This document shows, piece by piece, positions 1 to 64,000 of a DNA stretch of 64,000 nt (position 1 is its first letter; each line of letters opens with the position of its first letter). This DNA comes from Chitinophaga pinensis (GTDB lineage: Bacteria; Bacteroidota; Bacteroidia; Chitinophagales; Chitinophagaceae). The notes below the pieces were generated by a model, which was not told the origin of the DNA, did not search any database, and saw nothing but the letters and a program-made list of their open reading frames with translations. The translations under genes were made by a program, and so were the position numbers. The stretch is taken from the NCBI GenBank assembly GCA_945860605.1, contig CAMAQL010000002.1:1-64000 (forward strand), in the 5' to 3' direction.

Positions 1-1827
1 GCTCAAATTGCAAAATTAATTAAAGAAAAACAAGCACAAGGCCTACCATGTGTTTTGGGCATGGCGACAGGTGCTACTCCTATTTTATTGTATAAAGAAT
101 TAGTAAGATTACATAAGGAAGAAGGTCTTAGTTTTAAGAATGTAATTACTGTTAATTTGGATGAATACTACCCTATTCCAAGAGATGCCTATCAAAGTTA
201 TTGGAGTTTTATGCATCGTCATTTATTCAATCATGTAGATATTGATCCAAAAAATATTCACTTGCCTAGTTCTGAATGGAGTATGGAGGAATTGAAAGAA
301 AAATGTGTTGCTTACGAACAAGCCATCGAAAAATTAGGAGGAATTGATTTACAATTATTAGGCATTGGTAAAAATGGGCATATTGGTTTCAATGAACCTG
401 GCTCTAGTTTTCACTCTAAAACAAGGGTGATTCATTTAGATCAATTAACAAGACTAGCCAATGTATACGAATGGCATGATTTAAATAAAGTGCCGAAACT
501 AGCCATCACAGTAGGTATTAGCAGTATCATGAAAGCAAAAAAAATTGTGTTACTTGCTTGGAGTAACAAAGCTGATATTGTTGCGAAAGCTGTGGAAGGA
601 ACTATCACGGAACAAATACCTGCAAGTGTCTTACAAAACCATGATGACTGCACTTTTGTGATTGACGAATTAGCTGCAACAGAACTTACAAGACATAAAT
701 CTCCTTGGTTGACTGGCGCGAATGATTGGACACCACAGATGATTAAAAAAGCGGTGATTGATTTAGCATTGAAATTAAATAAAACGGTTTTAAGCTTAAC
801 TTCTGATGATTATAAAGAGAATAGCTTATCAGACTTGTTAGTGATTAAAGAATCGGTGTACGATATTAATCTGCAGGTGTTTTATATGTTGCGTGATTCC
901 ATCACTGGATGGCCTGGCGGAAAACCAAATGCAGTGATTCCTGCACATCCTGAGCGAAGTGAACCACATAGTAAAAAAGTATTGATCTTCTCTCCACATC
1001 CAGACGATGACATCATTAGCATGGGTGGCACTTTTATGCGCTTACACGATCAAGGACATGATGTGCATGTGGCCTATCAAACCAGTGGCAATATTGCCGT
1101 AACAGATGAGTTTGTTACTCGTTTTTTAGACTTTGCAGTTGGATTTGAAGACCTCTTTGGAATAGATAATCATAAAAGTCAAGAGATTCTTACAAATGCT
1201 AGAGCCTTTTTAGCAAACAAAGCAACCAACCATTTGGATAGTGCAGAAATTAGAGCAATTAAAGGGTTAATAAGAAGATGCGAAGCCAAAGCCACTTGTA
1301 GGTACGTGGGTATCTCAGAAAATAATTATCATTTCATGGATCTTCCATTTTATGAAACAGGGATGATTGATAAAAAACCTTTGAGTGAATCAGATATTGA
1401 AATTACCATGGCGCTTTTACGCGAAATACAACCGCACCAAGTGTTTTGCGCAGGTGATTTAGCCGATCCACATGGTACCCATAAAGTTTGTTTAGATGTG
1501 GTATTTGAAAGTATGCGTAGATTAAAAGCTGCCGGTGACAGTTGGGTGAAAGACTGTTGGGTTTGGTTGTATAAAGGTGCTTGGCAAGAATGGGATATTT
1601 CTGAAATAGAGATGGCCGTTCCAATGAGTCCAGACCAGGTTATGAAAAAACGCTTTGGCATATTCATCCACCAATCTCAAAAAGACAGTGTCCCATTCCA
1701 AGGCACTGATTCAAGAGAGTTCTGGCAAAGAGCAGAGATTCGCAACGCCAACACTGCTAATTTGTATGCCAACCTTGGTTTAACCAAATACGCAGCAATG
1801 GAGGCTTTTGTTCGCTGGCATTATTAA
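1..1827 (+). CDS. nagB: Glucosamine-6-phosphate deaminase fused to a C-terminal PIG-L/LmbE-type deacetylase domain (5' end lies before the window)
   Basis: Reading frame open from base 1 (AQIAKLIKEKQAQGLPCVLGMATG...). NagB motifs VNLDEYYP, LLGIGKNGHIGFNEPGS; PIG-L motif FSPHPDDD in the C-terminal half. Confidence 0.93.
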   Translation, partial: AQIAKLIKEKQAQGLPCVLGMATGATPILLYKELVRLHKEEGLSFKNVITVNLDEYYPIPRDAYQSYWSFMHRHLFNHVDIDPKNIHLPSSEWSMEELKEKCVAYEQAIEKLGGIDLQLLGIGKNGHIGFNEPGSSFHSKTRVIHLDQLTRLANVYEWHDLNKVPKLAITVGISSIMKAKKIVLLAWSNKADIVAKAVEGTITEQIPASVLQNHDDCTFVIDELAATELTRHKSPWLTGANDWTPQMIKKAVIDLALKLNKTVLSLTSDDYKENSLSDLLVIKESVYDINLQVFYMLRDSITGWPGGKPNAVIPAHPERSEPHSKKVLIFSPHPDDDIISMGGTFMRLHDQGHDVHVAYQTSGNIAVTDEFVTRFLDFAVGFEDLFGIDNHKSQEILTNARAFLANKATNHLDSAEIRAIKGLIRRCEAKATCRYVGISENNYHFMDLPFYETGMIDKKPLSESDIEITMALLREIQPHQVFCAGDLADPHGTHKVCLDVVFESMRRLKAAGDSWVKDCWVWLYKGAWQEWDISEIEMAVPMSPDQVMKKRFGIFIHQSQKDSVPFQGTDSREFWQRAEIRNANTANLYANLGLTKYAAMEAFVRWHY

Positions 1828-1861
1828 TTGATGGTCATATAGGTATTATTTGCCCTTTTCC

Positions 1862-1892
1862 TTTGGTAAAATGGTATTTTGAGGTATATTTG
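1862..1892 (+). promoter_or_regulatory. Bacteroidota-type promoter upstream of tRNA-Arg
   Basis: TTTG (1862-1865) - N19 - TATATTTG (1885-1892), matching the TTTG/TAnnTTTG consensus. Confidence 0.6.
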
Positions 1893-1925
1893 CACCCCTT
1901 ATTGATCTGGGTTAGTAAGTGGAAT

Positions 1926-1999
1926 GGCCCCGTAGCTCAACTGAATAGAGTATTTGACTACGGATCAAAAGGTTTCAGGTTTGAATCCTGACGGGGTCA
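1926..1999 (+). tRNA. tRNA-Arg (anticodon ACG)
   Basis: Cloverleaf by eye: acceptor GGCCCCG/CGGGGTC, anticodon arm TTTGA-CTACGGA-TCAAA, T-arm TCAGG-TTTGAAT-CCTGA; CCA not encoded. Confidence 0.92.
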
Positions 2000-2000
2000 C

Positions 2001-2029
2001 AAAGCCCGCACGAACAGTGCGGGCTTTTT
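2001..2029 (+). terminator. Rho-independent terminator after tRNA-Arg
   Basis: AAAGCCCGCAC-GAACA-GTGCGGGCTTTTT hairpin with U-tract. Confidence 0.8.
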
Positions 2030-2112
2030 CGTGCGAAGACGCGAAACAAGCTTGCTTGATTTTGCGGATGAGCACGAAAAAGCAAAAACATCAGGCACTG
2101 ATGTTTTTAAAG

Positions 2113-2211
2113 GGCTTTGGGTAAGACCAATGCGCAAGGATGTTGCAAAGCAACCATCCGAGGCTTTGGGCAAGACCAATGCGAAGAGGATGTTGCGAAG
2201 CAACCATCCGA
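2113..2211. repeat. Tandem direct repeat, two units of 49/50 bp, each with an internal hairpin
   Basis: ggctttgggtaagaccaatgcgcaaggatgttgcaaagcaaccatccga followed by ggctttgggcaagaccaatgcgaagaggatgttgcgaagcaaccatccga. Confidence 0.85.
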
Positions 2212-2261
2212 TTTCACCATAATCCCAGTACTTTCATTTATTTTGCAATACAAATTATAAA

Positions 2262-2726
2262 ATGAAACTCTCCATCTACACCGTTGGCAAAGCCAACGAA
2301 TCCTATATTAAAGAAGGCGTAGAACAATTCACTAAAAGAATTGGGCATTACTACCCTATCGACTGGCAAATGATTCTCCCATCCAAATTGACCGAGCCTG
2401 TTCAAATAAAAAAAGCCGAAGCCGCAAGCATATTAAAAGCAATCACGCCAACAGATGTATTAATTCTATTAGACGAAAAAGGTAAAATGCTGAGTTCCCC
2501 TGGACTAGCCAATTTAATCCAACAAAAAGCCAATCAAAGCGCACAAAAAATTATTTTCTTAATTGGGGGCGCGTATGGTGTGGATGAAACAATACAAGAA
2601 AGAGCCAATTTCACCTGGAGCATTTCTGAACTGGTTTTTCCACATATGCTGGTTCGACTCATTCTTGCCGAACAAATCTACCGCGCTTGTAGTATCTTAG
2701 CCAACGAAAAATACCACCACGAATAA
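2262..2726 (+). CDS. rlmH: 23S rRNA (pseudouridine(1915)-N(3))-methyltransferase RlmH
   Basis: 154 aa; LLDEKGK...SSPGLANLI and IIFLIGGAYGVDE...ISELVFPHMLVRLILAEQIYRA are typical of RlmH (SPOUT). Confidence 0.95.
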   Translation: MKLSIYTVGKANESYIKEGVEQFTKRIGHYYPIDWQMILPSKLTEPVQIKKAEAASILKAITPTDVLILLDEKGKMLSSPGLANLIQQKANQSAQKIIFLIGGAYGVDETIQERANFTWSISELVFPHMLVRLILAEQIYRACSILANEKYHHE

Positions 2727-3364
2727 TGAGCATTACTTTATATATCACCGTAGTCACAGTCATTGTATCCGTCTTAGCATTTTACAATGCAGAGATCATT
2801 GACAAATTAATTTTTCATCCTTATTCTGTAAGTAGAGACAATGAGTATTATCGTTTTATTAGCTGTGGATTCATCCACGCCGATTTTATGCACTTAGCAT
2901 TTAATATGTTTTCCTTTTATATGTTTGGAGATTATGTAGAGCAATATTTTAATATGCTATTTGGTCAAAATGGAAAGCTGCTTTATTTATTTTTATACTT
3001 ATCGGCATTAGCAGTATGCTTAATTCCTACTTACCTTCAACAAAAAGATCGTTACAATTATAATAGCTTAGGCGCATCTGGAGCAGTTTCTGCCATTGTA
3101 TTTGCAGGTATCTTTTTAATGCCAACTATACAAATTGGATTTTTCATTATACCACCCATCATTCCTGGATTTATATTTGGCCCAATCTATTTAGGGATTA
3201 CCGCTTATTTAGCAAAACAAGGACAAGGAGGAATCAATCATAGTGCACATCTATGGGGATCGCTTTACGGAGTTGTATTCTTGATTGTTGCAGCTTACTT
3301 TATTGCACAGTTTAATGTAGTCGCAAGCTTTGTTGAACAGATTAGGATTTACTTAGGAATGTAA
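2726..3364 (+). CDS. Rhomboid family intramembrane serine protease
   Basis: GFIHADFMHLAFNMFSFYMFG, GASGAVSAIVFAGIF (GxSG) and NHSAHLWGSLYG motifs; multiple TM segments. Confidence 0.9.
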   Translation: MSITLYITVVTVIVSVLAFYNAEIIDKLIFHPYSVSRDNEYYRFISCGFIHADFMHLAFNMFSFYMFGDYVEQYFNMLFGQNGKLLYLFLYLSALAVCLIPTYLQQKDRYNYNSLGASGAVSAIVFAGIFLMPTIQIGFFIIPPIIPGFIFGPIYLGITAYLAKQGQGGINHSAHLWGSLYGVVFLIVAAYFIAQFNVVASFVEQIRIYLGM

Positions 3365-4739
3365 TCTTAACTACAAGTTTTGTATTTGGTGTAATTTTGA
3401 ATCGATCATCAATTCTTTGACCTACGACCCACGCGATTTTACTATCCGAGCAAAGCACGGTTGTTTTAGACTTGATTGCTGGACTTAATTTTAAGCTACC
3501 TAAAAAATGATTGAGTTTCTTTTTCTTACGCAGACCTAATGGATAAAAATAATCTGTCGCAACCCAAGAACGATTTAACAAAGGCCAGCTTAATTGTTCC
3601 GCATCCAAATAGGCCATGTTAGCACTCGTATCAACTTTTAATGCTTCCATATTGTCAATCCATTCCAATTGCAATTTTCCAAATAAGGTATCTACAACCA
3701 GTTGGTCATTTGAAATGGTCTCAAATACTTTGTCTTCTTGGTTGGATACAATTTGAATTTGGTTATCCCATTTAATCAAGCGATGGGAACTAGATGCAAT
3801 AAAAGCACCCTTACTAGCTCCAGCTATTTTATGAATTTCTTTTAATTGTGTGGCTTTAAATCCATATGCCTGCACCAATCCCCAAATGTAAGTGGCATTG
3901 CCTTTTAATTGATTCCATGAAGTCAATTCAATGGTAGGTATCCCCTTAGGAAAACGGATATGCTTTTTCCAATAAGCCGCAACAGTTGCAGCTACAACCG
4001 TCTCTGCTTCTTTCAATCTGGAAATTGTATCAAATACTTGTTGATTCAGATTTGGATAAATGGTCTCCATCTGTGGAATCAATTGATTGCGAATTAAATT
4101 TCTGGTATAATCATTTTTTAAATTAGAACTATCTTCTACATAGTCTAGTCCATTAAATTTTGCAAAGTCTTTGATGCTTGCTTTACTAAAAGGCAGTAGC
4201 GGTCTAATTAAATCGATATGATCTGTGGCGAGTGGATTTTGTTGATGCGTTCTAATAGCTGGAATCCCAGTCAATCCATGCAACCCTGTGCCCCTAAAAA
4301 ATTGCATCAACACGGTCTCCACTTGGTCATCTGCATGGTGCGCTGTAAGTAAAACGATTTTGGTCTTCGATTGTAGATCCATTTCCTTGATTAAGCTTTC
4401 AAACCAAGCATAGCGTATTTCCCTTGCGGCTTGTTGGATACCCATTTTATATTGTTCCGCAAAAGCCAATGTATCAAATCGTTTTGTCAAAAAAGGTATA
4501 CCCATTTTTGTGGCAAATGCTTGCACAAAACTTTCGTCCCTATTACTTTCATCTCCTCTTAATTGAAAATTAGCATGCGCGATAGTAGAATTTGCACCCA
4601 TTTGTTGCATCAAGGCTGCAAGCACCACGCTGTCCACGCCACCACTCACTGCAATAACAAAATGCGTGTTGTGGGTACTGATACCTGGAAAAGTAGTTGC
4701 CCAATGGCTTTTGAATTGTTCCAAGTCCAATAACATCAT
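3342..4739 (-). CDS. tilS: tRNA(Ile)-lysidine synthetase
   Basis: PP-loop AVSGGVDSVVLAAL, NFQLRGDESNRDE, LLTAHHADDQVETVLMQFFRGTGLHGLTGI. Confidence 0.95.
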   Translation of the reverse strand: MMLLDLEQFKSHWATTFPGISTHNTHFVIAVSGGVDSVVLAALMQQMGANSTIAHANFQLRGDESNRDESFVQAFATKMGIPFLTKRFDTLAFAEQYKMGIQQAAREIRYAWFESLIKEMDLQSKTKIVLLTAHHADDQVETVLMQFFRGTGLHGLTGIPAIRTHQQNPLATDHIDLIRPLLPFSKASIKDFAKFNGLDYVEDSSNLKNDYTRNLIRNQLIPQMETIYPNLNQQVFDTISRLKEAETVVAATVAAYWKKHIRFPKGIPTIELTSWNQLKGNATYIWGLVQAYGFKATQLKEIHKIAGASKGAFIASSSHRLIKWDNQIQIVSNQEDKVFETISNDQLVVDTLFGKLQLEWIDNMEALKVDTSANMAYLDAEQLSWPLLNRSWVATDYFYPLGLRKKKKLNHFLGSLKLSPAIKSKTTVLCSDSKIAWVVGQRIDDRFKITPNTKLVVKITFLSKS

Positions 4740-4750
4740 TGCAGTTTGAA

Positions 4751-6409
4751 TTATTTTTTTTGCTCCTTAGCCCAAGTATCTTTAAGGGTCACTGTTCTAT
4801 TGAATACCAACTTGTCTTTTGTACTATTGGTGTCCTGATAAAAATAACCCTTTCTTAAAAACTGGAATCGATCTTCTAATGCATCATTTAATAAAGCTGG
4901 TTCACCCCAAGCTGTGGTTACCGTATGCAAAGAATGAGGATTGATATAAGACTTAAAATCGCCTTCTGCACTGCTTGGGTCTTCCACATTGAATAAACGA
5001 TCATACTCGTTTAATTCAACCGGAATGGCATGCTTCGCACTTACCCAATGCAGTGTACCTTTCACATGAATACCCGATGTGTCTGAACCTGATTTAGAAT
5101 TTGGAAAATATTTTGCATACACAGTAGTGACTTTTCCGTTGGCATCTTTATCAAAACTTTCGCACTCAATAATATATGCACTCTTTAATCTTACAGATAA
5201 TCCAGGGCCTAATCTAAAATATTTTTTAGTTGGTTCCTCCATAAAATCATCGGCCTGAATCCACAATTCTTTGCTAAATGGAACAGGTCTTGTTCCACCA
5301 TTGGGATCTTCTGGATTGTTTTCTGAATCTAATAATTCTTCGGCTTGCTCATAATTGGTAATGATCAATTTAATAGGATCGGTCACCACCATTCTTCTTT
5401 GTGCAATTTTATTTAAATGCTCACGAACACAAAATTCAAGTAAGCTAAAGTCAATAATATTTTCTCTTTTAGCCACACCTATACGATCACAGAAATCACG
5501 AATACTTTTTGCAGTATAACCTCTTCTGCGCATACCACTAATGGTAGGCATTCTTGGATCATCCCAGCTTTGTACATGCCCTTCTTGCACCAATTGTAAT
5601 AATTTACGCTTACTCATGACCGTATAAGTCATATTCAAACGCGCCATTTCATATTGATGCGATTGGAAAATACCTAATTGTTCGATACACCAATCATACA
5701 AAGCCCTGTGTGGGATAAACTCTAGGGTACAAATAGAATGGGTAATATTTTCGATGGAGTCACTTTGTCCATGGGCAAAATCATACATTGGATAAATGCA
5801 CCATTGGTCTCCTGTGCGGTGATGATGTGCTTTTTTAATTCGATATAACAAAGGATCACGCATATGCATATTTGGGCTTGCTAAATCTATTTTAGCGCGT
5901 AACACTTTTTCGCCATCATTGTACTTCCCCGCTTTCATTGCAGCAAATAGTTCTAAGTTCTCTTGGATACTTCTTTCCCTAAAAGCATTTCCTGTACCAG
6001 GCTGTGTAGGTGTTCCTTTTTGTTGTGCAATTGCCTCGGCAGAACTATCATCCACATAAGCCAATCCTTTTTCGATTAATTGTACAGCAAAAGCATACAA
6101 TTGGTCAAAATAATCAGACGCATAACATTCTTTGATCCAATTAAAGCCCAACCATTTTAAGTCGGCCTTAATGCTATCAACATATTCAGTCTCTTCTGTC
6201 ACTGGATTGGTATCATCAAACCTTAAATTCGTTGCTCCCCCAAAAGTTTCAGCAAGACCAAAATTTAAACAAATACTTTTTGCATGACCAATATGTAAAT
6301 AACCATTCGGCTCAGGAGGGAACCTAGTCAATATACTTTTATGTTTCCCAGATGCTAGGTCTTGGGAAATAATTTCTTCAATAAAATTTAAACTTTTTTC
6401 GTCGCTCAT
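4751..6409 (-). CDS. glnS: Glutamine--tRNA ligase
   Basis: TRFPPEPNGYLHIGHAKSICLNFG and VMSKRKL motifs; start placed at MSDEKS rather than the longer ORF start. Confidence 0.95.
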   Translation of the reverse strand: MSDEKSLNFIEEIISQDLASGKHKSILTRFPPEPNGYLHIGHAKSICLNFGLAETFGGATNLRFDDTNPVTEETEYVDSIKADLKWLGFNWIKECYASDYFDQLYAFAVQLIEKGLAYVDDSSAEAIAQQKGTPTQPGTGNAFRERSIQENLELFAAMKAGKYNDGEKVLRAKIDLASPNMHMRDPLLYRIKKAHHHRTGDQWCIYPMYDFAHGQSDSIENITHSICTLEFIPHRALYDWCIEQLGIFQSHQYEMARLNMTYTVMSKRKLLQLVQEGHVQSWDDPRMPTISGMRRRGYTAKSIRDFCDRIGVAKRENIIDFSLLEFCVREHLNKIAQRRMVVTDPIKLIITNYEQAEELLDSENNPEDPNGGTRPVPFSKELWIQADDFMEEPTKKYFRLGPGLSVRLKSAYIIECESFDKDANGKVTTVYAKYFPNSKSGSDTSGIHVKGTLHWVSAKHAIPVELNEYDRLFNVEDPSSAEGDFKSYINPHSLHTVTTAWGEPALLNDALEDRFQFLRKGYFYQDTNSTKDKLVFNRTVTLKDTWAKEQKK

Positions 6410-6479
6410 AGGATAGTATCTATTCGAGTAAAGGTACAAAAACCTGCCCCAAAAACCTATCCCATTTTAGTATTGTAAA

Positions 6480-7094
6480 TTATCCCTTAGTGCCGTACAC
6501 TTTTTGCACTTCTAAAACCAATTTTTCAATCTCTTGGTCATCCCCATTTGGGCTGTAGGGTTGCTTTAAGCTACTTCCAAAGACATAGGCAACTGTTTGC
6601 CATATTCCAGCATTCAATCCCCCTTTATATTCTTTAATTAACTGGTAGCAATTATTCCCAGTTTCTCGATTGATTAACTTCATAAGGACCTTGCCTTGAT
6701 ATACGGATAAATTGGTCACCTTATCTGCAAAATCCTTTTTCAATTCTTTTTCTCTAGACTTAATAATCTGCTTTCTTAATTTTTCATCTTGTACATTGGC
6801 TAATTGTGCGTTCACTGATCGTATCACTTTACTTGCTGTTACAGCATAAGGATAAGTCACATAAACTGCATTGCGTAATCTTGTCCAATTTTTCCAATAG
6901 TTTTTTAAAGCATTTGTTTGAACAGCATTCACCATCACTGTAGGCAACCAAGATTGAGGAATGGTATCTCCCTCTGGTGTGATATAGGCTTCCACCCTTA
7001 ATGTATCATACTGGTTATTTTGAGCAAAAACTTGATTTGGCAAGCTAGTTGTCAATACACAAAGTAGTATACAAAAGATAGTTCTCATATTCAT
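6480..7094 (-). CDS. DUF4294 domain-containing protein, exported
   Basis: Signal peptide MRTIFCILLCVLTTSLPNQVFA; YPYAVTASKVIRSVN...REKELKKDF resembles the Bacteroidota DUF4294 family (recalled, not searched). Confidence 0.75.
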   Translation of the reverse strand: MNMRTIFCILLCVLTTSLPNQVFAQNNQYDTLRVEAYITPEGDTIPQSWLPTVMVNAVQTNALKNYWKNWTRLRNAVYVTYPYAVTASKVIRSVNAQLANVQDEKLRKQIIKSREKELKKDFADKVTNLSVYQGKVLMKLINRETGNNCYQLIKEYKGGLNAGIWQTVAYVFGSSLKQPYSPNGDDQEIEKLVLEVQKVYGTKG

Positions 7095-7121
7095 TGATAC
7101 TCTAAGATACAAAAAGTAACC

Positions 7122-9545
7122 CTATTTCTTAAAACGATAATAGGCCCCCATCATGAATCCAATAGTCGTCACAACCACCCCGAGCCATAACAAATTGATC
7201 CATGGGAATTCATAGACTTTTAAAGTAATGAGATTGGTTAGGGAAGCTGACTCCTTCACCCCAATTTCTAAAATGCCCTTTTCTTGGTCAATCACTTTAT
7301 TAAAACTTAAAACTAAGTTCTGTGCCTTCACTGTATCCACTTTTGAGGTCAGATTCAATCCTTCCAATAAAATACCAGGTTCTGCCACATACTTTAAACC
7401 TTCTTTAGAAACAACATTCAATTGTAATCTTAATTCGTTCACACCTGCTGGTCTATCACCTGGAGGATTTACATTGACTTTCTCCAATTTAATATAGCCA
7501 TTGCTGTAAAAAATAGAATCGCCTACGGTAATATTAATTGGATTAAACCTTGTGGTATCTTCTTCTGTATGGTCTTGAAAAGAAGTCACATACACAAAAA
7601 TATCTTTATGCAAATAATGTTTTGAAGATGGATTGGCAGAGAAACCTTCCATACCCTTATTGTTCTTTAACACATCTGGATATAAATTAAATGTCTCCCC
7701 TGTTTTCTTTTCTTTAAAATTCAATTCAAAATATCTTTTTCCTAAATCGTCAAATGTATCTCTTATATAAGTCACATTGTATTTACCCATATCTGTTTCA
7801 ATGGTCTCAAATAAGGTTAAGTTCTCTCTTGGGTCGCCTACTGGACTATTTTTATTGGTAGAGTCTACTCTTAAAGGACTGATCCCTGTTGTGTTGTAGC
7901 TTAATGTAGTTTTGTTTGCAGAAGAAATAAAGATACCTGCTAATACCAAACCAAATCCAATATGACCAATGGATGAACTTGCAGATTTTAATTTTCCTTT
8001 TAAGACCACAGACCAATAGGAGATATTGCCAACAATGGCAAAAACAGAGGTTACAATGGCAATGTAAATTGCACCTAAAAATCCAGCCCCTTTATCATCA
8101 TAGGCCACTCCAACAAAAATAAAAATGATGATGCTAATAAGGATGGTGATGATCAATGGCCATAGGACTTGCTTTTTAAAATAAGGCATTGGTGTTGTTT
8201 TGTATTTCAAAAACTGTCCAATCGCTGTCAAAGCACCAATGATGATGGCCACAAAAATTTGCACCTGATTGTGCGCAAACTCAGGATCTTCTGGTGGTGC
8301 AATTTTAGTATCAAAAATTTTATTGAAAACTGGTGTCGAAGTCTTAAGGATGATCACTACCGCAGAAAGTACTAGGACTAAAGAACCAATCAACATCCAA
8401 AACTCCCTACTATCGATTGCATCTTCCTTTAATGGTTCTTGCATGTGTTTGTAACGAACAACGTATAAAACAAAGAAAGGAATCACAAAGATGAATAAGA
8501 AAAATAATAGCTGTCCATTCATCCCTAAATCGGTAAATGCATGTACAGAGGTATCACCTAAAATCCCACTTCTAGTTAAAAATGTAGAATAAACAATTAA
8601 TAAGAAACTAATCCCAAGGAATAAATAAGTGGCTTTTAAACTTGATCCAGTTTTAGTATAAATCATTGCAGTGTGTATCCCCGCAACCAAAGTCAACCAT
8701 GGTACCAATGATGCATTCTCCACTGGATCCCATGCCCAATAACCACCAAAGGTCAAACTCTCATAAGCCCATGCAGCACCCATCATAATCCCTAATCCCA
8801 ATATACCTGCAGAAAAATTGGCCCAAGGCAAAGCGGATTTAACCCAGTGATGCTCTTTCTTTAATAAGCCTGCTACTGCGTAGGCAAATGGCACGATGGT
8901 ACTAGCAAATCCTAAAAATAAAATAGGTGGATGAATGACCATCCAGTAATTCTGCAATAAAGTATTTAAGCCTGTGCCATCTTTTAATAATTGAACATAA
9001 TCTGGTCTAGATAAAATAGGCCAGTTCATTTCCTGTCTTAATAATATAAATGGACTTGATCCAATTTTCACATCAAACACATACAGGCCAATCACCATGG
9101 TGGCAAGCATTAACTGCGCAAAGCTAATCACCATCATCACGCCAGCCTCATGCGCTTTGGCAGTCTTAATTAAAATCAAACCCAACACTGCATGCCAAAA
9201 ACTCCACAATAAAAAACTTCCTTCCTGTCCTTCCCAAAAACAACTCAATAAATATTCAAATGGTAAATTTTTATCGCTATGTGTGTAAGCGTATTTATAT
9301 TCAAACAGATGATTGTAAATCACATAAAACAATACCACAAAACTTCCAATGATAGTCAATGCTTCAATCACAAAAGCAGTTCTAGCTAATTTTTTCCAAC
9401 TCGCTTCCACCACCATTTCTTTTGCGTAAAATGCTTTAGCGAATGAAAATGTAGCTACTAAAGAAGCTACAAAAGATAAGATGGATAAAAAGTAACCTAT
9501 TTGTCCAGGTAACAAATGTTCCCCAATAAACTCAGTTGGCTGCAT
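7122..9545 (-). CDS. ccmF: Cytochrome c biogenesis protein CcmF/CcsA family (haem lyase component)
   Basis: WWD-type motif region GGYWAWDPVENASLVPWL, multiple TMs, FLTRSGILGDTSVHAF. Confidence 0.9.
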   Translation of the reverse strand: MQPTEFIGEHLLPGQIGYFLSILSFVASLVATFSFAKAFYAKEMVVEASWKKLARTAFVIEALTIIGSFVVLFYVIYNHLFEYKYAYTHSDKNLPFEYLLSCFWEGQEGSFLLWSFWHAVLGLILIKTAKAHEAGVMMVISFAQLMLATMVIGLYVFDVKIGSSPFILLRQEMNWPILSRPDYVQLLKDGTGLNTLLQNYWMVIHPPILFLGFASTIVPFAYAVAGLLKKEHHWVKSALPWANFSAGILGLGIMMGAAWAYESLTFGGYWAWDPVENASLVPWLTLVAGIHTAMIYTKTGSSLKATYLFLGISFLLIVYSTFLTRSGILGDTSVHAFTDLGMNGQLLFFLFIFVIPFFVLYVVRYKHMQEPLKEDAIDSREFWMLIGSLVLVLSAVVIILKTSTPVFNKIFDTKIAPPEDPEFAHNQVQIFVAIIIGALTAIGQFLKYKTTPMPYFKKQVLWPLIITILISIIIFIFVGVAYDDKGAGFLGAIYIAIVTSVFAIVGNISYWSVVLKGKLKSASSSIGHIGFGLVLAGIFISSANKTTLSYNTTGISPLRVDSTNKNSPVGDPRENLTLFETIETDMGKYNVTYIRDTFDDLGKRYFELNFKEKKTGETFNLYPDVLKNNKGMEGFSANPSSKHYLHKDIFVYVTSFQDHTEEDTTRFNPINITVGDSIFYSNGYIKLEKVNVNPPGDRPAGVNELRLQLNVVSKEGLKYVAEPGILLEGLNLTSKVDTVKAQNLVLSFNKVIDQEKGILEIGVKESASLTNLITLKVYEFPWINLLWLGVVVTTIGFMMGAYYRFKK

Positions 9546-9558
9546 GTTGTGATTTTGA

Positions 9559-9969
9559 TTAGTTGGTAATGGTTACCGGTTGTTCCTTCATTGCATTTGG
9601 ATTGTCCTTGTATTTGGACGGACATTTCATGACAATTGAGCTACATTCAAATGCATCTCCTTGAACACGTCCTTTCAATACCAAACGTTCTGACTTTTCC
9701 ATATCGGTGGGCATGGTATTGCGATAAACCACTGCAATTTTACCCCCTAAGCTATCCTCCACATTAAACTTTAATAAATTCGGATCTTTTACCGGATCGT
9801 ATTGAACGGGCACAGATTTATCCATTTTTACGATCAAATTCACATATTTGCCTTCTTTTTGCTTTGCAGAAGCCACTGTTTCATAGCTACTTAAATCACC
9901 TGTATAGCTTATTAACACTACAATTGCGGCCGCAATCATGACCAATAATATAAGATGTGTTTTCTTCAT
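9559..9969 (-). CDS. ccmE: Cytochrome c maturation protein CcmE
   Basis: 136 aa single-TM protein next to ccmF; VVYRNTMPTDMEKSERLVLKGRVQGDAFECSSIVMKCPSKY. Confidence 0.85.
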   Translation of the reverse strand: MKKTHLILLVMIAAAIVVLISYTGDLSSYETVASAKQKEGKYVNLIVKMDKSVPVQYDPVKDPNLLKFNVEDSLGGKIAVVYRNTMPTDMEKSERLVLKGRVQGDAFECSSIVMKCPSKYKDNPNAMKEQPVTITN

Positions 9970-10033
9970 ACCGCAAAGTTAACCAAATGGCCTTAAATTG
10001 CACCAAATTTTACGCATCTCATAAACTTAAATT

Positions 10034-10588
10034 ATGCGCCTTTTTGACTATATCATTGTTTGTAAAAGTCCCGATTTTAAAAACGTAGACCGAATCAGCC
10101 AATGGATGCTTTTCATCACCCTTATGGCGCTTTCCTATTCGCTATATGCAGGTTTATACCCGAGCCCTGCCCTGTTAATTGCAATCATGACTTCGGTGGC
10201 TAGCTGGTGGGTTTTTTGCGTCTATCAAAAGATGAAAGGGGGTGCCCCATACTACCGTTTAGGTTTGGTGTTTGCTTCTTGGGGATGGTTTTTACTACCC
10301 AACGCTTTATTGATAGCTGGTGTGTACTTAATTGCAGCCTTGTTTGAGCGTCAAGTGAAATTCCCTTACGAAATAGCGGTAGACCCTGCTGGAGTTTTAG
10401 TGAACACCTTTCCAAAAAAGTTATATCCATGGGCAGAAATTAACAATATGCTGATTAAAGACGATTATATTACAATCGATTTCAAGAACAATAAATTGAT
10501 CCAAAAACAGATCAATGAACCTGTGACTGAAGCAATCAAAAACGAATTCAATGCTTTTTGCGCAGCGCATCTAGCTAAAAACAACTAA
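10034..10588 (+). CDS. Hypothetical membrane protein
   Basis: 184 aa, several hydrophobic segments followed by a soluble C-terminal part; stop is 2 nt before the radical SAM start. Confidence 0.7.
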   Translation: MRLFDYIIVCKSPDFKNVDRISQWMLFITLMALSYSLYAGLYPSPALLIAIMTSVASWWVFCVYQKMKGGAPYYRLGLVFASWGWFLLPNALLIAGVYLIAALFERQVKFPYEIAVDPAGVLVNTFPKKLYPWAEINNMLIKDDYITIDFKNNKLIQKQINEPVTEAIKNEFNAFCAAHLAKNN

Positions 10589-10590
10589 CT

Positions 10591-11892
10591 ATGGCATTAA
10601 CCGAGTCCCCTTATTTATTGTATTCAGACGGCGAAGGCAACATCTTTGAAGATGAATCCTTATATGTAGTAGGCAGGGCTGGATGGGACGCCTATCCCAT
10701 TCCGGAGGAAGACTGGATCCCCTTGCCAGAAGGTGGAAGTTTATATGAATTACCTGGCAGAAGAGGCATTGGCATTGATGTAGATAGTGGTGAAATGCGT
10801 TTGTGTGAAAAAGGATGGGCAGTCGCTGCTTTCATCCCTCCTGCGCACACTGGATTGTATATTGCGGCGTATGAATCCTTACCAGAAGCTCCATTGTTAC
10901 CCTTATTTTGTTATACCGCTGTGGGTTGGTTAGATGGCATTAACTATGTGCCTGCTGTTAGAATTGAACAAGATATTCGCCAGGATTGTGAAGGATATGA
11001 TCAAGAAACAATTGAGTATGGCACAGCACATTTATTAAAAACTTATGGTGAAAATAGATTGGTGCAACACCTAATGCAAAACTGCTGTATGACCTATCAT
11101 TGTCCTGCTGCAAGAAATTTAGCTATGGGAAGATGGGAATGTCCTATTCCTATTTCACCTGCTTGCAATGCGAATTGCATTGGTTGTATTTCATTCCAAC
11201 CAATCGAGGAAGAAATTGTTTCTAACCAAGAACGTTTATCCTTTAAGCCTACTGCAGCCGAAGTGGTAGAATATACTGTACCACATTTAATGTCTGCACC
11301 TTTTCCAATTGTCAGTTTTGGACAAGGTTGTGAGGGCGAGCCATTGCTCATGTGGGAGACCATCAAAGAAGCGATTATAGAGATTAGAAAACATACGGAC
11401 AAAGGCAGTATCAATATCAATTCAAATGGTTCTAATCCAAAAGCAGTTGCTGAATTGGCTGCTGTTGGTCTGGATAGTTTAAGAGTGAGTACCAATTCTG
11501 CTAGACCTGATATTTACAATGCCTATTACCGTCCAAATAATTACACCTTCCAAGATATTGTTGAAAGTTTAAAAGCAATGACTGCTGCAGGCAAGTGGAC
11601 AAGTATCAATTATTTTGTTTTCCCTGGCATGACGGATACGGTGGCAGAATATGAAGCACTAAGACAATTGATTAAAGACACGGGATTGAAAATGATTCAA
11701 TGGCGCAATTTTAATATTGACCCAGATTGGTATCTAGGCAAAATTGGCGTGACAGAACCAGGTGAGATCATGGGTGTGAAACAAATGATGGAATTAATTA
11801 GAGAAGAATTTCCTGATTTAAAATTTGGTTATTTTAATCCTCCTATCGAAAGAATCAAAGGAGATTACGCAACTGAATTTGCACATCATTAA
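10591..11892 (+). CDS. Radical SAM protein with an additional Cys-rich segment
   Basis: CNANCIGC (CX3CX2C); upstream CC...C...C cluster NCCMTYHCPAARNLAMGRWEC. Confidence 0.85.
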   Translation: MALTESPYLLYSDGEGNIFEDESLYVVGRAGWDAYPIPEEDWIPLPEGGSLYELPGRRGIGIDVDSGEMRLCEKGWAVAAFIPPAHTGLYIAAYESLPEAPLLPLFCYTAVGWLDGINYVPAVRIEQDIRQDCEGYDQETIEYGTAHLLKTYGENRLVQHLMQNCCMTYHCPAARNLAMGRWECPIPISPACNANCIGCISFQPIEEEIVSNQERLSFKPTAAEVVEYTVPHLMSAPFPIVSFGQGCEGEPLLMWETIKEAIIEIRKHTDKGSININSNGSNPKAVAELAAVGLDSLRVSTNSARPDIYNAYYRPNNYTFQDIVESLKAMTAAGKWTSINYFVFPGMTDTVAEYEALRQLIKDTGLKMIQWRNFNIDPDWYLGKIGVTEPGEIMGVKQMMELIREEFPDLKFGYFNPPIERIKGDYATEFAHH

Positions 11893-11904
11893 TGTAACGC
11901 AATC

Positions 11905-12825
11905 TTGAAAAGACATTACAACAAACAAGTTCAATTTGGAACCTTACTAGCCATTATTGCTTGTATCATCTGGTCAGGTAACTTTATCGTTTCTAGGTAT
12001 TCCATACAATTGGCTGGACCAATCAGTCTTGCTTTTTTTAGATGGTTAATTGCTACCATTACGATGCTTCCCTTTGCAATTCAAAATTTTAAAAAGGAAA
12101 AACAATTATTCAAGGCTAATTTTAGTTACTTTTTCTGGATGGCACTAGTTGGTGTTGCCTTATACAACACCATGATTTACCAAGCTGGCCATTCAACAAC
12201 GGCTATCAATATGGCATTATTTGGTTCAATTATTCATCCTATTGTGGCCACATTACTTGCGGCGTGGATTGTGCAAGAAAAATTGAACTGGAAAAGTATC
12301 ACGGGCATTTTCTTAGGCATTTTTGGTATCCTTGTTTTATTAAGTAAAGGCGACCTCAATACCTTACTTCATTTTAAAATTACGAAAGGTGATTTGTGGA
12401 TGATTGGTGCTGGATTATGCTTTGGGACTTATAATGTATTTGTTCGTAAAAAACCAATAGGCATTTCAAATAACAGTTTTCTACTTGTGCTTTTTGCAAT
12501 TGGCACTATTTTATTATGTCCATTTGCTATTTATGAAATGAATTATATTCAACCTGTTCATTTTAACAAACAACTTTTATTCATAGTTTTATATTTAGGA
12601 ATAGGTAACTCCACCATTGCGTATTTGTTATGGAATAAAGCCATACACACGCTAGGATCAGCAAAGACAGCTTTGTTTGGTACTTTAATCCCCTTCCTAA
12701 GTTCCATTGAAGCATTGTTTATTTTGAATGAGCAATTCAATATTTTTCAAATCATTAGTGGTGGGATCATTATTTGCGGAATCGTGATCAACACCTTGCC
12801 ATCAAAAATAAAACATGGCGCTTAG
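11905..12825 (+). CDS. EamA/DMT family transporter
   Basis: Ten TM-like segments, two EamA-type repeats (ACIIWSGNFIVSRYS..., LCFGTYNVFVRKK...); TTG start. Confidence 0.88.
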   Translation: MKRHYNKQVQFGTLLAIIACIIWSGNFIVSRYSIQLAGPISLAFFRWLIATITMLPFAIQNFKKEKQLFKANFSYFFWMALVGVALYNTMIYQAGHSTTAINMALFGSIIHPIVATLLAAWIVQEKLNWKSITGIFLGIFGILVLLSKGDLNTLLHFKITKGDLWMIGAGLCFGTYNVFVRKKPIGISNNSFLLVLFAIGTILLCPFAIYEMNYIQPVHFNKQLLFIVLYLGIGNSTIAYLLWNKAIHTLGSAKTALFGTLIPFLSSIEALFILNEQFNIFQIISGGIIICGIVINTLPSKIKHGA

Positions 12826-13579
12826 TACGATCTTATTTTTATGTTTAATTGCCTTTATAGCAGGCTATGTCGATGCGGTGGTAGGTGGTGGCGGATTGAT
12901 TCAAGTTCCAGCAGGATTGATTGCAATGCCTACGCAAGCAGTTTCAACAGTCATTGGCACACTTAAAGTACCCTCTTTTATAGGGACCTGTTTCGCTACT
13001 TATCAATATTTACAAAGGGTCAAAATTCCATTTTTAAGGATACTCCTATTTACAAGCATTGCATTTACTGCAGCTTTTTCTGGTTCTTTATTACTCACTA
13101 GAATGAGTAGCCAATTTATGAAGCCAGTGATTTTTTTTGTTTTGCTTGCGATGGCGATTTATACATTTACCAAAAAGGACCTTGGACAATCCTTGCGAAA
13201 GGATGACATTCAATTTCCGATGCTAAAAGGCATCCTAATTTGCCTATTCATTGGTTTTTATGATGGTTTCATTGGGCCTGGCGCAGGAAGTTTATTTGTA
13301 TTGGCATTCATTGCAATTTTAGGATATGATTTTATGCAAGCAAGTGCGCATGCAAAAATTGTGAACCTTTCAACTAATCTTGGCTCATTGATCTTATTTA
13401 TAGGCAAGGGCGTGATCCTTTGGCCGGTGGCCATCCCTATGTCTATATGTAACGCCGTAGGTGGATTTTTTGGTTCTAGAATGGCTTTAAAGAAAGGCAA
13501 TCAATTTATTCGTAAAATTTTCTTAATAGTGATCGTAGCTACCCTGTTAAGATTGGGATATGACGTTTTTTTGCATTAA
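12815..13579 (+). CDS. TSUP (TauE/SafE) family anion permease
   Basis: AGYVDAVVGGGGLIQVP and GFYDGFIGPGAGSLFVLAF duplicated signature; overlaps the previous CDS by 11 nt. Confidence 0.9.
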   Translation: MALSTILFLCLIAFIAGYVDAVVGGGGLIQVPAGLIAMPTQAVSTVIGTLKVPSFIGTCFATYQYLQRVKIPFLRILLFTSIAFTAAFSGSLLLTRMSSQFMKPVIFFVLLAMAIYTFTKKDLGQSLRKDDIQFPMLKGILICLFIGFYDGFIGPGAGSLFVLAFIAILGYDFMQASAHAKIVNLSTNLGSLILFIGKGVILWPVAIPMSICNAVGGFFGSRMALKKGNQFIRKIFLIVIVATLLRLGYDVFLH

Positions 13580-13588
13580 TTTTAAGCT

Positions 13589-14371
13589 ATGCAATTGAGT
13601 TTTGAACAAGAAAAAAATATTAAAGCTGCTGTCTATACTGGACTGATCTGTCTTGGACTTTCACTGATCTTTTTTGTTTCAAAATTTCAGGAACCTACAC
13701 CTAAAGTAGTTCCCCCATTGCCTGAATATATGGAGGTGAATTTAGGCAATAGCAATACTGGTGCTGGGGAAATTCCTCCAATGAGTAAAGCAGCGCCTGC
13801 TCCTGAGAAAGGTGCTACATCCACTAAAACAAAAGCGGCTTCTACTGTTGCATCCAAAATAAATGCAGTCTCTAATAATGCCAATGACGAAGCCATTCGT
13901 TCTGGTAAAGTAAAAAATATTGCAAAAAACAATCCAGTGCCTATCCCTGCAAAACCTAAAGCTTTAATGGGGAAATATGCGGGCGGAAACGGAGCTGGCG
14001 GCAATAATCAAGACAGTTATAATAATGTGAAAGACCAAGGTATAGCCGGAGGCAAAGGAGATCAAGGCGTTGAAAATGGTTCTATCAATGGAAAATCCTA
14101 TACCGGCAATGGTGGACCCCTAGTTACAAAAGGTGACCGAAGGGTTACAAAGTCCTATTCATTCAATGGTGATGTGCCTCCTGCAACCATCTATGCAGAG
14201 ATCGAAGTCAATCCAAGTGGTGTGGGAAGGTTTATTCAAATTACAAGAGGCTCCTCCTCCAATGACCCAAAATACAAAAGCGCAATTAAAGAATACTTGA
14301 CAAAAATTAGTTTCAATTCGGCTGATCATAGTTCTACAGTAACTGTGAAATTCAAATTCGATCTCCAATAA
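13589..14371 (+). CDS. TonB-like energy transducer/hypothetical protein with single N-terminal TM
   Basis: N-terminal TM, low-complexity Gly/Asn/Lys linker, C-terminal TonB-like fold (ATIYAEIEVNPSGVGRF...VTVKFKFDLQ). Confidence 0.6.
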   Translation: MQLSFEQEKNIKAAVYTGLICLGLSLIFFVSKFQEPTPKVVPPLPEYMEVNLGNSNTGAGEIPPMSKAAPAPEKGATSTKTKAASTVASKINAVSNNANDEAIRSGKVKNIAKNNPVPIPAKPKALMGKYAGGNGAGGNNQDSYNNVKDQGIAGGKGDQGVENGSINGKSYTGNGGPLVTKGDRRVTKSYSFNGDVPPATIYAEIEVNPSGVGRFIQITRGSSSNDPKYKSAIKEYLTKISFNSADHSSTVTVKFKFDLQ

Positions 14372-14379
14372 GCCACTCA

Positions 14380-15711
14380 ATGTCTATGCGGTATCAAGAA
14401 ACGATTGACTATTTATACACTAGACTCCCTATGTTTAGCAGGATTGGTGCTGCTGCAATCAAACCAAATTTAGACAATACCATTGCTATTTGTAAATTTC
14501 TTGGACATCCAGAAAAAAAAATTAAAACCATTCACATTGCAGGCACCAATGGTAAGGGTTCCACCAGTCATATGCTTGCATCCATTTTTCAGGAAGCGGG
14601 ATACAAAACCGGATTGTACACTTCGCCTCATTTATATGATTTTAGAGAACGTATCAAAGTCAATGGGCAAATGTGTAGTCAAGATTTTGTCATTGACTTT
14701 ACCAATAAAGTAAAACCATGTATTGAAAAAATAGAACCCTCTTTCTTTGAAATCACAGTAGGCATGGCTTTCGATTATTTTGTACAAGAAAAAGTGGACA
14801 TCGCCATCATCGAAACGGGCTTAGGTGGCAGGCTAGACAGTACGAATGTAATTGAGCCAGAACTATCCATCATTACCAATATTGGATTTGACCATATGGC
14901 CCTGCTTGGAAATACTTTAGAAGCCATTGCATCCGAGAAAGCTGGCATCATTAAAAAAGATACACCTGTTGTGATAGGTACTTTAGATACTGCTACAAAA
15001 AAAGTATTTGAGGACAAGGCCAACAAAGAAAATGCACCCATTTATTTTGCAGAAGATTTTATTGAGTTTAAATCCTTTCAAAACAATTGGCAAAATGCTT
15101 TGTTTGAATTCAATCAACCAATGATTCATTTATTAGATGCTCCGCTATTTCCAAAAAATTTCACTATTGAATGCGATTTGCCTGCAAAATACCAAGCTAA
15201 AAATTTAAAAGCAGTGTTAGTGGCCGCTCAATTGCTTTCAACCATGGGCTGGAAGCTTACGTCGGGTAAAGTGATGAAAGCATTGTCACAGATTAAAAAA
15301 AGCAATGGCTTAATGGGCAGATGGGAATGCATTCAAGAAAGCCCAAGAGTCATACTGGATGTGGCGCATAACGAACATGGCGTGCATGCATTGTTAGAAC
15401 AATTAGCATCCTTACATTATCAACAATTACATATTGTCACAGGGATGGTAAAAGATAAAGACATTCAAGCAGTGCTAGAATTACTTCCAAAAAATGCATT
15501 GTATTATTTTACGCAATCACATATCCCAAGAGCATTACCAGTGCATGAATTAGCAGTACAAGCATCAGTCCTTGGGTTAAATGGACATTCCTTTGAAGAT
15601 GTCAATATCGCATTAAAAGGCGCAATAAAAAATGCCAACCACAATGATTTGATTCTTGTGATTGGCAGTATATTTTTAGTCGCTGAGGTTGACAGAACTA
15701 ATTTTTTATAA
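14380..15711 (+). CDS. folC: Bifunctional folylpolyglutamate synthase/dihydrofolate synthase
   Basis: IHIAGTNGKGSTSHMLASI, SPHLYDFRERI, ETGLGGRLDSTN, DVAHNEHG motifs. Confidence 0.95.
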   Translation: MSMRYQETIDYLYTRLPMFSRIGAAAIKPNLDNTIAICKFLGHPEKKIKTIHIAGTNGKGSTSHMLASIFQEAGYKTGLYTSPHLYDFRERIKVNGQMCSQDFVIDFTNKVKPCIEKIEPSFFEITVGMAFDYFVQEKVDIAIIETGLGGRLDSTNVIEPELSIITNIGFDHMALLGNTLEAIASEKAGIIKKDTPVVIGTLDTATKKVFEDKANKENAPIYFAEDFIEFKSFQNNWQNALFEFNQPMIHLLDAPLFPKNFTIECDLPAKYQAKNLKAVLVAAQLLSTMGWKLTSGKVMKALSQIKKSNGLMGRWECIQESPRVILDVAHNEHGVHALLEQLASLHYQQLHIVTGMVKDKDIQAVLELLPKNALYYFTQSHIPRALPVHELAVQASVLGLNGHSFEDVNIALKGAIKNANHNDLILVIGSIFLVAEVDRTNFL

Positions 15712-15713
15712 AA

Positions 15714-16241
15714 TTACCATCCCTTATTTGCTCTTAAAGTAGTGATATGTGCCACATGATGTTTGCCATGCCATGCATACACTGCAAATAAATCCCAAAG
15801 ACTTACTTCTGCATTTTTTCCAGGATGAAATATTTTTCTTTGCCATTGTTCCTCCGTTAAACTCGCTAATAAATTAGCCCATCTTTCATGTAAGGCATGC
15901 AATAAAGTCATTGAATAATTAATGGGTGTATCCAATGCATCTGCCATCGATACCCACTTGTTTTCATCGTATGCTTTTACAGTAGGTACTTCTTCGGTTA
16001 AACCTAATTTAAATCTTGCAAACGCATTCATATGACTATCTGCAATATGATGTACCAACTGTTGCACCGTCCATCCTCCTTCTCTGTAGGGTGTATTTAA
16101 ATGTACTTGATCTAAATTCAATACCGCCATTTCAACATCTGTTGGTAAATGCCTCAATGCATTGATCCATTCTTTTTTAGTGGCTTCTGAATAGGGTTTC
16201 AATTCATACTTACCAATGGGGTATTTAGGGTCTGTTGTCAT
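15714..16241 (-). CDS. YfiT/DinB-like putative metal-dependent hydrolase (bacillithiol transferase family)
   Basis: [32 protein letters not shown] and [12 protein letters not shown] motifs. Confidence 0.88.
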   Translation of the reverse strand: [175 protein letters not shown]

Positions 16242-16251
16242 ATTGTATTAT

Positions 16252-17013
16252 TTAATCTTCTCTTAATTGTTTTCCTGTCATATGGATAAAAACATCTTCC
16301 AAATTTGCCTTCTTTACTTCTTTTTCTTTTTCAAATCCACTCTCTACCAACTCGTCTATCAATTGATTGGGTGAATTAATGCCAATGATTTTACCACTAT
16401 CAATGATCGCCACTCTATCGCATAGCACTTCTGCTTCATCCATATAATGTGTTGTAATAATGACAGTGGTGCCATTGTTTCTAATTTCTTGAATCAAATC
16501 CCAAAGATTACGTCTAGCTTGAGGATCCAAACCTGTTGTAGGTTCATCTAAGAAAATGATTTTAGGACGATTGATGAATGTAGTGGCAATTGAAAATCTT
16601 TGCTTCTGTCCCCCACTCAATTCCTTAAACTTTGATTTTGCTTTATCTACTAAATCTACTTTAGCCAATAGCTCCATCGGATCCATCTCCATTTGATACA
16701 ACCCAACAAATAATTGAATCAGTTCTGTTAAATTCAAATTAGGGTAAAATCCAGCAGTCTGTAATTGTACCCCAATGATTTTCTTAATGGCTTCTGGATC
16801 TGTGTCTAAATTCATCCCATCTACGATCACTGTTCCTCCAGACTTTTGCCTCAAAGTTTCAATGATTTCTAATGTGGTTGACTTCCCAGCACCATTCGGT
16901 CCTAATAAACCAAAAATCTCTCCTTTAAATACGTCAAAGCTAATGCCTCTAACTGCTTCAAAGTCGCCGTAGGACTTGGTCAAATCCTTCACTTGTATGA
17001 TGGGTTCTTTCAT
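16252..17013 (-). CDS. ABC transporter ATP-binding protein
   Basis: Walker A GPNGAGKST, signature LSGGQKQRF, Walker B IIFLDEPTTGLDP. Confidence 0.93.
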   Translation of the reverse strand: MKEPIIQVKDLTKSYGDFEAVRGISFDVFKGEIFGLLGPNGAGKSTTLEIIETLRQKSGGTVIVDGMNLDTDPEAIKKIIGVQLQTAGFYPNLNLTELIQLFVGLYQMEMDPMELLAKVDLVDKAKSKFKELSGGQKQRFSIATTFINRPKIIFLDEPTTGLDPQARRNLWDLIQEIRNNGTTVIITTHYMDEAEVLCDRVAIIDSGKIIGINSPNQLIDELVESGFEKEKEVKKANLEDVFIHMTGKQLRED

Positions 17014-17087
17014 GAATTCTTGTATTAAATCGTTCTTTAGCAAAAATAACCTAACTAACTTATATTTGCCCTATCAAAATCAGTTAT

Positions 17088-18209
17088 ATGAAGGTAGGTA
17101 TTTTAGGCGGTGGACAATTGGGAAGGATGCTTTTACAAGCAGCAGCGAATTATGATCTAACTACTTATGTTTTAGAAAAAGATCCCCACTGTCCAGCAGC
17201 GCATTTATGCCACCATTTTACAAAAGGAGATATTTTAGATTACGATACGGTGTATCAATTTGGAAAACAAGTAGACGCCTTAACGATTGAGATCGAAGCT
17301 GTCAATGTGGATGCTTTAACTCAATTAGAAAAAGAAGGTGTAAAAATATATCCTACCCCATCGGCCATTCGAACTATTAAAAATAAAATTGCACAAAAAC
17401 AGTTTTATGCAGACAACGAAATTCCTAGTTCCAATTTTGTGATCACGGATTCTGCAGAAGCAATTCGCCAACACATAGGACTATTACCTGCGGTACATAA
17501 ATTAGCAGAGGGAGGCTATGATGGCAAGGGTGTTCAAATCATTGAAGACGAAAAAGCCATTGCATTGGGTTTTAATGCGCCTGCTGTATTAGAAGAAAAA
17601 GTAAAGATTGTCAAAGAATTGGCATTAATTGTAGGCATGAATTCAAAAGGTGAAACAGTCATCTTCCCTCCTGCCGAAATGGTTTTTGACCCTGTATATA
17701 ATTTGTTAGACTACCAATTAAGTCCAGCAAAAATTGAAGAAAAGCAACTTTGGAAAGCCGAAGCCATTGCAAGAAAAGTAGTACAATCTCTAAAGAGTCC
17801 AGGCCTTTTTGCAATTGAATTATTTGTGGATCAAAAAGGAGATATTCTTGTCAATGAAACTGCACCAAGAGTGCATAATAGTGGACACCATTCTATTGAA
17901 GCCAATTACTCTAGTCAGTATGATATGTTATTAAGAATTATTTTAGATTACCCTTTAGGCAACCCAGCACCTATCTTGCCAAGTGCAATAGTGAATCTCA
18001 TAGGTGCAGAAGGCTATACTGGTGATGTGGTGTATGAGGGTTTGGATGAAGTGATGAAGATGGACAATGTATTTGTGCACCTTTATGGTAAAACCACCAC
18101 AAAGCCAGGCAGAAAAATGGGACATGTCACTATCATGAGCAATGACTATATGGATTTAACACATAAGGCAAACAAAATCAAACATACCCTCAAAGTCATT
18201 AGCAAATAG
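17088..18209 (+). CDS. purK: 5-(carboxyamino)imidazole ribonucleotide synthase
   Basis: ATP-grasp; ILGGGQLGRMLLQAA, AEGGYDGKGVQ, NETAPRVHNSGH motifs. Confidence 0.95.
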   Translation: MKVGILGGGQLGRMLLQAAANYDLTTYVLEKDPHCPAAHLCHHFTKGDILDYDTVYQFGKQVDALTIEIEAVNVDALTQLEKEGVKIYPTPSAIRTIKNKIAQKQFYADNEIPSSNFVITDSAEAIRQHIGLLPAVHKLAEGGYDGKGVQIIEDEKAIALGFNAPAVLEEKVKIVKELALIVGMNSKGETVIFPPAEMVFDPVYNLLDYQLSPAKIEEKQLWKAEAIARKVVQSLKSPGLFAIELFVDQKGDILVNETAPRVHNSGHHSIEANYSSQYDMLLRIILDYPLGNPAPILPSAIVNLIGAEGYTGDVVYEGLDEVMKMDNVFVHLYGKTTTKPGRKMGHVTIMSNDYMDLTHKANKIKHTLKVISK

Positions 18210-18217
18210 CTTCTTGC

Positions 18218-19210
18218 TTATTCGCCACTTGATAATGTTGCTGGCTTTGGCTTTGCAACTATGATTTTTTTCTTAACAGCAAGGCTTCTGGAATAACCAA
18301 TACCTATAATACTCTTGGTTTGTAAACCTGGTGATTTATTGAATGGGCCAAAAATGCGAATCTTATCATCATAAATTAAATCCAAACTATAAGTAGCAGA
18401 AAAGTATTTATTAATCTTAAATGAAAATAAATTGGTCATGTATAAATTTATATTCTCAGGTTTGTCATAGTAATTAGAGAAAAAATCTGCACGACCCCTG
18501 TAAGTAATATTTGTAGCAATGACTTTATTATAGTTTACAGTAACAAACAAACCTGTTTCTCGCTTCACCATTGATCCTGAATCCACACCGTATTTACCAA
18601 GGGTTGATAAACTTTTATTCAAAACCAATGTCGTTCTTGAAGTTAAAGGAGAAAAGAAGACTGAAAAATCTTTGTTAGGCTTATAATCCAAACCAGCAGA
18701 AATAATCATATACGCAGGTGCAAAAAATGAAGAAGTAAATGAAGCTTTATTGCCACTAAAACTATAACCATCAAAAAGTTGAGAACGGAAATTAAATAAC
18801 CCTGAGAGATACCATTTACCCGATGAGTCCATTTTATAACCATACTTGCTAAGTAGATCAAAGCGGTCATCATTCTTTCTGCCTCCTTGAGATGTGGACT
18901 GAACAAATCCAAGATTCACATCTAAATTATTATCCCAACTTTGACGCTCTTTTTTATAGAATGCGAAATAATTAAAATAACTATTAATATTCAAATTAAA
19001 GTTATCACCCCCAGCTGCCCAATTGCTCAATGAACTTTGTGCCACATTTAAATTGAACAAACCTCCATGTTTCCAATTCCAGTTTGCTGTATCTGTGTCT
19101 TTTTTAATATTCCTTGAAGTCTCGGATCTTAATTTTGCCACCACCAATTCTTGCGCAGTCGCACTAAACAAGCAAAAAACTGTCAATAATAAAAGGAATC
19201 CCTTGAGCAT
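18218..19210 (-). CDS. DUF3078 domain-containing outer-membrane beta-barrel protein
   Basis: Signal peptide; NWKHGGLFNLNVAQSSLSNWAAGGDNFNLNINSYFNYFAFYKK is typical of Bacteroidota DUF3078. Confidence 0.8.
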   Translation of the reverse strand: MLKGFLLLLTVFCLFSATAQELVVAKLRSETSRNIKKDTDTANWNWKHGGLFNLNVAQSSLSNWAAGGDNFNLNINSYFNYFAFYKKERQSWDNNLDVNLGFVQSTSQGGRKNDDRFDLLSKYGYKMDSSGKWYLSGLFNFRSQLFDGYSFSGNKASFTSSFFAPAYMIISAGLDYKPNKDFSVFFSPLTSRTTLVLNKSLSTLGKYGVDSGSMVKRETGLFVTVNYNKVIATNITYRGRADFFSNYYDKPENINLYMTNLFSFKINKYFSATYSLDLIYDDKIRIFGPFNKSPGLQTKSIIGIGYSRSLAVKKKIIVAKPKPATLSSGE

Positions 19211-19342
19211 GCGCTAATTTTTATAAATATACAACCTAGTCAATAACCGATTGACTATTAGGTTGATATAAAATATAATACAATATATCTTGTTCTATTT
19301 TAATCATTTGTATATCAATCAATTAGGAATTTTGTCTGACAA

Positions 19343-19374
19343 GTTGACACATAAAAATATTTTGACTAAGTTTG
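19343..19374 (+). promoter_or_regulatory. Candidate promoter for miaB
   Basis: GTTG (19343-19346) - N20 - TAAGTTTG (19367-19374), 18 nt before ATG at 19392. Confidence 0.5.
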
Positions 19375-19391
19375 CAGTTCAAAATGAGTGC

Positions 19392-20810
19392 ATGGAATCT
19401 GATTTACTGATAGATAAAACCCAGGATGAAGCTAGACAAGGGGAAGCTTATGCTAGCCAGGCTAGTTCGGGCCTCTTTCAAAAGCACTTCTATGTAGAGA
19501 GCTATGGGTGCGCGATGAACTTTGCAGATAGTGAAGTGGTTGCATCCATCTTAGAAAAGAATGGTTTTGGAGGTACTAAAAATATTGAAATCGCGGATTT
19601 AATCCTGATCAATACCTGCTCTATTCGTGAAAAAGCTGAACTAACTATACGCAAGCGATTGACTGAATTTAGAAGATTGAAACAAGCCAACCCCGGTGTA
19701 CTGATTGGAGTATTGGGTTGCATGGCAGAAAGATTGAAAGCGCAATTATTAGAGGAAGAAAAATTGGTGGACTTAGTGGTTGGGCCAGATGCCTATAGAA
19801 CCCTACCCGATTTGATTGCCGAAGCTGGTACTGGACAAAAAGCAGTGAATGTGCTATTAAGTAGAGACGAAACCTATGGCGATATTGCACCAGTCAGATT
19901 AGACAACAATGGTATTAGTGCTTTTGTATCCATTATGCGTGGATGTAATAATATGTGTAGTTTCTGTGTAGTGCCTTTCACAAGAGGTCGCGAGCGCAGC
20001 AGAGATGCATTTTCAATTCTTGCAGAATGCAAAGACTTATTTGACAAAGGATTTAAAGAAGTGGTGTTATTAGGTCAAAATGTGGACAGTTATTATTGGA
20101 GCAATCCAGAAAATAGTGCAACAACTACTTTCGCCATGTTATTAGAAGAAGTGGCACAAATAGATCCAAGTCTTAGGGTTCGTTTTAGCACATCTCATCC
20201 AAAAGATATCACGGACGAAGTGTTACACACCATTGTTAAATACGATAATATTTGTAAGCACATTCACCTTCCTGTTCAAAGTGGAAGCTCAAGGATGCTA
20301 CAATTAATGAATAGAACTTATACAAGAGAATGGTATATGGCCAAGATTGACCGTATTCGCGCCTTACTTCCAACTTGTAGTATTACTTCAGATATCATTG
20401 CAGGATTTTGTACAGAAACCGAGGAGGATCATCAAGACACCCTTAGCCTTTTACAATATGCCAATTACGATTTAAGCTACATGTATTTTTATTCTGAACG
20501 TCCTGGCACATTGGCTGCAAGAAGGTATGAAGATAATATTGATTTAGTAACTAAAAAAAGAAGACTGCAAGAAATTGTGGACCTACAGTGGACCTTATCC
20601 AATGAAAGTAATAAGCGAGATGTGGGATGCCAATTCGAAGTATTGATAGAAGGAAATAGTAAAAGGAACGAGGCAGAATGGATGGGAAGAACTAGTCAAA
20701 ATAAAGTCGTAGTATTTCCAAAAGGTTTATTTGATTATAAAAAAGGAGACTACGTGCAAGTCAAGATTCATGATTTTACAAAAGGTACTTTATTAGGAGG
20801 AATCATTTAA
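19392..20810 (+). CDS. miaB: tRNA (N6-isopentenyl adenosine(37)-C2)-methylthiotransferase MiaB
   Basis: [51 protein letters not shown] motifs. ORF extends to 19290, but a promoter-like element lies inside the extension. Confidence 0.93.
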
Positions 20811-20842
20811 TCTTATTTAATTTAATTTAATTTATTCATACC

Positions 20843-22096
20843 ATGGATTTACAATCATTAAAAAACAGATTCAGTATCATTGGCAATACGCCCTTACTGA
20901 ATCATGCTTTAAATACTGCGGAGCAGGTTGCTGCAACCGATTTAACAGTACTCATTGTGGGAGAAAGTGGTGTAGGTAAAGAAGTTTTTTCACAGATCAT
21001 TCATAGCCTATCCTCCAGAAAACACAACCCATTTATTGCGGTTAACTGCGGCGCGATTCCAGAAGGTACAATTGATTCAGAATTATTTGGACACGAAAAA
21101 GGTTCATTCACTGGCGCTGTGGATAGTCGCAAAGGTTATTTTGAAACTGTAAGCGGCGGTACCATTTTCTTAGATGAAATTGGTGAATTGCCTTTGGGCA
21201 CACAAGCAAGGTTATTACGTGTTTTAGAAACAGGTGAATTCATTCGCGTTGGTTCATCTAAAGTACAAAAAACAGATGTGCGTGTGATTGCTGCAACCAA
21301 TAGAGAACTGATTGAATTCACAGAAAAAGGAAGATTTAGAGAAGATTTATATTATAGATTAAACACTGTGCCTATTCGTGTTCCTTCATTAAGAGACCGC
21401 AAGGAAGATATCCCCTTACTTTTTAGAAAATTCGTAGTGGATTTTGCAGAAAAATATAAGACCAAACCCATTTATTTAGACGAAGAAGCCAAAGGATTAT
21501 TAACGGCATATGGTTGGCCAGGTAATGTACGTGAATTAAAAAATATTGCAGAGCAAATTTCTGTATTGAGTAAAAACGACCACATAGATGCAGCACAATT
21601 GAACAGCTTCTTACCAAAACACACAGCAAATAAAATGCCTATGGTCACTGGTACACCAGTTGGGGAATTCGCCAATGAGCGCGAAATTTTATACAAACTA
21701 TTTTTTGACATGAAAAAAGATGTCAATGAGTTAAAGAAAATGTTCTTAGAGATATTGCAGAACCCAAGTTTATCGGGACAAACGGCACACTTTACAAAAG
21801 AAGCCATTATCAATGAATTGAAGGAAGATATCGCCCCATCCCATGCCCCAGTATCCACTGTGAGTATGCCTAATAATGCAATGCAATTACCGCATCACCA
21901 ACCTGTCATCATTGACAATGACCTTCAGAACCATTATGAAATAGAAGAGTCTTTAAATATCATGGATAAAGAAAAAGAACTAATTTTAAAGGCACTTAAA
22001 AAACATAGAGGTCGTCGTAAAGATGCTTCTACCGACCTAGGCATCAGCGAAAGAACATTGTACAGAAAAATCAAAGAATACGACATTGAAGAATAA
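20843..22096 (+). CDS. Sigma-54-dependent transcriptional regulator (AAA+ / Fis HTH)
   Basis: GESGVGKEVF, GSFTGA loop, FLDEIGELPLGTQARLLRVLE, WPGNVREL, C-terminal Fis-type HTH; no N-terminal sensor domain. Confidence 0.93.
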   Translation: MDLQSLKNRFSIIGNTPLLNHALNTAEQVAATDLTVLIVGESGVGKEVFSQIIHSLSSRKHNPFIAVNCGAIPEGTIDSELFGHEKGSFTGAVDSRKGYFETVSGGTIFLDEIGELPLGTQARLLRVLETGEFIRVGSSKVQKTDVRVIAATNRELIEFTEKGRFREDLYYRLNTVPIRVPSLRDRKEDIPLLFRKFVVDFAEKYKTKPIYLDEEAKGLLTAYGWPGNVRELKNIAEQISVLSKNDHIDAAQLNSFLPKHTANKMPMVTGTPVGEFANEREILYKLFFDMKKDVNELKKMFLEILQNPSLSGQTAHFTKEAIINELKEDIAPSHAPVSTVSMPNNAMQLPHHQPVIIDNDLQNHYEIEESLNIMDKEKELILKALKKHRGRRKDASTDLGISERTLYRKIKEYDIEE

Positions 22097-22592
22097 ATTA
22101 TACATATTCAGCTGCATCAGTCTATTTGTACTGCTAAGTTCTTGTGGTATCTATAGTTTTAAGGATGCAATGATCCCCGATAATGTAAAGACGGTTAAGA
22201 TTGGATTCATTGACAACAGAGCAAGGTATATCAACCCGCAGTTGGCGCCCATGTTGACGGATAAAATTTTACAAAAAATTATTGGTCAAACTAAACTAAC
22301 TAGGACCAATAGCGACGACGCACACTATCAAATTTTTGCAACCATCACCAATTACGATCCTTCGCAAACTGTAGGTGTGAGTGGGCAAGCAGCAGCAAGT
22401 AACAGACTTACGGTGACAGTGCATGTTGTTTTGAAAAAGACATTGGAAAATAAAGAACTTGAATTTGATGTAACCCGTAATTTTGATTTCTCAGCCAATT
22501 TGACTTTAAATCAAGCAGAGGGACAATTAATGGATGAAATTATTCGTAGTATTACGGATGATATTTTTAATCAAATTTTTTCAAACTGGTAA
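22086..22592 (+). CDS. lptE: LptE family LPS-assembly lipoprotein
   Basis: Lipobox LLSSCGIYSF; VKTVKIGFIDNRA...LAPMLTDKILQKI; TTG start overlapping the previous CDS by 11 nt. Confidence 0.8.
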   Translation: MKNKLYIFSCISLFVLLSSCGIYSFKDAMIPDNVKTVKIGFIDNRARYINPQLAPMLTDKILQKIIGQTKLTRTNSDDAHYQIFATITNYDPSQTVGVSGQAAASNRLTVTVHVVLKKTLENKELEFDVTRNFDFSANLTLNQAEGQLMDEIIRSITDDIFNQIFSNW

Positions 22593-22595
22593 AGC

Positions 22596-23327
22596 ATGAG
22601 TGCATTAATGATCAACGATATAGTTAAACAATGGACAGGACATGCTTCTCTAGAAGCCATCGAAACTGATACCCTTGAAAAGTTTGCATTAGAGCATCCC
22701 TATGCGCCAACAGTTCAATTTCTTTTGGCAAAAAAATACCAGCTAATTGCCTCCCCGCTTTTAGCCACTCAATTATTTAAAGCAACTGCTTACTTTCCTT
22801 CTAGTCTTCATTTACATTGTTTAATGAATCAATTAGCTCAAAATGAAGTCAACGCTCCTGCAGATGCCAAATTAGATAGCGTACTCAATAATCAAGTGGC
22901 ACAATTCAATGAACAAGTAGATGCATCTGATGTGCTAGATTATGAGAAAGAAATAGCAACAAGCATACAGAAAGACTATTTTGCCGCTCAAGGCATCGAA
23001 TTAGACCTATCTAAGGTCCCTCAAGATAAATTTACCCAACAGCTAAGAAGCTTTACTGCCTGGCTAAAAGTGATTAAAAACAAGGATGGTGTAGATCAGC
23101 TTGACCAAATTGGAGCATTAGGGGCAGATCAGGAGCAAATCATTGCTCAAATAGCCGAAAAAGCGAATATTCCAGCAGATATTTTAACCGAATCCATGGC
23201 TGAAATATGGGAAAAACAAGGGAATTTGAAGAAAGCCATTGCCACCTATGAAAAATTAAGTTTTATTTTTCCTGAAAAATCCGTTTATTTTGCATCCCGT
23301 ATAGAACATTTAAAAAATAACAAATGA
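22596..23327 (+). CDS. Hypothetical protein, TPR-like C-terminus
   Basis: 243 aa, helical; NLKKAIATYEKLSFIFPEKSVYFASRIEHL resembles a TPR repeat. Confidence 0.65.
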   Translation: MSALMINDIVKQWTGHASLEAIETDTLEKFALEHPYAPTVQFLLAKKYQLIASPLLATQLFKATAYFPSSLHLHCLMNQLAQNEVNAPADAKLDSVLNNQVAQFNEQVDASDVLDYEKEIATSIQKDYFAAQGIELDLSKVPQDKFTQQLRSFTAWLKVIKNKDGVDQLDQIGALGADQEQIIAQIAEKANIPADILTESMAEIWEKQGNLKKAIATYEKLSFIFPEKSVYFASRIEHLKNNK

Positions 23328-23665
23328 TAACTTTCTTTTTAATATTAGTCGTAGTAGCCTGTGTTGCCTTGGGATTCATGGTATTGATCCAAAATCCAAA
23401 AGGTGGTGGATTAAACGCCAATGTGGGTGGATTGAGTAACAATTTTATGGGTGTGAAGCAAACGACAGATGTACTTGAAAAAGGTACTTGGATTTTCGCC
23501 TCTTTGATTGCAATATTAGCCATTACATCTACCTTATTCTTAAGTGGTAGTTCGAGCGAAGGAAATAGCGTATTAGACAAAGTCAATACTTCTACTACAA
23601 CAAGTCCAGCAACTCAAGTGGCTCCTCCTCCACCTCCAGCGGCTTTAGATACAAACAAGAAGTAA
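23324..23665 (+). CDS. secG: Preprotein translocase subunit SecG
   Basis: MVLIQNPKGGGLNANVGG...two TM segments. Confidence 0.92.
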   Translation: MITFFLILVVVACVALGFMVLIQNPKGGGLNANVGGLSNNFMGVKQTTDVLEKGTWIFASLIAILAITSTLFLSGSSSEGNSVLDKVNTSTTTSPATQVAPPPPPAALDTNKK

Positions 23666-23708
23666 TTCAATTAGAATGTGTATTCATTCTTTTTAAAATA
23701 GTATTTTT

Positions 23709-23739
23709 CCCCACCATCCAAATGGTGGGGATTTTTTTT
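23709..23739 (+). terminator. Rho-independent terminator after secG
   Basis: CCCCACCAT-CCAA-ATGGTGGGG-ATTTTTTTT. Confidence 0.85.
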
Positions 23740-23753
23740 GTATTTTAGTTGAT

Positions 23754-24788
23754 ATGAAAAATCTACTATCAATACTAATTAGTGTTATTGTATTTTATAT
23801 TTTCTTTATTGTATTTGTTAAGAGCACTCATTTTAATGAAGAGCAGGTTTATTTTGAATATAAGCAAGAAGGTTTGAGTCAACTTGCTGACAGTTTAGTT
23901 GCAAAAAAAATCATCTACGAAAAAACGAGTTTTTTACTCCTTGCTAAAGCATTAAAAGTCCAAGACAAAATTAAAGCTGGAAGATTCCTTGTGAAAAGGA
24001 AAACAAGTGTGCTTGATATTATAAGGATGTTAAGAAACAATCGACAAGCGACGGTAAAATTAGTATTGAATAAAGTGCGTACAAAAGGGGAATTGGCAAA
24101 ACTAATCGCAAAGGCTTTCGATAAAGACAGTACAGCAGTGGTGGCCTATTTAAGTAGCAATGATTCTTTACAAGCTTTTGATACAGATACTACACAGCTA
24201 TTTACTTTGCTCATACCCAATACCTATGAATATTATTGGAGTAGTTCAATGACACAAATTTTAAGCAAATTACAAAAGGCGCAAATTCATTTTTGGAGTC
24301 AGAATAACCGCATTCAAAAAGCAGTAAGTAAAGGCATGAGTCAAAATCAAATCTACACTTTGGCTTCTATTGTGGAAGAAGAAACTAATTTCGACTCAGA
24401 TAAATCTTTAATTGCAAGTGTTTACCAAAATAGATTAAATAAGCAAATGCCTTTGCAAGCATGTCCAACCATCAAATACGCGATGCAAGACTTTACCATC
24501 ACTCGTATTTATGAAAAATATTTATCCAACGTATCTCCCTATAATACCTACCGTATCAAAGGACTGCCTCCTGGCCCTATTTGCACCCCGGCAGGTAAAA
24601 CCATTGACCTAGTGTTGGATGCCCCAAAAACAGATTATATTTACTTTGTGGCAAAAGCAGACTTTAGTGGTTACCATCATTTTAGTAACAACTATGCCGA
24701 ACATGATCGATATGCCAAGGAATACCAAAAAAAATTAGACGCATACCAAGCTAAAAAAGCATTGGAGCATAGTCGCGATAACAAATAA
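23754..24788 (+). CDS. mltG: Endolytic transglycosylase MltG
   Basis: YLTG-like family: LASIVEEETNFDSDKSLIASVYQNRLNKQMPLQACPTIKYA, YNTYRIKGLPPGPICTPAG. Confidence 0.92.
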   Translation: MKNLLSILISVIVFYIFFIVFVKSTHFNEEQVYFEYKQEGLSQLADSLVAKKIIYEKTSFLLLAKALKVQDKIKAGRFLVKRKTSVLDIIRMLRNNRQATVKLVLNKVRTKGELAKLIAKAFDKDSTAVVAYLSSNDSLQAFDTDTTQLFTLLIPNTYEYYWSSSMTQILSKLQKAQIHFWSQNNRIQKAVSKGMSQNQIYTLASIVEEETNFDSDKSLIASVYQNRLNKQMPLQACPTIKYAMQDFTITRIYEKYLSNVSPYNTYRIKGLPPGPICTPAGKTIDLVLDAPKTDYIYFVAKADFSGYHHFSNNYAEHDRYAKEYQKKLDAYQAKKALEHSRDNK

Positions 24789-24842
24789 TTTGGTTGTAAA
24801 ATAATAGTGGACAAATTAAATTATAAATAGCCCTTTCATTAC

Positions 24843-25778
24843 TTGAAAAAAATAATACAATACCTTTTAATCCCGCTGCAATTTGCAAAGCAGAAAGCAA
24901 AACGTATTGTCATACCTGGTTTTCAGGATGTGAATTTATTTCAAGTGATTCAGTTTTTATTCAAACAATTGAATACCATTGGACTCTATGATCGTGCTTC
25001 GGCCATTTCCTTTAATCTGATTATGGCATTACCTGCTGGATTCTTATTTTTATTTTCAATCATCCCCTATTTCCCAAAAAGCTTAAAAATTAAAAAACAG
25101 ATACTTTCTATTTTTAAGGACATCTCCCCCAATTCAAGTACCTATCGATTTATTTTAGATATCATCAATGATTTGTTAAGCCAACACGTTGGTATCTTTT
25201 CCTTTGGTTTTCTATTATTGTTATTTTACGCTTCCAATGCCATGACAGGTATCATAAGAAGTTTTGATAAATCCATTATGCAAAACAGACCCTTTTTTCT
25301 GCATCAAAGAATGAGAGCGCTTCGTTTAACATTAATTTTAATGTTACTTGTTTTTTCTAGCCTACTAGTATTGATTGGACAGGATCAATTAACGACCCTG
25401 TTAAGAGAATTGTTTGACATAAAAAGAAAAACAATTTTACCTTATTGGAATAGTATTAGATGGGGTATCATTGTCTTGCTTTTATTTTATGGCAATGCTT
25501 TGATTTATAAATTTGCACCACATGTAAAAGAAAAATGGCGCCTACTTTCTCCTGGAGCAATTTTATCAACTACCTTAATGTTAGTAACGACATTGGGATT
25601 TTCCTACTGGGTCAATAATTTCGGTAGTTATAGTAAAATTTATGGCTCTATTGGAACCGTACTCATTGTCATGACCTTAATCTATATCAATGCGCTAATT
25701 TTATTGATTGGATTCGAGTTGAACGTAAGCATTGAAATACTTAAAAAAGAACAAGACCAAGTAGACTATTTTAACTAA
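24843..25778 (+). CDS. YihY/virulence factor BrkB family membrane protein
   Basis: DRASAISFNLIMALPAGFLFLFSIIPYFP, multiple TMs, GSYSKIYGSIGTVLIVMTLIYINALILLIGFELN. Confidence 0.88.
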   Translation: MKKIIQYLLIPLQFAKQKAKRIVIPGFQDVNLFQVIQFLFKQLNTIGLYDRASAISFNLIMALPAGFLFLFSIIPYFPKSLKIKKQILSIFKDISPNSSTYRFILDIINDLLSQHVGIFSFGFLLLLFYASNAMTGIIRSFDKSIMQNRPFFLHQRMRALRLTLILMLLVFSSLLVLIGQDQLTTLLRELFDIKRKTILPYWNSIRWGIIVLLLFYGNALIYKFAPHVKEKWRLLSPGAILSTTLMLVTTLGFSYWVNNFGSYSKIYGSIGTVLIVMTLIYINALILLIGFELNVSIEILKKEQDQVDYFN

Positions 25779-25784
25779 AAAAAA

Positions 25785-25808
25785 ATGAGCCTCTTTTGGG
25801 AGACTCAT
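25785..25808. terminator. Bidirectional terminator between BrkB-like and SPT-like genes
   Basis: ATGAG-c-CTC-TTTTGG-GAG-a-CTCAT, with an A-run on the + strand serving as U-tract for the minus strand. Confidence 0.6.
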
Positions 25809-25815
25809 TCAATAT

Positions 25816-27072
25816 TTATTTATTGGCCATATCTGGAATTTCAGCCACTTTATAAGCACCTGCATCCAACTTCGCCTTGGTTTCACTAAATGCTTTTAAT
25901 GTATAATCAATCTCTTCTTGTGTATGCACTGCGGTAGGAATCAATCTGTAAATGATATGTCCTTTTGGAATGACAGGATACACCACAATAGAACAGAAGA
26001 TTTTATAATTTTCTCTGATATCCATCACCATTGCGGTGGCTTCTTCTACTCCACCTTTCATATACACTGGTGTCACTACAGAATCGGTTTTACCAATATC
26101 AAATCCTCTTTCTTTCAATCCATTTTGTAATGCCAATGCATTCTTCCACAAATTTGCTTTTAATGATGGTGTTGATCTTAACAGTTCCAAACGCTTTAAG
26201 TTACCCACTACATATGGCATTGGTAAACTTTTTGCGAAGATTTGAGAACGAATATTATAACGGATATAATCAATGATATTTTTTGGTCCTGCCATAAACG
26301 CACCTATCGATGCCATACTCTTGGCAAAAGTAGAGAAGTATAAATCAATTTCATCCTGACAGCCTTGCGCTTCTCCTGCACCTGCACCTGTTTCACCTAA
26401 TGTACCAAATCCATGGGCATCATCTACCAATAAACGGAATGGAACTTTATTTTTCAATGCAGCAATCTCCTTGATACTACCTTGATCACCTGCCATTCCA
26501 AATACGCCTTCTGTAATCACCAATACACCACCTAATTGTTGTTTGTCTACCAATGCTTGTGCTCTATGTAATTGTTTCTCACAATCTTCTACATCGTTGT
26601 GTTTAAAAACAAATCGATGACCTGGAATCATTCTTAAACCATCAATAATGCATGCATGACATTCTGCATCATACACCACTACATCATGACGGCCACAAAT
26701 GGCATCAATCGCGCTCATGATTCCTTGGTATCCATAATTCATTAAGATCGAATCTTCCTTATGCACAAAAGCTGCTAATTCTTTTTCTAATTGTTCATGT
26801 AAGTCACTGTTTCCACTCATCATTCTTGCACCCATTGGCAAGGCTAAACCATATTGAGCAGCGCCATCTGCATCTGCCTTTCGAACTTCTGGATGATTTG
26901 CTAAACCTAAATAATTGTTTAAACTCCACACAATCATTTCTTGTCCTCTAAATTTCATTTTAGAGCCTATTTCTCCTTCTAATTTAGGAAATGCAAAGTA
27001 ACCATGTGCTCTTTCACGATGTTGACCAAGTGGTCCGTAGTTATTGATTAACCTTTCAAATATATCTGCCAT
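25816..27072 (-). CDS. Pyridoxal-phosphate alpha-oxoamine synthase, serine palmitoyltransferase-like
   Basis: NNYLGLANHPEV, YDAECHACIIDGLRM, LLVDDAHGFGTLGETGAGAGE, YFSTFAKSMASIGAF. Confidence 0.85.
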   Translation of the reverse strand: MADIFERLINNYGPLGQHRERAHGYFAFPKLEGEIGSKMKFRGQEMIVWSLNNYLGLANHPEVRKADADGAAQYGLALPMGARMMSGNSDLHEQLEKELAAFVHKEDSILMNYGYQGIMSAIDAICGRHDVVVYDAECHACIIDGLRMIPGHRFVFKHNDVEDCEKQLHRAQALVDKQQLGGVLVITEGVFGMAGDQGSIKEIAALKNKVPFRLLVDDAHGFGTLGETGAGAGEAQGCQDEIDLYFSTFAKSMASIGAFMAGPKNIIDYIRYNIRSQIFAKSLPMPYVVGNLKRLELLRSTPSLKANLWKNALALQNGLKERGFDIGKTDSVVTPVYMKGGVEEATAMVMDIRENYKIFCSIVVYPVIPKGHIIYRLIPTAVHTQEEIDYTLKAFSETKAKLDAGAYKVAEIPDMANK

Positions 27073-27160
27073 AGATTTACAATTATACCTGCAAATTTAA
27101 TAATTATTTAGTTTATACGGGCTTTAATTATTCGTATTTTGCAGGTCTAAATCTTAAAAG

Positions 27161-28810
27161 ATGCGTATTTTATACATTTTGTATTTTTTGATCTTGTCTT
27201 TTACAAGCAATGCTCAGGCCCCAAAATCAACCCCATCAGGCAATTCAAGTAAACCAAAACTAATTGTAGGGATTATGGTGGATCAAATGCGCTGGGATTA
27301 TATCAATCAATTTAAAGCCCATTTCACCTCCCAACAAGGCTTTTTACGCTTTATAAATGAGGGTGCCAGTTGTAATAATAACTTAATTCCTTACGTGCCA
27401 ACAGTCACTGCGTGTGGACATGCTGCAGTTTACACTGGCTCCACGCCAGCATTGCACGGCATTACAGGAAATCAATGGTATGATAATTATCAGCAAAGGA
27501 ACGTTTATTGTGTAGAAGATCCAACGGTTGTATCAGTAGGTGTAGATGGCAGTGCTGCTGGCAAGATGAGCCCAGTAAATGTTTGGACTACCACACTTGG
27601 AGATGAGCTCAAATTGGCTAATAATTTTAAAAGTAAAGTATATGGTATCTCCATCAAAGATAGAGGTGCCATCATTCCTGCCGGTCATAGTGCAGATGGT
27701 GCTTTTTGGTATGAGAGCAAATCGGGTAATTTTATTAGCTCAACCTATTATGGAAAAAGTCTACCAAAATGGGTAAGCGAATACAACAGTCTTCATAGAG
27801 TAGACAGCTTCTATACAAAAGGTTGGAACTTAAGTTTAGCTAAATCGGTCTATGAAGCAAATTGTGATGGAGATATCAACGCATATGAGTCTTTGCCTTT
27901 TGGTGCAGAACAAAAAGGATTTCCTTACACCTTATCACAATTTATTGGCAAGGATTATGGTAAAATTTCATCTACCCCTTATGGCAATAATATTGTTCTA
28001 GAAATGGCAGAAAAGGCATTGGTGAGTGCGCAGTTAGGTAAGGATGATGTGACTGATTTATTGGCTATTAGCTTTTCATCTCCTGACTATATTGGTCACT
28101 CCTTTGGTCCAAATTCTTGGGAGACCCTAGATAGTTATATCAAGCTTGATGCAGTCATTGCGCAGTTATTTGCAAGCTTAGATCAACAAGTAGGAAAAAA
28201 CAATTACACTGTTTTTTTAACGGCAGATCATGCTGTGGCCAATATTCCTGACTTTAGTAAAAAACACCAAATTCCTGGTGGCTTAATCAGTGAAGCAGGA
28301 TTGAAAAAAGAATTGGGACAATGGTTATCAAAGCAGGGGCTAAGTGAAAAATTAATATCTGCGATTGGAGAATACAATATTCATTTTAACCATCCTTTGA
28401 TGGATAGTCTTGGGGTAACGCAGGATAAAATGGTCCAATTAGTAAGTCGTTATATAGAGCAAAAGCCAGGTATTTTACAAGTTGTTGAGTCTCGTAAAGC
28501 GGCAAATGCTGCATTGCCTCAGGAATTAAGAGAAAGAATTGTCAATGGATATAATCCTCAAAGAAGTGGCGACTTGTTCATTGTGACTAAATCGGGTTAT
28601 ATGGATGGATATGCCACGGGCACAAATCATGGCGTTTTTTATAATTATGATGCCCATATTCCATTGCTATGGTATGGCAATGGCATTAAAAAAGGCCAAG
28701 TTAATTCGGTGAATTATATGACAGATATTGCACCTACAATCACTACCCTTTTAGGCATTCAGATGCCAAGCGGGTCTATTGGAAAACCTATATTAGAAGT
28801 ATTGAAATAA
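27161..28810 (+). CDS. Alkaline phosphatase family protein (PafA-like), secreted
   Basis: Signal peptide; IVGIMVDQMRWDYI, NLIPYVPTVTACGHAAVYTGSTPALHGI, FLTADHAVAN motifs. Confidence 0.88.
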   Translation: MRILYILYFLILSFTSNAQAPKSTPSGNSSKPKLIVGIMVDQMRWDYINQFKAHFTSQQGFLRFINEGASCNNNLIPYVPTVTACGHAAVYTGSTPALHGITGNQWYDNYQQRNVYCVEDPTVVSVGVDGSAAGKMSPVNVWTTTLGDELKLANNFKSKVYGISIKDRGAIIPAGHSADGAFWYESKSGNFISSTYYGKSLPKWVSEYNSLHRVDSFYTKGWNLSLAKSVYEANCDGDINAYESLPFGAEQKGFPYTLSQFIGKDYGKISSTPYGNNIVLEMAEKALVSAQLGKDDVTDLLAISFSSPDYIGHSFGPNSWETLDSYIKLDAVIAQLFASLDQQVGKNNYTVFLTADHAVANIPDFSKKHQIPGGLISEAGLKKELGQWLSKQGLSEKLISAIGEYNIHFNHPLMDSLGVTQDKMVQLVSRYIEQKPGILQVVESRKAANAALPQELRERIVNGYNPQRSGDLFIVTKSGYMDGYATGTNHGVFYNYDAHIPLLWYGNGIKKGQVNSVNYMTDIAPTITTLLGIQMPSGSIGKPILEVLK

Positions 28811-28953
28811 CCGATTTAACAGCCGTTGAATAGTTATTTCAAGAAATTTAACAGAAAAATGAGCAAAATCATAGTGAAAGGATCAAAAATTTCTAATGGA
28901 TTGTGTAAATTGCACCTAGCATTTAAAGAAAAAATAATAACTAAAATAACATC

Positions 28954-29148
28954 ATGAAAAAAATAGCTACCGTATTATTTGCATCTGTATTATTATTAGC
29001 TGCAAACACCGCTTCTGCAAATTGTGGTAAGAAAGATTGCAAAGATTGTAAGAAAGAAGCGAAAGCGCACAAATGTGATAAGAACTGTATGAAAGATGGC
29101 AAGTGTAAAGAAATGAAAAAAGAAACGCCAAAAGCAAAGACAAACTAA
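28954..29148 (+). CDS. Small secreted Cys/Lys-rich protein
   Basis: 64 aa: signal peptide MKKIATVLFASVLLLAANTASA, then NCGKKDCKDCKKEAKAHKCDKNCMKDGKCKE; followed by a strong terminator. Confidence 0.75.
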   Translation: MKKIATVLFASVLLLAANTASANCGKKDCKDCKKEAKAHKCDKNCMKDGKCKEMKKETPKAKTN

Positions 29149-29180
29149 GAAAAATTTGTAAACCCCTCAAGGTTTCACTA

Positions 29181-29214
29181 AAAAGCCCGATAGTAATTAA
29201 CTACCGGGCTTTTT
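29181..29214 (+). terminator. Rho-independent terminator after the Cys-rich peptide gene
   Basis: AAAAGCCCGaTAGT-aatta-ACTAcCGGGCTTTTTT. Confidence 0.85.
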
Positions 29215-29223
29215 TATATGTTT

Positions 29224-29304
29224 AATTTAGACAATAATACGAATGCTAGACGAGCTTTCGAGCACTGCGCAGAGCGAGGATAGAATTTGTATTATTTCTA
29301 AATT
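29224..29304. repeat. Long near-perfect inverted repeat element (81 nt)
   Basis: Left arm aatttagacaataatacgaatgcta; right arm revcomp aatttagaaataatacaaattcta; GC-rich apical part. Confidence 0.8.
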
Positions 29305-29314
29305 TATTTCTTAA

Positions 29315-30547
29315 TTATTTAGCCAATTTCTTTTGCAAATTAGAGTCCAATGCATCTAAGAATTCTTCTGTGTATACATAGTGGTCACCGTGCTTCACTT
29401 TATTGCCATGCACACATACTGCTAAATCTTTTGTCATGATACCAGACTCCACTGTTTCAACGCAAACTTCTTCTAATGCTTTAGAAAAACGAATCAATTC
29501 TTGGTTATTATCCAATTGACCTCTAAATTCTAAGCCTCTTGTCCACGCAAAAATAGATGCAATTGGATTGGTAGAAGTTCTGTTCCCTTTTTGATGCTCA
29601 CGGAAGTGACGTGTCACCGTGCCATGCGCAGCTTCTGCTTCCATCACTTTACCATCTGGTGTAATTAAAGTAGATGTCATTAAACCCAATGAGCCAAACC
29701 CTTGTGCAACTGTATCAGATTGTACGTCACCGTCATAGTTCTTACAAGCCCATACAAAATTACCATTCCATTTTAAAGCACTCGCTACCATATCATCAAT
29801 TAAACGATGCTCATAAGTAATACCAGCATCTGCATATTTTGTTACGAACTCATTTTGATATACTTCTTCAAAAATATCTTTAAAGCGACCATCGTACTTT
29901 TTTAAGATGGTATTTTTTGTTGATAAATACAAAGGCCATTTTTTTGCTAAAGCTTGGTTAAAACAAGCTCTTGCAAATCCATAGATACTTTCATCTGTAT
30001 TGTACATCGCCAATGCTACGCCATCTCCCTTAAAATTAAATACTTCAAATTCTTGTACAGTTCCATCTTCACCTTCAAACTTTACCGTTAATTTTCCTTT
30101 GCCTTTTGTAACAAAGTCTGTTGCACGGTATTGATCTCCAAATGCATGACGTCCAATACAAATTGGCGCTGTCCAGTTTGGAACTAAACGAGGGACATTA
30201 GCACAAACGATTGGCTCACGAAATACCGTACCATCTAAGATATTACGAATGGTGCCATTTGGGCTTTTCCACATTTGTTTTAACTTAAACTCTTGAACTC
30301 TTTGTTCGTCTGGCGTGATAGTTGCACATTTGATACCAACCCCATATTGCTTGATTGCATTGGCAGCATCAATCGTCACCTGGTCATTGGTTTGATCACG
30401 ATACTCCATACCCAAATCATAATATTTAATATCTAATTCTAGATAAGGTAAAATCAATTTATCCTTAATGAATTTCCAAATGATTCTTGTCATTTCATCT
30501 CCATCCAATTCTACCACTGGATTGACTACTTTAATTTTTTGTCCCAT
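29315..30547 (-). CDS. icd: NADP-dependent isocitrate dehydrogenase
   Basis: [72 protein letters not shown]. Confidence 0.95.
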
Positions 30548-30604
30548 ATGTTTAAAAATTTTGTCTGCAAATGTACTAAATGTAGCTAAATAGGCCCCAG
30601 AATA

Positions 30605-32476
30605 TTAAGAAGATTGCTGCACAATCAATACAGGAATTTTTACCTTATGCCTAACAGATTCAATGGTCTCCCCAAAGAAATAATCTTTCCAACCATAATG
30701 ATGGTGCGCCCCCATGACTAATAGTTGTGCATCTGTGGCATTTACAATGCGTACAATCTCTTTGACCCTGTTTTTATAGCCAACAACAAATTGAACCTTA
30801 TACCCATTTTCACTTAATGTTGCTGCATATAACTCGAGTCTTTCTTTATCCTTTCTAGATTCTTCATCATCACTTATTTCTTGAAAATAACTTGCTGTCA
30901 CGCTTTCTACTACATGGATCAAAATCAATTCTGTTCCAGCATGTGCTTGCGAAATGGCAGATTTAATTAAATTGGCATCCCCAGCAGAAAAGTCTACAGC
31001 AATCGCAATTCTCTCAATGGGTGCTGCTTTCGTCCAATCCAATTCCACAGCTGCACCATGCAATGCTGTTCTTTCTTGCTTTTTCTTTGACTGAATCATT
31101 GGGAAAATAATGATATACAATAACAACGCAAAAAAGAAAAGAATGCTTAAAATAAGTAGCAGCTTAATGAACAAAGGGGTTGGTCCAAAGAGAAAAACCT
31201 TGGCAAAATCAAATACTAAATTGGCATTCAAAAAGACTAAAATACTCGCCACCAACCATGCTAAAATTTTAACCCAAGATTTGATGGCAAATTCACCCAT
31301 GGTACTTTTATCACTCACAAAGTGAATAAGAGGAATTACAGCAAAGCCTAATTGTAAACTCAAAATAACTTGACTAAAAACAAGTAACTCGTCCACCCTG
31401 CCTTCTCCCATTAGCCCAATCACCAAGACTGCAGGCACAATAGCAACTAGTCTAGTAAGCAGTCTTCTGATCCAAGGATTCAACCTTAGATTTAAATATC
31501 CTTCCATCACAATTTGACCAGATAAGGTGCCCGTGACCGTTGAGCTTTGACCAGCTGCAATTAAGGCGACAGCAAATAAAATAGGGGCTAATTTTGAACC
31601 CAATAAAGGCGCCAACAAAGCATGTGCCTCTTCTATCTTAGCGATAGATTGATTGCCAGTTTGATAAAAAGCTGTAGCAGCTAAAATCAAAATTGCCGCA
31701 TTCACAAAAAAAGCTGCATTTAAAGCGATGGCGCTATCAATAAAATTATACCAGAGTGATTTTTTAATCCCGGCACTTGTTCTTTCTATTTTCCTTGTTT
31801 GAACGAGTGCAGAATGTAAATATAAATTATGTGGCATCACAGTGGCCCCAATCATTCCCACTGCTATGTATAAAGCTGCAGGTGATAATGCAGAAGGAAC
31901 TAGCCCCTTTGCTGCACCAATTAAATCAGGCTTTGCAATGATCATTTCTGCAAGAAAACTGCCTCCAATGGTGGCTACTAAAACAAAAATAAAAGCCTCC
32001 ATTTTACGAATTCCATATCGTTGTAATAACATGAATAAAAAAGTATCTGCCACCGTGATGATGGTACCATACATTAAGGGTAAGCCTGTTAACAATTTAA
32101 TACCAATCGCCATCCCCAAAACTTCGGCTAAATCGGTGGCTGCAATAGCCAATTCTGCTAGTAGGTATAAACAAAAATTAACAAATTTAGGATAGGTCTC
32201 TCTATTGACTTGTGCCAAATCTAAACGCCTAACAATGCCCAGTCTTGCACTTAAACTTTGCAGTAGAATGGCCATGATATTGCTCAGCAATAAAATCCAA
32301 ATTAATTGAAATCCAAAAGCAGCACCCCCTTGTAAATCGGTCGCCCAGTTACCAGGATCCATATAACCCACACTAACTAAATAAGCAGGCCCAATAAAGG
32401 CAAATAACCGCCTCCATCCAGTTTTATTTTTTACTGGAACAGACTCATGAAGTTGATCTAAGGATTTATGAAACAT
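30605..32476 (-). CDS. Nramp-family divalent metal transporter with C-terminal universal stress protein (UspA) domain
   Basis: MDPGNWATDLQGG and GATVMPHNLYLHSALVQTR Nramp motifs; C-terminal IERIAIAVDFSAGD...LLVMGAHHHYGWKDYFFGETIESVRHKVKIPVLIV is Usp-like. Confidence 0.92.
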   Translation of the reverse strand: MFHKSLDQLHESVPVKNKTGWRRLFAFIGPAYLVSVGYMDPGNWATDLQGGAAFGFQLIWILLLSNIMAILLQSLSARLGIVRRLDLAQVNRETYPKFVNFCLYLLAELAIAATDLAEVLGMAIGIKLLTGLPLMYGTIITVADTFLFMLLQRYGIRKMEAFIFVLVATIGGSFLAEMIIAKPDLIGAAKGLVPSALSPAALYIAVGMIGATVMPHNLYLHSALVQTRKIERTSAGIKKSLWYNFIDSAIALNAAFFVNAAILILAATAFYQTGNQSIAKIEEAHALLAPLLGSKLAPILFAVALIAAGQSSTVTGTLSGQIVMEGYLNLRLNPWIRRLLTRLVAIVPAVLVIGLMGEGRVDELLVFSQVILSLQLGFAVIPLIHFVSDKSTMGEFAIKSWVKILAWLVASILVFLNANLVFDFAKVFLFGPTPLFIKLLLILSILFFFALLLYIIIFPMIQSKKKQERTALHGAAVELDWTKAAPIERIAIAVDFSAGDANLIKSAISQAHAGTELILIHVVESVTASYFQEISDDEESRKDKERLELYAATLSENGYKVQFVVGYKNRVKEIVRIVNATDAQLLVMGAHHHYGWKDYFFGETIESVRHKVKIPVLIVQQSS

Positions 32477-32551
32477 AATTGAATGTAAATTTAACTATAA
32501 ACCCATTGTTAAAGGCATATTGTTGCCTATTTTAGCAAAAAATAGAGTGCC

Positions 32552-33499
32552 ATGCGCTATCTAAGTAATCTTTTGATCTTATTGGCATTGATTGGGTGTG
32601 CTGAAACAAAAACAGACTTATCTGGGAATACCCCTTTGAAAATAAATGATTTTAATGCAGCTTTCAAAAATATTGCATTGCCTATTCGAATCAATGATAC
32701 CAATTTAGCCTCTTTCACAGATACAGTGGAAATTGGAAGAAAAGCATTGGCACAATTTTTGCCAGATTCTGTAGTCGATGCAATTGCTCCTAAGCTTTTA
32801 AAAAATGCATCCATTTTTACAGTTGGTAAAATTGAAAAAGAAACAGAATATTATTTATTATTAAATAATAAGGATGCCAGAAGACAAACAGTATTTGTCA
32901 TTACTTTTAGTAAGAAAAATGTTTTCTTAGACTACCAGGTTTTAACTCAATTTGACCTATCACAAAAAAGTTCTCAATTTTATGGTAAAACATTATTAAT
33001 CAATAAAGAACCTACCTTTTTAATTGAAGAAAATAAATTAGACCCTGAGAAGGGCATCTTAAATGAAAAAAAAGGATGGGCGTATACCGATCAAGGATTT
33101 AGATTGATCTACTTGGACGCCAATATTAAGCCAGCACAAAAAGCCATTTTAAATCCAATTGACACATTACCCACGCTCAATACTTTTAGTGGGGACTATG
33201 CTAGAGATAAAAAGAACTTTATTGCACTAAGAGACTTTGGCAATCCCAATAAATACCAATTCTTCTTACATTTTGAAAAGAAAGAAGGCGATTGTGTCGG
33301 TGAACTTAAAGGCCTATTGAATTTTATTAAAAACCAAGCCACTTATTCTGAGAAAGGTGATCCTTGTACCATTCAATTCACTATTACTGGGAATGTCATA
33401 AAAATTAAGGAAGATGGAAATTGCGGTAGTCATAGAAACATGACCTGCTACTTTAATGACAGCTACGATAAAAAAAGAAAGCCAAAGTCTAAGAAATAA
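32552..33499 (+). CDS. Hypothetical lipoprotein
   Basis: Signal/lipobox MRYLSNLLILLALIGCAET; 315 aa without a recognised domain. Confidence 0.7.
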   Translation: MRYLSNLLILLALIGCAETKTDLSGNTPLKINDFNAAFKNIALPIRINDTNLASFTDTVEIGRKALAQFLPDSVVDAIAPKLLKNASIFTVGKIEKETEYYLLLNNKDARRQTVFVITFSKKNVFLDYQVLTQFDLSQKSSQFYGKTLLINKEPTFLIEENKLDPEKGILNEKKGWAYTDQGFRLIYLDANIKPAQKAILNPIDTLPTLNTFSGDYARDKKNFIALRDFGNPNKYQFFLHFEKKEGDCVGELKGLLNFIKNQATYSEKGDPCTIQFTITGNVIKIKEDGNCGSHRNMTCYFNDSYDKKRKPKSKK

Positions 33500-33608
33500 T
33501 CCACATTCTGCCATTGCAAACGATTGTTATTCACACTAGGCTTGCCTTGGACTAAATTTAAAGGCAAATAGGATATATTGTGGGTCAAATTAACCAAAGA
33601 TCAAAAAC

Positions 33609-35264
33609 ATGTCTTTTAGAAACTTTCAAGTTCCTTACCCTATTAATGAAAAGTATTCCAAGAAAGCGGCTTATTTCTCTATGGAGTTCGCCATCCACCA
33701 GCCTTTAAAAATTTATAGTGGCGGTCTAGGTTTTTTAGCAGGATCCCATTTAAGAAGCGCCTTTGAATTGAATCAAAACATGATTGGTATTGGTATGCTA
33801 TGGAAATATGGCTACTATGATCAATCAAGAAATCAAGACCAGACATTGCAGGTTACTTTTATGGAGAAGATGTATAGCTTCTTAGAAGATACTGGCATTA
33901 AATATCAAATTTTAATCCATGACCATCCAGTTTGGGTAAAAGCCTACTATTTAGCACCTAATATTTTTTGCAGTGCCCCCTTATTTTTATTAAGTACTGA
34001 TTTACCAGAGAATGATTATGTTTCTCAAACTATAACACATCGTTTATATGATGCCAACGTGGCTACAAAAGTGGCACAGTTTATTTTGTTGGGTGTGGGT
34101 GGTGCAAAATTGATTGACGAATTAAATTTTAATCCAGAAGTCTACCACTTAAATGAAGCGCATGGATTTTCTGCCGCGTTCTATTTATTGAACAAGTATA
34201 AGTCATTAGACGAAGTTAAAAAGCGTCTAGTGTTTACCACCCATACGCCTGAGGAAGCAGGTAACGAGAAGCACGATATTTACTTATGTCATAATATGGG
34301 TTATTTCTGTGGATTAGGATTGGACGAAGTAAGAAGATTGACTGGAATTCAAGATGATCAATTTAACCACTCTTTAGCTGCGCTTCGTTTTGCAAGAAAG
34401 GCGAATGGTGTTTCAGAATTACACGGACATGTAAGCCGTGAAATGTGGGGTAAATATGAAGGCATTTGTCCAATTGACCATATTACCAATGCACAAAACT
34501 GGCGTTATTGGGCAGACAAGCAATTGTACAAATTTGCTGAAGCTGCGGATGATACAGGTTTTGATGACAGAAAATGGTATTTAAAAAAGCGTGCTTTTGA
34601 AATTGTAGCAGACCAAACTGGAAAAATATTTGACCCAAATGTATTGACCATTGTTTGGGCTAGAAGATTTGCAGGCTATAAGCGTGCCGATTTCTTATCA
34701 TGGGATTTAGAAAGATTCGAAAAATTATTGTCTAATTTAAAATATCCTGTTCAAATTATATTTGCAGGAAAACCATACCCAGTAGACCATCCAGCTATTT
34801 CTCAATTCAATCACTTAGTGAATCTAAGTAAGAACTATAAGAATGTAGCAGTCTTAGTAGGATATGAACTGGCTTTAAGTAAACGTATGAAGCAAGCTTC
34901 TGATGTTTGGTTAAATAATCCAAGAGTACCAAGAGAAGCTTCTGGCACCAGTGGAATGACAGCAGCAATGAACGGCGCTGTCAACTTCTCTACCGATGAT
35001 GGATGGATACCAGAATTTGTAAACCATGGCAACAATGGTTTTGTAGTTCCAAAAGCAGATTATGCTAATATGAGTACCGAAGCCCAGGATGAATACGATT
35101 TAAATGAAATGTATAAAATTTTAGAGCAACAAATTGTACCCATGTATTATGAGCAAAAAGATACATGGAGACAAATTACTCAAAATGGTATGAAAGACGT
35201 TCGTTTCCAATTTGACAGTAACAGAATGGCCGACGAGTACTATGAGAAGATGTACAAAATCTAA
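33609..35264 (+). CDS. glgP: Alpha-glucan family phosphorylase (short form)
   Basis: AAYFSMEFAIHQPLKIYSGGLGFLAGSHL; NNPRVPREASGTSGMTAAMNGAVNFSTDDGW. Confidence 0.9.
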   Translation: MSFRNFQVPYPINEKYSKKAAYFSMEFAIHQPLKIYSGGLGFLAGSHLRSAFELNQNMIGIGMLWKYGYYDQSRNQDQTLQVTFMEKMYSFLEDTGIKYQILIHDHPVWVKAYYLAPNIFCSAPLFLLSTDLPENDYVSQTITHRLYDANVATKVAQFILLGVGGAKLIDELNFNPEVYHLNEAHGFSAAFYLLNKYKSLDEVKKRLVFTTHTPEEAGNEKHDIYLCHNMGYFCGLGLDEVRRLTGIQDDQFNHSLAALRFARKANGVSELHGHVSREMWGKYEGICPIDHITNAQNWRYWADKQLYKFAEAADDTGFDDRKWYLKKRAFEIVADQTGKIFDPNVLTIVWARRFAGYKRADFLSWDLERFEKLLSNLKYPVQIIFAGKPYPVDHPAISQFNHLVNLSKNYKNVAVLVGYELALSKRMKQASDVWLNNPRVPREASGTSGMTAAMNGAVNFSTDDGWIPEFVNHGNNGFVVPKADYANMSTEAQDEYDLNEMYKILEQQIVPMYYEQKDTWRQITQNGMKDVRFQFDSNRMADEYYEKMYKI

Positions 35265-35289
35265 TTGAACCCTTTCCCTATAAAGTGCT

Positions 35290-35323
35290 CCCCCTCCGAT
35301 TCAATATTGGAGGGGATTTTTTT
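35290..35323 (+). terminator. Rho-independent terminator after glgP
   Basis: CCCCTCC-GATTCAATATT-GGAGGGG-ATTTTTTT. Confidence 0.8.
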
Positions 35324-35328
35324 ATCTA

Positions 35329-35359
35329 TTTGCTAGTCAACCTTTAATACCTAATTTTG
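35329..35359 (+). promoter_or_regulatory. Promoter upstream of ubiX
   Basis: TTTG (35329-35332) - N19 - TAATTTTG (35352-35359), 10 nt before ATG. Confidence 0.6.
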
Positions 35360-35369
35360 TTATTCTATT

Positions 35370-35936
35370 ATGTCAAACAAAATCATCATTGCTATTACAG
35401 GTGCCAGCGGAGCCATTTATGCCAAATGCTTATTGGACAGCTTAAAGCAAATCCCTTCTCAATATCAAGCAGTTGGTATCATTATGAGTGACAATGCAAA
35501 GACCGTTTGGGAAACCGAATTAGGCAATCAGGATTATCTAAATTATCCTTTTGACTTTTACCATAAAATGGACTTTAATGCCCCTTTTGCCTCTGGCTCT
35601 GCTCAATACAATATCATGTTTGTAGTCCCATGTAGCATGGGCACATTAGGAAGGATCGCATCTGGTGTAAGTGATGATTTAACGACTCGTGCTGCTGATG
35701 TGATTTTAAAAGAGCGCAGAAAATTAATTCTTGTCGCAAGAGAAACACCCTATAATTTGATTCATATTCGTAATATGGAAACAGTGACACTTGCAGGAGG
35801 AATCATCTGCCCAGCGACTCCTAGCTTTTATAGTGTTCCAAAAACTTTAGAGGAAGTAGCCATGACCGTGGTTGCAAGAATGATGGACCTGGCAGGCCTT
35901 GATATTAAAACTTATCGCTGGAGTACACCATCCTAA
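35370..35936 (+). CDS. ubiX: Flavin prenyltransferase UbiX
   Basis: ITGASGAIYAKCLLD, VPCSMGTLGRIASGVSDDLTTRAADVILKERRKLILVARETPYN. Confidence 0.95.
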   Translation: MSNKIIIAITGASGAIYAKCLLDSLKQIPSQYQAVGIIMSDNAKTVWETELGNQDYLNYPFDFYHKMDFNAPFASGSAQYNIMFVVPCSMGTLGRIASGVSDDLTTRAADVILKERRKLILVARETPYNLIHIRNMETVTLAGGIICPATPSFYSVPKTLEEVAMTVVARMMDLAGLDIKTYRWSTPS

Positions 35937-35992
35937 ATTTAATTTTCTAATCTAGTAAGAATTTTGATTCAAAGATTCAACTAAATAATACA

Positions 35993-36024
35993 AAAAGGCC
36001 CTGAATTTAAAACTCAGGGCCTTC
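35993..36024. terminator. Bidirectional terminator between ubiX and clpC
   Basis: AAGGCCCTGAatttaaaacTCAGGGCCTT. Confidence 0.75.
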
Positions 36025-36050
36025 CTATTTAAATGTTGAAAAGTTTAATC

Positions 36051-38621
36051 TTACTTAGGTTCCTTAGGTACTTTAGGCGCTTTTTCTTTTTCCTTTTTTT
36101 GCAAAGTAAAAACAAGCTTGCCATTTTCTTTATCTAAATCCCCTATTAAAGTATCCCCTTCTTTCACTGAGTGATTTAAAATCTCCTCGGCCAATGGATC
36201 TTCAATGTATTTTTGAATGGCTCTATGCAAAGGTCTTGCACCAAATTGAACATCATAGCCTTTATCAGCAATAAACTCTTTTGCAGCACTGGATAAAACT
36301 AAGTTTAATCCTAGGTTCACTAAACGTGCAAGCACTTGTTTCATGATGATGTCAATGATCAAATAAATATTGTCTTTGGTCAATGAATTAAATACCACCA
36401 CATCATCAATTCTATTTAAGAATTCTGGAGAGAAAGTACGTTTTAAAGCTTTCTCAATCACAGATCGGTTGTTCTCGTCTGTCTGCTCCATTCTTGTGGC
36501 TGTTGCAAAACCTACACCATCTCCAAAATCTTTTAATTGACGTGCACCAATATTAGAGGTCATGATGATTAGCGTATTCTTAAAATCAACTTTACGACCC
36601 AATCCATCTGTCAAAATGCCATCATCTAATACTTGTAATAAAATATTATAAATATCTGGATGTGCTTTTTCTATTTCATCTAATAAGATAACACAGTATG
36701 GTTTACGTCTTACCTTTTCTGTCAATTGTCCTCCCTCTTCGTAACCCACGTAGCCTGGAGGTGCGCCAATTAAACGAGAAACAGCAAATTTTTCCATATA
36801 CTCACTCATATCAATACGAATCAAAGATTCTTCCGAGTCAAACATGTTTCTTGCTAAAGCACGCGCTAATTCTGTTTTACCTACACCAGTTGGACCTAAG
36901 AAAATAAATGTACCAATTGGTTTTTTTGGATCTTTTAATCCAACTCTATTTCTTTGTATGGCCTTTACTACTTTACCAATAGCCTCTTCTTGTCCAATCA
37001 CTTGATCTCGCATGTCCTCGGACATCTTGCGTAATTTAGTGGTTTCTGCTTCTACCATACGCTTTACAGGTATGCCTGTCATCATACTTATCACTTCAGC
37101 AATATGTTCTTCGTTAATTGGGAATCTTTTATTCTTACTATCTTCTTCCCAATTTAATTTTGCTTTATCTAAGGCTTCACCTAATTTTTTCTCCGTGTCT
37201 CTTAAGTTTGCAGCTTCCTCAAAGCGTTGACTTTTCACCACCCTATTCTTCTCGTTCTTTACTTCTTCTATTTGCTTTTCTAATTCTACAATATCTTCTG
37301 GAACAGAAATATTTTTCAAATGCACTCTTGCGCCCACTTCATCCAATACATCAATTGCTTTATCTGGAAGTAAGCGATCTGTCATATAACGATCACTTAA
37401 CTTCACACAAGCCTCAATTGCTTCTTGATCATAGATTACACTATGATAGTCTTCGTATTTAGATTTGATATTGTTCAAAATAGTAATCGTATCTGCCACA
37501 CTAGGTGCTTCAATAATTACTTTTTGGAAACGACGATCCAGTGCACCATCTTTCTCAATATGCATTCTATACTCGTCTAATGTGGAAGCGCCAATACATT
37601 GCAATTCTCCTCTAGCCAAGGCAGGCTTAAAGATATTTGATGCATCTAATGAACCGCTTGCACCTCCTGCACCTACAATCGTATGAATCTCATCTATGAA
37701 TAAAATGACATCTCTGTTTTTCTCCAATTCGTTCATGATCGCTTTCATACGCTCTTCAAATTGACCACGGTATTTTGTACCGGCCACTAAAGCAGCTAAA
37801 TCTAAAGAGATCACTCTTTTATCAAATAAAACACGACTTACTTTTCGTTGTACAATTCTTAATGCAAGCCCTTCAACAATCGCAGTCTTACCCACACCAG
37901 GTTCACCAATTAAAATTGGATTGTTCTTTTTTCTACGACTTAAAATCTGACTCACTCTTTCTATCTCTGCATCCCTTCCAACAATTGGATCAAGCGCATC
38001 TTGCTCTGCTAATTTTGTGATGTCCCTACCAAAATTATCTAATACTGGTGTTTTAGATTTACTTGTCGAAGTAGGCTTTGATTTTGTGCCTCCTCCAAAA
38101 CCACCTTTACCTTTTTCGTCATCGAAATCATCATCCCCATCTTCTTGGTATTCTGAACTTGGATTTGAAGGCGCAGATGGTGCAGAACCTACCATCCCTA
38201 ATTCATTGTGGAATAAATCATAATCCACGTCAAATTGATTTAAAATTTGCGTAGCGATGTTTTCCTTATTCTTTAAAATACTTAATAATAAATGCTCCGT
38301 TTCAACCATTGGACTTTTCAAAGCTTTGGCTTCTAAAACAGTCACGCGAATGACTTTTTCAGCTTGCTTTGTCAAAGGAAGACTATTGATATTGGCAATA
38401 TTTTTACCAGACTTGTCCTTGACGGCTAGTTCAATTTCTTTTCTTAATTCCCCCAAATTAACATTCAGTTGCCTTAAGACTCTGATAGCAGTATTTTCCT
38501 GGTCACGGATCAACCCTAACATAAGGTGTTCCGCCCCAATAAAATCATTACCTAATCTTAATGCTTCTTCTCTGCTATAAGAGATGATTTCCTTAACTTG
38601 TGTTGAAAAATTGTTATCCAT
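36051..38621 (-). CDS. clpC: ATP-dependent Clp protease ATP-binding subunit ClpC
   Basis: Clp N-domain repeats, two Walker A sites ([30 protein letters not shown]), UVR-like central region. Confidence 0.95.
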
Positions 38622-38680
38622 ATATTTTATTCGAGCTGTTATTTAGATTAACGAATAATTTTACCCTAAAGTATGTGATT

Positions 38681-39079
38681 ATGCACTATAAAATTGATAC
38701 AAAAGAGAAATTCACCGTTTTAAGCCTGCTCGACCCTAGACTTAGTTCAAATCTCGTGCCAGAATTGAGTGATTTGATCAAAAAATTAGGTTCTACAAGC
38801 CCAAAAAACATTGTGTTGAACCTTGAGCCCGTAAAAGACTGGGATTTAAGCATTATAGCGCTTTTAGCCCAGCATCAAGAAGTATTTTATGACAATAATA
38901 CCAGTTTTGTCCTTTGTTGCTTGTCAGATGACTTACAAAATGCCCTAGATTTGACTGAATTTGGCGAAGTGATGAACTTAACGCCTACTGAATCAGAAGC
39001 CTGGGATATCGTTCAAATGGAAGAAATTGAGCGTGAACTACTCGATAGTGACGATATGGAGTTTTCTACCCAAGAATAG
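38681..39079 (+). CDS. STAS-domain-like protein
   Basis: MHYKIDTKEKFTVLSLLDPRLSSNLVPELSDLIKKL...NIVLNLEPVKDWDLSIIALLAQHQEVF; start inside the ORF call, which begins within clpC's 5' end. Confidence 0.7.
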   Translation: MHYKIDTKEKFTVLSLLDPRLSSNLVPELSDLIKKLGSTSPKNIVLNLEPVKDWDLSIIALLAQHQEVFYDNNTSFVLCCLSDDLQNALDLTEFGEVMNLTPTESEAWDIVQMEEIERELLDSDDMEFSTQE

Positions 39080-39106
39080 TGTAAGATTTGTTAAATTCGC
39101 GCTCCT

Positions 39107-41035
39107 ATGATCACGCCTCAAACCATTCAACAAATTACCAGCCGAATTGACATCATTGATGTGGTGGGTGAATTTGTGAAATTGAAGAAAAGAGGTACCA
39201 ATTATTTAGGCAACTGCCCTTTTCACAACGAAAAATCTCCTTCCTTTACCGTCTCTCCTGCCAAAGAAATTTACAAATGTTTTGGCTGTGGCAAGAGTGG
39301 CAATACCATCACTTTTTTGATGGAACATGAAAAGTATAGTTATGTAGAAGCTTTAAGATGGTTGGCTGCGAGATACAATATTGAAATCGAAGAAACCGAG
39401 ACGAGTCCTGCGCAAAAGATCGCCCAGCAAACTGCAGATAGTTTATATGCGATCAATCATTTTGCAATGGACTTTTTTACGAAACAATACTGGGATACAG
39501 AAGCTGGCGAAACCATTGCACAGAGTTATATGCAGCATCGTGGTTTTTTACGTCCGATAGTAGAAAAATTTAAAATCGGATACAACCCTTCTGAACGAGA
39601 TAGTTTAGCAAAAGCATTGATTCAAAATCAATTCAATCCAGAACTATTTGCCAGAACTGGTTTAGTAGTGGAACGTGATGGCGTTTGGCAGGATAATTAT
39701 AGGGACCGCATCATCTTCCCAATACATAATACCACAGGAAAAATCATAGGTTTTGGTGCAAGACAAATTGCAAAGAATGACCGCTCTCCAAAATACATCA
39801 ATACGCCAGAGAACGAGATTTATGTTAAGAGTCGAATTCTTTACGGTTCTTATTTTGCAAGAACTGCTATTGATAAAGCCAATGAATGTTTATTGGTAGA
39901 AGGCTATACAGACGTGGTAAGCTTACACCAAGCAGGCATTGAAAATGTGGTAGCAAGTGGTGGTACCTCTTTGACGATTGACCAATTGAGATTGGTTAAA
40001 AAATATACACAAAACCTGACCATCATCTATGACGGTGATGCAGCAGGTGTCAAGGCCGCATTAAGAGGATTGGACATGGCATTAGAAGAAGGCTTGAATG
40101 TACAATTGGTTTTAATTCCAGACAACGAAGATCCAGATAGTTATGTCAATAAAGTGGGCGTGGATGCGTTCCGTGCATTTGTTCAATCTGCAAAGAAGGA
40201 TTTTATTTTATTCCAATTAGAAGTCCAATTAAAAGAAGTAGGTAACGACTTAAATAAAAAAAATAGTCTAGTCAATCAAATGGCAGAGACTTTAAGTAAG
40301 ATAAATAAGGCAGAAGATTTTACAAAATTACAAGAGTATGTAAGAAAATGTGCCGACATATTGCGTATTGACGAAACGGGATTGACCCAATTGGTCAATA
40401 AGTTTAAGCGTGACAAAATTGTCAAAGATGAAAAGAAAATGGCCTATGACGAAGCGGCCATTTTAATGCCCAATTTCCAGCAAACAACGCAGGACCTTGA
40501 TAATATTGACCTTGTTCTTGACAAAGATTTTTTACACGAAAAAAACTTAGTGCGTTTACTAATTGAATTTGGCAACGAAGTTTTAGCGGATGGCAGGATG
40601 GCATCCACTTGGATTGCAGAAGAATTAGAGTCCTTCCCTTTGGATAACCAAGACATGATACAATTGGTTAAAACTTATTTTGAATGGCAGGTCGCAGGTA
40701 AAATACCCAACAATAAAACACTGCAATACCATGAAGACCCACAGATACAACAATTGGTGATGGGACTTTTTGAGCCAGAACATGAGTTAAGTCTAAGATG
40801 GAATGAAAAATTAGGTCTCAAGAAGGCATTAGAGGAGGTCACTTTCCAACATCAAATTGAAGTGAGTTTATTGTACTATAAACTTAGAAAGATTAAAAAA
40901 ATGATCCGCCAGAATCAGGAAGACATGGAGAAAGTGAATGGTGAGGAGCAAATACAATTATTGCATATACATAAGCATCTTAAAGATGCAGAGCGCGAGT
41001 TAACCAAAATCATTGGAACTGTGATCTTTAAATAG
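39107..41035 (+). CDS. dnaG: DNA primase
   Basis: Zn-finger CPFHNEKSPSFTVSPAKEIYKCFGCG, RDRIIFPIHNTTGKIIGFGAR, VEGYTDVVSLHQAGIENVVAS, DGDAAG. Confidence 0.96.
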   Translation: MITPQTIQQITSRIDIIDVVGEFVKLKKRGTNYLGNCPFHNEKSPSFTVSPAKEIYKCFGCGKSGNTITFLMEHEKYSYVEALRWLAARYNIEIEETETSPAQKIAQQTADSLYAINHFAMDFFTKQYWDTEAGETIAQSYMQHRGFLRPIVEKFKIGYNPSERDSLAKALIQNQFNPELFARTGLVVERDGVWQDNYRDRIIFPIHNTTGKIIGFGARQIAKNDRSPKYINTPENEIYVKSRILYGSYFARTAIDKANECLLVEGYTDVVSLHQAGIENVVASGGTSLTIDQLRLVKKYTQNLTIIYDGDAAGVKAALRGLDMALEEGLNVQLVLIPDNEDPDSYVNKVGVDAFRAFVQSAKKDFILFQLEVQLKEVGNDLNKKNSLVNQMAETLSKINKAEDFTKLQEYVRKCADILRIDETGLTQLVNKFKRDKIVKDEKKMAYDEAAILMPNFQQTTQDLDNIDLVLDKDFLHEKNLVRLLIEFGNEVLADGRMASTWIAEELESFPLDNQDMIQLVKTYFEWQVAGKIPNNKTLQYHEDPQIQQLVMGLFEPEHELSLRWNEKLGLKKALEEVTFQHQIEVSLLYYKLRKIKKMIRQNQEDMEKVNGEEQIQLLHIHKHLKDAERELTKIIGTVIFK

Positions 41036-41101
41036 ATGCGCTATTCATAAATAGATTCCCTATTCATAAAATTTATCTATTCTAGGAATGAAATTATTTT
41101 A

Positions 41102-41770
41102 TTATTTCTCGGAAGGATTTTGTTTGCCAGCAATCAACTTTTCTAAAGTGGCTTCTAAGCGCTTCTGCTTGGTTTCATCTTTTTTAGCTCCATTGATCCA
41201 ACTTAAATATTCCTTTTGATTGATAATTGAAAGAGATGTAAAGAACTCTCTCGCTTCCTCGTGTGATTGGAATAATTTTTCTACTTCAATTGGTAAAGCA
41301 ATCAATCTTTTATCAAAATCGTCAATCTCAATATTTGGAGATTTGAATCCAGCGAAGGCCCTATTTCTATTTGGGATCTGATCGTATTTTGTAAAACGCA
41401 ATGCCGTCCATACATGGTCTAAAGTCACTTGACGAATAGCCTCATATTCATTGTTGGCTAAAATTTCCCAGCTAGCATCTCTATTTAAATCAGAAACAAT
41501 CTTTGAACTTGTTTTAGGATAAGCAATCCATAATTTACTTTCATGCGTCAATGCAGAAAATACTTCTTTTAGGATATTGTTTAGTTGCAATTGGTTAATT
41601 GCGAAAATAAGTGCGAAATCAATTTTCCTTGTCTTTAATAAAGGAGTCAGATTCTTACAGTAATACAACTTTGCAAACTGCTTCTCTACACTTGATGGTA
41701 AACCTTGAATCAGTAAGTTTTTCTCATCCTTTAACTGTAATTTCTCCAAAATATTCTGACTGATCGACAT
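41102..41770 (-). CDS. YdeI/OmpD-associated family protein
   Basis: C-terminal KEYLSWINGAKKDETKQKRLEATLEKLIAGK motif typical of the family; start placed at MSISQN. Confidence 0.7.
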   Translation of the reverse strand: MSISQNILEKLQLKDEKNLLIQGLPSSVEKQFAKLYYCKNLTPLLKTRKIDFALIFAINQLQLNNILKEVFSALTHESKLWIAYPKTSSKIVSDLNRDASWEILANNEYEAIRQVTLDHVWTALRFTKYDQIPNRNRAFAGFKSPNIEIDDFDKRLIALPIEVEKLFQSHEEAREFFTSLSIINQKEYLSWINGAKKDETKQKRLEATLEKLIAGKQNPSEK

Positions 41771-41897
41771 AAATGTTAGGATTTTAAGGATTGTAAAGTT
41801 AAGCAATTATGACTAGTTGCAAATAGTAAATTGAATAAATCTTTATAATACATTGATAACCAATTGAAAATAAAATATTTACCCAATCTTAATCTGG

Positions 41898-42527
41898 CTA
41901 TTTTCTATCTTTTTTGAACAATGGAGCCTTGTTCTCTTTTCCATTGATCAATCTCCCAATGTTCTTTTGATGGGTTATCACTAACAATAAAGCTACAATG
42001 ATGGCAAATATTCTGTAGGATGTTTCCTTTTCATTGTATATAAACAGAATCAATATCATAAAAACGACACCTGCAAGTATAGAACTCAAGGAAACAAATC
42101 TGGTTGTAAACAAAGTAATCAAAAACACAATAATGCAGATGAGCGCCACAATCGGCTGAATAGCCAATGCCATCCCTAAAATAGTCGCCACACCTTTGCC
42201 ACCTTTAAAATCTGACCAAATAGGAAAAATATGACCAACAACTGCAGCCAAACCTAAAACAATCATGAAATTGGTTCTAGCCAACTCGTTTTGTAAATAA
42301 AAGGGCATCAATATATATAAAGAGGTAGCAATCACGCCCTTAGTAATATCCGCCGTCATAACAAAAGTCCCCCACTTAGACCCTAAGACTCTAAATGTAT
42401 TGGTTGCCCCCGGATTTCCACTACCATATTCGCGAATATCAATGCCAAAAACAGTTCTGCTTACCCAAATGGATGTAGGGATGGACCCTATAAGGTAAGC
42501 AAGTAAAATAAGCATCATTTCGTTCAT
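41898..42527 (-). CDS. plsY: Glycerol-3-phosphate acyltransferase PlsY
   Basis: LIGSIPTSIWVSR, EYGSGNPGATNTFRVLG, DFKGGKGVAT motifs. Confidence 0.95.
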   Translation of the reverse strand: MNEMMLILLAYLIGSIPTSIWVSRTVFGIDIREYGSGNPGATNTFRVLGSKWGTFVMTADITKGVIATSLYILMPFYLQNELARTNFMIVLGLAAVVGHIFPIWSDFKGGKGVATILGMALAIQPIVALICIIVFLITLFTTRFVSLSSILAGVVFMILILFIYNEKETSYRIFAIIVALLLVITHQKNIGRLINGKENKAPLFKKDRK

Positions 42528-42615
42528 GAAAACATGTTTGGGGTAGGCAAATATACGATCAATAAAAATAATGCCTGTTAGCGATATAGTAAATACTCGA
42601 TACTAGGGTTCGAAA

Positions 42616-43506
42616 CTACCGATTGAATAAGAGACTAACCCATCCATCTAGGGGTTGGGCTTCTTGGAATATCCAAGATTTTGAACCCGCCAATTCAATC
42701 ATATCTAATTGATCCTCAATTAATAACCCACTCAATACCAAAATTCCACCTGGTTTGCTGGTGAGGGTTAATTCCTCCATATTGGCTTCTATAATATGCC
42801 TATTGACATTGGCTAAAACAATATCATATTGGTCTTTTTGCAAGGCAGATGCCACTTTTTCAATCGTAATTACTTTGGATGCGTTGTTTTGAATATTCTC
42901 TAATGCATTTTCTATGCACCAGTCATCATTGTCCACTGCGTGCACTTTTTTAGCACCTAATTTTTCGGCAAGGATGGCGAGAATGCCTGTTCCTGTGCCA
43001 AAATCATAGACCGTTTTGCCTTTAAAATCTAGCCTTTGCATCAACTGCATCACCGAAAATGTGGTGGGATGATGCCCTGTACCAAAACTCATTTTGGGCG
43101 TAATCTTAATATCATACTCCACTGCAGGCTCAAAATCTGGATGAAAATGCGCCCTGATTCCAACAAAGTCACCCACCCTAACAGGATCAAAATTAGACTC
43201 CCAAATGGCATTCCAATTTTGTTCTTTAATAACTGATTTAGAATAAGTTAAATGATATTGATTGAATATAATATCTAATTCATTTTGTACTGATTCAGCT
43301 TCAAATTGATCTGCCAGCATAAAGGTTTTGCAATGCCCAGCACCTATGCCTAATCTGCCTGATAAGTCCACGCCATCATTCCTACCTTCCTCCAGTGCCT
43401 CTTCATTGAAGCCTTCAAAGCCAAGTTCAGATAGTTCAGCCACCAGCAGTTCAAACTGATCCTGATTGCTAAAGTCGAAGGCTATTTGGATGTATTCTTT
43501 GGACAT
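42616..43506 (-). CDS. prmA: Ribosomal protein L11 methyltransferase
   Basis: KITPKMSFGTGHHPTTFSVMQLM, VYDFGTGTGILAILAEKLGAKKVHAVDND, VLANVNRHII. Confidence 0.93.
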   Translation of the reverse strand: MSKEYIQIAFDFSNQDQFELLVAELSELGFEGFNEEALEEGRNDGVDLSGRLGIGAGHCKTFMLADQFEAESVQNELDIIFNQYHLTYSKSVIKEQNWNAIWESNFDPVRVGDFVGIRAHFHPDFEPAVEYDIKITPKMSFGTGHHPTTFSVMQLMQRLDFKGKTVYDFGTGTGILAILAEKLGAKKVHAVDNDDWCIENALENIQNNASKVITIEKVASALQKDQYDIVLANVNRHIIEANMEELTLTSKPGGILVLSGLLIEDQLDMIELAGSKSWIFQEAQPLDGWVSLLFNR

Positions 43507-43571
43507 ATGTTTGTTTATCTAATGTATGATTGACTTTTGAATTGTAACTGTACTTATAAAGTATAAAGATA

Positions 43572-43633
43572 GTACCCCGAAGCCGATTTCGGTTCCTTCC
43601 GCATGAGGATGAGGGGTAGCTATCTTTTATACT
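43572..43633. repeat. 62-nt structured repeat, copy 1
   Basis: Shares ccgatttcggttccttccg(c/t)atgaggatgaggg(g/a)tagctatcttttatact with copy 2; stem TACCCC/GGGGTA. Confidence 0.85.
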
Positions 43634-43652
43634 CATAATTATTAAAAATTAC

Positions 43653-43714
43653 TTATCCCAAATCCGATTTCGGTTCCTTCCGTATGAGGATGAGGGATAG
43701 CTATCTTTTATACT
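43653..43714. repeat. 62-nt structured repeat, copy 2
   Basis: As copy 1; stem TATCCC/GGGATA (compensatory C-G to T-A relative to copy 1). Confidence 0.85.
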
Positions 43715-43744
43715 TATTACAATTCATTTACTGATTATATATTT

Positions 43745-43821
43745 TATTGGAGTAAATACTATTCCGTAGCGATCGTTCGAGCTTGCGAGCGAGAGCCAAG
43801 GGATAGGAATTTATTCCAATA
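43745..43821. repeat. Inverted repeat element with GC-rich apical region
   Basis: tattggagtaaat ... atttattccaata arms around ccgtagcgatcgttcgagcttgcgagcgagagccaaggg. Confidence 0.7.
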
Positions 43822-43864
43822 TTTTTTAAGTAGCGTCTTTCACTGCAAAGTTAGCTACAAAAAA

Positions 43865-43890
43865 AATGCCCAGCGATTAGCGGGGCATTT
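43865..43890 (-). terminator. Rho-independent terminator after pnp
   Basis: Minus strand AAATGCCCCGCTAATCGCTGGGCATTTTTTTT. Confidence 0.8.
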
Positions 43891-43911
43891 TATATTTAAA
43901 ATATCTGAATT

Positions 43912-46065
43912 CTATTGTTGAGGACCTCTGTCTTCACGAGGCGCTTGCTCTGGACGAGGCAATAAAACTTTATGACTTAATTTGAACTTCCCTGTTTTAG
44001 GGTCTAATCCAATTAATTTCACTTTCACTATATCGCCTTCATTAAAGATACCTTCCATTGTTTCCAAACGCTTCCAGCTAATTTCACTAATGTGTAATAA
44101 ACCTTGTTTGCCTGGCATAAATTCAACGAAAGCACCGAACTCTTTAACGCCTTTTACAACACCTTCATATTCGTCTCCAATTTCTGGAACAGCTACAATA
44201 CCATTGATCCATCTTACTGCCGCATCAAGGCTTTCCTTGTTTGCAGAGAAGATACTTACCTCACCATGGTTGCCTACTTCCTCAATATTAATTGTTGCAC
44301 CAGTCGTTCTTTGCATTTCTTGAATAATCTTACCACCTGGTCCGATTACAGCACCAATAAATTCCTTATCAATGATGATCTTAACCATTCTCGGTGCATG
44401 TGGCTTCACATCTGCACGAGCAGCTGGTGTACACTCGTACATGGCATCCAAAATATGTAAACGACCTTTTCTTGCTTGAGATAAAGCTTCTCTCATAATG
44501 TCCATGCTTAAGCCATCTACTTTAATGTCCATTTGAACACCGCAGATACCATCACGTGTACCAGTTACTTTGAAATCCATATCTCCTAAATGATCTTCAT
44601 CACCTAAGATATCAGTTAAGATAGCATACTTGCCATCTTCTCTAGAAATCAATCCCATTGCCACACCACTTACGTGTTTTGGAATAGGCACACCTGCATC
44701 CATCAATGCCAATGAACCGGCACAAACCGTAGCCATTGAAGACGAACCATTTGATTCTAAGATATCAGATACGACACGCAATGTGTAAGGGAATAGGGTG
44801 CTATCAGGTAACATTTGCTTTAAAGAACGCATTGCCAAGTTACCATGTCCAACTTCACGACGACCAACTCCACGCATCATTTTTACTTCGCCTGTTGAGA
44901 ATGGAGGAAAGTTATAGTGTAAGAAGAATTTTGCATATTCTGCACTTGCTGCAGTTTCTTGCATCAACTCATCCAACTTAGTTCCTAAAGTAACTGTTGT
45001 TAAAGATTGTGTTTCACCTCTTGTAAATAAAGAAGAACCGTGTGGTGTAGGTAATGGTCCAATCTCCATTGCTAAAGGACGAACCTCATCTAATTTACGA
45101 CCATCTAAACGAATACGGCTATCTACCATCATATCTCTTACTACTTCCCATTTCAAGTCCTCATAATACTTACCTGCTAATCTCTTTTGCAAGTCTGTAA
45201 TTTCGGTACCTAAATGTTCTATGATTTCTTTTTTCAAAGCAGAGAATGCATCGCTTCGCTCATGTTTTGCAGAACCTAATCTTGCAATCGTATCTACTTT
45301 TGCTTTTGCAAATGCATACACTTTTTCACGAATTGCTTCGTCTTGTTCTGGTTTTTTATAATCACGTAGTTCTGTGATACCTACTATTTTTCTTAATTCT
45401 GCTTGCGCTTTAATTTGCTTGCGGATAGCTTCGTGTGCGATTTCTAAACACTGTACCAATTCTTCTTCAGAACATTCTTTCGCCTCACCTTCTACCATCA
45501 TCAAGTTCTTATCTGTAGCTGCAATGATGAATTCTAATTCACATTTAGCCAATTCCGCTTTAGAAGGATTGATTACAAATTTGCCATCAATCTTTGCAAT
45601 TCTTACTTCAGAAATAATTTCTTTAATAGGAATATTAGATACTGCCAATGCTGCTGATGCTGCTAGACATGCTAATGAATCTGGCATCACGTTCTCGTCG
45701 CTAGACACCAATGATATTAATACTTGTACATCGCACAAATAATCTTCTGGAAATAAAGGTCTTAAAGCACGGTCAATTAAACGACTCGTTAAAATTTCGT
45801 AGTCATTTAAACGCGCTTCTCTTTTGAAGAAAGAACCAGGGATACGGCCTGCAGATGCAAACTTCTCTTGGTAGTCTACGCTCAATGGGAAAAAGTCTTG
45901 TCCGTCTCTTGGATCTTTATTGGCAACCACAGTTGCTAATAAAATACAATTTCCTTGTCTGATGGTAACAGCTCCGTCTGACTGACGTGCTAATTTACCT
46001 GTCTCTATAAAAATTTCTTGACCTGGATTGATCTCGAATTTTACTGATTTTGGTTGTGATAACAT
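43912..46065 (-). CDS. pnp: Polyribonucleotide nucleotidyltransferase (PNPase)
   Basis: Two RNase PH domains, KH domain IIDKEFIGAVIGPGGKIIQEMQ, S1 domain GDEYEGVVKGVKEFGAFVEF. Confidence 0.97.
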   Translation of the reverse strand: MLSQPKSVKFEINPGQEIFIETGKLARQSDGAVTIRQGNCILLATVVANKDPRDGQDFFPLSVDYQEKFASAGRIPGSFFKREARLNDYEILTSRLIDRALRPLFPEDYLCDVQVLISLVSSDENVMPDSLACLAASAALAVSNIPIKEIISEVRIAKIDGKFVINPSKAELAKCELEFIIAATDKNLMMVEGEAKECSEEELVQCLEIAHEAIRKQIKAQAELRKIVGITELRDYKKPEQDEAIREKVYAFAKAKVDTIARLGSAKHERSDAFSALKKEIIEHLGTEITDLQKRLAGKYYEDLKWEVVRDMMVDSRIRLDGRKLDEVRPLAMEIGPLPTPHGSSLFTRGETQSLTTVTLGTKLDELMQETAASAEYAKFFLHYNFPPFSTGEVKMMRGVGRREVGHGNLAMRSLKQMLPDSTLFPYTLRVVSDILESNGSSSMATVCAGSLALMDAGVPIPKHVSGVAMGLISREDGKYAILTDILGDEDHLGDMDFKVTGTRDGICGVQMDIKVDGLSMDIMREALSQARKGRLHILDAMYECTPAARADVKPHAPRMVKIIIDKEFIGAVIGPGGKIIQEMQRTTGATINIEEVGNHGEVSIFSANKESLDAAVRWINGIVAVPEIGDEYEGVVKGVKEFGAFVEFMPGKQGLLHISEISWKRLETMEGIFNEGDIVKVKLIGLDPKTGKFKLSHKVLLPRPEQAPREDRGPQQ

Positions 46066-46201
46066 TTTTTAAAAATTTTGGATTGTGAGAAAGGGCGTTC
46101 TTGAATCTATTACTAAAACGAACTAAAAAAATAAACGCTTATAAACAACTAATCCCAACCGTAGTAGTACAGTTGGGACAGCTATTATAAGTTGTTCTTG
46201 A

Positions 46202-46474
46202 TTATTTTCTTAAGCCTAATTTTTCAATTAGTGCACGGTAACCAGTTAGGTTATGTTTTTGTAAATAAACCAATAATCGCTTACGCTGACCCACTAATTG
46301 CATTAAACCTCTTTGAGTAGAATGGTCTTTGTGGTTGGCCTTTAAATGACCAGAAATGTGTGCGATACGTTGTGTTAATAAAGCAATTTGACCTTCAATT
46401 GAACCTGTGTTGGTTGCTTTACCACCAAATTCAGCAAAAATACTTGCTTTTTTCTCTGTTGTTAAGTTGGACAT
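46202..46474 (-). CDS. rpsO: 30S ribosomal protein S15
   Basis: [49 protein letters not shown]. Confidence 0.97.
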
Positions 46475-46536
46475 TGTGGAACTTCTTTTATTGTAGTTAA
46501 CAATTAACTACGGTTTTGTTTTGTTTATTTCGGCTG

Positions 46537-46544
46537 CAAAGATA
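46537..46544 (-). promoter_or_regulatory. Promoter -7 element upstream of rpsO
   Basis: Minus strand TATCTTTG, matching TAnnTTTG; an ATTG lies about 21 nt further upstream. Confidence 0.45.
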
Positions 46545-46572
46545 GGGATAAAAGCGTAACTAAATCAATAGT

Positions 46573-47196
46573 TTAGTCAAATATTTCTACGTTTTTAGGG
46601 TATTTTGCCCTGTTGAAAACGAATAACTTGTCTTCAAAACTAGCTCCATAGTTGATAGATAGCACTTTAACGTCTGTAGTATTGTTGCTTTTGTCAAGAA
46701 TAATAGCATTGGCAAGGGCAGATTTTACCTTGTCTATGATTAAAGTGACTTTTTGAAAGCCTTTTTTACGATCTATAGGGAATAATTCGATGGTAGCAGT
46801 ATTGTTATTTTGAGCTAATAGTTTGAAATTGAAGTCTTTATCATAGCTACCTGACAATAATTTCTGTGGACTTAAGGTTTGTTCTGTTTCAGCCAAACTA
46901 GACTTAGAAATGGTATTTAGACCATCAAAATTATAGATAGAAACTCCATCACATAGGATCTCTAATTTACCCTCATTTAAAAGGTATTTCTCCCCCTTCA
47001 TCTTTAATTGGATCATCTTGGTCCCCAATGCCTTCCCTTTGTTGTTTTTAGACACCAATTGGATCTTTACCAGTATCCCATTAGAGGTTTTCACTTTACC
47101 CCCTACTTTGTCTAAAATAGCCTTGGCATTAGGATCTTTCTGGGCTTGTACCTGAAAAGTGATCAGACTCAATAAAAAGATAAAAACTATTCTCAT
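46573..47196 (-). CDS. LolA-like outer membrane lipoprotein carrier protein
   Basis: Signal peptide; AKAILDKVGGKVKTSNGILVKIQLVSKN...LCDGVSIYNFD...SLAETEQTLSPQKLL. Confidence 0.78.
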   Translation of the reverse strand: MRIVFIFLLSLITFQVQAQKDPNAKAILDKVGGKVKTSNGILVKIQLVSKNNKGKALGTKMIQLKMKGEKYLLNEGKLEILCDGVSIYNFDGLNTISKSSLAETEQTLSPQKLLSGSYDKDFNFKLLAQNNNTATIELFPIDRKKGFQKVTLIIDKVKSALANAIILDKSNNTTDVKVLSINYGASFEDKLFVFNRAKYPKNVEIFD

Positions 47197-47263
47197 ATAG
47201 GGTTAATTGGGGGCTTCGAAAGTAATAATATTTAGATTGTCAAAAATAAACAATCCTTGTGGA

Positions 47264-49798
47264 TTATGATAAGTTTTGTAAGAAATCATACAATTCAGCA
47301 TCAGATTTGTACAACACCTCTCTTGGTTTACTGCCCTGACTTGGTCCAACGATGCCTGCGGATTCTAACTGATCCATTAACCTTCCGGCTCTATTATAGC
47401 CCAATTTCATTCTTCTTTGTATGAAGGAGGTTGAACCAACTTGAGCACTTACAATCAATTTTGCGGCGTCTTCAAATAAACTATCTCTGTCCCCAGCATC
47501 AAAACCTGATGCCTCTAAATCTTTCTCATCTATATATTCAGGTAATAAGAAAGCATCTGGATAGCCTTTTTGTTCAGCGATAAAATTACAAACACGATCC
47601 ACTTCTGGGGTATCCACAAAAGCACATTGTAAACGTGTAATTTCTCCATTAAAGCTCACCAACATATCGCCCTTTCCAATCAATTGCTCTGCACCTCCAG
47701 CGTCTAAAATAGTTCGGCTATCAATTTTGCTTGAAACCTTAAATGCGATACGTGCAGGGAAATTCGCTTTGATCGTACCCGTAATGATATTCACAGAAGG
47801 TCTTTGCGTTGCAATGATTAAGTGAATACCCACCGCTCTTGCTAACTGCGCTAAACGCGCAATAGGCATCTCTACTTCCTTGCCAGCTGTCATAATTAAA
47901 TCGGCAAACTCATCTACGACCAACACAATGAATGGAAGGTATTGATGTCCTTTTTCTGGATTTAATTTTCTAGATGTAAACTTCTCATTATACTCTTTAA
48001 TATTTCTACATCCAGCTTCTTTCAATAAATCGTAACGATTGTCCATCTCGATACAAAGTGCATTCAATGTATTGATTACTTTTTTTGTATCCGTAATAAT
48101 GGCATCTTCTTCTCCTGGTAATTTAGCCAAGAAATGCTTTTCAATCACACGGTATAAACTCAATTCCACTTTTTTTGGATCAACTAAGACAAACTTTAAT
48201 TGAGAAGGATGTTTCTTATATAATAAAGATACCAGGATGGCATTCAACCCAACTGACTTACCTTGACCTGTTGCTCCTGCCATCAATAAGTGTGGCATCG
48301 CTGCTAGATCGACAATGAAATTTTCATTATCAATTTTTTTACCAATAGCAATAGGCAATGAATGTTGACTCGTTTGAAACTTCTCACTTGCCAATAAAGT
48401 TTTCATACTCACAATTGACTTTCGAATATTAGGCACTTCAATACCAATCGTACCTTTACCAGGAATAGGTGCAATGATACGAATACCTAAAGCGGCTAAA
48501 CTCAGTGCAATATCATCTTCTAAGTTTTTAATTCTACTAATACGCACGCCTGGGGCGGGCACAATCTCATATAAGGTAACTGTTGGGCCCACTGTGGCAG
48601 AGATGCGTTGGATGGCAATATCATAATTTTTTAAAGTAGCGATGATCTGATTTTTGTAAGTCTCCAATTCTTCTGGATCTTGTACAATTTTTTCAGAGCC
48701 ATGCGTCTCTAATAAATTTATATGTGGGTACTTGTAATTTTTTAAATCTAATGTGGCGTCATATTTGGTCGTTAAACTACCAACAGATGCTAGGATTTTT
48801 TCCTTAGGCACTTCCTTGATTTCTAAGTCTAGGTCTTCTAATAATTCGTCGTCAATATCCAAATCCTCGTCGTCGGGCTCGGCTTCATCATCACTATCAT
48901 CAGATTCTATTGGAGTTTTTTTTTCATCCCCAGGCTCTTCATTTAAAGACAATTCATCTATAAATAATTTGGGGCCAAGTTCCCCAAGTGCATCATCTGT
49001 CTCTTCTGATTCTGGCATGATAACTGAAATACCTGAAGTATTTTCTTTTAAAGAATTACCAGTGGGAATCGTTGTCTCTGCAGGTGAAGGATTGTTTAAG
49101 TCCCATTCTTGCTTCACTGCTTCTTCTGTATCCTCACTAACAAATTCAGGTGCTTTTTTCTTTGGAATTAAAAAATCAAAATTAGGCACACTAAAACTTG
49201 GATTAAATCTCCATATGATATAACTAAATCCTGCAATCAACAAAATGGCACCGGTACCAAAGCGTCCTATAAATTTGATTAACCAGCCACTACAATATTC
49301 CCCTAAAGCGCCTCCCCATGAAAAAGGGGTGTTGGGTGTCAAAAAAGCAAAACAGGTGCTTAAAACTAAAAGACCCAATAGCACATATCTTACATTACGC
49401 CACAAACTAAAAATTGGTTTTGTGAAAAATAAATTCACACCCAAAACAAAAAAGAAAGTACAAAATAAATAGGCAGCTAACCCAAATCCGTTGAACATCA
49501 TTTGATAAGCTACAAAAGCACCAATGTACCCTAATAAATTATTTGCTTTCACATCTTGCAAAGAAAATAATTGAGTTCTCCATAATTGCACCATGTCTTG
49601 GTCTTCCTGCCAAGTAAATAAATAGGATGTAAATGCAACAAAAAGAAATAAGCTAACCAATAAAGAGACTGCTCCCAATATCTTAATTGTGCGTTCGTCT
49701 TTGACTACTTCAGACACAACTACATCTGCTTCTTTATCCGGATTTAAATTCGGGGAATTACCCTTTGGTGTTGATTTGCTTTTAAGCGTATTTGCCAT
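47264..49798 (-). CDS. ftsK: DNA translocase FtsK
   Basis: N-terminal TMs, acidic linker, AGATGQGKSVGLNAIL Walker A, gamma domain SFIQRRMKLGYNRAGRLMDQLESAGIVGPSQGSKPREVL. Confidence 0.96.
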   Translation of the reverse strand: MANTLKSKSTPKGNSPNLNPDKEADVVVSEVVKDERTIKILGAVSLLVSLFLFVAFTSYLFTWQEDQDMVQLWRTQLFSLQDVKANNLLGYIGAFVAYQMMFNGFGLAAYLFCTFFFVLGVNLFFTKPIFSLWRNVRYVLLGLLVLSTCFAFLTPNTPFSWGGALGEYCSGWLIKFIGRFGTGAILLIAGFSYIIWRFNPSFSVPNFDFLIPKKKAPEFVSEDTEEAVKQEWDLNNPSPAETTIPTGNSLKENTSGISVIMPESEETDDALGELGPKLFIDELSLNEEPGDEKKTPIESDDSDDEAEPDDEDLDIDDELLEDLDLEIKEVPKEKILASVGSLTTKYDATLDLKNYKYPHINLLETHGSEKIVQDPEELETYKNQIIATLKNYDIAIQRISATVGPTVTLYEIVPAPGVRISRIKNLEDDIALSLAALGIRIIAPIPGKGTIGIEVPNIRKSIVSMKTLLASEKFQTSQHSLPIAIGKKIDNENFIVDLAAMPHLLMAGATGQGKSVGLNAILVSLLYKKHPSQLKFVLVDPKKVELSLYRVIEKHFLAKLPGEEDAIITDTKKVINTLNALCIEMDNRYDLLKEAGCRNIKEYNEKFTSRKLNPEKGHQYLPFIVLVVDEFADLIMTAGKEVEMPIARLAQLARAVGIHLIIATQRPSVNIITGTIKANFPARIAFKVSSKIDSRTILDAGGAEQLIGKGDMLVSFNGEITRLQCAFVDTPEVDRVCNFIAEQKGYPDAFLLPEYIDEKDLEASGFDAGDRDSLFEDAAKLIVSAQVGSTSFIQRRMKLGYNRAGRLMDQLESAGIVGPSQGSKPREVLYKSDAELYDFLQNLS

Positions 49799-49822
49799 GA
49801 TGACAAATATAAAAAGAATTGG

Positions 49823-50236
49823 CTACATATCCACTTTATTCAGCCAAACAACCCTAGCCCAACTAGCCCAGCCTAACATGAAACAAAGTCCACCAATCGG
49901 GGTAACTGGCCCTAGTACAAAAGCCCAGCTTGGATGAATAACAGATAAAAGGGCTAGCCCATAAATGGACCCACTAAATAAAAAAGCACCTACTATGAAA
50001 AAATGAGCTGACCATCCTATCCCCTTGTTAAGGAAATCATTGGTTTTGTTTAATTGACCATAAATAGATAAGGCAATCAATGCCAATGCATGTATTAATT
50101 GATAACGTACCCCTGTCTCGTAACTTTGTAATTTCTCTGGAGTCAAAAACGATTTTAAAGCATGTGCACCAAATGCGCCAAGCAATACTGCCACAATTGC
50201 AAAAGCAATTCCCCAAAGTAAGACTTTACGATGCAT
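49823..50236 (-). CDS. DUF423 domain-containing membrane protein
   Basis: LLGAFGAHALKSFLTPEKLQSYETGVRYQLIHALALI, VTPIGGLCFMLGWASW. Confidence 0.88.
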   Translation of the reverse strand: MHRKVLLWGIAFAIVAVLLGAFGAHALKSFLTPEKLQSYETGVRYQLIHALALIALSIYGQLNKTNDFLNKGIGWSAHFFIVGAFLFSGSIYGLALLSVIHPSWAFVLGPVTPIGGLCFMLGWASWARVVWLNKVDM

Positions 50237-50744
50237 GATTTTTTATTAACTTTTTTAACCCTGATTCATTGATCTGATCAGATGTTAAACGGTAATGTGC
50301 TTGTTTGTAAAAAGGATGTCTTTCAACTAATTTTTGTTCCAAAAAGGCTTTGAGTTCAGTGTCTGAAAGATGCGCTATCAAAGGACGATGTGCTTTTTCC
50401 TTGGACAATCTTTGTACTAATACATCTACTGATTCATCCAACCAAATCACAACTGCTTCTTTTTTCATCCAATCCATATTCTCCTGAAAACAAGCTGTTC
50501 CTCCACCAGTAGCCACTATATATTTTTTCTTTTCTTTAAACCATTTTAAAATGGTTGCCTCTGCTTTTCTAAAATAAGCTTCGCCATCTTCATCAAAAAT
50601 TTCAGTGATGGTTTTCTCTTCCTTCATTTCGATCAAAGCATCTAAATCATAGCCTACAGATTTATTCCATTTTGCCATCTGCTTTAGCCAATGAGACTTT
50701 CCCGAACCCATCATCCCTATCAAAAATATACGCTCTGCTCCCAT
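50226..50744 (-). CDS. aroK: Shikimate kinase
   Basis: IFLIGMMGSGKSHWLKQMAK, DLDALIE, GEAYFRKAEATIL, VATGGGTAC. Confidence 0.9.
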   Translation of the reverse strand: MGAERIFLIGMMGSGKSHWLKQMAKWNKSVGYDLDALIEMKEEKTITEIFDEDGEAYFRKAEATILKWFKEKKKYIVATGGGTACFQENMDWMKKEAVVIWLDESVDVLVQRLSKEKAHRPLIAHLSDTELKAFLEQKLVERHPFYKQAHYRLTSDQINESGLKKLIKNHAS

Positions 50745-50747
50745 CGT

Positions 50748-51932
50748 TTATGTAAATGCGTTGAATCCTGTGATATCCATTCCGGTAATTAACAAATGAA
50801 TATCATGTGTTCCTTCATAAGTGATTACACTCTCTAAATTCATCATATGACGCATCACAGAATATTCTCCTGTAATGCCCATTCCTCCTAACATTTGTCT
50901 AGCATCTCTTGTAATATTAGCGGCCATTTCACAACTATTTCTTTTAGCCATACTAATTTGAGCAGCAGTGGCACGACCTTCATTCATCAATACACCCAAA
51001 CGCCAAACAAGTAATTGCGCTTTCGTGATTTCGGTTACCATTTCTGCTAATTTCTTTTGTTGTAATTGGAATCCGCCAATTGGTCTACCAAATTGAACGC
51101 GCTCCTTACTATATCTTAATGCAGTATCATAACAATCCATTGCAGAGCCAATGGTACCCCATGCAATACCAAATCTTGCTTTATTCAAACAACTCAATGG
51201 GCCTTTTAATCCTTTGACATTTGGTAAAATATTTTCCTTAGGTACTTTTACATTATCAAAAACCAATTCTCCTGTGGCGCTTGCACGTAAACTCCATTTA
51301 TTATGTGTGGTTGGTGTGGAAAATCCTTCCATACCTCTTTCAACAATGACGCCTACAATTTCTCCCGCTTCATTCTTAGCCCATACCACTGCTACTTGCG
51401 CAAATGGAGAATTGCTGATCCACATTTTTGCACCATTTAAAATAACATGATCACCTGCATCTTTGATATTGGTTAACATACCTGATGGATTAGACCCATG
51501 ATCTGGTTCTGTTAATCCAAAACAACCTAGCCATTCGCCAGATGCTAATTTTGGAAGGTACTTTTGTTTTTGTGCTTCACTACCATACGCGTGAATTGGG
51601 AACATCACCAAAGATCCTTGAACACTCGCTGTGCTTCTCACACCACTATCGCCTCTTTCCAATTCTTGCATCATCAATCCATAACTAATATAGTCTAGTC
51701 CACCACCGCCATACTCAGTTGGTACTGTAGGTCCAAAACAACCAAGGTCGCCTAATTGCTTCACAATTTGATTTGGAAATTCTGACTTCTGAGCATACTC
51801 CTCTATGATTGGTGAAATTTCTGTTTTAACGTAGGTTCTTACTGCATCTCTCACCATTAATTGCTCTTCGGTCAACAATTCGTCTAATTGGTAATAATCT
51901 GGGGATTCAAACAAATCTGCTCTTACTGCCAT
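50748..51932 (-). CDS. Acyl-CoA dehydrogenase family protein (glutaryl-CoA dehydrogenase-like)
   Basis: CFGLTEPDHGSNPSGM, MWISNSPFAQVAVVWAK, ARQMLGGMGITGEYSVMRHMMNLESVITYEGTHDIH. Confidence 0.88.
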   Translation of the reverse strand: MAVRADLFESPDYYQLDELLTEEQLMVRDAVRTYVKTEISPIIEEYAQKSEFPNQIVKQLGDLGCFGPTVPTEYGGGGLDYISYGLMMQELERGDSGVRSTASVQGSLVMFPIHAYGSEAQKQKYLPKLASGEWLGCFGLTEPDHGSNPSGMLTNIKDAGDHVILNGAKMWISNSPFAQVAVVWAKNEAGEIVGVIVERGMEGFSTPTTHNKWSLRASATGELVFDNVKVPKENILPNVKGLKGPLSCLNKARFGIAWGTIGSAMDCYDTALRYSKERVQFGRPIGGFQLQQKKLAEMVTEITKAQLLVWRLGVLMNEGRATAAQISMAKRNSCEMAANITRDARQMLGGMGITGEYSVMRHMMNLESVITYEGTHDIHLLITGMDITGFNAFT

Positions 51933-52023
51933 GGTTTGTAATTTTATAATAATGATTGATACACAAAGGTAGTAGAAAGCGCTTAAAAAACTATAATTAC
52001 AAGGTGTTTAATTAGCTGATTTA

Positions 52024-52830
52024 TTAGCTTAATAAAGCTTTCATTTCATCGGCATAGCCTTTGGCTACAATTGCTGCATCTGCAGCAAAGTTGGCACCAC
52101 TACTTGCAAAAATAACGGCCCTACTTGCATTGATGAGCAAGCCAACTTCATTGTTCTTGCCATAGGCAGTAACCTCGGATAAACTTCCACCCTGTGCACC
52201 AACACCTGGTACCAATAAAAAATGTGCAGGGATAATTTTCCGAATGGACTCCAACTCCTTGGCTTTGGTAGCACCTATCACAAACATCAATTGTTCAGGA
52301 CTGCCCCAGCTTGCTACTTGTTCTAAAACGGATTCGTATAAAAATTGTCCATTCGCCAATTTTTGTTGTTCAAAATTTTGACTCCCAGGATTGGATGTTA
52401 ATCCCAATACAATCGTCCACTTATTTTGATAGGCCAAAAATGGATCAATACTATCCTTGCCCATATAAGGTGCTACTGTAATGGCATCAAATGGAAGGGT
52501 TTCAAAAAATGTTTTTGCATATTGTGCAGATGTATTGCCGATGTCTCCACGTTTTGCATCTGCAATCGTAAAATGAGAAGAAGGAATATGCGCCAATGTC
52601 GCTTCCATGGATTCCCATCCTGCAATACCCTGTGATTCGTAAAATGCCGTATTGATTTTATAGCTTACACAATGCGCTGCCGTAGCATCAATGATGGCCT
52701 TATTGAAAGCAATGACTCCTGCTTTATTTTTAGGTAAGCCAGCTGGTAGTTTTTCAATGTCTGTATCCAATCCAACACATAAGTAAGATTGTTTTGTTTT
52801 GATTTGGTCTACTAGAAATTGTTTTGTCAT
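52024..52830 (-). CDS. pyrF: Orotidine-5'-phosphate decarboxylase (PyrF type 2)
   Basis: YLCVGLDTDIEKLP, FTIADAKRGDIGNTSAQYAKTFF, LVPGVGAQGG. Confidence 0.94.
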   Translation of the reverse strand: MTKQFLVDQIKTKQSYLCVGLDTDIEKLPAGLPKNKAGVIAFNKAIIDATAAHCVSYKINTAFYESQGIAGWESMEATLAHIPSSHFTIADAKRGDIGNTSAQYAKTFFETLPFDAITVAPYMGKDSIDPFLAYQNKWTIVLGLTSNPGSQNFEQQKLANGQFLYESVLEQVASWGSPEQLMFVIGATKAKELESIRKIIPAHFLLVPGVGAQGGSLSEVTAYGKNNEVGLLINASRAVIFASSGANFAADAAIVAKGYADEMKALLS

Positions 52831-52876
52831 TTGTTGTTTTTTTAAACCAGTATTTTGATTGCGATTTTACCCAATA

Positions 52877-54199
52877 TTATTTTACTACATTTTTCTTTAC
52901 AAAGACTTGGTATCCCCAAGCTGGCATTTGCAAAGATTGAATACCTGTCATTTTTTGCTTGGTGAATACCTCTTCGAATGCACTTGCATCTACCCCATCA
53001 ACGACTGCCTGCTGTGGTTGATTGGATAAATTCAATACCACCACCACTCTATCCTGGCCATTGCTTCTTTCATATGCCATGATCTTTTCAGGAAGATTTA
53101 CATTCAATCTTTTAAAATTCGCCTGATCTGTAAAGGCACTATTTGATTTTCTTAATGTTAATAGCGTCGTATAAAAATTAGCACGTTCATATTTTTTGAA
53201 TTCAATACTATCTTTTTCAAAAAATGCCAGCGGTCTTAATACAGGTTCTTCTTGACCACTATAAATTAAAGGCATTGTCCTATTGTATGTTTGCGTAAAC
53301 ACGGCGAAAGGTGCATGAATGGCGCCTGGCATTGTTGCATAGTCTGCTTTATTCCAAGAGTTCTCGTCATGATTACTTGTAAAATATAATCTTTGCGCTC
53401 CTTTCATAAATTCAATTTCAATATTTTGCAACACGGTATCCAATGAGCGAATATTTTTTTTGCCTGCTGCTATATCATTTAAAACATGAAATTCTTTCCA
53501 AGTATAAGTAGCATCAAAACCTGTCTCATGTAACTTGGCATCATCGGCTTCGGCTAATAAATAAATGTTTCTGATTTTTTTTAATGCTGGTATACATTTA
53601 TCCCAAAAACTATAAGGCACACCCCATGCAACGTCTACCCTGAACCCATCAATCTTAGTGGCGTTTAACCAATACTTCATGGTATTAATCATGCTGTCCT
53701 GCATCACTAAATTATTAAAATTCAATTCTCTTGTATCAGACCAGTCTGCAGTGTAAGTGGGCTTCCCTGTTGAATCTTTTTCATAAAAATCTGGATGCGT
53801 AGTCAGCCAAGGATGATCTGCCCCAGAATGATTAGGCACATAATCAATTAACACTTTCATACCAAGTGCATGTGCTTGATTGACGACTGCATTGAAATCT
53901 GCGAGGGTACCAAATTCAGGATTGATATCGGTATAACTTGCCACCGCATAATAAGAACCTAAAGTGCCTTTTCTACCAAATTTTGAAATGGGTTGGATAG
54001 GCATAAACCATACTGTTTGTACCCCCATTTTCTTTAATCTTGGTAAATGTTTTGCAAATGCTTTGAAAGTGCCTTCCTTGGTATATTGGCGGATATTCAC
54101 TTCATAAATATTTCCCTGTTGCATAAATTCAGGATGTTTTTGTTGTCCAAAACTCGATGCTCCTATCAATAATCCAACCAGTAATAATAAATTTTTCAT
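52877..54199 (-). CDS. Alpha-amylase family glycoside hydrolase (GH13), secreted
   Basis: Signal peptide; MKVLIDYVPNHSGADH, KIDGFRVDVAWGVP, LLAEAD, FTSNHDENSW. Confidence 0.92.
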   Translation of the reverse strand: MKNLLLLVGLLIGASSFGQQKHPEFMQQGNIYEVNIRQYTKEGTFKAFAKHLPRLKKMGVQTVWFMPIQPISKFGRKGTLGSYYAVASYTDINPEFGTLADFNAVVNQAHALGMKVLIDYVPNHSGADHPWLTTHPDFYEKDSTGKPTYTADWSDTRELNFNNLVMQDSMINTMKYWLNATKIDGFRVDVAWGVPYSFWDKCIPALKKIRNIYLLAEADDAKLHETGFDATYTWKEFHVLNDIAAGKKNIRSLDTVLQNIEIEFMKGAQRLYFTSNHDENSWNKADYATMPGAIHAPFAVFTQTYNRTMPLIYSGQEEPVLRPLAFFEKDSIEFKKYERANFYTTLLTLRKSNSAFTDQANFKRLNVNLPEKIMAYERSNGQDRVVVVLNLSNQPQQAVVDGVDASAFEEVFTKQKMTGIQSLQMPAWGYQVFVKKNVVK

Positions 54200-54248
54200 G
54201 ATGTCGCTTTATACTTCAAAATTACTACCTAATAACGTAACTTTGGCT

Positions 54249-54656
54249 ATGCATCTACAAAAAATAAAATACCTCTTTTTGGCACTTTTTATATGGCAGT
54301 GTAGCCCATCAGACCAATATGAAATTGCAGACAATCCCTTAGATGGCGGGCGTTATTTTATTGAGAACTGCATGCAAGGCAATTTTAAGAAAGCCAAGTA
54401 CTATGTCATTGAAGATGCGGAGAACCTTGCATTATTTGAGAAATTAGCTAATAACTACTATGGATTAGATAAAGAAGGAAGGCAACAAATAAGGCTGGCG
54501 TCCATTCAAATCAATGAAATTAGTGCTGTGGATAGCACTATAACCATTATGAATTACCAAAATTCCTTTGACAATAAGGTGCATAAGCTTAAAATCATGT
54601 CTACCCCCAAGGGATGGAAAGTAGATTTAAAATATACCTATGGGCCAAATTTATAG
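54249..54656 (+). CDS. Hypothetical lipoprotein (DUF4878-like)
   Basis: LFIWQCSPSDQYEIADNPLDGGRYFIENCMQGNFKKAKYYV; start placed after the longer ORF start. Confidence 0.65.
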   Translation: MHLQKIKYLFLALFIWQCSPSDQYEIADNPLDGGRYFIENCMQGNFKKAKYYVIEDAENLALFEKLANNYYGLDKEGRQQIRLASIQINEISAVDSTITIMNYQNSFDNKVHKLKIMSTPKGWKVDLKYTYGPNL

Positions 54657-54718
54657 GTCCAAATAAGAATTATCGTATATTTGCAACTGAATTTAATTAA
54701 CACAAACAAAGCATACAA

Positions 54719-54871
54719 ATGGAAGTACAAACTAACACCAAAAAATACTGGGCATTATTCTTTTTATGGTTCGCTATTTTAATCGTTTTATTATTCGTTT
54801 ACAGAGAATTTTTCTGGTTAGCTCTTCCTGGCACATTGACTTATTTTGCCAAAGCAATGAAACTATTTTAA
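54719..54871 (+). CDS. Small single-TM membrane protein (50 aa; absent from ORF track)
   Basis: ATG...TAA: MEVQTNTKKYWALFFLWFAILIVLLFVYREFFWLALPGTLTYFAKAMKLF; preceded by TATATTTG (54676-54683), followed by a strong terminator. Confidence 0.7.
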   Translation: MEVQTNTKKYWALFFLWFAILIVLLFVYREFFWLALPGTLTYFAKAMKLF

Positions 54872-54890
54872 GAAAAAATTATAAAAAAAA

Positions 54891-54912
54891 GCCGCTCGAT
54901 TTTTCGAGCGGC
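54891..54912. terminator. Bidirectional rho-independent terminator
   Basis: AAAAAAAA-GCCGCTCGA-TTTT-TCGAGCGGC-TTTTTTT. Confidence 0.88.
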
Positions 54913-54917
54913 TTTTT

Positions 54918-56066
54918 TTATTTTAGCACTGAAAGTGCTGCATCTAAATAGGAATAAATTTCGGGTTGGAGGTGGTGTACAGGTTTAACTGGCTTGGACT
55001 CACCTAGTCTAACAACGACTGCATTTTTCTCTTTAATTGAAAACACATATTGTCCAAATAAGCCATTTTGAAATGGAATAGACATCCCCTTGTGTTGTAT
55101 AACCCAATATTGATAGCCATAGTAGTCAACCGGACGATCTGATTCTGTTCGATCCTTTAAATAAGTTGCTGGCGAAGTTGCTTTCAACACATAATTAGAA
55201 TCTACAATTTGCTTTCCACCCCAATTCCCTTTGTTTAAAATCAACTGACCAAATCTAGCATAGTCTCTTGCCACTCCGTTAAAGCAACAAAATGCTTTTT
55301 CATGTTGTTGATCTCCATCTAATAGCCATAATGCATCTACTTCTGCACCCATTGGTTGCAAAAATCGCTGAGATACTAAGTTTGAAATATTATCTCCAAA
55401 TGCTTTTTCAACAACCAATCCCAACACTTGTGTATCCCCACTTCTGTAATCCCAATAAACTCCTGAAGGCTCTTTAAAAGCCATTTTTTTTACCATGTAT
55501 TCTTCGTTATCTCCATAATAGCCATAAGCATTCATGCTAAAATAACTTTTATCAAATTCTTTATAATTGGTACCAGAGCTCATGGTTAATAAATCAATAA
55601 TTTTTACTTTGTTTAAGTTTGCTTCTTTAAAATGAGGTACATAATTTCCAACAGGCTCTTCTAAAGATTTTATTTTCCCTTCTTGTAATGCGATTCCAAT
55701 TAACAATGAGATGATACTTTTTGCAGCAGAAAATGATCCACTCAAAGTTTTTGAATTATACCCATCAAAATATTTTTCATATACAATCTTCCCATTTTGT
55801 ATGACTAAAAAAGCATGTGTGTCATTTGAATCCAATGCAAGTACTAATGAATCTGGCATAATCGCTTTATTATAAGCACTATCTAATGCCCAATATTGAG
55901 GAATACTCGCAGCTTTAACAAGTCTTGTTGGATGTGTTTTGTAATCATGAATAGAATGCTTCCCCCATTTTGCAAAGTTTCTTAGATGCGCAAATATGGG
56001 TGTATATGCCAGACCAATAGTTAAAACAACCAAGGCTATAAGTCCATACAATATTTTCTTTATCAT
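54918..56066 (-). CDS. Serine hydrolase (beta-lactamase/class C-like)
   Basis: SGSFSAAKSIISLLIGIALQEGKI (SxxK), YWDYRSGDTQVLG, TMSSGTNYKEFD. Confidence 0.88.
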   Translation of the reverse strand: MIKKILYGLIALVVLTIGLAYTPIFAHLRNFAKWGKHSIHDYKTHPTRLVKAASIPQYWALDSAYNKAIMPDSLVLALDSNDTHAFLVIQNGKIVYEKYFDGYNSKTLSGSFSAAKSIISLLIGIALQEGKIKSLEEPVGNYVPHFKEANLNKVKIIDLLTMSSGTNYKEFDKSYFSMNAYGYYGDNEEYMVKKMAFKEPSGVYWDYRSGDTQVLGLVVEKAFGDNISNLVSQRFLQPMGAEVDALWLLDGDQQHEKAFCCFNGVARDYARFGQLILNKGNWGGKQIVDSNYVLKATSPATYLKDRTESDRPVDYYGYQYWVIQHKGMSIPFQNGLFGQYVFSIKEKNAVVVRLGESKPVKPVHHLQPEIYSYLDAALSVLK

Positions 56067-56150
56067 AAATTGATTATTTTGAATTGTAATTAAACAACTA
56101 TGCTTAATTTTATTGCTTAGTCGTAAATTTTACTAAAATTAAAATAATAT

Positions 56151-56876
56151 ATGTCTTTATCGCAAGCATTTGAAGAAATTGTTGAAAAAAGAAGGTCCAA
56201 CAGAAAGTTTGATCCCAATGTTGAAGTCCCGGATGAAGTGATAAAAAAAAGTTTAGAACGCAGCATACTCGCTCCTAATAGCAGCAATATGCAGTTATGG
56301 GAATTTTACTGGATCAAAAATCCTGCCTTGCAAAAGGATTTTCACGAATATTGTTTAAATCAAAATGCCGCAAGATCAGCAAAACAAATGGTGGTCTTTG
56401 TAACCCGTCAAGATCATTGGAAAAAAAGAGTGCAATGGCATTTGGACCTGATTAAAAAAGGCATCACAGGTGACACCACGCCCAATCAAGATAAATTAAT
56501 GACCTACTATGGTAAATTAATGCCACTTGCATATAGTACAGATCGGTTTGGTTTTTTTACTGCGTTAAGAAGCACTTTAAGTAATGTAATAGGCGCTTTT
56601 AGACCAATGACTAGAATGAGAGGCAGAGCAGATCAAAGAATCACAGTGCACAAATCATGTGCCTTAGCAGCCCAAACATTTATGTTGTCCATCGCTGCCG
56701 AAGGTTTTGAATCTTGTCCCATGGAGGGCTTCGATGCTGTTAGGGTGAAGAAGGCCTTAGACCTTCCAGCGATGGCAGAAGTCAATATGATTATCAGTGT
56801 TGGAAAAGGGACTGAAGCCGGTATCTGGGGAAAAAGAGAAAGAGTCCCTTATGAAGAAGTAGTCATCATAAAATAA
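56151..56876 (+). CDS. Nitroreductase family protein
   Basis: EKRRSNRKFDPNVEVPDEVIKKSLERSILAPNSSNMQLWEFYWI; AAEGFESCPMEGFD. Confidence 0.88.
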   Translation: MSLSQAFEEIVEKRRSNRKFDPNVEVPDEVIKKSLERSILAPNSSNMQLWEFYWIKNPALQKDFHEYCLNQNAARSAKQMVVFVTRQDHWKKRVQWHLDLIKKGITGDTTPNQDKLMTYYGKLMPLAYSTDRFGFFTALRSTLSNVIGAFRPMTRMRGRADQRITVHKSCALAAQTFMLSIAAEGFESCPMEGFDAVRVKKALDLPAMAEVNMIISVGKGTEAGIWGKRERVPYEEVVIIK

Positions 56877-56916
56877 TTCTTTTCTCAATAATACTTTTTG
56901 ATTGATACAAAAAAAA

Positions 56917-56937
56917 GCCGCAATGAATTACTGCGGC
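56917..56937. terminator. Bidirectional rho-independent terminator
   Basis: AAAAAAAA-GCCGCA-ATGAATTAC-TGCGGC-TTTTTTT. Confidence 0.8.
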
Positions 56938-56976
56938 TTTTTTTATGTAGCTATTATTTTAAAATAGTAAACTCAA

Positions 56977-57924
56977 TTAATTTTTAGCTGGCGTAATAAT
57001 GATATTTCTATATTCAATTGGACCGTGATCCCCTTGTAACATAATTGGACCTGGCGCAGCTTCATCACTATTGATTGCACCTCCGGTGATACCTGGAATT
57101 TCTTGTTTGAAAATAATAGTTTGGCCATTTGCAACTACAGTAACCATCCTGCCAATTAAAGTCACATCATAAGATTGCCATTCTCCTGGGGCTTTTGCTG
57201 CATTCACCCAAGGATCAATAAAACCATATACCCCACCCAAATATACATTTTGTGGTTCTTTACCTTGGTTGTCTTCGATCTGAATTTCATAACGGCCCCT
57301 TAAATAGACACCACTATTACTTCCTTTTGGGTACCTGAATTCAATATGTAATTTGAAATCATCGTAGGTTGTTTTTGTTCTAATATTTTCGCCCGATTCA
57401 GGACTAGTCAAAACCCCATTGACATTTATCCATTGGTTATTATTTCCTATTGCTTCCCATCCAGTTAAATCTGTACTGTTTAATAATTGAATAGGTTTAC
57501 CCCAAGTAACTTCTCTTAAACTATTCAATCTTGGTGCGCGAACACCCGTCCAGGTATATTTTTGACCATAAGGCGCAACCATGGTTCCTTTTAACTGATC
57601 TCCTACTAATTCACCTTCTACTACTAAATTATTTTCTGTACGATCCCATTGTGGTGGAATGGTAAAACTCATTTTGCCGTCTTTAAAAAATACTTGTGCA
57701 ACAGGTCTTGCACTTCCACCCTCTGCAACAAATCTGCCAATAAGATTTTTTACGCCAGAGTGACGAACTTCTAACCAAGACGGTGCAAGTCTGCCACCAC
57801 CCATGTCCACCGTTAAATCCCAACGACCTTCTAATGGATTTTCTTGTGCCTTAGCAGTTGCATGCACAAATAAAATAGAAAGGAATACAACAAAAAAATT
57901 GACTCTTTTAAATGGATGTTTCAT
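56977..57924 (-). CDS. DUF1080 (3-keto-disaccharide hydrolase-like) protein, secreted
   Basis: GWEAIGNNNQWINVNGVLTSP, FKLHIEFRYPKGSNSGVYLRGRYEIQIED, GAINSDEAAPGPIMLQGDHGPIEYRNI. Confidence 0.88.
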   Translation of the reverse strand: MKHPFKRVNFFVVFLSILFVHATAKAQENPLEGRWDLTVDMGGGRLAPSWLEVRHSGVKNLIGRFVAEGGSARPVAQVFFKDGKMSFTIPPQWDRTENNLVVEGELVGDQLKGTMVAPYGQKYTWTGVRAPRLNSLREVTWGKPIQLLNSTDLTGWEAIGNNNQWINVNGVLTSPESGENIRTKTTYDDFKLHIEFRYPKGSNSGVYLRGRYEIQIEDNQGKEPQNVYLGGVYGFIDPWVNAAKAPGEWQSYDVTLIGRMVTVVANGQTIIFKQEIPGITGGAINSDEAAPGPIMLQGDHGPIEYRNIIITPAKN

Positions 57925-57945
57925 ACAGAGGTGATTATTGAACCT

Positions 57946-60186
<2,241 letters not shown>

Positions 60187-60439
60187 TTAAATGTGAGGTT
60201 CAGATGCAAAATTAACCCTTATTTGTGTAAAAAGAATGCAAAAGGAACGAATATAGTTATAACATTATACAGTCAATTTTGTTGTAAATGACGTGTATAA
60301 AATAGATTTTAATTTAAACAAAAAAAAACCTGAAAAATTAGACTTATTTAAATAGTTAATTTTAAATTTATACGGTAAAAAGGCAGGTCTATCAAAAAGC
60401 TAAGCTGCCCGCTATTTCATTTATGTTACAAAAAATAGT

Positions 60440-60901
60440 ATGAAAAAATTATTAATAAGCTCATTTAGCGCTCTATTCTTATTGTTAGTGGGTACTTCAT
60501 TTGCCCCAATTGCAGACAACCCCGACGCCGTTATTGGTGTGTGGAAAACAGGAGAAGGAAACGCCATGGTACGTATCTATAAAAATGGTGAGAAATACCA
60601 GGGAAAAGTAGTTTGGTTAAAAGAACCAAATGACCCAGAAACTGGAAAGCCAAAGCAAGATAAAAACCACCCTGATGAAGCGACTAGAACAAGACCAGTA
60701 CTTGGAATGATTAATATTTGGGGCTTCTCTTACAAGGAAAACAATCTTTGGGATGATGGTAATATATACGATCCTAAAAATGGCAGCACCTACTCTTGCA
60801 CAATTAAAATGATCAACCCTAATACACTGGAAGTTAGAGGGTATATTGGGGTTTCAATTATTGGTAGAACAGATAACTGGACTAGGCAACAAGCTAAATA
60901 A
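60440..60901 (+). CDS. DUF2147 domain-containing protein, secreted
   Basis: IGVWKTGEGNAMVRIYKNGEKYQGKVVWLKEPND...LEVRGYIGVSIIGRTDNWTR. Confidence 0.9.
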   Translation: MKKLLISSFSALFLLLVGTSFAPIADNPDAVIGVWKTGEGNAMVRIYKNGEKYQGKVVWLKEPNDPETGKPKQDKNHPDEATRTRPVLGMINIWGFSYKENNLWDDGNIYDPKNGSTYSCTIKMINPNTLEVRGYIGVSIIGRTDNWTRQQAK

Positions 60902-60903
60902 GA

Positions 60904-61920
60904 CTAAGGAGATACAAAATTTAAGCTAATATTAAAAAACAATGGATTACCTAAATTACTAGCAAAGAAGCGTTGACTATCTTCTCTAGCATCATATCTA
61001 TTCACTACATCGAAACGGTAATTGTACCTTAAACCTGCTTGTGCGTTTATCCATAGAAATCCAGCAAGCTTTTTATCCCACATGATTCTTGGTTTAACTT
61101 CTCCACGTTGGATATATGTATTCCTACCCATTGTACTTGGTAATTGCATTAAAAATTGATTTCCTTCTAATTCAAAACCAGCCTGCAACATGCTTGTTGT
61201 AGAAAAATTATATCGAACAAAACCACGAGCAGGAAGTAGAAGTTCCATACCCCACTTATCATTGAACGTTTTATTCCAAAACAAAACTGGTAAATGCATT
61301 AATTGACCTGCACGATAAGTTCTAGCTAAACCAGTACCAATCATATTTTTTTCGGATGTCTTCCATCCATAAATAACTGTTCCACTCAAGGTGATTGCTT
61401 TGTTTTGAATCGCTTTTGCATTTTCAAATAAACCGTTTACGTCTGCGCTAGCTTGAAAAATTAAAAAATTCTTTTCATTTAAAGGTTTGAAAACAGTCGT
61501 ATTAATGCCTGCAGTTAATAAAGCAGTTTTATCTAAAGCAGTTGCAAAATCGTTTACTGAAGGATTTGTAACATTGAATTTACTATTCCAATAATTTACC
61601 CCCATTTGCCAAATGATTTTATTAGTTGAAATAACAGGCAGGTTTACTTGTGCTCTTATTGCATCTACATCGGCTATATTGATTTGTGTTGGAAATTGCT
61701 TGGAATTAAAACTTATACCAGGCATAGAAAATCCACCATAATATTCACGCCCTAAACTCAAAATTCTTTGAGGCGTTTGATTTAAAACTTTTTGAGAACA
61801 ATAACGTTTAACGCCGTCGGCATCCCCAAAATTACTATAGTCAAAATTTTCAGTTGTATCAGTTTGGGCAACAACAAATGAGGCGCTAAATAAACATAAA
61901 ATAGTGATTGCTAGACGCAT
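60904..61920 (-). CDS. Outer-membrane beta-barrel protein (DUF6268-like)
   Basis: Signal peptide; alternating-hydrophobicity strands, C-terminal FFNISLNFVSP. Confidence 0.65.
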   Translation of the reverse strand: MRLAITILCLFSASFVVAQTDTTENFDYSNFGDADGVKRYCSQKVLNQTPQRILSLGREYYGGFSMPGISFNSKQFPTQINIADVDAIRAQVNLPVISTNKIIWQMGVNYWNSKFNVTNPSVNDFATALDKTALLTAGINTTVFKPLNEKNFLIFQASADVNGLFENAKAIQNKAITLSGTVIYGWKTSEKNMIGTGLARTYRAGQLMHLPVLFWNKTFNDKWGMELLLPARGFVRYNFSTTSMLQAGFELEGNQFLMQLPSTMGRNTYIQRGEVKPRIMWDKKLAGFLWINAQAGLRYNYRFDVVNRYDAREDSQRFFASNLGNPLFFNISLNFVSP

Positions 61921-61984
61921 AAATTAGATGTATTTATTTCATTACAAATATAAATGTAAACAGTTTAAAATGGCTAAAAAGCAT

Positions 61985-62015
61985 AAGCCGAAGTAAAATT
62001 TATTTACTTCGGCTT
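61985..62015. terminator. Terminator hairpin downstream of the ssrA terminator, upstream of the beta-barrel gene
   Basis: AAGCCGAAGTAAA-ATTTA-TTTACTTCGGCTT. Confidence 0.55.
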
Positions 62016-62041
62016 TCCAATTGCATTCGCGCAAAGAAAAA

Positions 62042-62067
62042 GCGCCCTGAGCTAATGCGAAGGGCGC
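62042..62067 (-). terminator. Rho-independent terminator of ssrA
   Basis: Minus strand GCGCCCT...AGGGCGC followed by TTTTTCTTTG. Confidence 0.75.
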
Positions 62068-62087
62068 CTAATCAAATTGTTCTAATG

Positions 62088-62457
62088 TGGAGTCGAGGGG
62101 AGTCGAACCCCTGTCCAAACAAAGTTACCATTGGTCTTCTACATGTTTATTGTTTTATTATTTGTCGGCAATCAGCAGGAAAAACACAAACCAATTGATT
62201 ACTTAGCTGTATAGTACTTAAATAAGCGGCACAGCCTATGCTTATCGCATCCCTTTTTGTTTTGATTAAGCTAAGCAGCGGGTAAAGGGCCTACCTGCTT
62301 GCTCGGCCATAATGGAAGTTAATTCACTGAATTAAGCAGCCATGGCGTAATTTGTTTCGCCTTTTGATTGTTTGGTATTCAGATTAAAGTGCTAATTACC
62401 CAACGCACTACATGCTTACCCCAACCGCTACGCTTGCTGTCAAAACCATACGACCCC
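62088..62457 (-). ncRNA. ssrA: tmRNA
   Basis: Acceptor pairing GGGGTCG (5') / CGACTCC (3'), T-arm GTTCGACTCCCC; tag ORF complement(62332..62361) GGC GAA ACA AAT TAC GCC ATG GCT GCT TAA = GETNYAMAA. Confidence 0.93.
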
Positions 62458-62516
62458 AGTTACTGCGATTAAAGCAAGTACAAAATTACAACTAATAAAT
62501 GGATTTATATAGTGGC

Positions 62517-63866
62517 CTATTTAAATAAACGCCAGAAGTCCAATCCTAATGCATATATCATAAGGCCAAACATCAGAATCATGCCTGCAATTTGTGCATA
62601 TTCCATGAATTTATCACTTGGCTTGCGCCCGGTAATCATTTCAAATAGAATAAATAAAGCATGTCCCCCATCCAATGCTGGAATAGGTAATACGTTCATG
62701 AAGCCTAACACGATCGAAAATACGGCTGTCAAAGTCCAGAATCGCTCCCAATCCCACTGAGATGGAAAAGTATTGCCAATGCTGATTAAACTTCCAAGTG
62801 AATCATTTGGATTCACTTTACCCGTAAAAATTTGCTTGATGCCAGTAACATAATTATCGAGTGTGGTGAAACATCTTTGGATACCTGTTGGAATGGCTTC
62901 GGTAAAACTATACTCCTGATGGACTGTTTTAAAAAGTTGCATTGGTAATTTTACAAATAGACCAAGCTGTGCTTTATTGTTGATTAAGGTCCTAATCTTC
63001 ACAGTATCCATGCCTCTTTTTGCAATCACTGTGACCAATGAATCACTATATTTTTTCTTTACTTCTATAAACTCATGTTGGTATTTTACTGATTGTCCAT
63101 TGATGCTTAATAAGGTGTCGTTTTTCTGAAAGCTACCTTCTACAACGACTGCCGTTTTACCAATTGAGTCCACAATCACTGGGAACATTGGCAACACAAA
63201 AGCAGTTGAATTATTTGCATTTGACAATTCAGCAGCTATCGTTGTTGGAATAGGTAAACTCAAAACACTGTCTCCCCTTTTAACTTGAATTGTTTTTGGG
63301 TCTTCTAAAACTATTTTAGATTCTAATTCAAAGAAATCTTTTAATTCTTTTTGATCTAATGCAACAATAATGTCTCCGTCTTGAAATCCCATTTTTTTAG
63401 AAATCTCTGTAGGATGTATACCATAGCTCAGATTTTTTGCTGGTAAAAAATCGTCTCCCCAAAACCAGGCAATCCCAATGAAAATTACAATGGCTAAAAT
63501 CACATTCACAATGACACCACCTAACATCACAATCAATCTTTGATATGCAGGCTTAGATCTCAATTCATAAGACTCAGGGACCTTATTCATCTGCTCCTTA
63601 TCCATACTTTCGTCAATCATCCCTGCAATTTTCACATAGCCTCCAAAAGGAATCCAACCTAATCCATATTCTGTATCTCCTATCTTCTTTTTCCACAAAC
63701 TAAATCCAGGATTAAAAAATAAATAAAATTTTTCTACTCTTGCGCCAAATAATCTTGCAGGAATAAAATGTCCTAGCTCGTGCAAAACAACGATGATTGA
63801 AAAAGATAAAATAAATTGTGCAGTTTTTGTTGCAAGTACGGTTAAATCAATAGCAGCTAGATACAT
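62517..63866 (-). CDS. rseP: RIP metalloprotease RseP (site-2 protease)
   Basis: HELGH motif VVLHELGHFIPARLFGARVEKF, PDZ region, NVLPIPALDGGHALFILFEMITGRKPS. Confidence 0.95.
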   Translation of the reverse strand: MYLAAIDLTVLATKTAQFILSFSIIVVLHELGHFIPARLFGARVEKFYLFFNPGFSLWKKKIGDTEYGLGWIPFGGYVKIAGMIDESMDKEQMNKVPESYELRSKPAYQRLIVMLGGVIVNVILAIVIFIGIAWFWGDDFLPAKNLSYGIHPTEISKKMGFQDGDIIVALDQKELKDFFELESKIVLEDPKTIQVKRGDSVLSLPIPTTIAAELSNANNSTAFVLPMFPVIVDSIGKTAVVVEGSFQKNDTLLSINGQSVKYQHEFIEVKKKYSDSLVTVIAKRGMDTVKIRTLINNKAQLGLFVKLPMQLFKTVHQEYSFTEAIPTGIQRCFTTLDNYVTGIKQIFTGKVNPNDSLGSLISIGNTFPSQWDWERFWTLTAVFSIVLGFMNVLPIPALDGGHALFILFEMITGRKPSDKFMEYAQIAGMILMFGLMIYALGLDFWRLFK

Positions 63867-63870
63867 GTTT

Positions 63871-64000
63871 TTATAGTTGTATTAAGGAAGCAGCAAAATC
63901 TCTTGCAGCTCCGTCGGTTTCATAATAATCATCCAAACTTGGATTTGCGATGAATTCAATCTTCTCTAATGTTCTTTCAATTAGATCTGTCATATCTAAA
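63871..64000 (-). CDS. dxr: Probable 1-deoxy-D-xylulose 5-phosphate reductoisomerase, C-terminal end (truncated by window)
   Basis: Minus-strand frame LDMTDLIERTLEKIEFIANPSLDDYYETDGAARDFAASLIQL*; dxr-rseP neighbours are common in Bacteroidota. Confidence 0.65.
   Translation of the reverse strand, partial: LDMTDLIERTLEKIEFIANPSLDDYYETDGAARDFAASLIQL

Follow-up and report, generated by a model that had tools for sequence, protein, structure and literature searches.

The window analysed here, a stretch of 64,000 nucleotides, contains two genes on the minus strand that, from their sequence and general knowledge, we take to be prmA and pnp. The region between them carries a tandem pair of hairpins, termed F1, and a third hairpin of similar architecture, termed F2. 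The features are:

42616..43506, minus strand: prmA, flanking gene (open reading frame list)
43560..43634, plus strand: F1 hairpin, copy 1 (covariance model R1, E 6.6e-19)
43641..43715, plus strand: F1 hairpin, copy 2, tandem duplicate of copy 1 (model R1, E 1.6e-14)
43747..43819, plus strand: F2 hairpin (fold z -7.57; covariance model)
43860..43893, minus strand: ordinary terminator-like hairpin after pnp (GCCCCGC..GCTGGGC plus a T run; from the sequence)
43912..46065, minus strand: pnp, flanking gene (open reading frame list)
29228..29301, plus strand: second F2 hairpin of the window (model E 9e-7)

A tmRNA gene is also present in the window (62085-62457, minus strand; Rfam RF00023).

An earlier note on this DNA had described a pair of 62-nt repeats between prmA and pnp. 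A repeat search of the window located both of them where they had been placed (43573-43643 pairs with 43654-43724, 87% identity over 71 nt), but the conserved unit is longer, a hairpin of ~75 nt. The pair itself also stands, although the F2 hairpin, which lies 30 bp away from it and is both stronger and more widespread than F1, had been overlooked. Copy 1 combines AT-rich outer arms (AGTATAAAGATAG/CTATCTTTTATACT) with the stem TACCCC/GGGGTA, whose 3′ side carries a bulged G; internal loops of the GA/GA type and the apical hairpin CGG-TTCCTT-CCG complete it. In copy 2, the right arm repeats that of copy 1, the left outer arm is non-complementary, and the inner stem is compensated to TATCCC/GGGATA. 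Compared with shuffled sequences, copy 1 folds with a z score of -4.25 as RNA and -4.56 as DNA; the values for copy 2 are weaker (-2.89 and -1.46, respectively). The stem change reported earlier, a paired C-G to T-A substitution, is real and confined to one copy: 15 of 16 aligned F1 copies have C-G at this position, and U-A occurs solely in copy 2 of this genome. The tandem duplication is common to this genome and a relative, G013, and since the orthologous second copy of G013 has kept C-G, the change arose in the lineage of the genome studied here.

The F2 hairpin next to this pair shows arms TTGGAGTAAATAC/ATTTATTCCAA, a stem TATTCC/GGGATA with a bulged G, an invariant CGA..GAG, and the apical sequence TTCGAGC..GCGAGC. 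The second F2 copy of the window is located between convergent open reading frames, 14 nt from the 3′ end of the frame to its right. The terminator-like hairpin after pnp is separate from the F1 and F2 elements and is also found in relatives.

F1 and F2 follow a common plan, in which AT-rich complementary arms lead into a lower stem whose 3′ side contains a bulged G, followed by conserved internal loops of the CGA/GAG type (GA/GA) and a short apical hairpin. The lower stems read TACCCC..GGGGTA-G-CT in F1 and TATTCC..GGAATA-G-GT in F2. Near-invariant in F2 are the CGA and GAG motifs and the apical TTCGAGC..GCGAGC, while the stem between them and the arms vary in a paired manner. The arms are complementary within each copy, but their sequence differs between loci. 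In the F2 alignment, 96.4% of all cells are paired, compared with 85.2% in shuffled alignments and at most 53% with a slid partner, and 43 cells show double changes (12.8 in shuffles). For F1, pairing amounts to 94.0% with 22 double-change cells (8.1 in shuffles). These controls strongly support the maintenance of a hairpin, for which the earlier note had suggested selection. On the plus strand of the element, there are 138 G-U cells as against 10 A-C cells (75 distinct rows; binomial p 6e-30, to be taken as indicative since the cells are not independent), and still 90 as against 10 after the fixed U-G column was dropped. This excess means that one particular strand is kept foldable, either as RNA or as single-stranded DNA. 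A search of Rfam gave no family match for the elements above the gathering score.

Scanning with covariance models, as the earlier note had proposed, revealed more copies in this genome (G000; 1.64 Mb on 114 contigs) and in its relatives. The two observations that this note had named as speaking against a selected hairpin, a lack of other copies and stem-breaking substitutions in relatives, were not made: other copies exist, and the substitutions preserve the stems. F1 occurs at two further strong loci of this genome, on C3 between genes read as sodA and tadA, and on C17 adjoining carB. All three F1 loci are also occupied in G013 and G028, the sodA locus in G008 as well. The F2 model, built from 22 copies, has 16 matches in this genome; of 61 genomes sampled from the home genus, 30 contain F2. 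Among 199 genomes drawn from the order, F2 is present in two, both of which belong to the home genus, and none of the other genera sampled gave a match. In the samples searched, F1 and F2 are confined to one Sediminibacterium-like freshwater genus. Within this genus, all F2-bearing genomes measure roughly 2.3 Mb or less, and none of the sampled ones of ~2.8 Mb and more had a match, a restriction that probably marks one clade. The copy number is low (about 20), most sites are orthologous, and there was no recent burst; the copies are now mainly inherited vertically. The F2 model (R2) also matches F1 at E values of 7e-5 and 0.007, which makes the two homologous, or at least built on one common plan. 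A partial match of 28 nt on C34 of G000 (L004), situated at the start of a gene, was taken as chance.

The elements sit at gene 3′ ends, mostly where two genes converge. A total of 71 elements, a count that takes in orthologous copies, are distributed over 43 convergent, 28 co-directional, and no divergent gene pairs. Within the co-directional set, 13 elements lie in sense and 15 in antisense orientation. In this genome, 10 of 14 loci are convergent, against a baseline of five among the 27 intergenic regions in the window (p 0.0014), and several elements are found within ~25 nt of both flanking stop codons, a placement also known from REPs (PMC3733652). Having a hairpin just after convergent genes and a T-rich tract on both strands, the elements take the form of a bidirectional terminator. 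Five of 13 scanned loci of this genome (L145, L146, L148, L150, L155), all of them convergent, show no other terminator-like hairpin in a scan that overlooked the pnp terminator, which is visible in the sequence. At several other loci, a canonical terminator adjoins the element.

Comparison of orthologous sites, with both flanks aligned and collinear, revealed that the whole hairpin is inverted in place in 14 of 33 comparisons, involving nine of 13 elements; all closely compared genomes are MAGs or drafts, which is the main uncertainty for these flips. The flips recur across separately assembled genomes, and a hairpin of 75 nt is shorter than usual reads. Concatenated flanks served as a search device, and that comparison took in eight of the 13 loci. 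Between prmA and pnp, F1 is inverted in G028 and G257 and F2 in G258 and G081. This genome and G256 differ at the L146 locus by inversion of an entire two-element block; at L148, it is the single hairpin that is inverted, with flanks that are 93-96% identical. Because the inner arms moved along with the inversion, the L148 breakpoints lie in the outer palindrome.

Loss and tandem duplication are frequent as well. The prmA-pnp elements have been lost in G256 and in L050, where the junction is the short match TAGCTAC. The element of the L145 locus is absent from G028 and G258, arms included, and no hairpin of any kind is found there. F2 is present at apparently the same gene pair in G013 and G257, and next to genes of similar size in G021, G068, and G074. 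Since these other members have F2 at this site, its absence from G028 and G258 looks like loss. Tandem duplicates without a left arm occur at prmA-pnp and on C54 of G000 (L150 2308-2520), where an array of three F2-like hairpins has shortened TAAAAA loops and its second and third members lack this arm. The element-free sites resemble secondary losses or deletions, and no clean new insertion with a target-site duplication was found among the sites compared. We also considered that the locus-specific arms could stem from insertion into a pre-existing plain palindrome and rejected this, as the element-free sites contain no such palindrome. One locus resembles an exception: at L148, F2 sits within a terminator-like stem (AAAGCCCTTAG/CTAAGGGCTTTT), and G028 and G258 have an ordinary terminator instead.

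Our best reading of these data places F1 and F2 as two subfamilies within a single REP-like family of intergenic hairpins that is restricted to one genus. We give slightly better than even credence to the fuller explanation that its members act as, or inside, two-way terminators or 3′-end hairpins, a terminating role that we infer, and that their arms drive the flips. At the RNA level, the element would act as, or cap, a two-way transcription terminator or a hairpin stabilizing 3′ ends, a role that would account for where the elements lie, why their orientation does not matter, and why pairing is selected. At the DNA level, the inverted arms of 11-24 nt would permit hairpin formation while the DNA is replicated, and the centre (40-50 nt) could be flipped by strand switching or by recombination across these arms. 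The same arms may render the element prone to deletion and tandem duplication in addition to flipping, and the present copies would descend from an older spread.

Several observations speak against this reading. A canonical terminator stands beside several elements, and G028 and G258 manage without any hairpin at the L145 locus. Moreover, the strongly conserved cap sequence and the one-sided G-U excess exceed what a plain two-way terminator needs, so that this picture may lack a binding protein or a function tied to one strand. A bolder version, to which we attach only a low probability, is that these terminator-like hairpins flip in place at a high rate, in an arm-driven and sequence-independent manner, and that selection keeps a strand-specific mismatched fold recognized by a dedicated protein. 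If true, such elements could represent a second, RAYT-free class of palindromic repeats.

A rival explanation regards the elements as a dispersed structured RNA, either a 3′-UTR element or a small RNA, binding a protein or ligand via the tandem G-A motifs and the apical hairpin. The conserved CGA..GAG and apical sequences, the covarying middle stem, and the G-U excess on one strand agree with this idea, but the random orientation relative to co-directional genes, the in-place inversions, the losses at single loci, and the lack of an Rfam match speak against it, and we consider it unlikely. A cis-acting leader RNA of prmA is likewise unlikely because orientation is not conserved, the element at this very site being inverted in G028 and G257.

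REP elements lie mostly between convergent and unidirectional open reading frames, often beside 3′ ends, and occur as singles and doublets (PMC3733652). F1 and F2 resemble REPs and REPINs (BIMEs) in all these respects, being palindromic, intergenic, and repeated in the genome, and one could imagine a REP/REPIN family mobilized by a Y1 (RAYT) transposase that recognizes one folded strand and was lost or is absent from the assemblies. Doublets in inverted orientation (e.g. G000:C14, C4, and C12, and G013:C2 and C34, next to many single or direct ones) and the pairing bias toward one strand are in line with this. Members of the Bacteroidetes TnpA_REP subclass 2.6 are flanked by untagged "atypical secondary structures" that have no GTAG guide (PMC6006769). 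These structures share with F1 and F2 the phylum, the hairpins without a GTAG guide, and copies elsewhere in the genome; by description rather than by sequence, they are the nearest published relatives in kind. Unlike them, F1 and F2 occur in genomes in which, as far as tested, neither a subclass 2.6 gene nor any other Y1 gene was found.

The RAYT/Y1 transposase that the earlier note had suggested looking for is absent from G000, and no PF01797 match was obtained in G008, G013, G019, G021, or any further bearing genome that was tested, all searched as draft assemblies. Two genomes of the same genus that do encode a Y1 transposase have no F2, and the Y1 loci searched gave no F2 match in their surroundings. 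Neither a GTAG/GTGG nor a CGTC tag is found at the hairpin foot in the F1 and F2 alignments; the GTAG inside F2 lies in the region of the stem and is not shared by all F2 copies. CGTC-tagged REPs without a known transposase have been described (PMC3733652). The units also differ in size and number: F1 and F2 measure ~75 nt and occur in about 20 copies, mostly orthologous and without a recent burst, whereas REPs measure 20-40 bp and occur in hundreds. Locus-specific complementary arms and frequent in-place inversion set them further apart. Since the bearing genomes tested yielded no RAYT partner and the alignments no foot tag, we do not file them as RAYT-type REPs, and we judge mobilization by such a transposase rather improbable. 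Of the "REP/MITE-type element or a structured RNA" suggested earlier, the REP-like and structured character holds in kind, as these are small palindromic intergenic elements near gene 3′ ends and often doublets, while RAYT-driven mobility is not supported. Nor is the MITE option: there is no conserved terminal inverted repeat, the arms being complementary within a copy and different between loci.

Template-switch correction in inverted repeats can imitate compensation without selection. The elements could accordingly be neutral palindromes kept perfect by this process and scattered by chance duplication, and the high frequency with which they are inverted, deleted, or duplicated in tandem would fit. 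However, such correction ought to erase conserved mismatches, yet the bulged G and the GA/GA loops persist, which counts against correction alone. Together with the one-sided G-U excess, the convergent bias, and the cores conserved over many loci, this leaves a purely mutational origin very unlikely. Least credible of all is the idea that a site-specific recombinase flips the elements as phase-variable switches (invertons): orientation does vary between close relatives at most elements, but the arms share no common sequence to be recognized, the two putative sites are separated by just ~40-50 bp, and divergent gene pairs, in which promoters would be expected, contain no element.

For the preferred reading, a REP-like family with a terminator or 3′-end role, two further systems offer parallels. 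Bidirectional intrinsic terminators, for which compensatory evolution was shown in Bacillus cereus (PMC5381666), share with F1 and F2 the order of A-rich arm, stem, and T-rich arm on both strands, the compensatory stem changes, and the convergent genes. In contrast to these, F1 and F2 possess a conserved mismatched cap common to loci and species and form a dispersed homologous family rather than a set of unrelated hairpins. Chloroplast hairpins, according to PMC12928735, which cites Kim and Lee (2005), undergo small flip-flop inversions with repeats of 11-24 bp and centres of 5-50 bp. The small centre between inverted repeats of 11-24 bp and the recurrent flipping are alike, but here they concern a bacterium, a dispersed repeat family, and many loci in parallel.

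Palindromic repeats are common, and their origin as well as the reason for their placement at gene ends are unsettled. The unexpected part of our analysis is the family behind the stem change, that is, covarying, genus-restricted hairpins at 3′ ends that flip in place between close relatives. Because orthologous copies, losses, and repeated in-place inversions can be followed in very close relatives, selection on the fold becomes separable from mutational flipping. The data suggest that small inversions of the flip-flop type at hairpins, known from chloroplasts, occur often in a bacterial genus, a point of importance for aligning intergenic DNA.

Several variants were noticed along the way. 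Weak F1 matches in other genomes (L123, L124, L126) represent a further variant, AAGCCGACTTCGGTTCYTGCCGCGGAGGC, with different arms, and one F2 copy of G008 (C6; L008 1600-1708) has a loop enlarged by ~35 nt (AGACGCGACCAAGCGTCT..). At one site where G000 has F2, G257 carries unrelated large hairpins and an adjoining ordinary terminator (C63; L196 110-290), which shows that these intergenic regions also host hairpins of other families. Beside F1 at sodA-tadA, we observed a third kind of hairpin, F3, which reads AGTAAAAAATAGCTTTC..GTAATCC / GGATTAC..GAAACTATTTATTTACT (L014 1415-1490, L002 1432-1655). It too has a bulged G next to CTATT, and in G000 its arms flank the F1 element on both sides.
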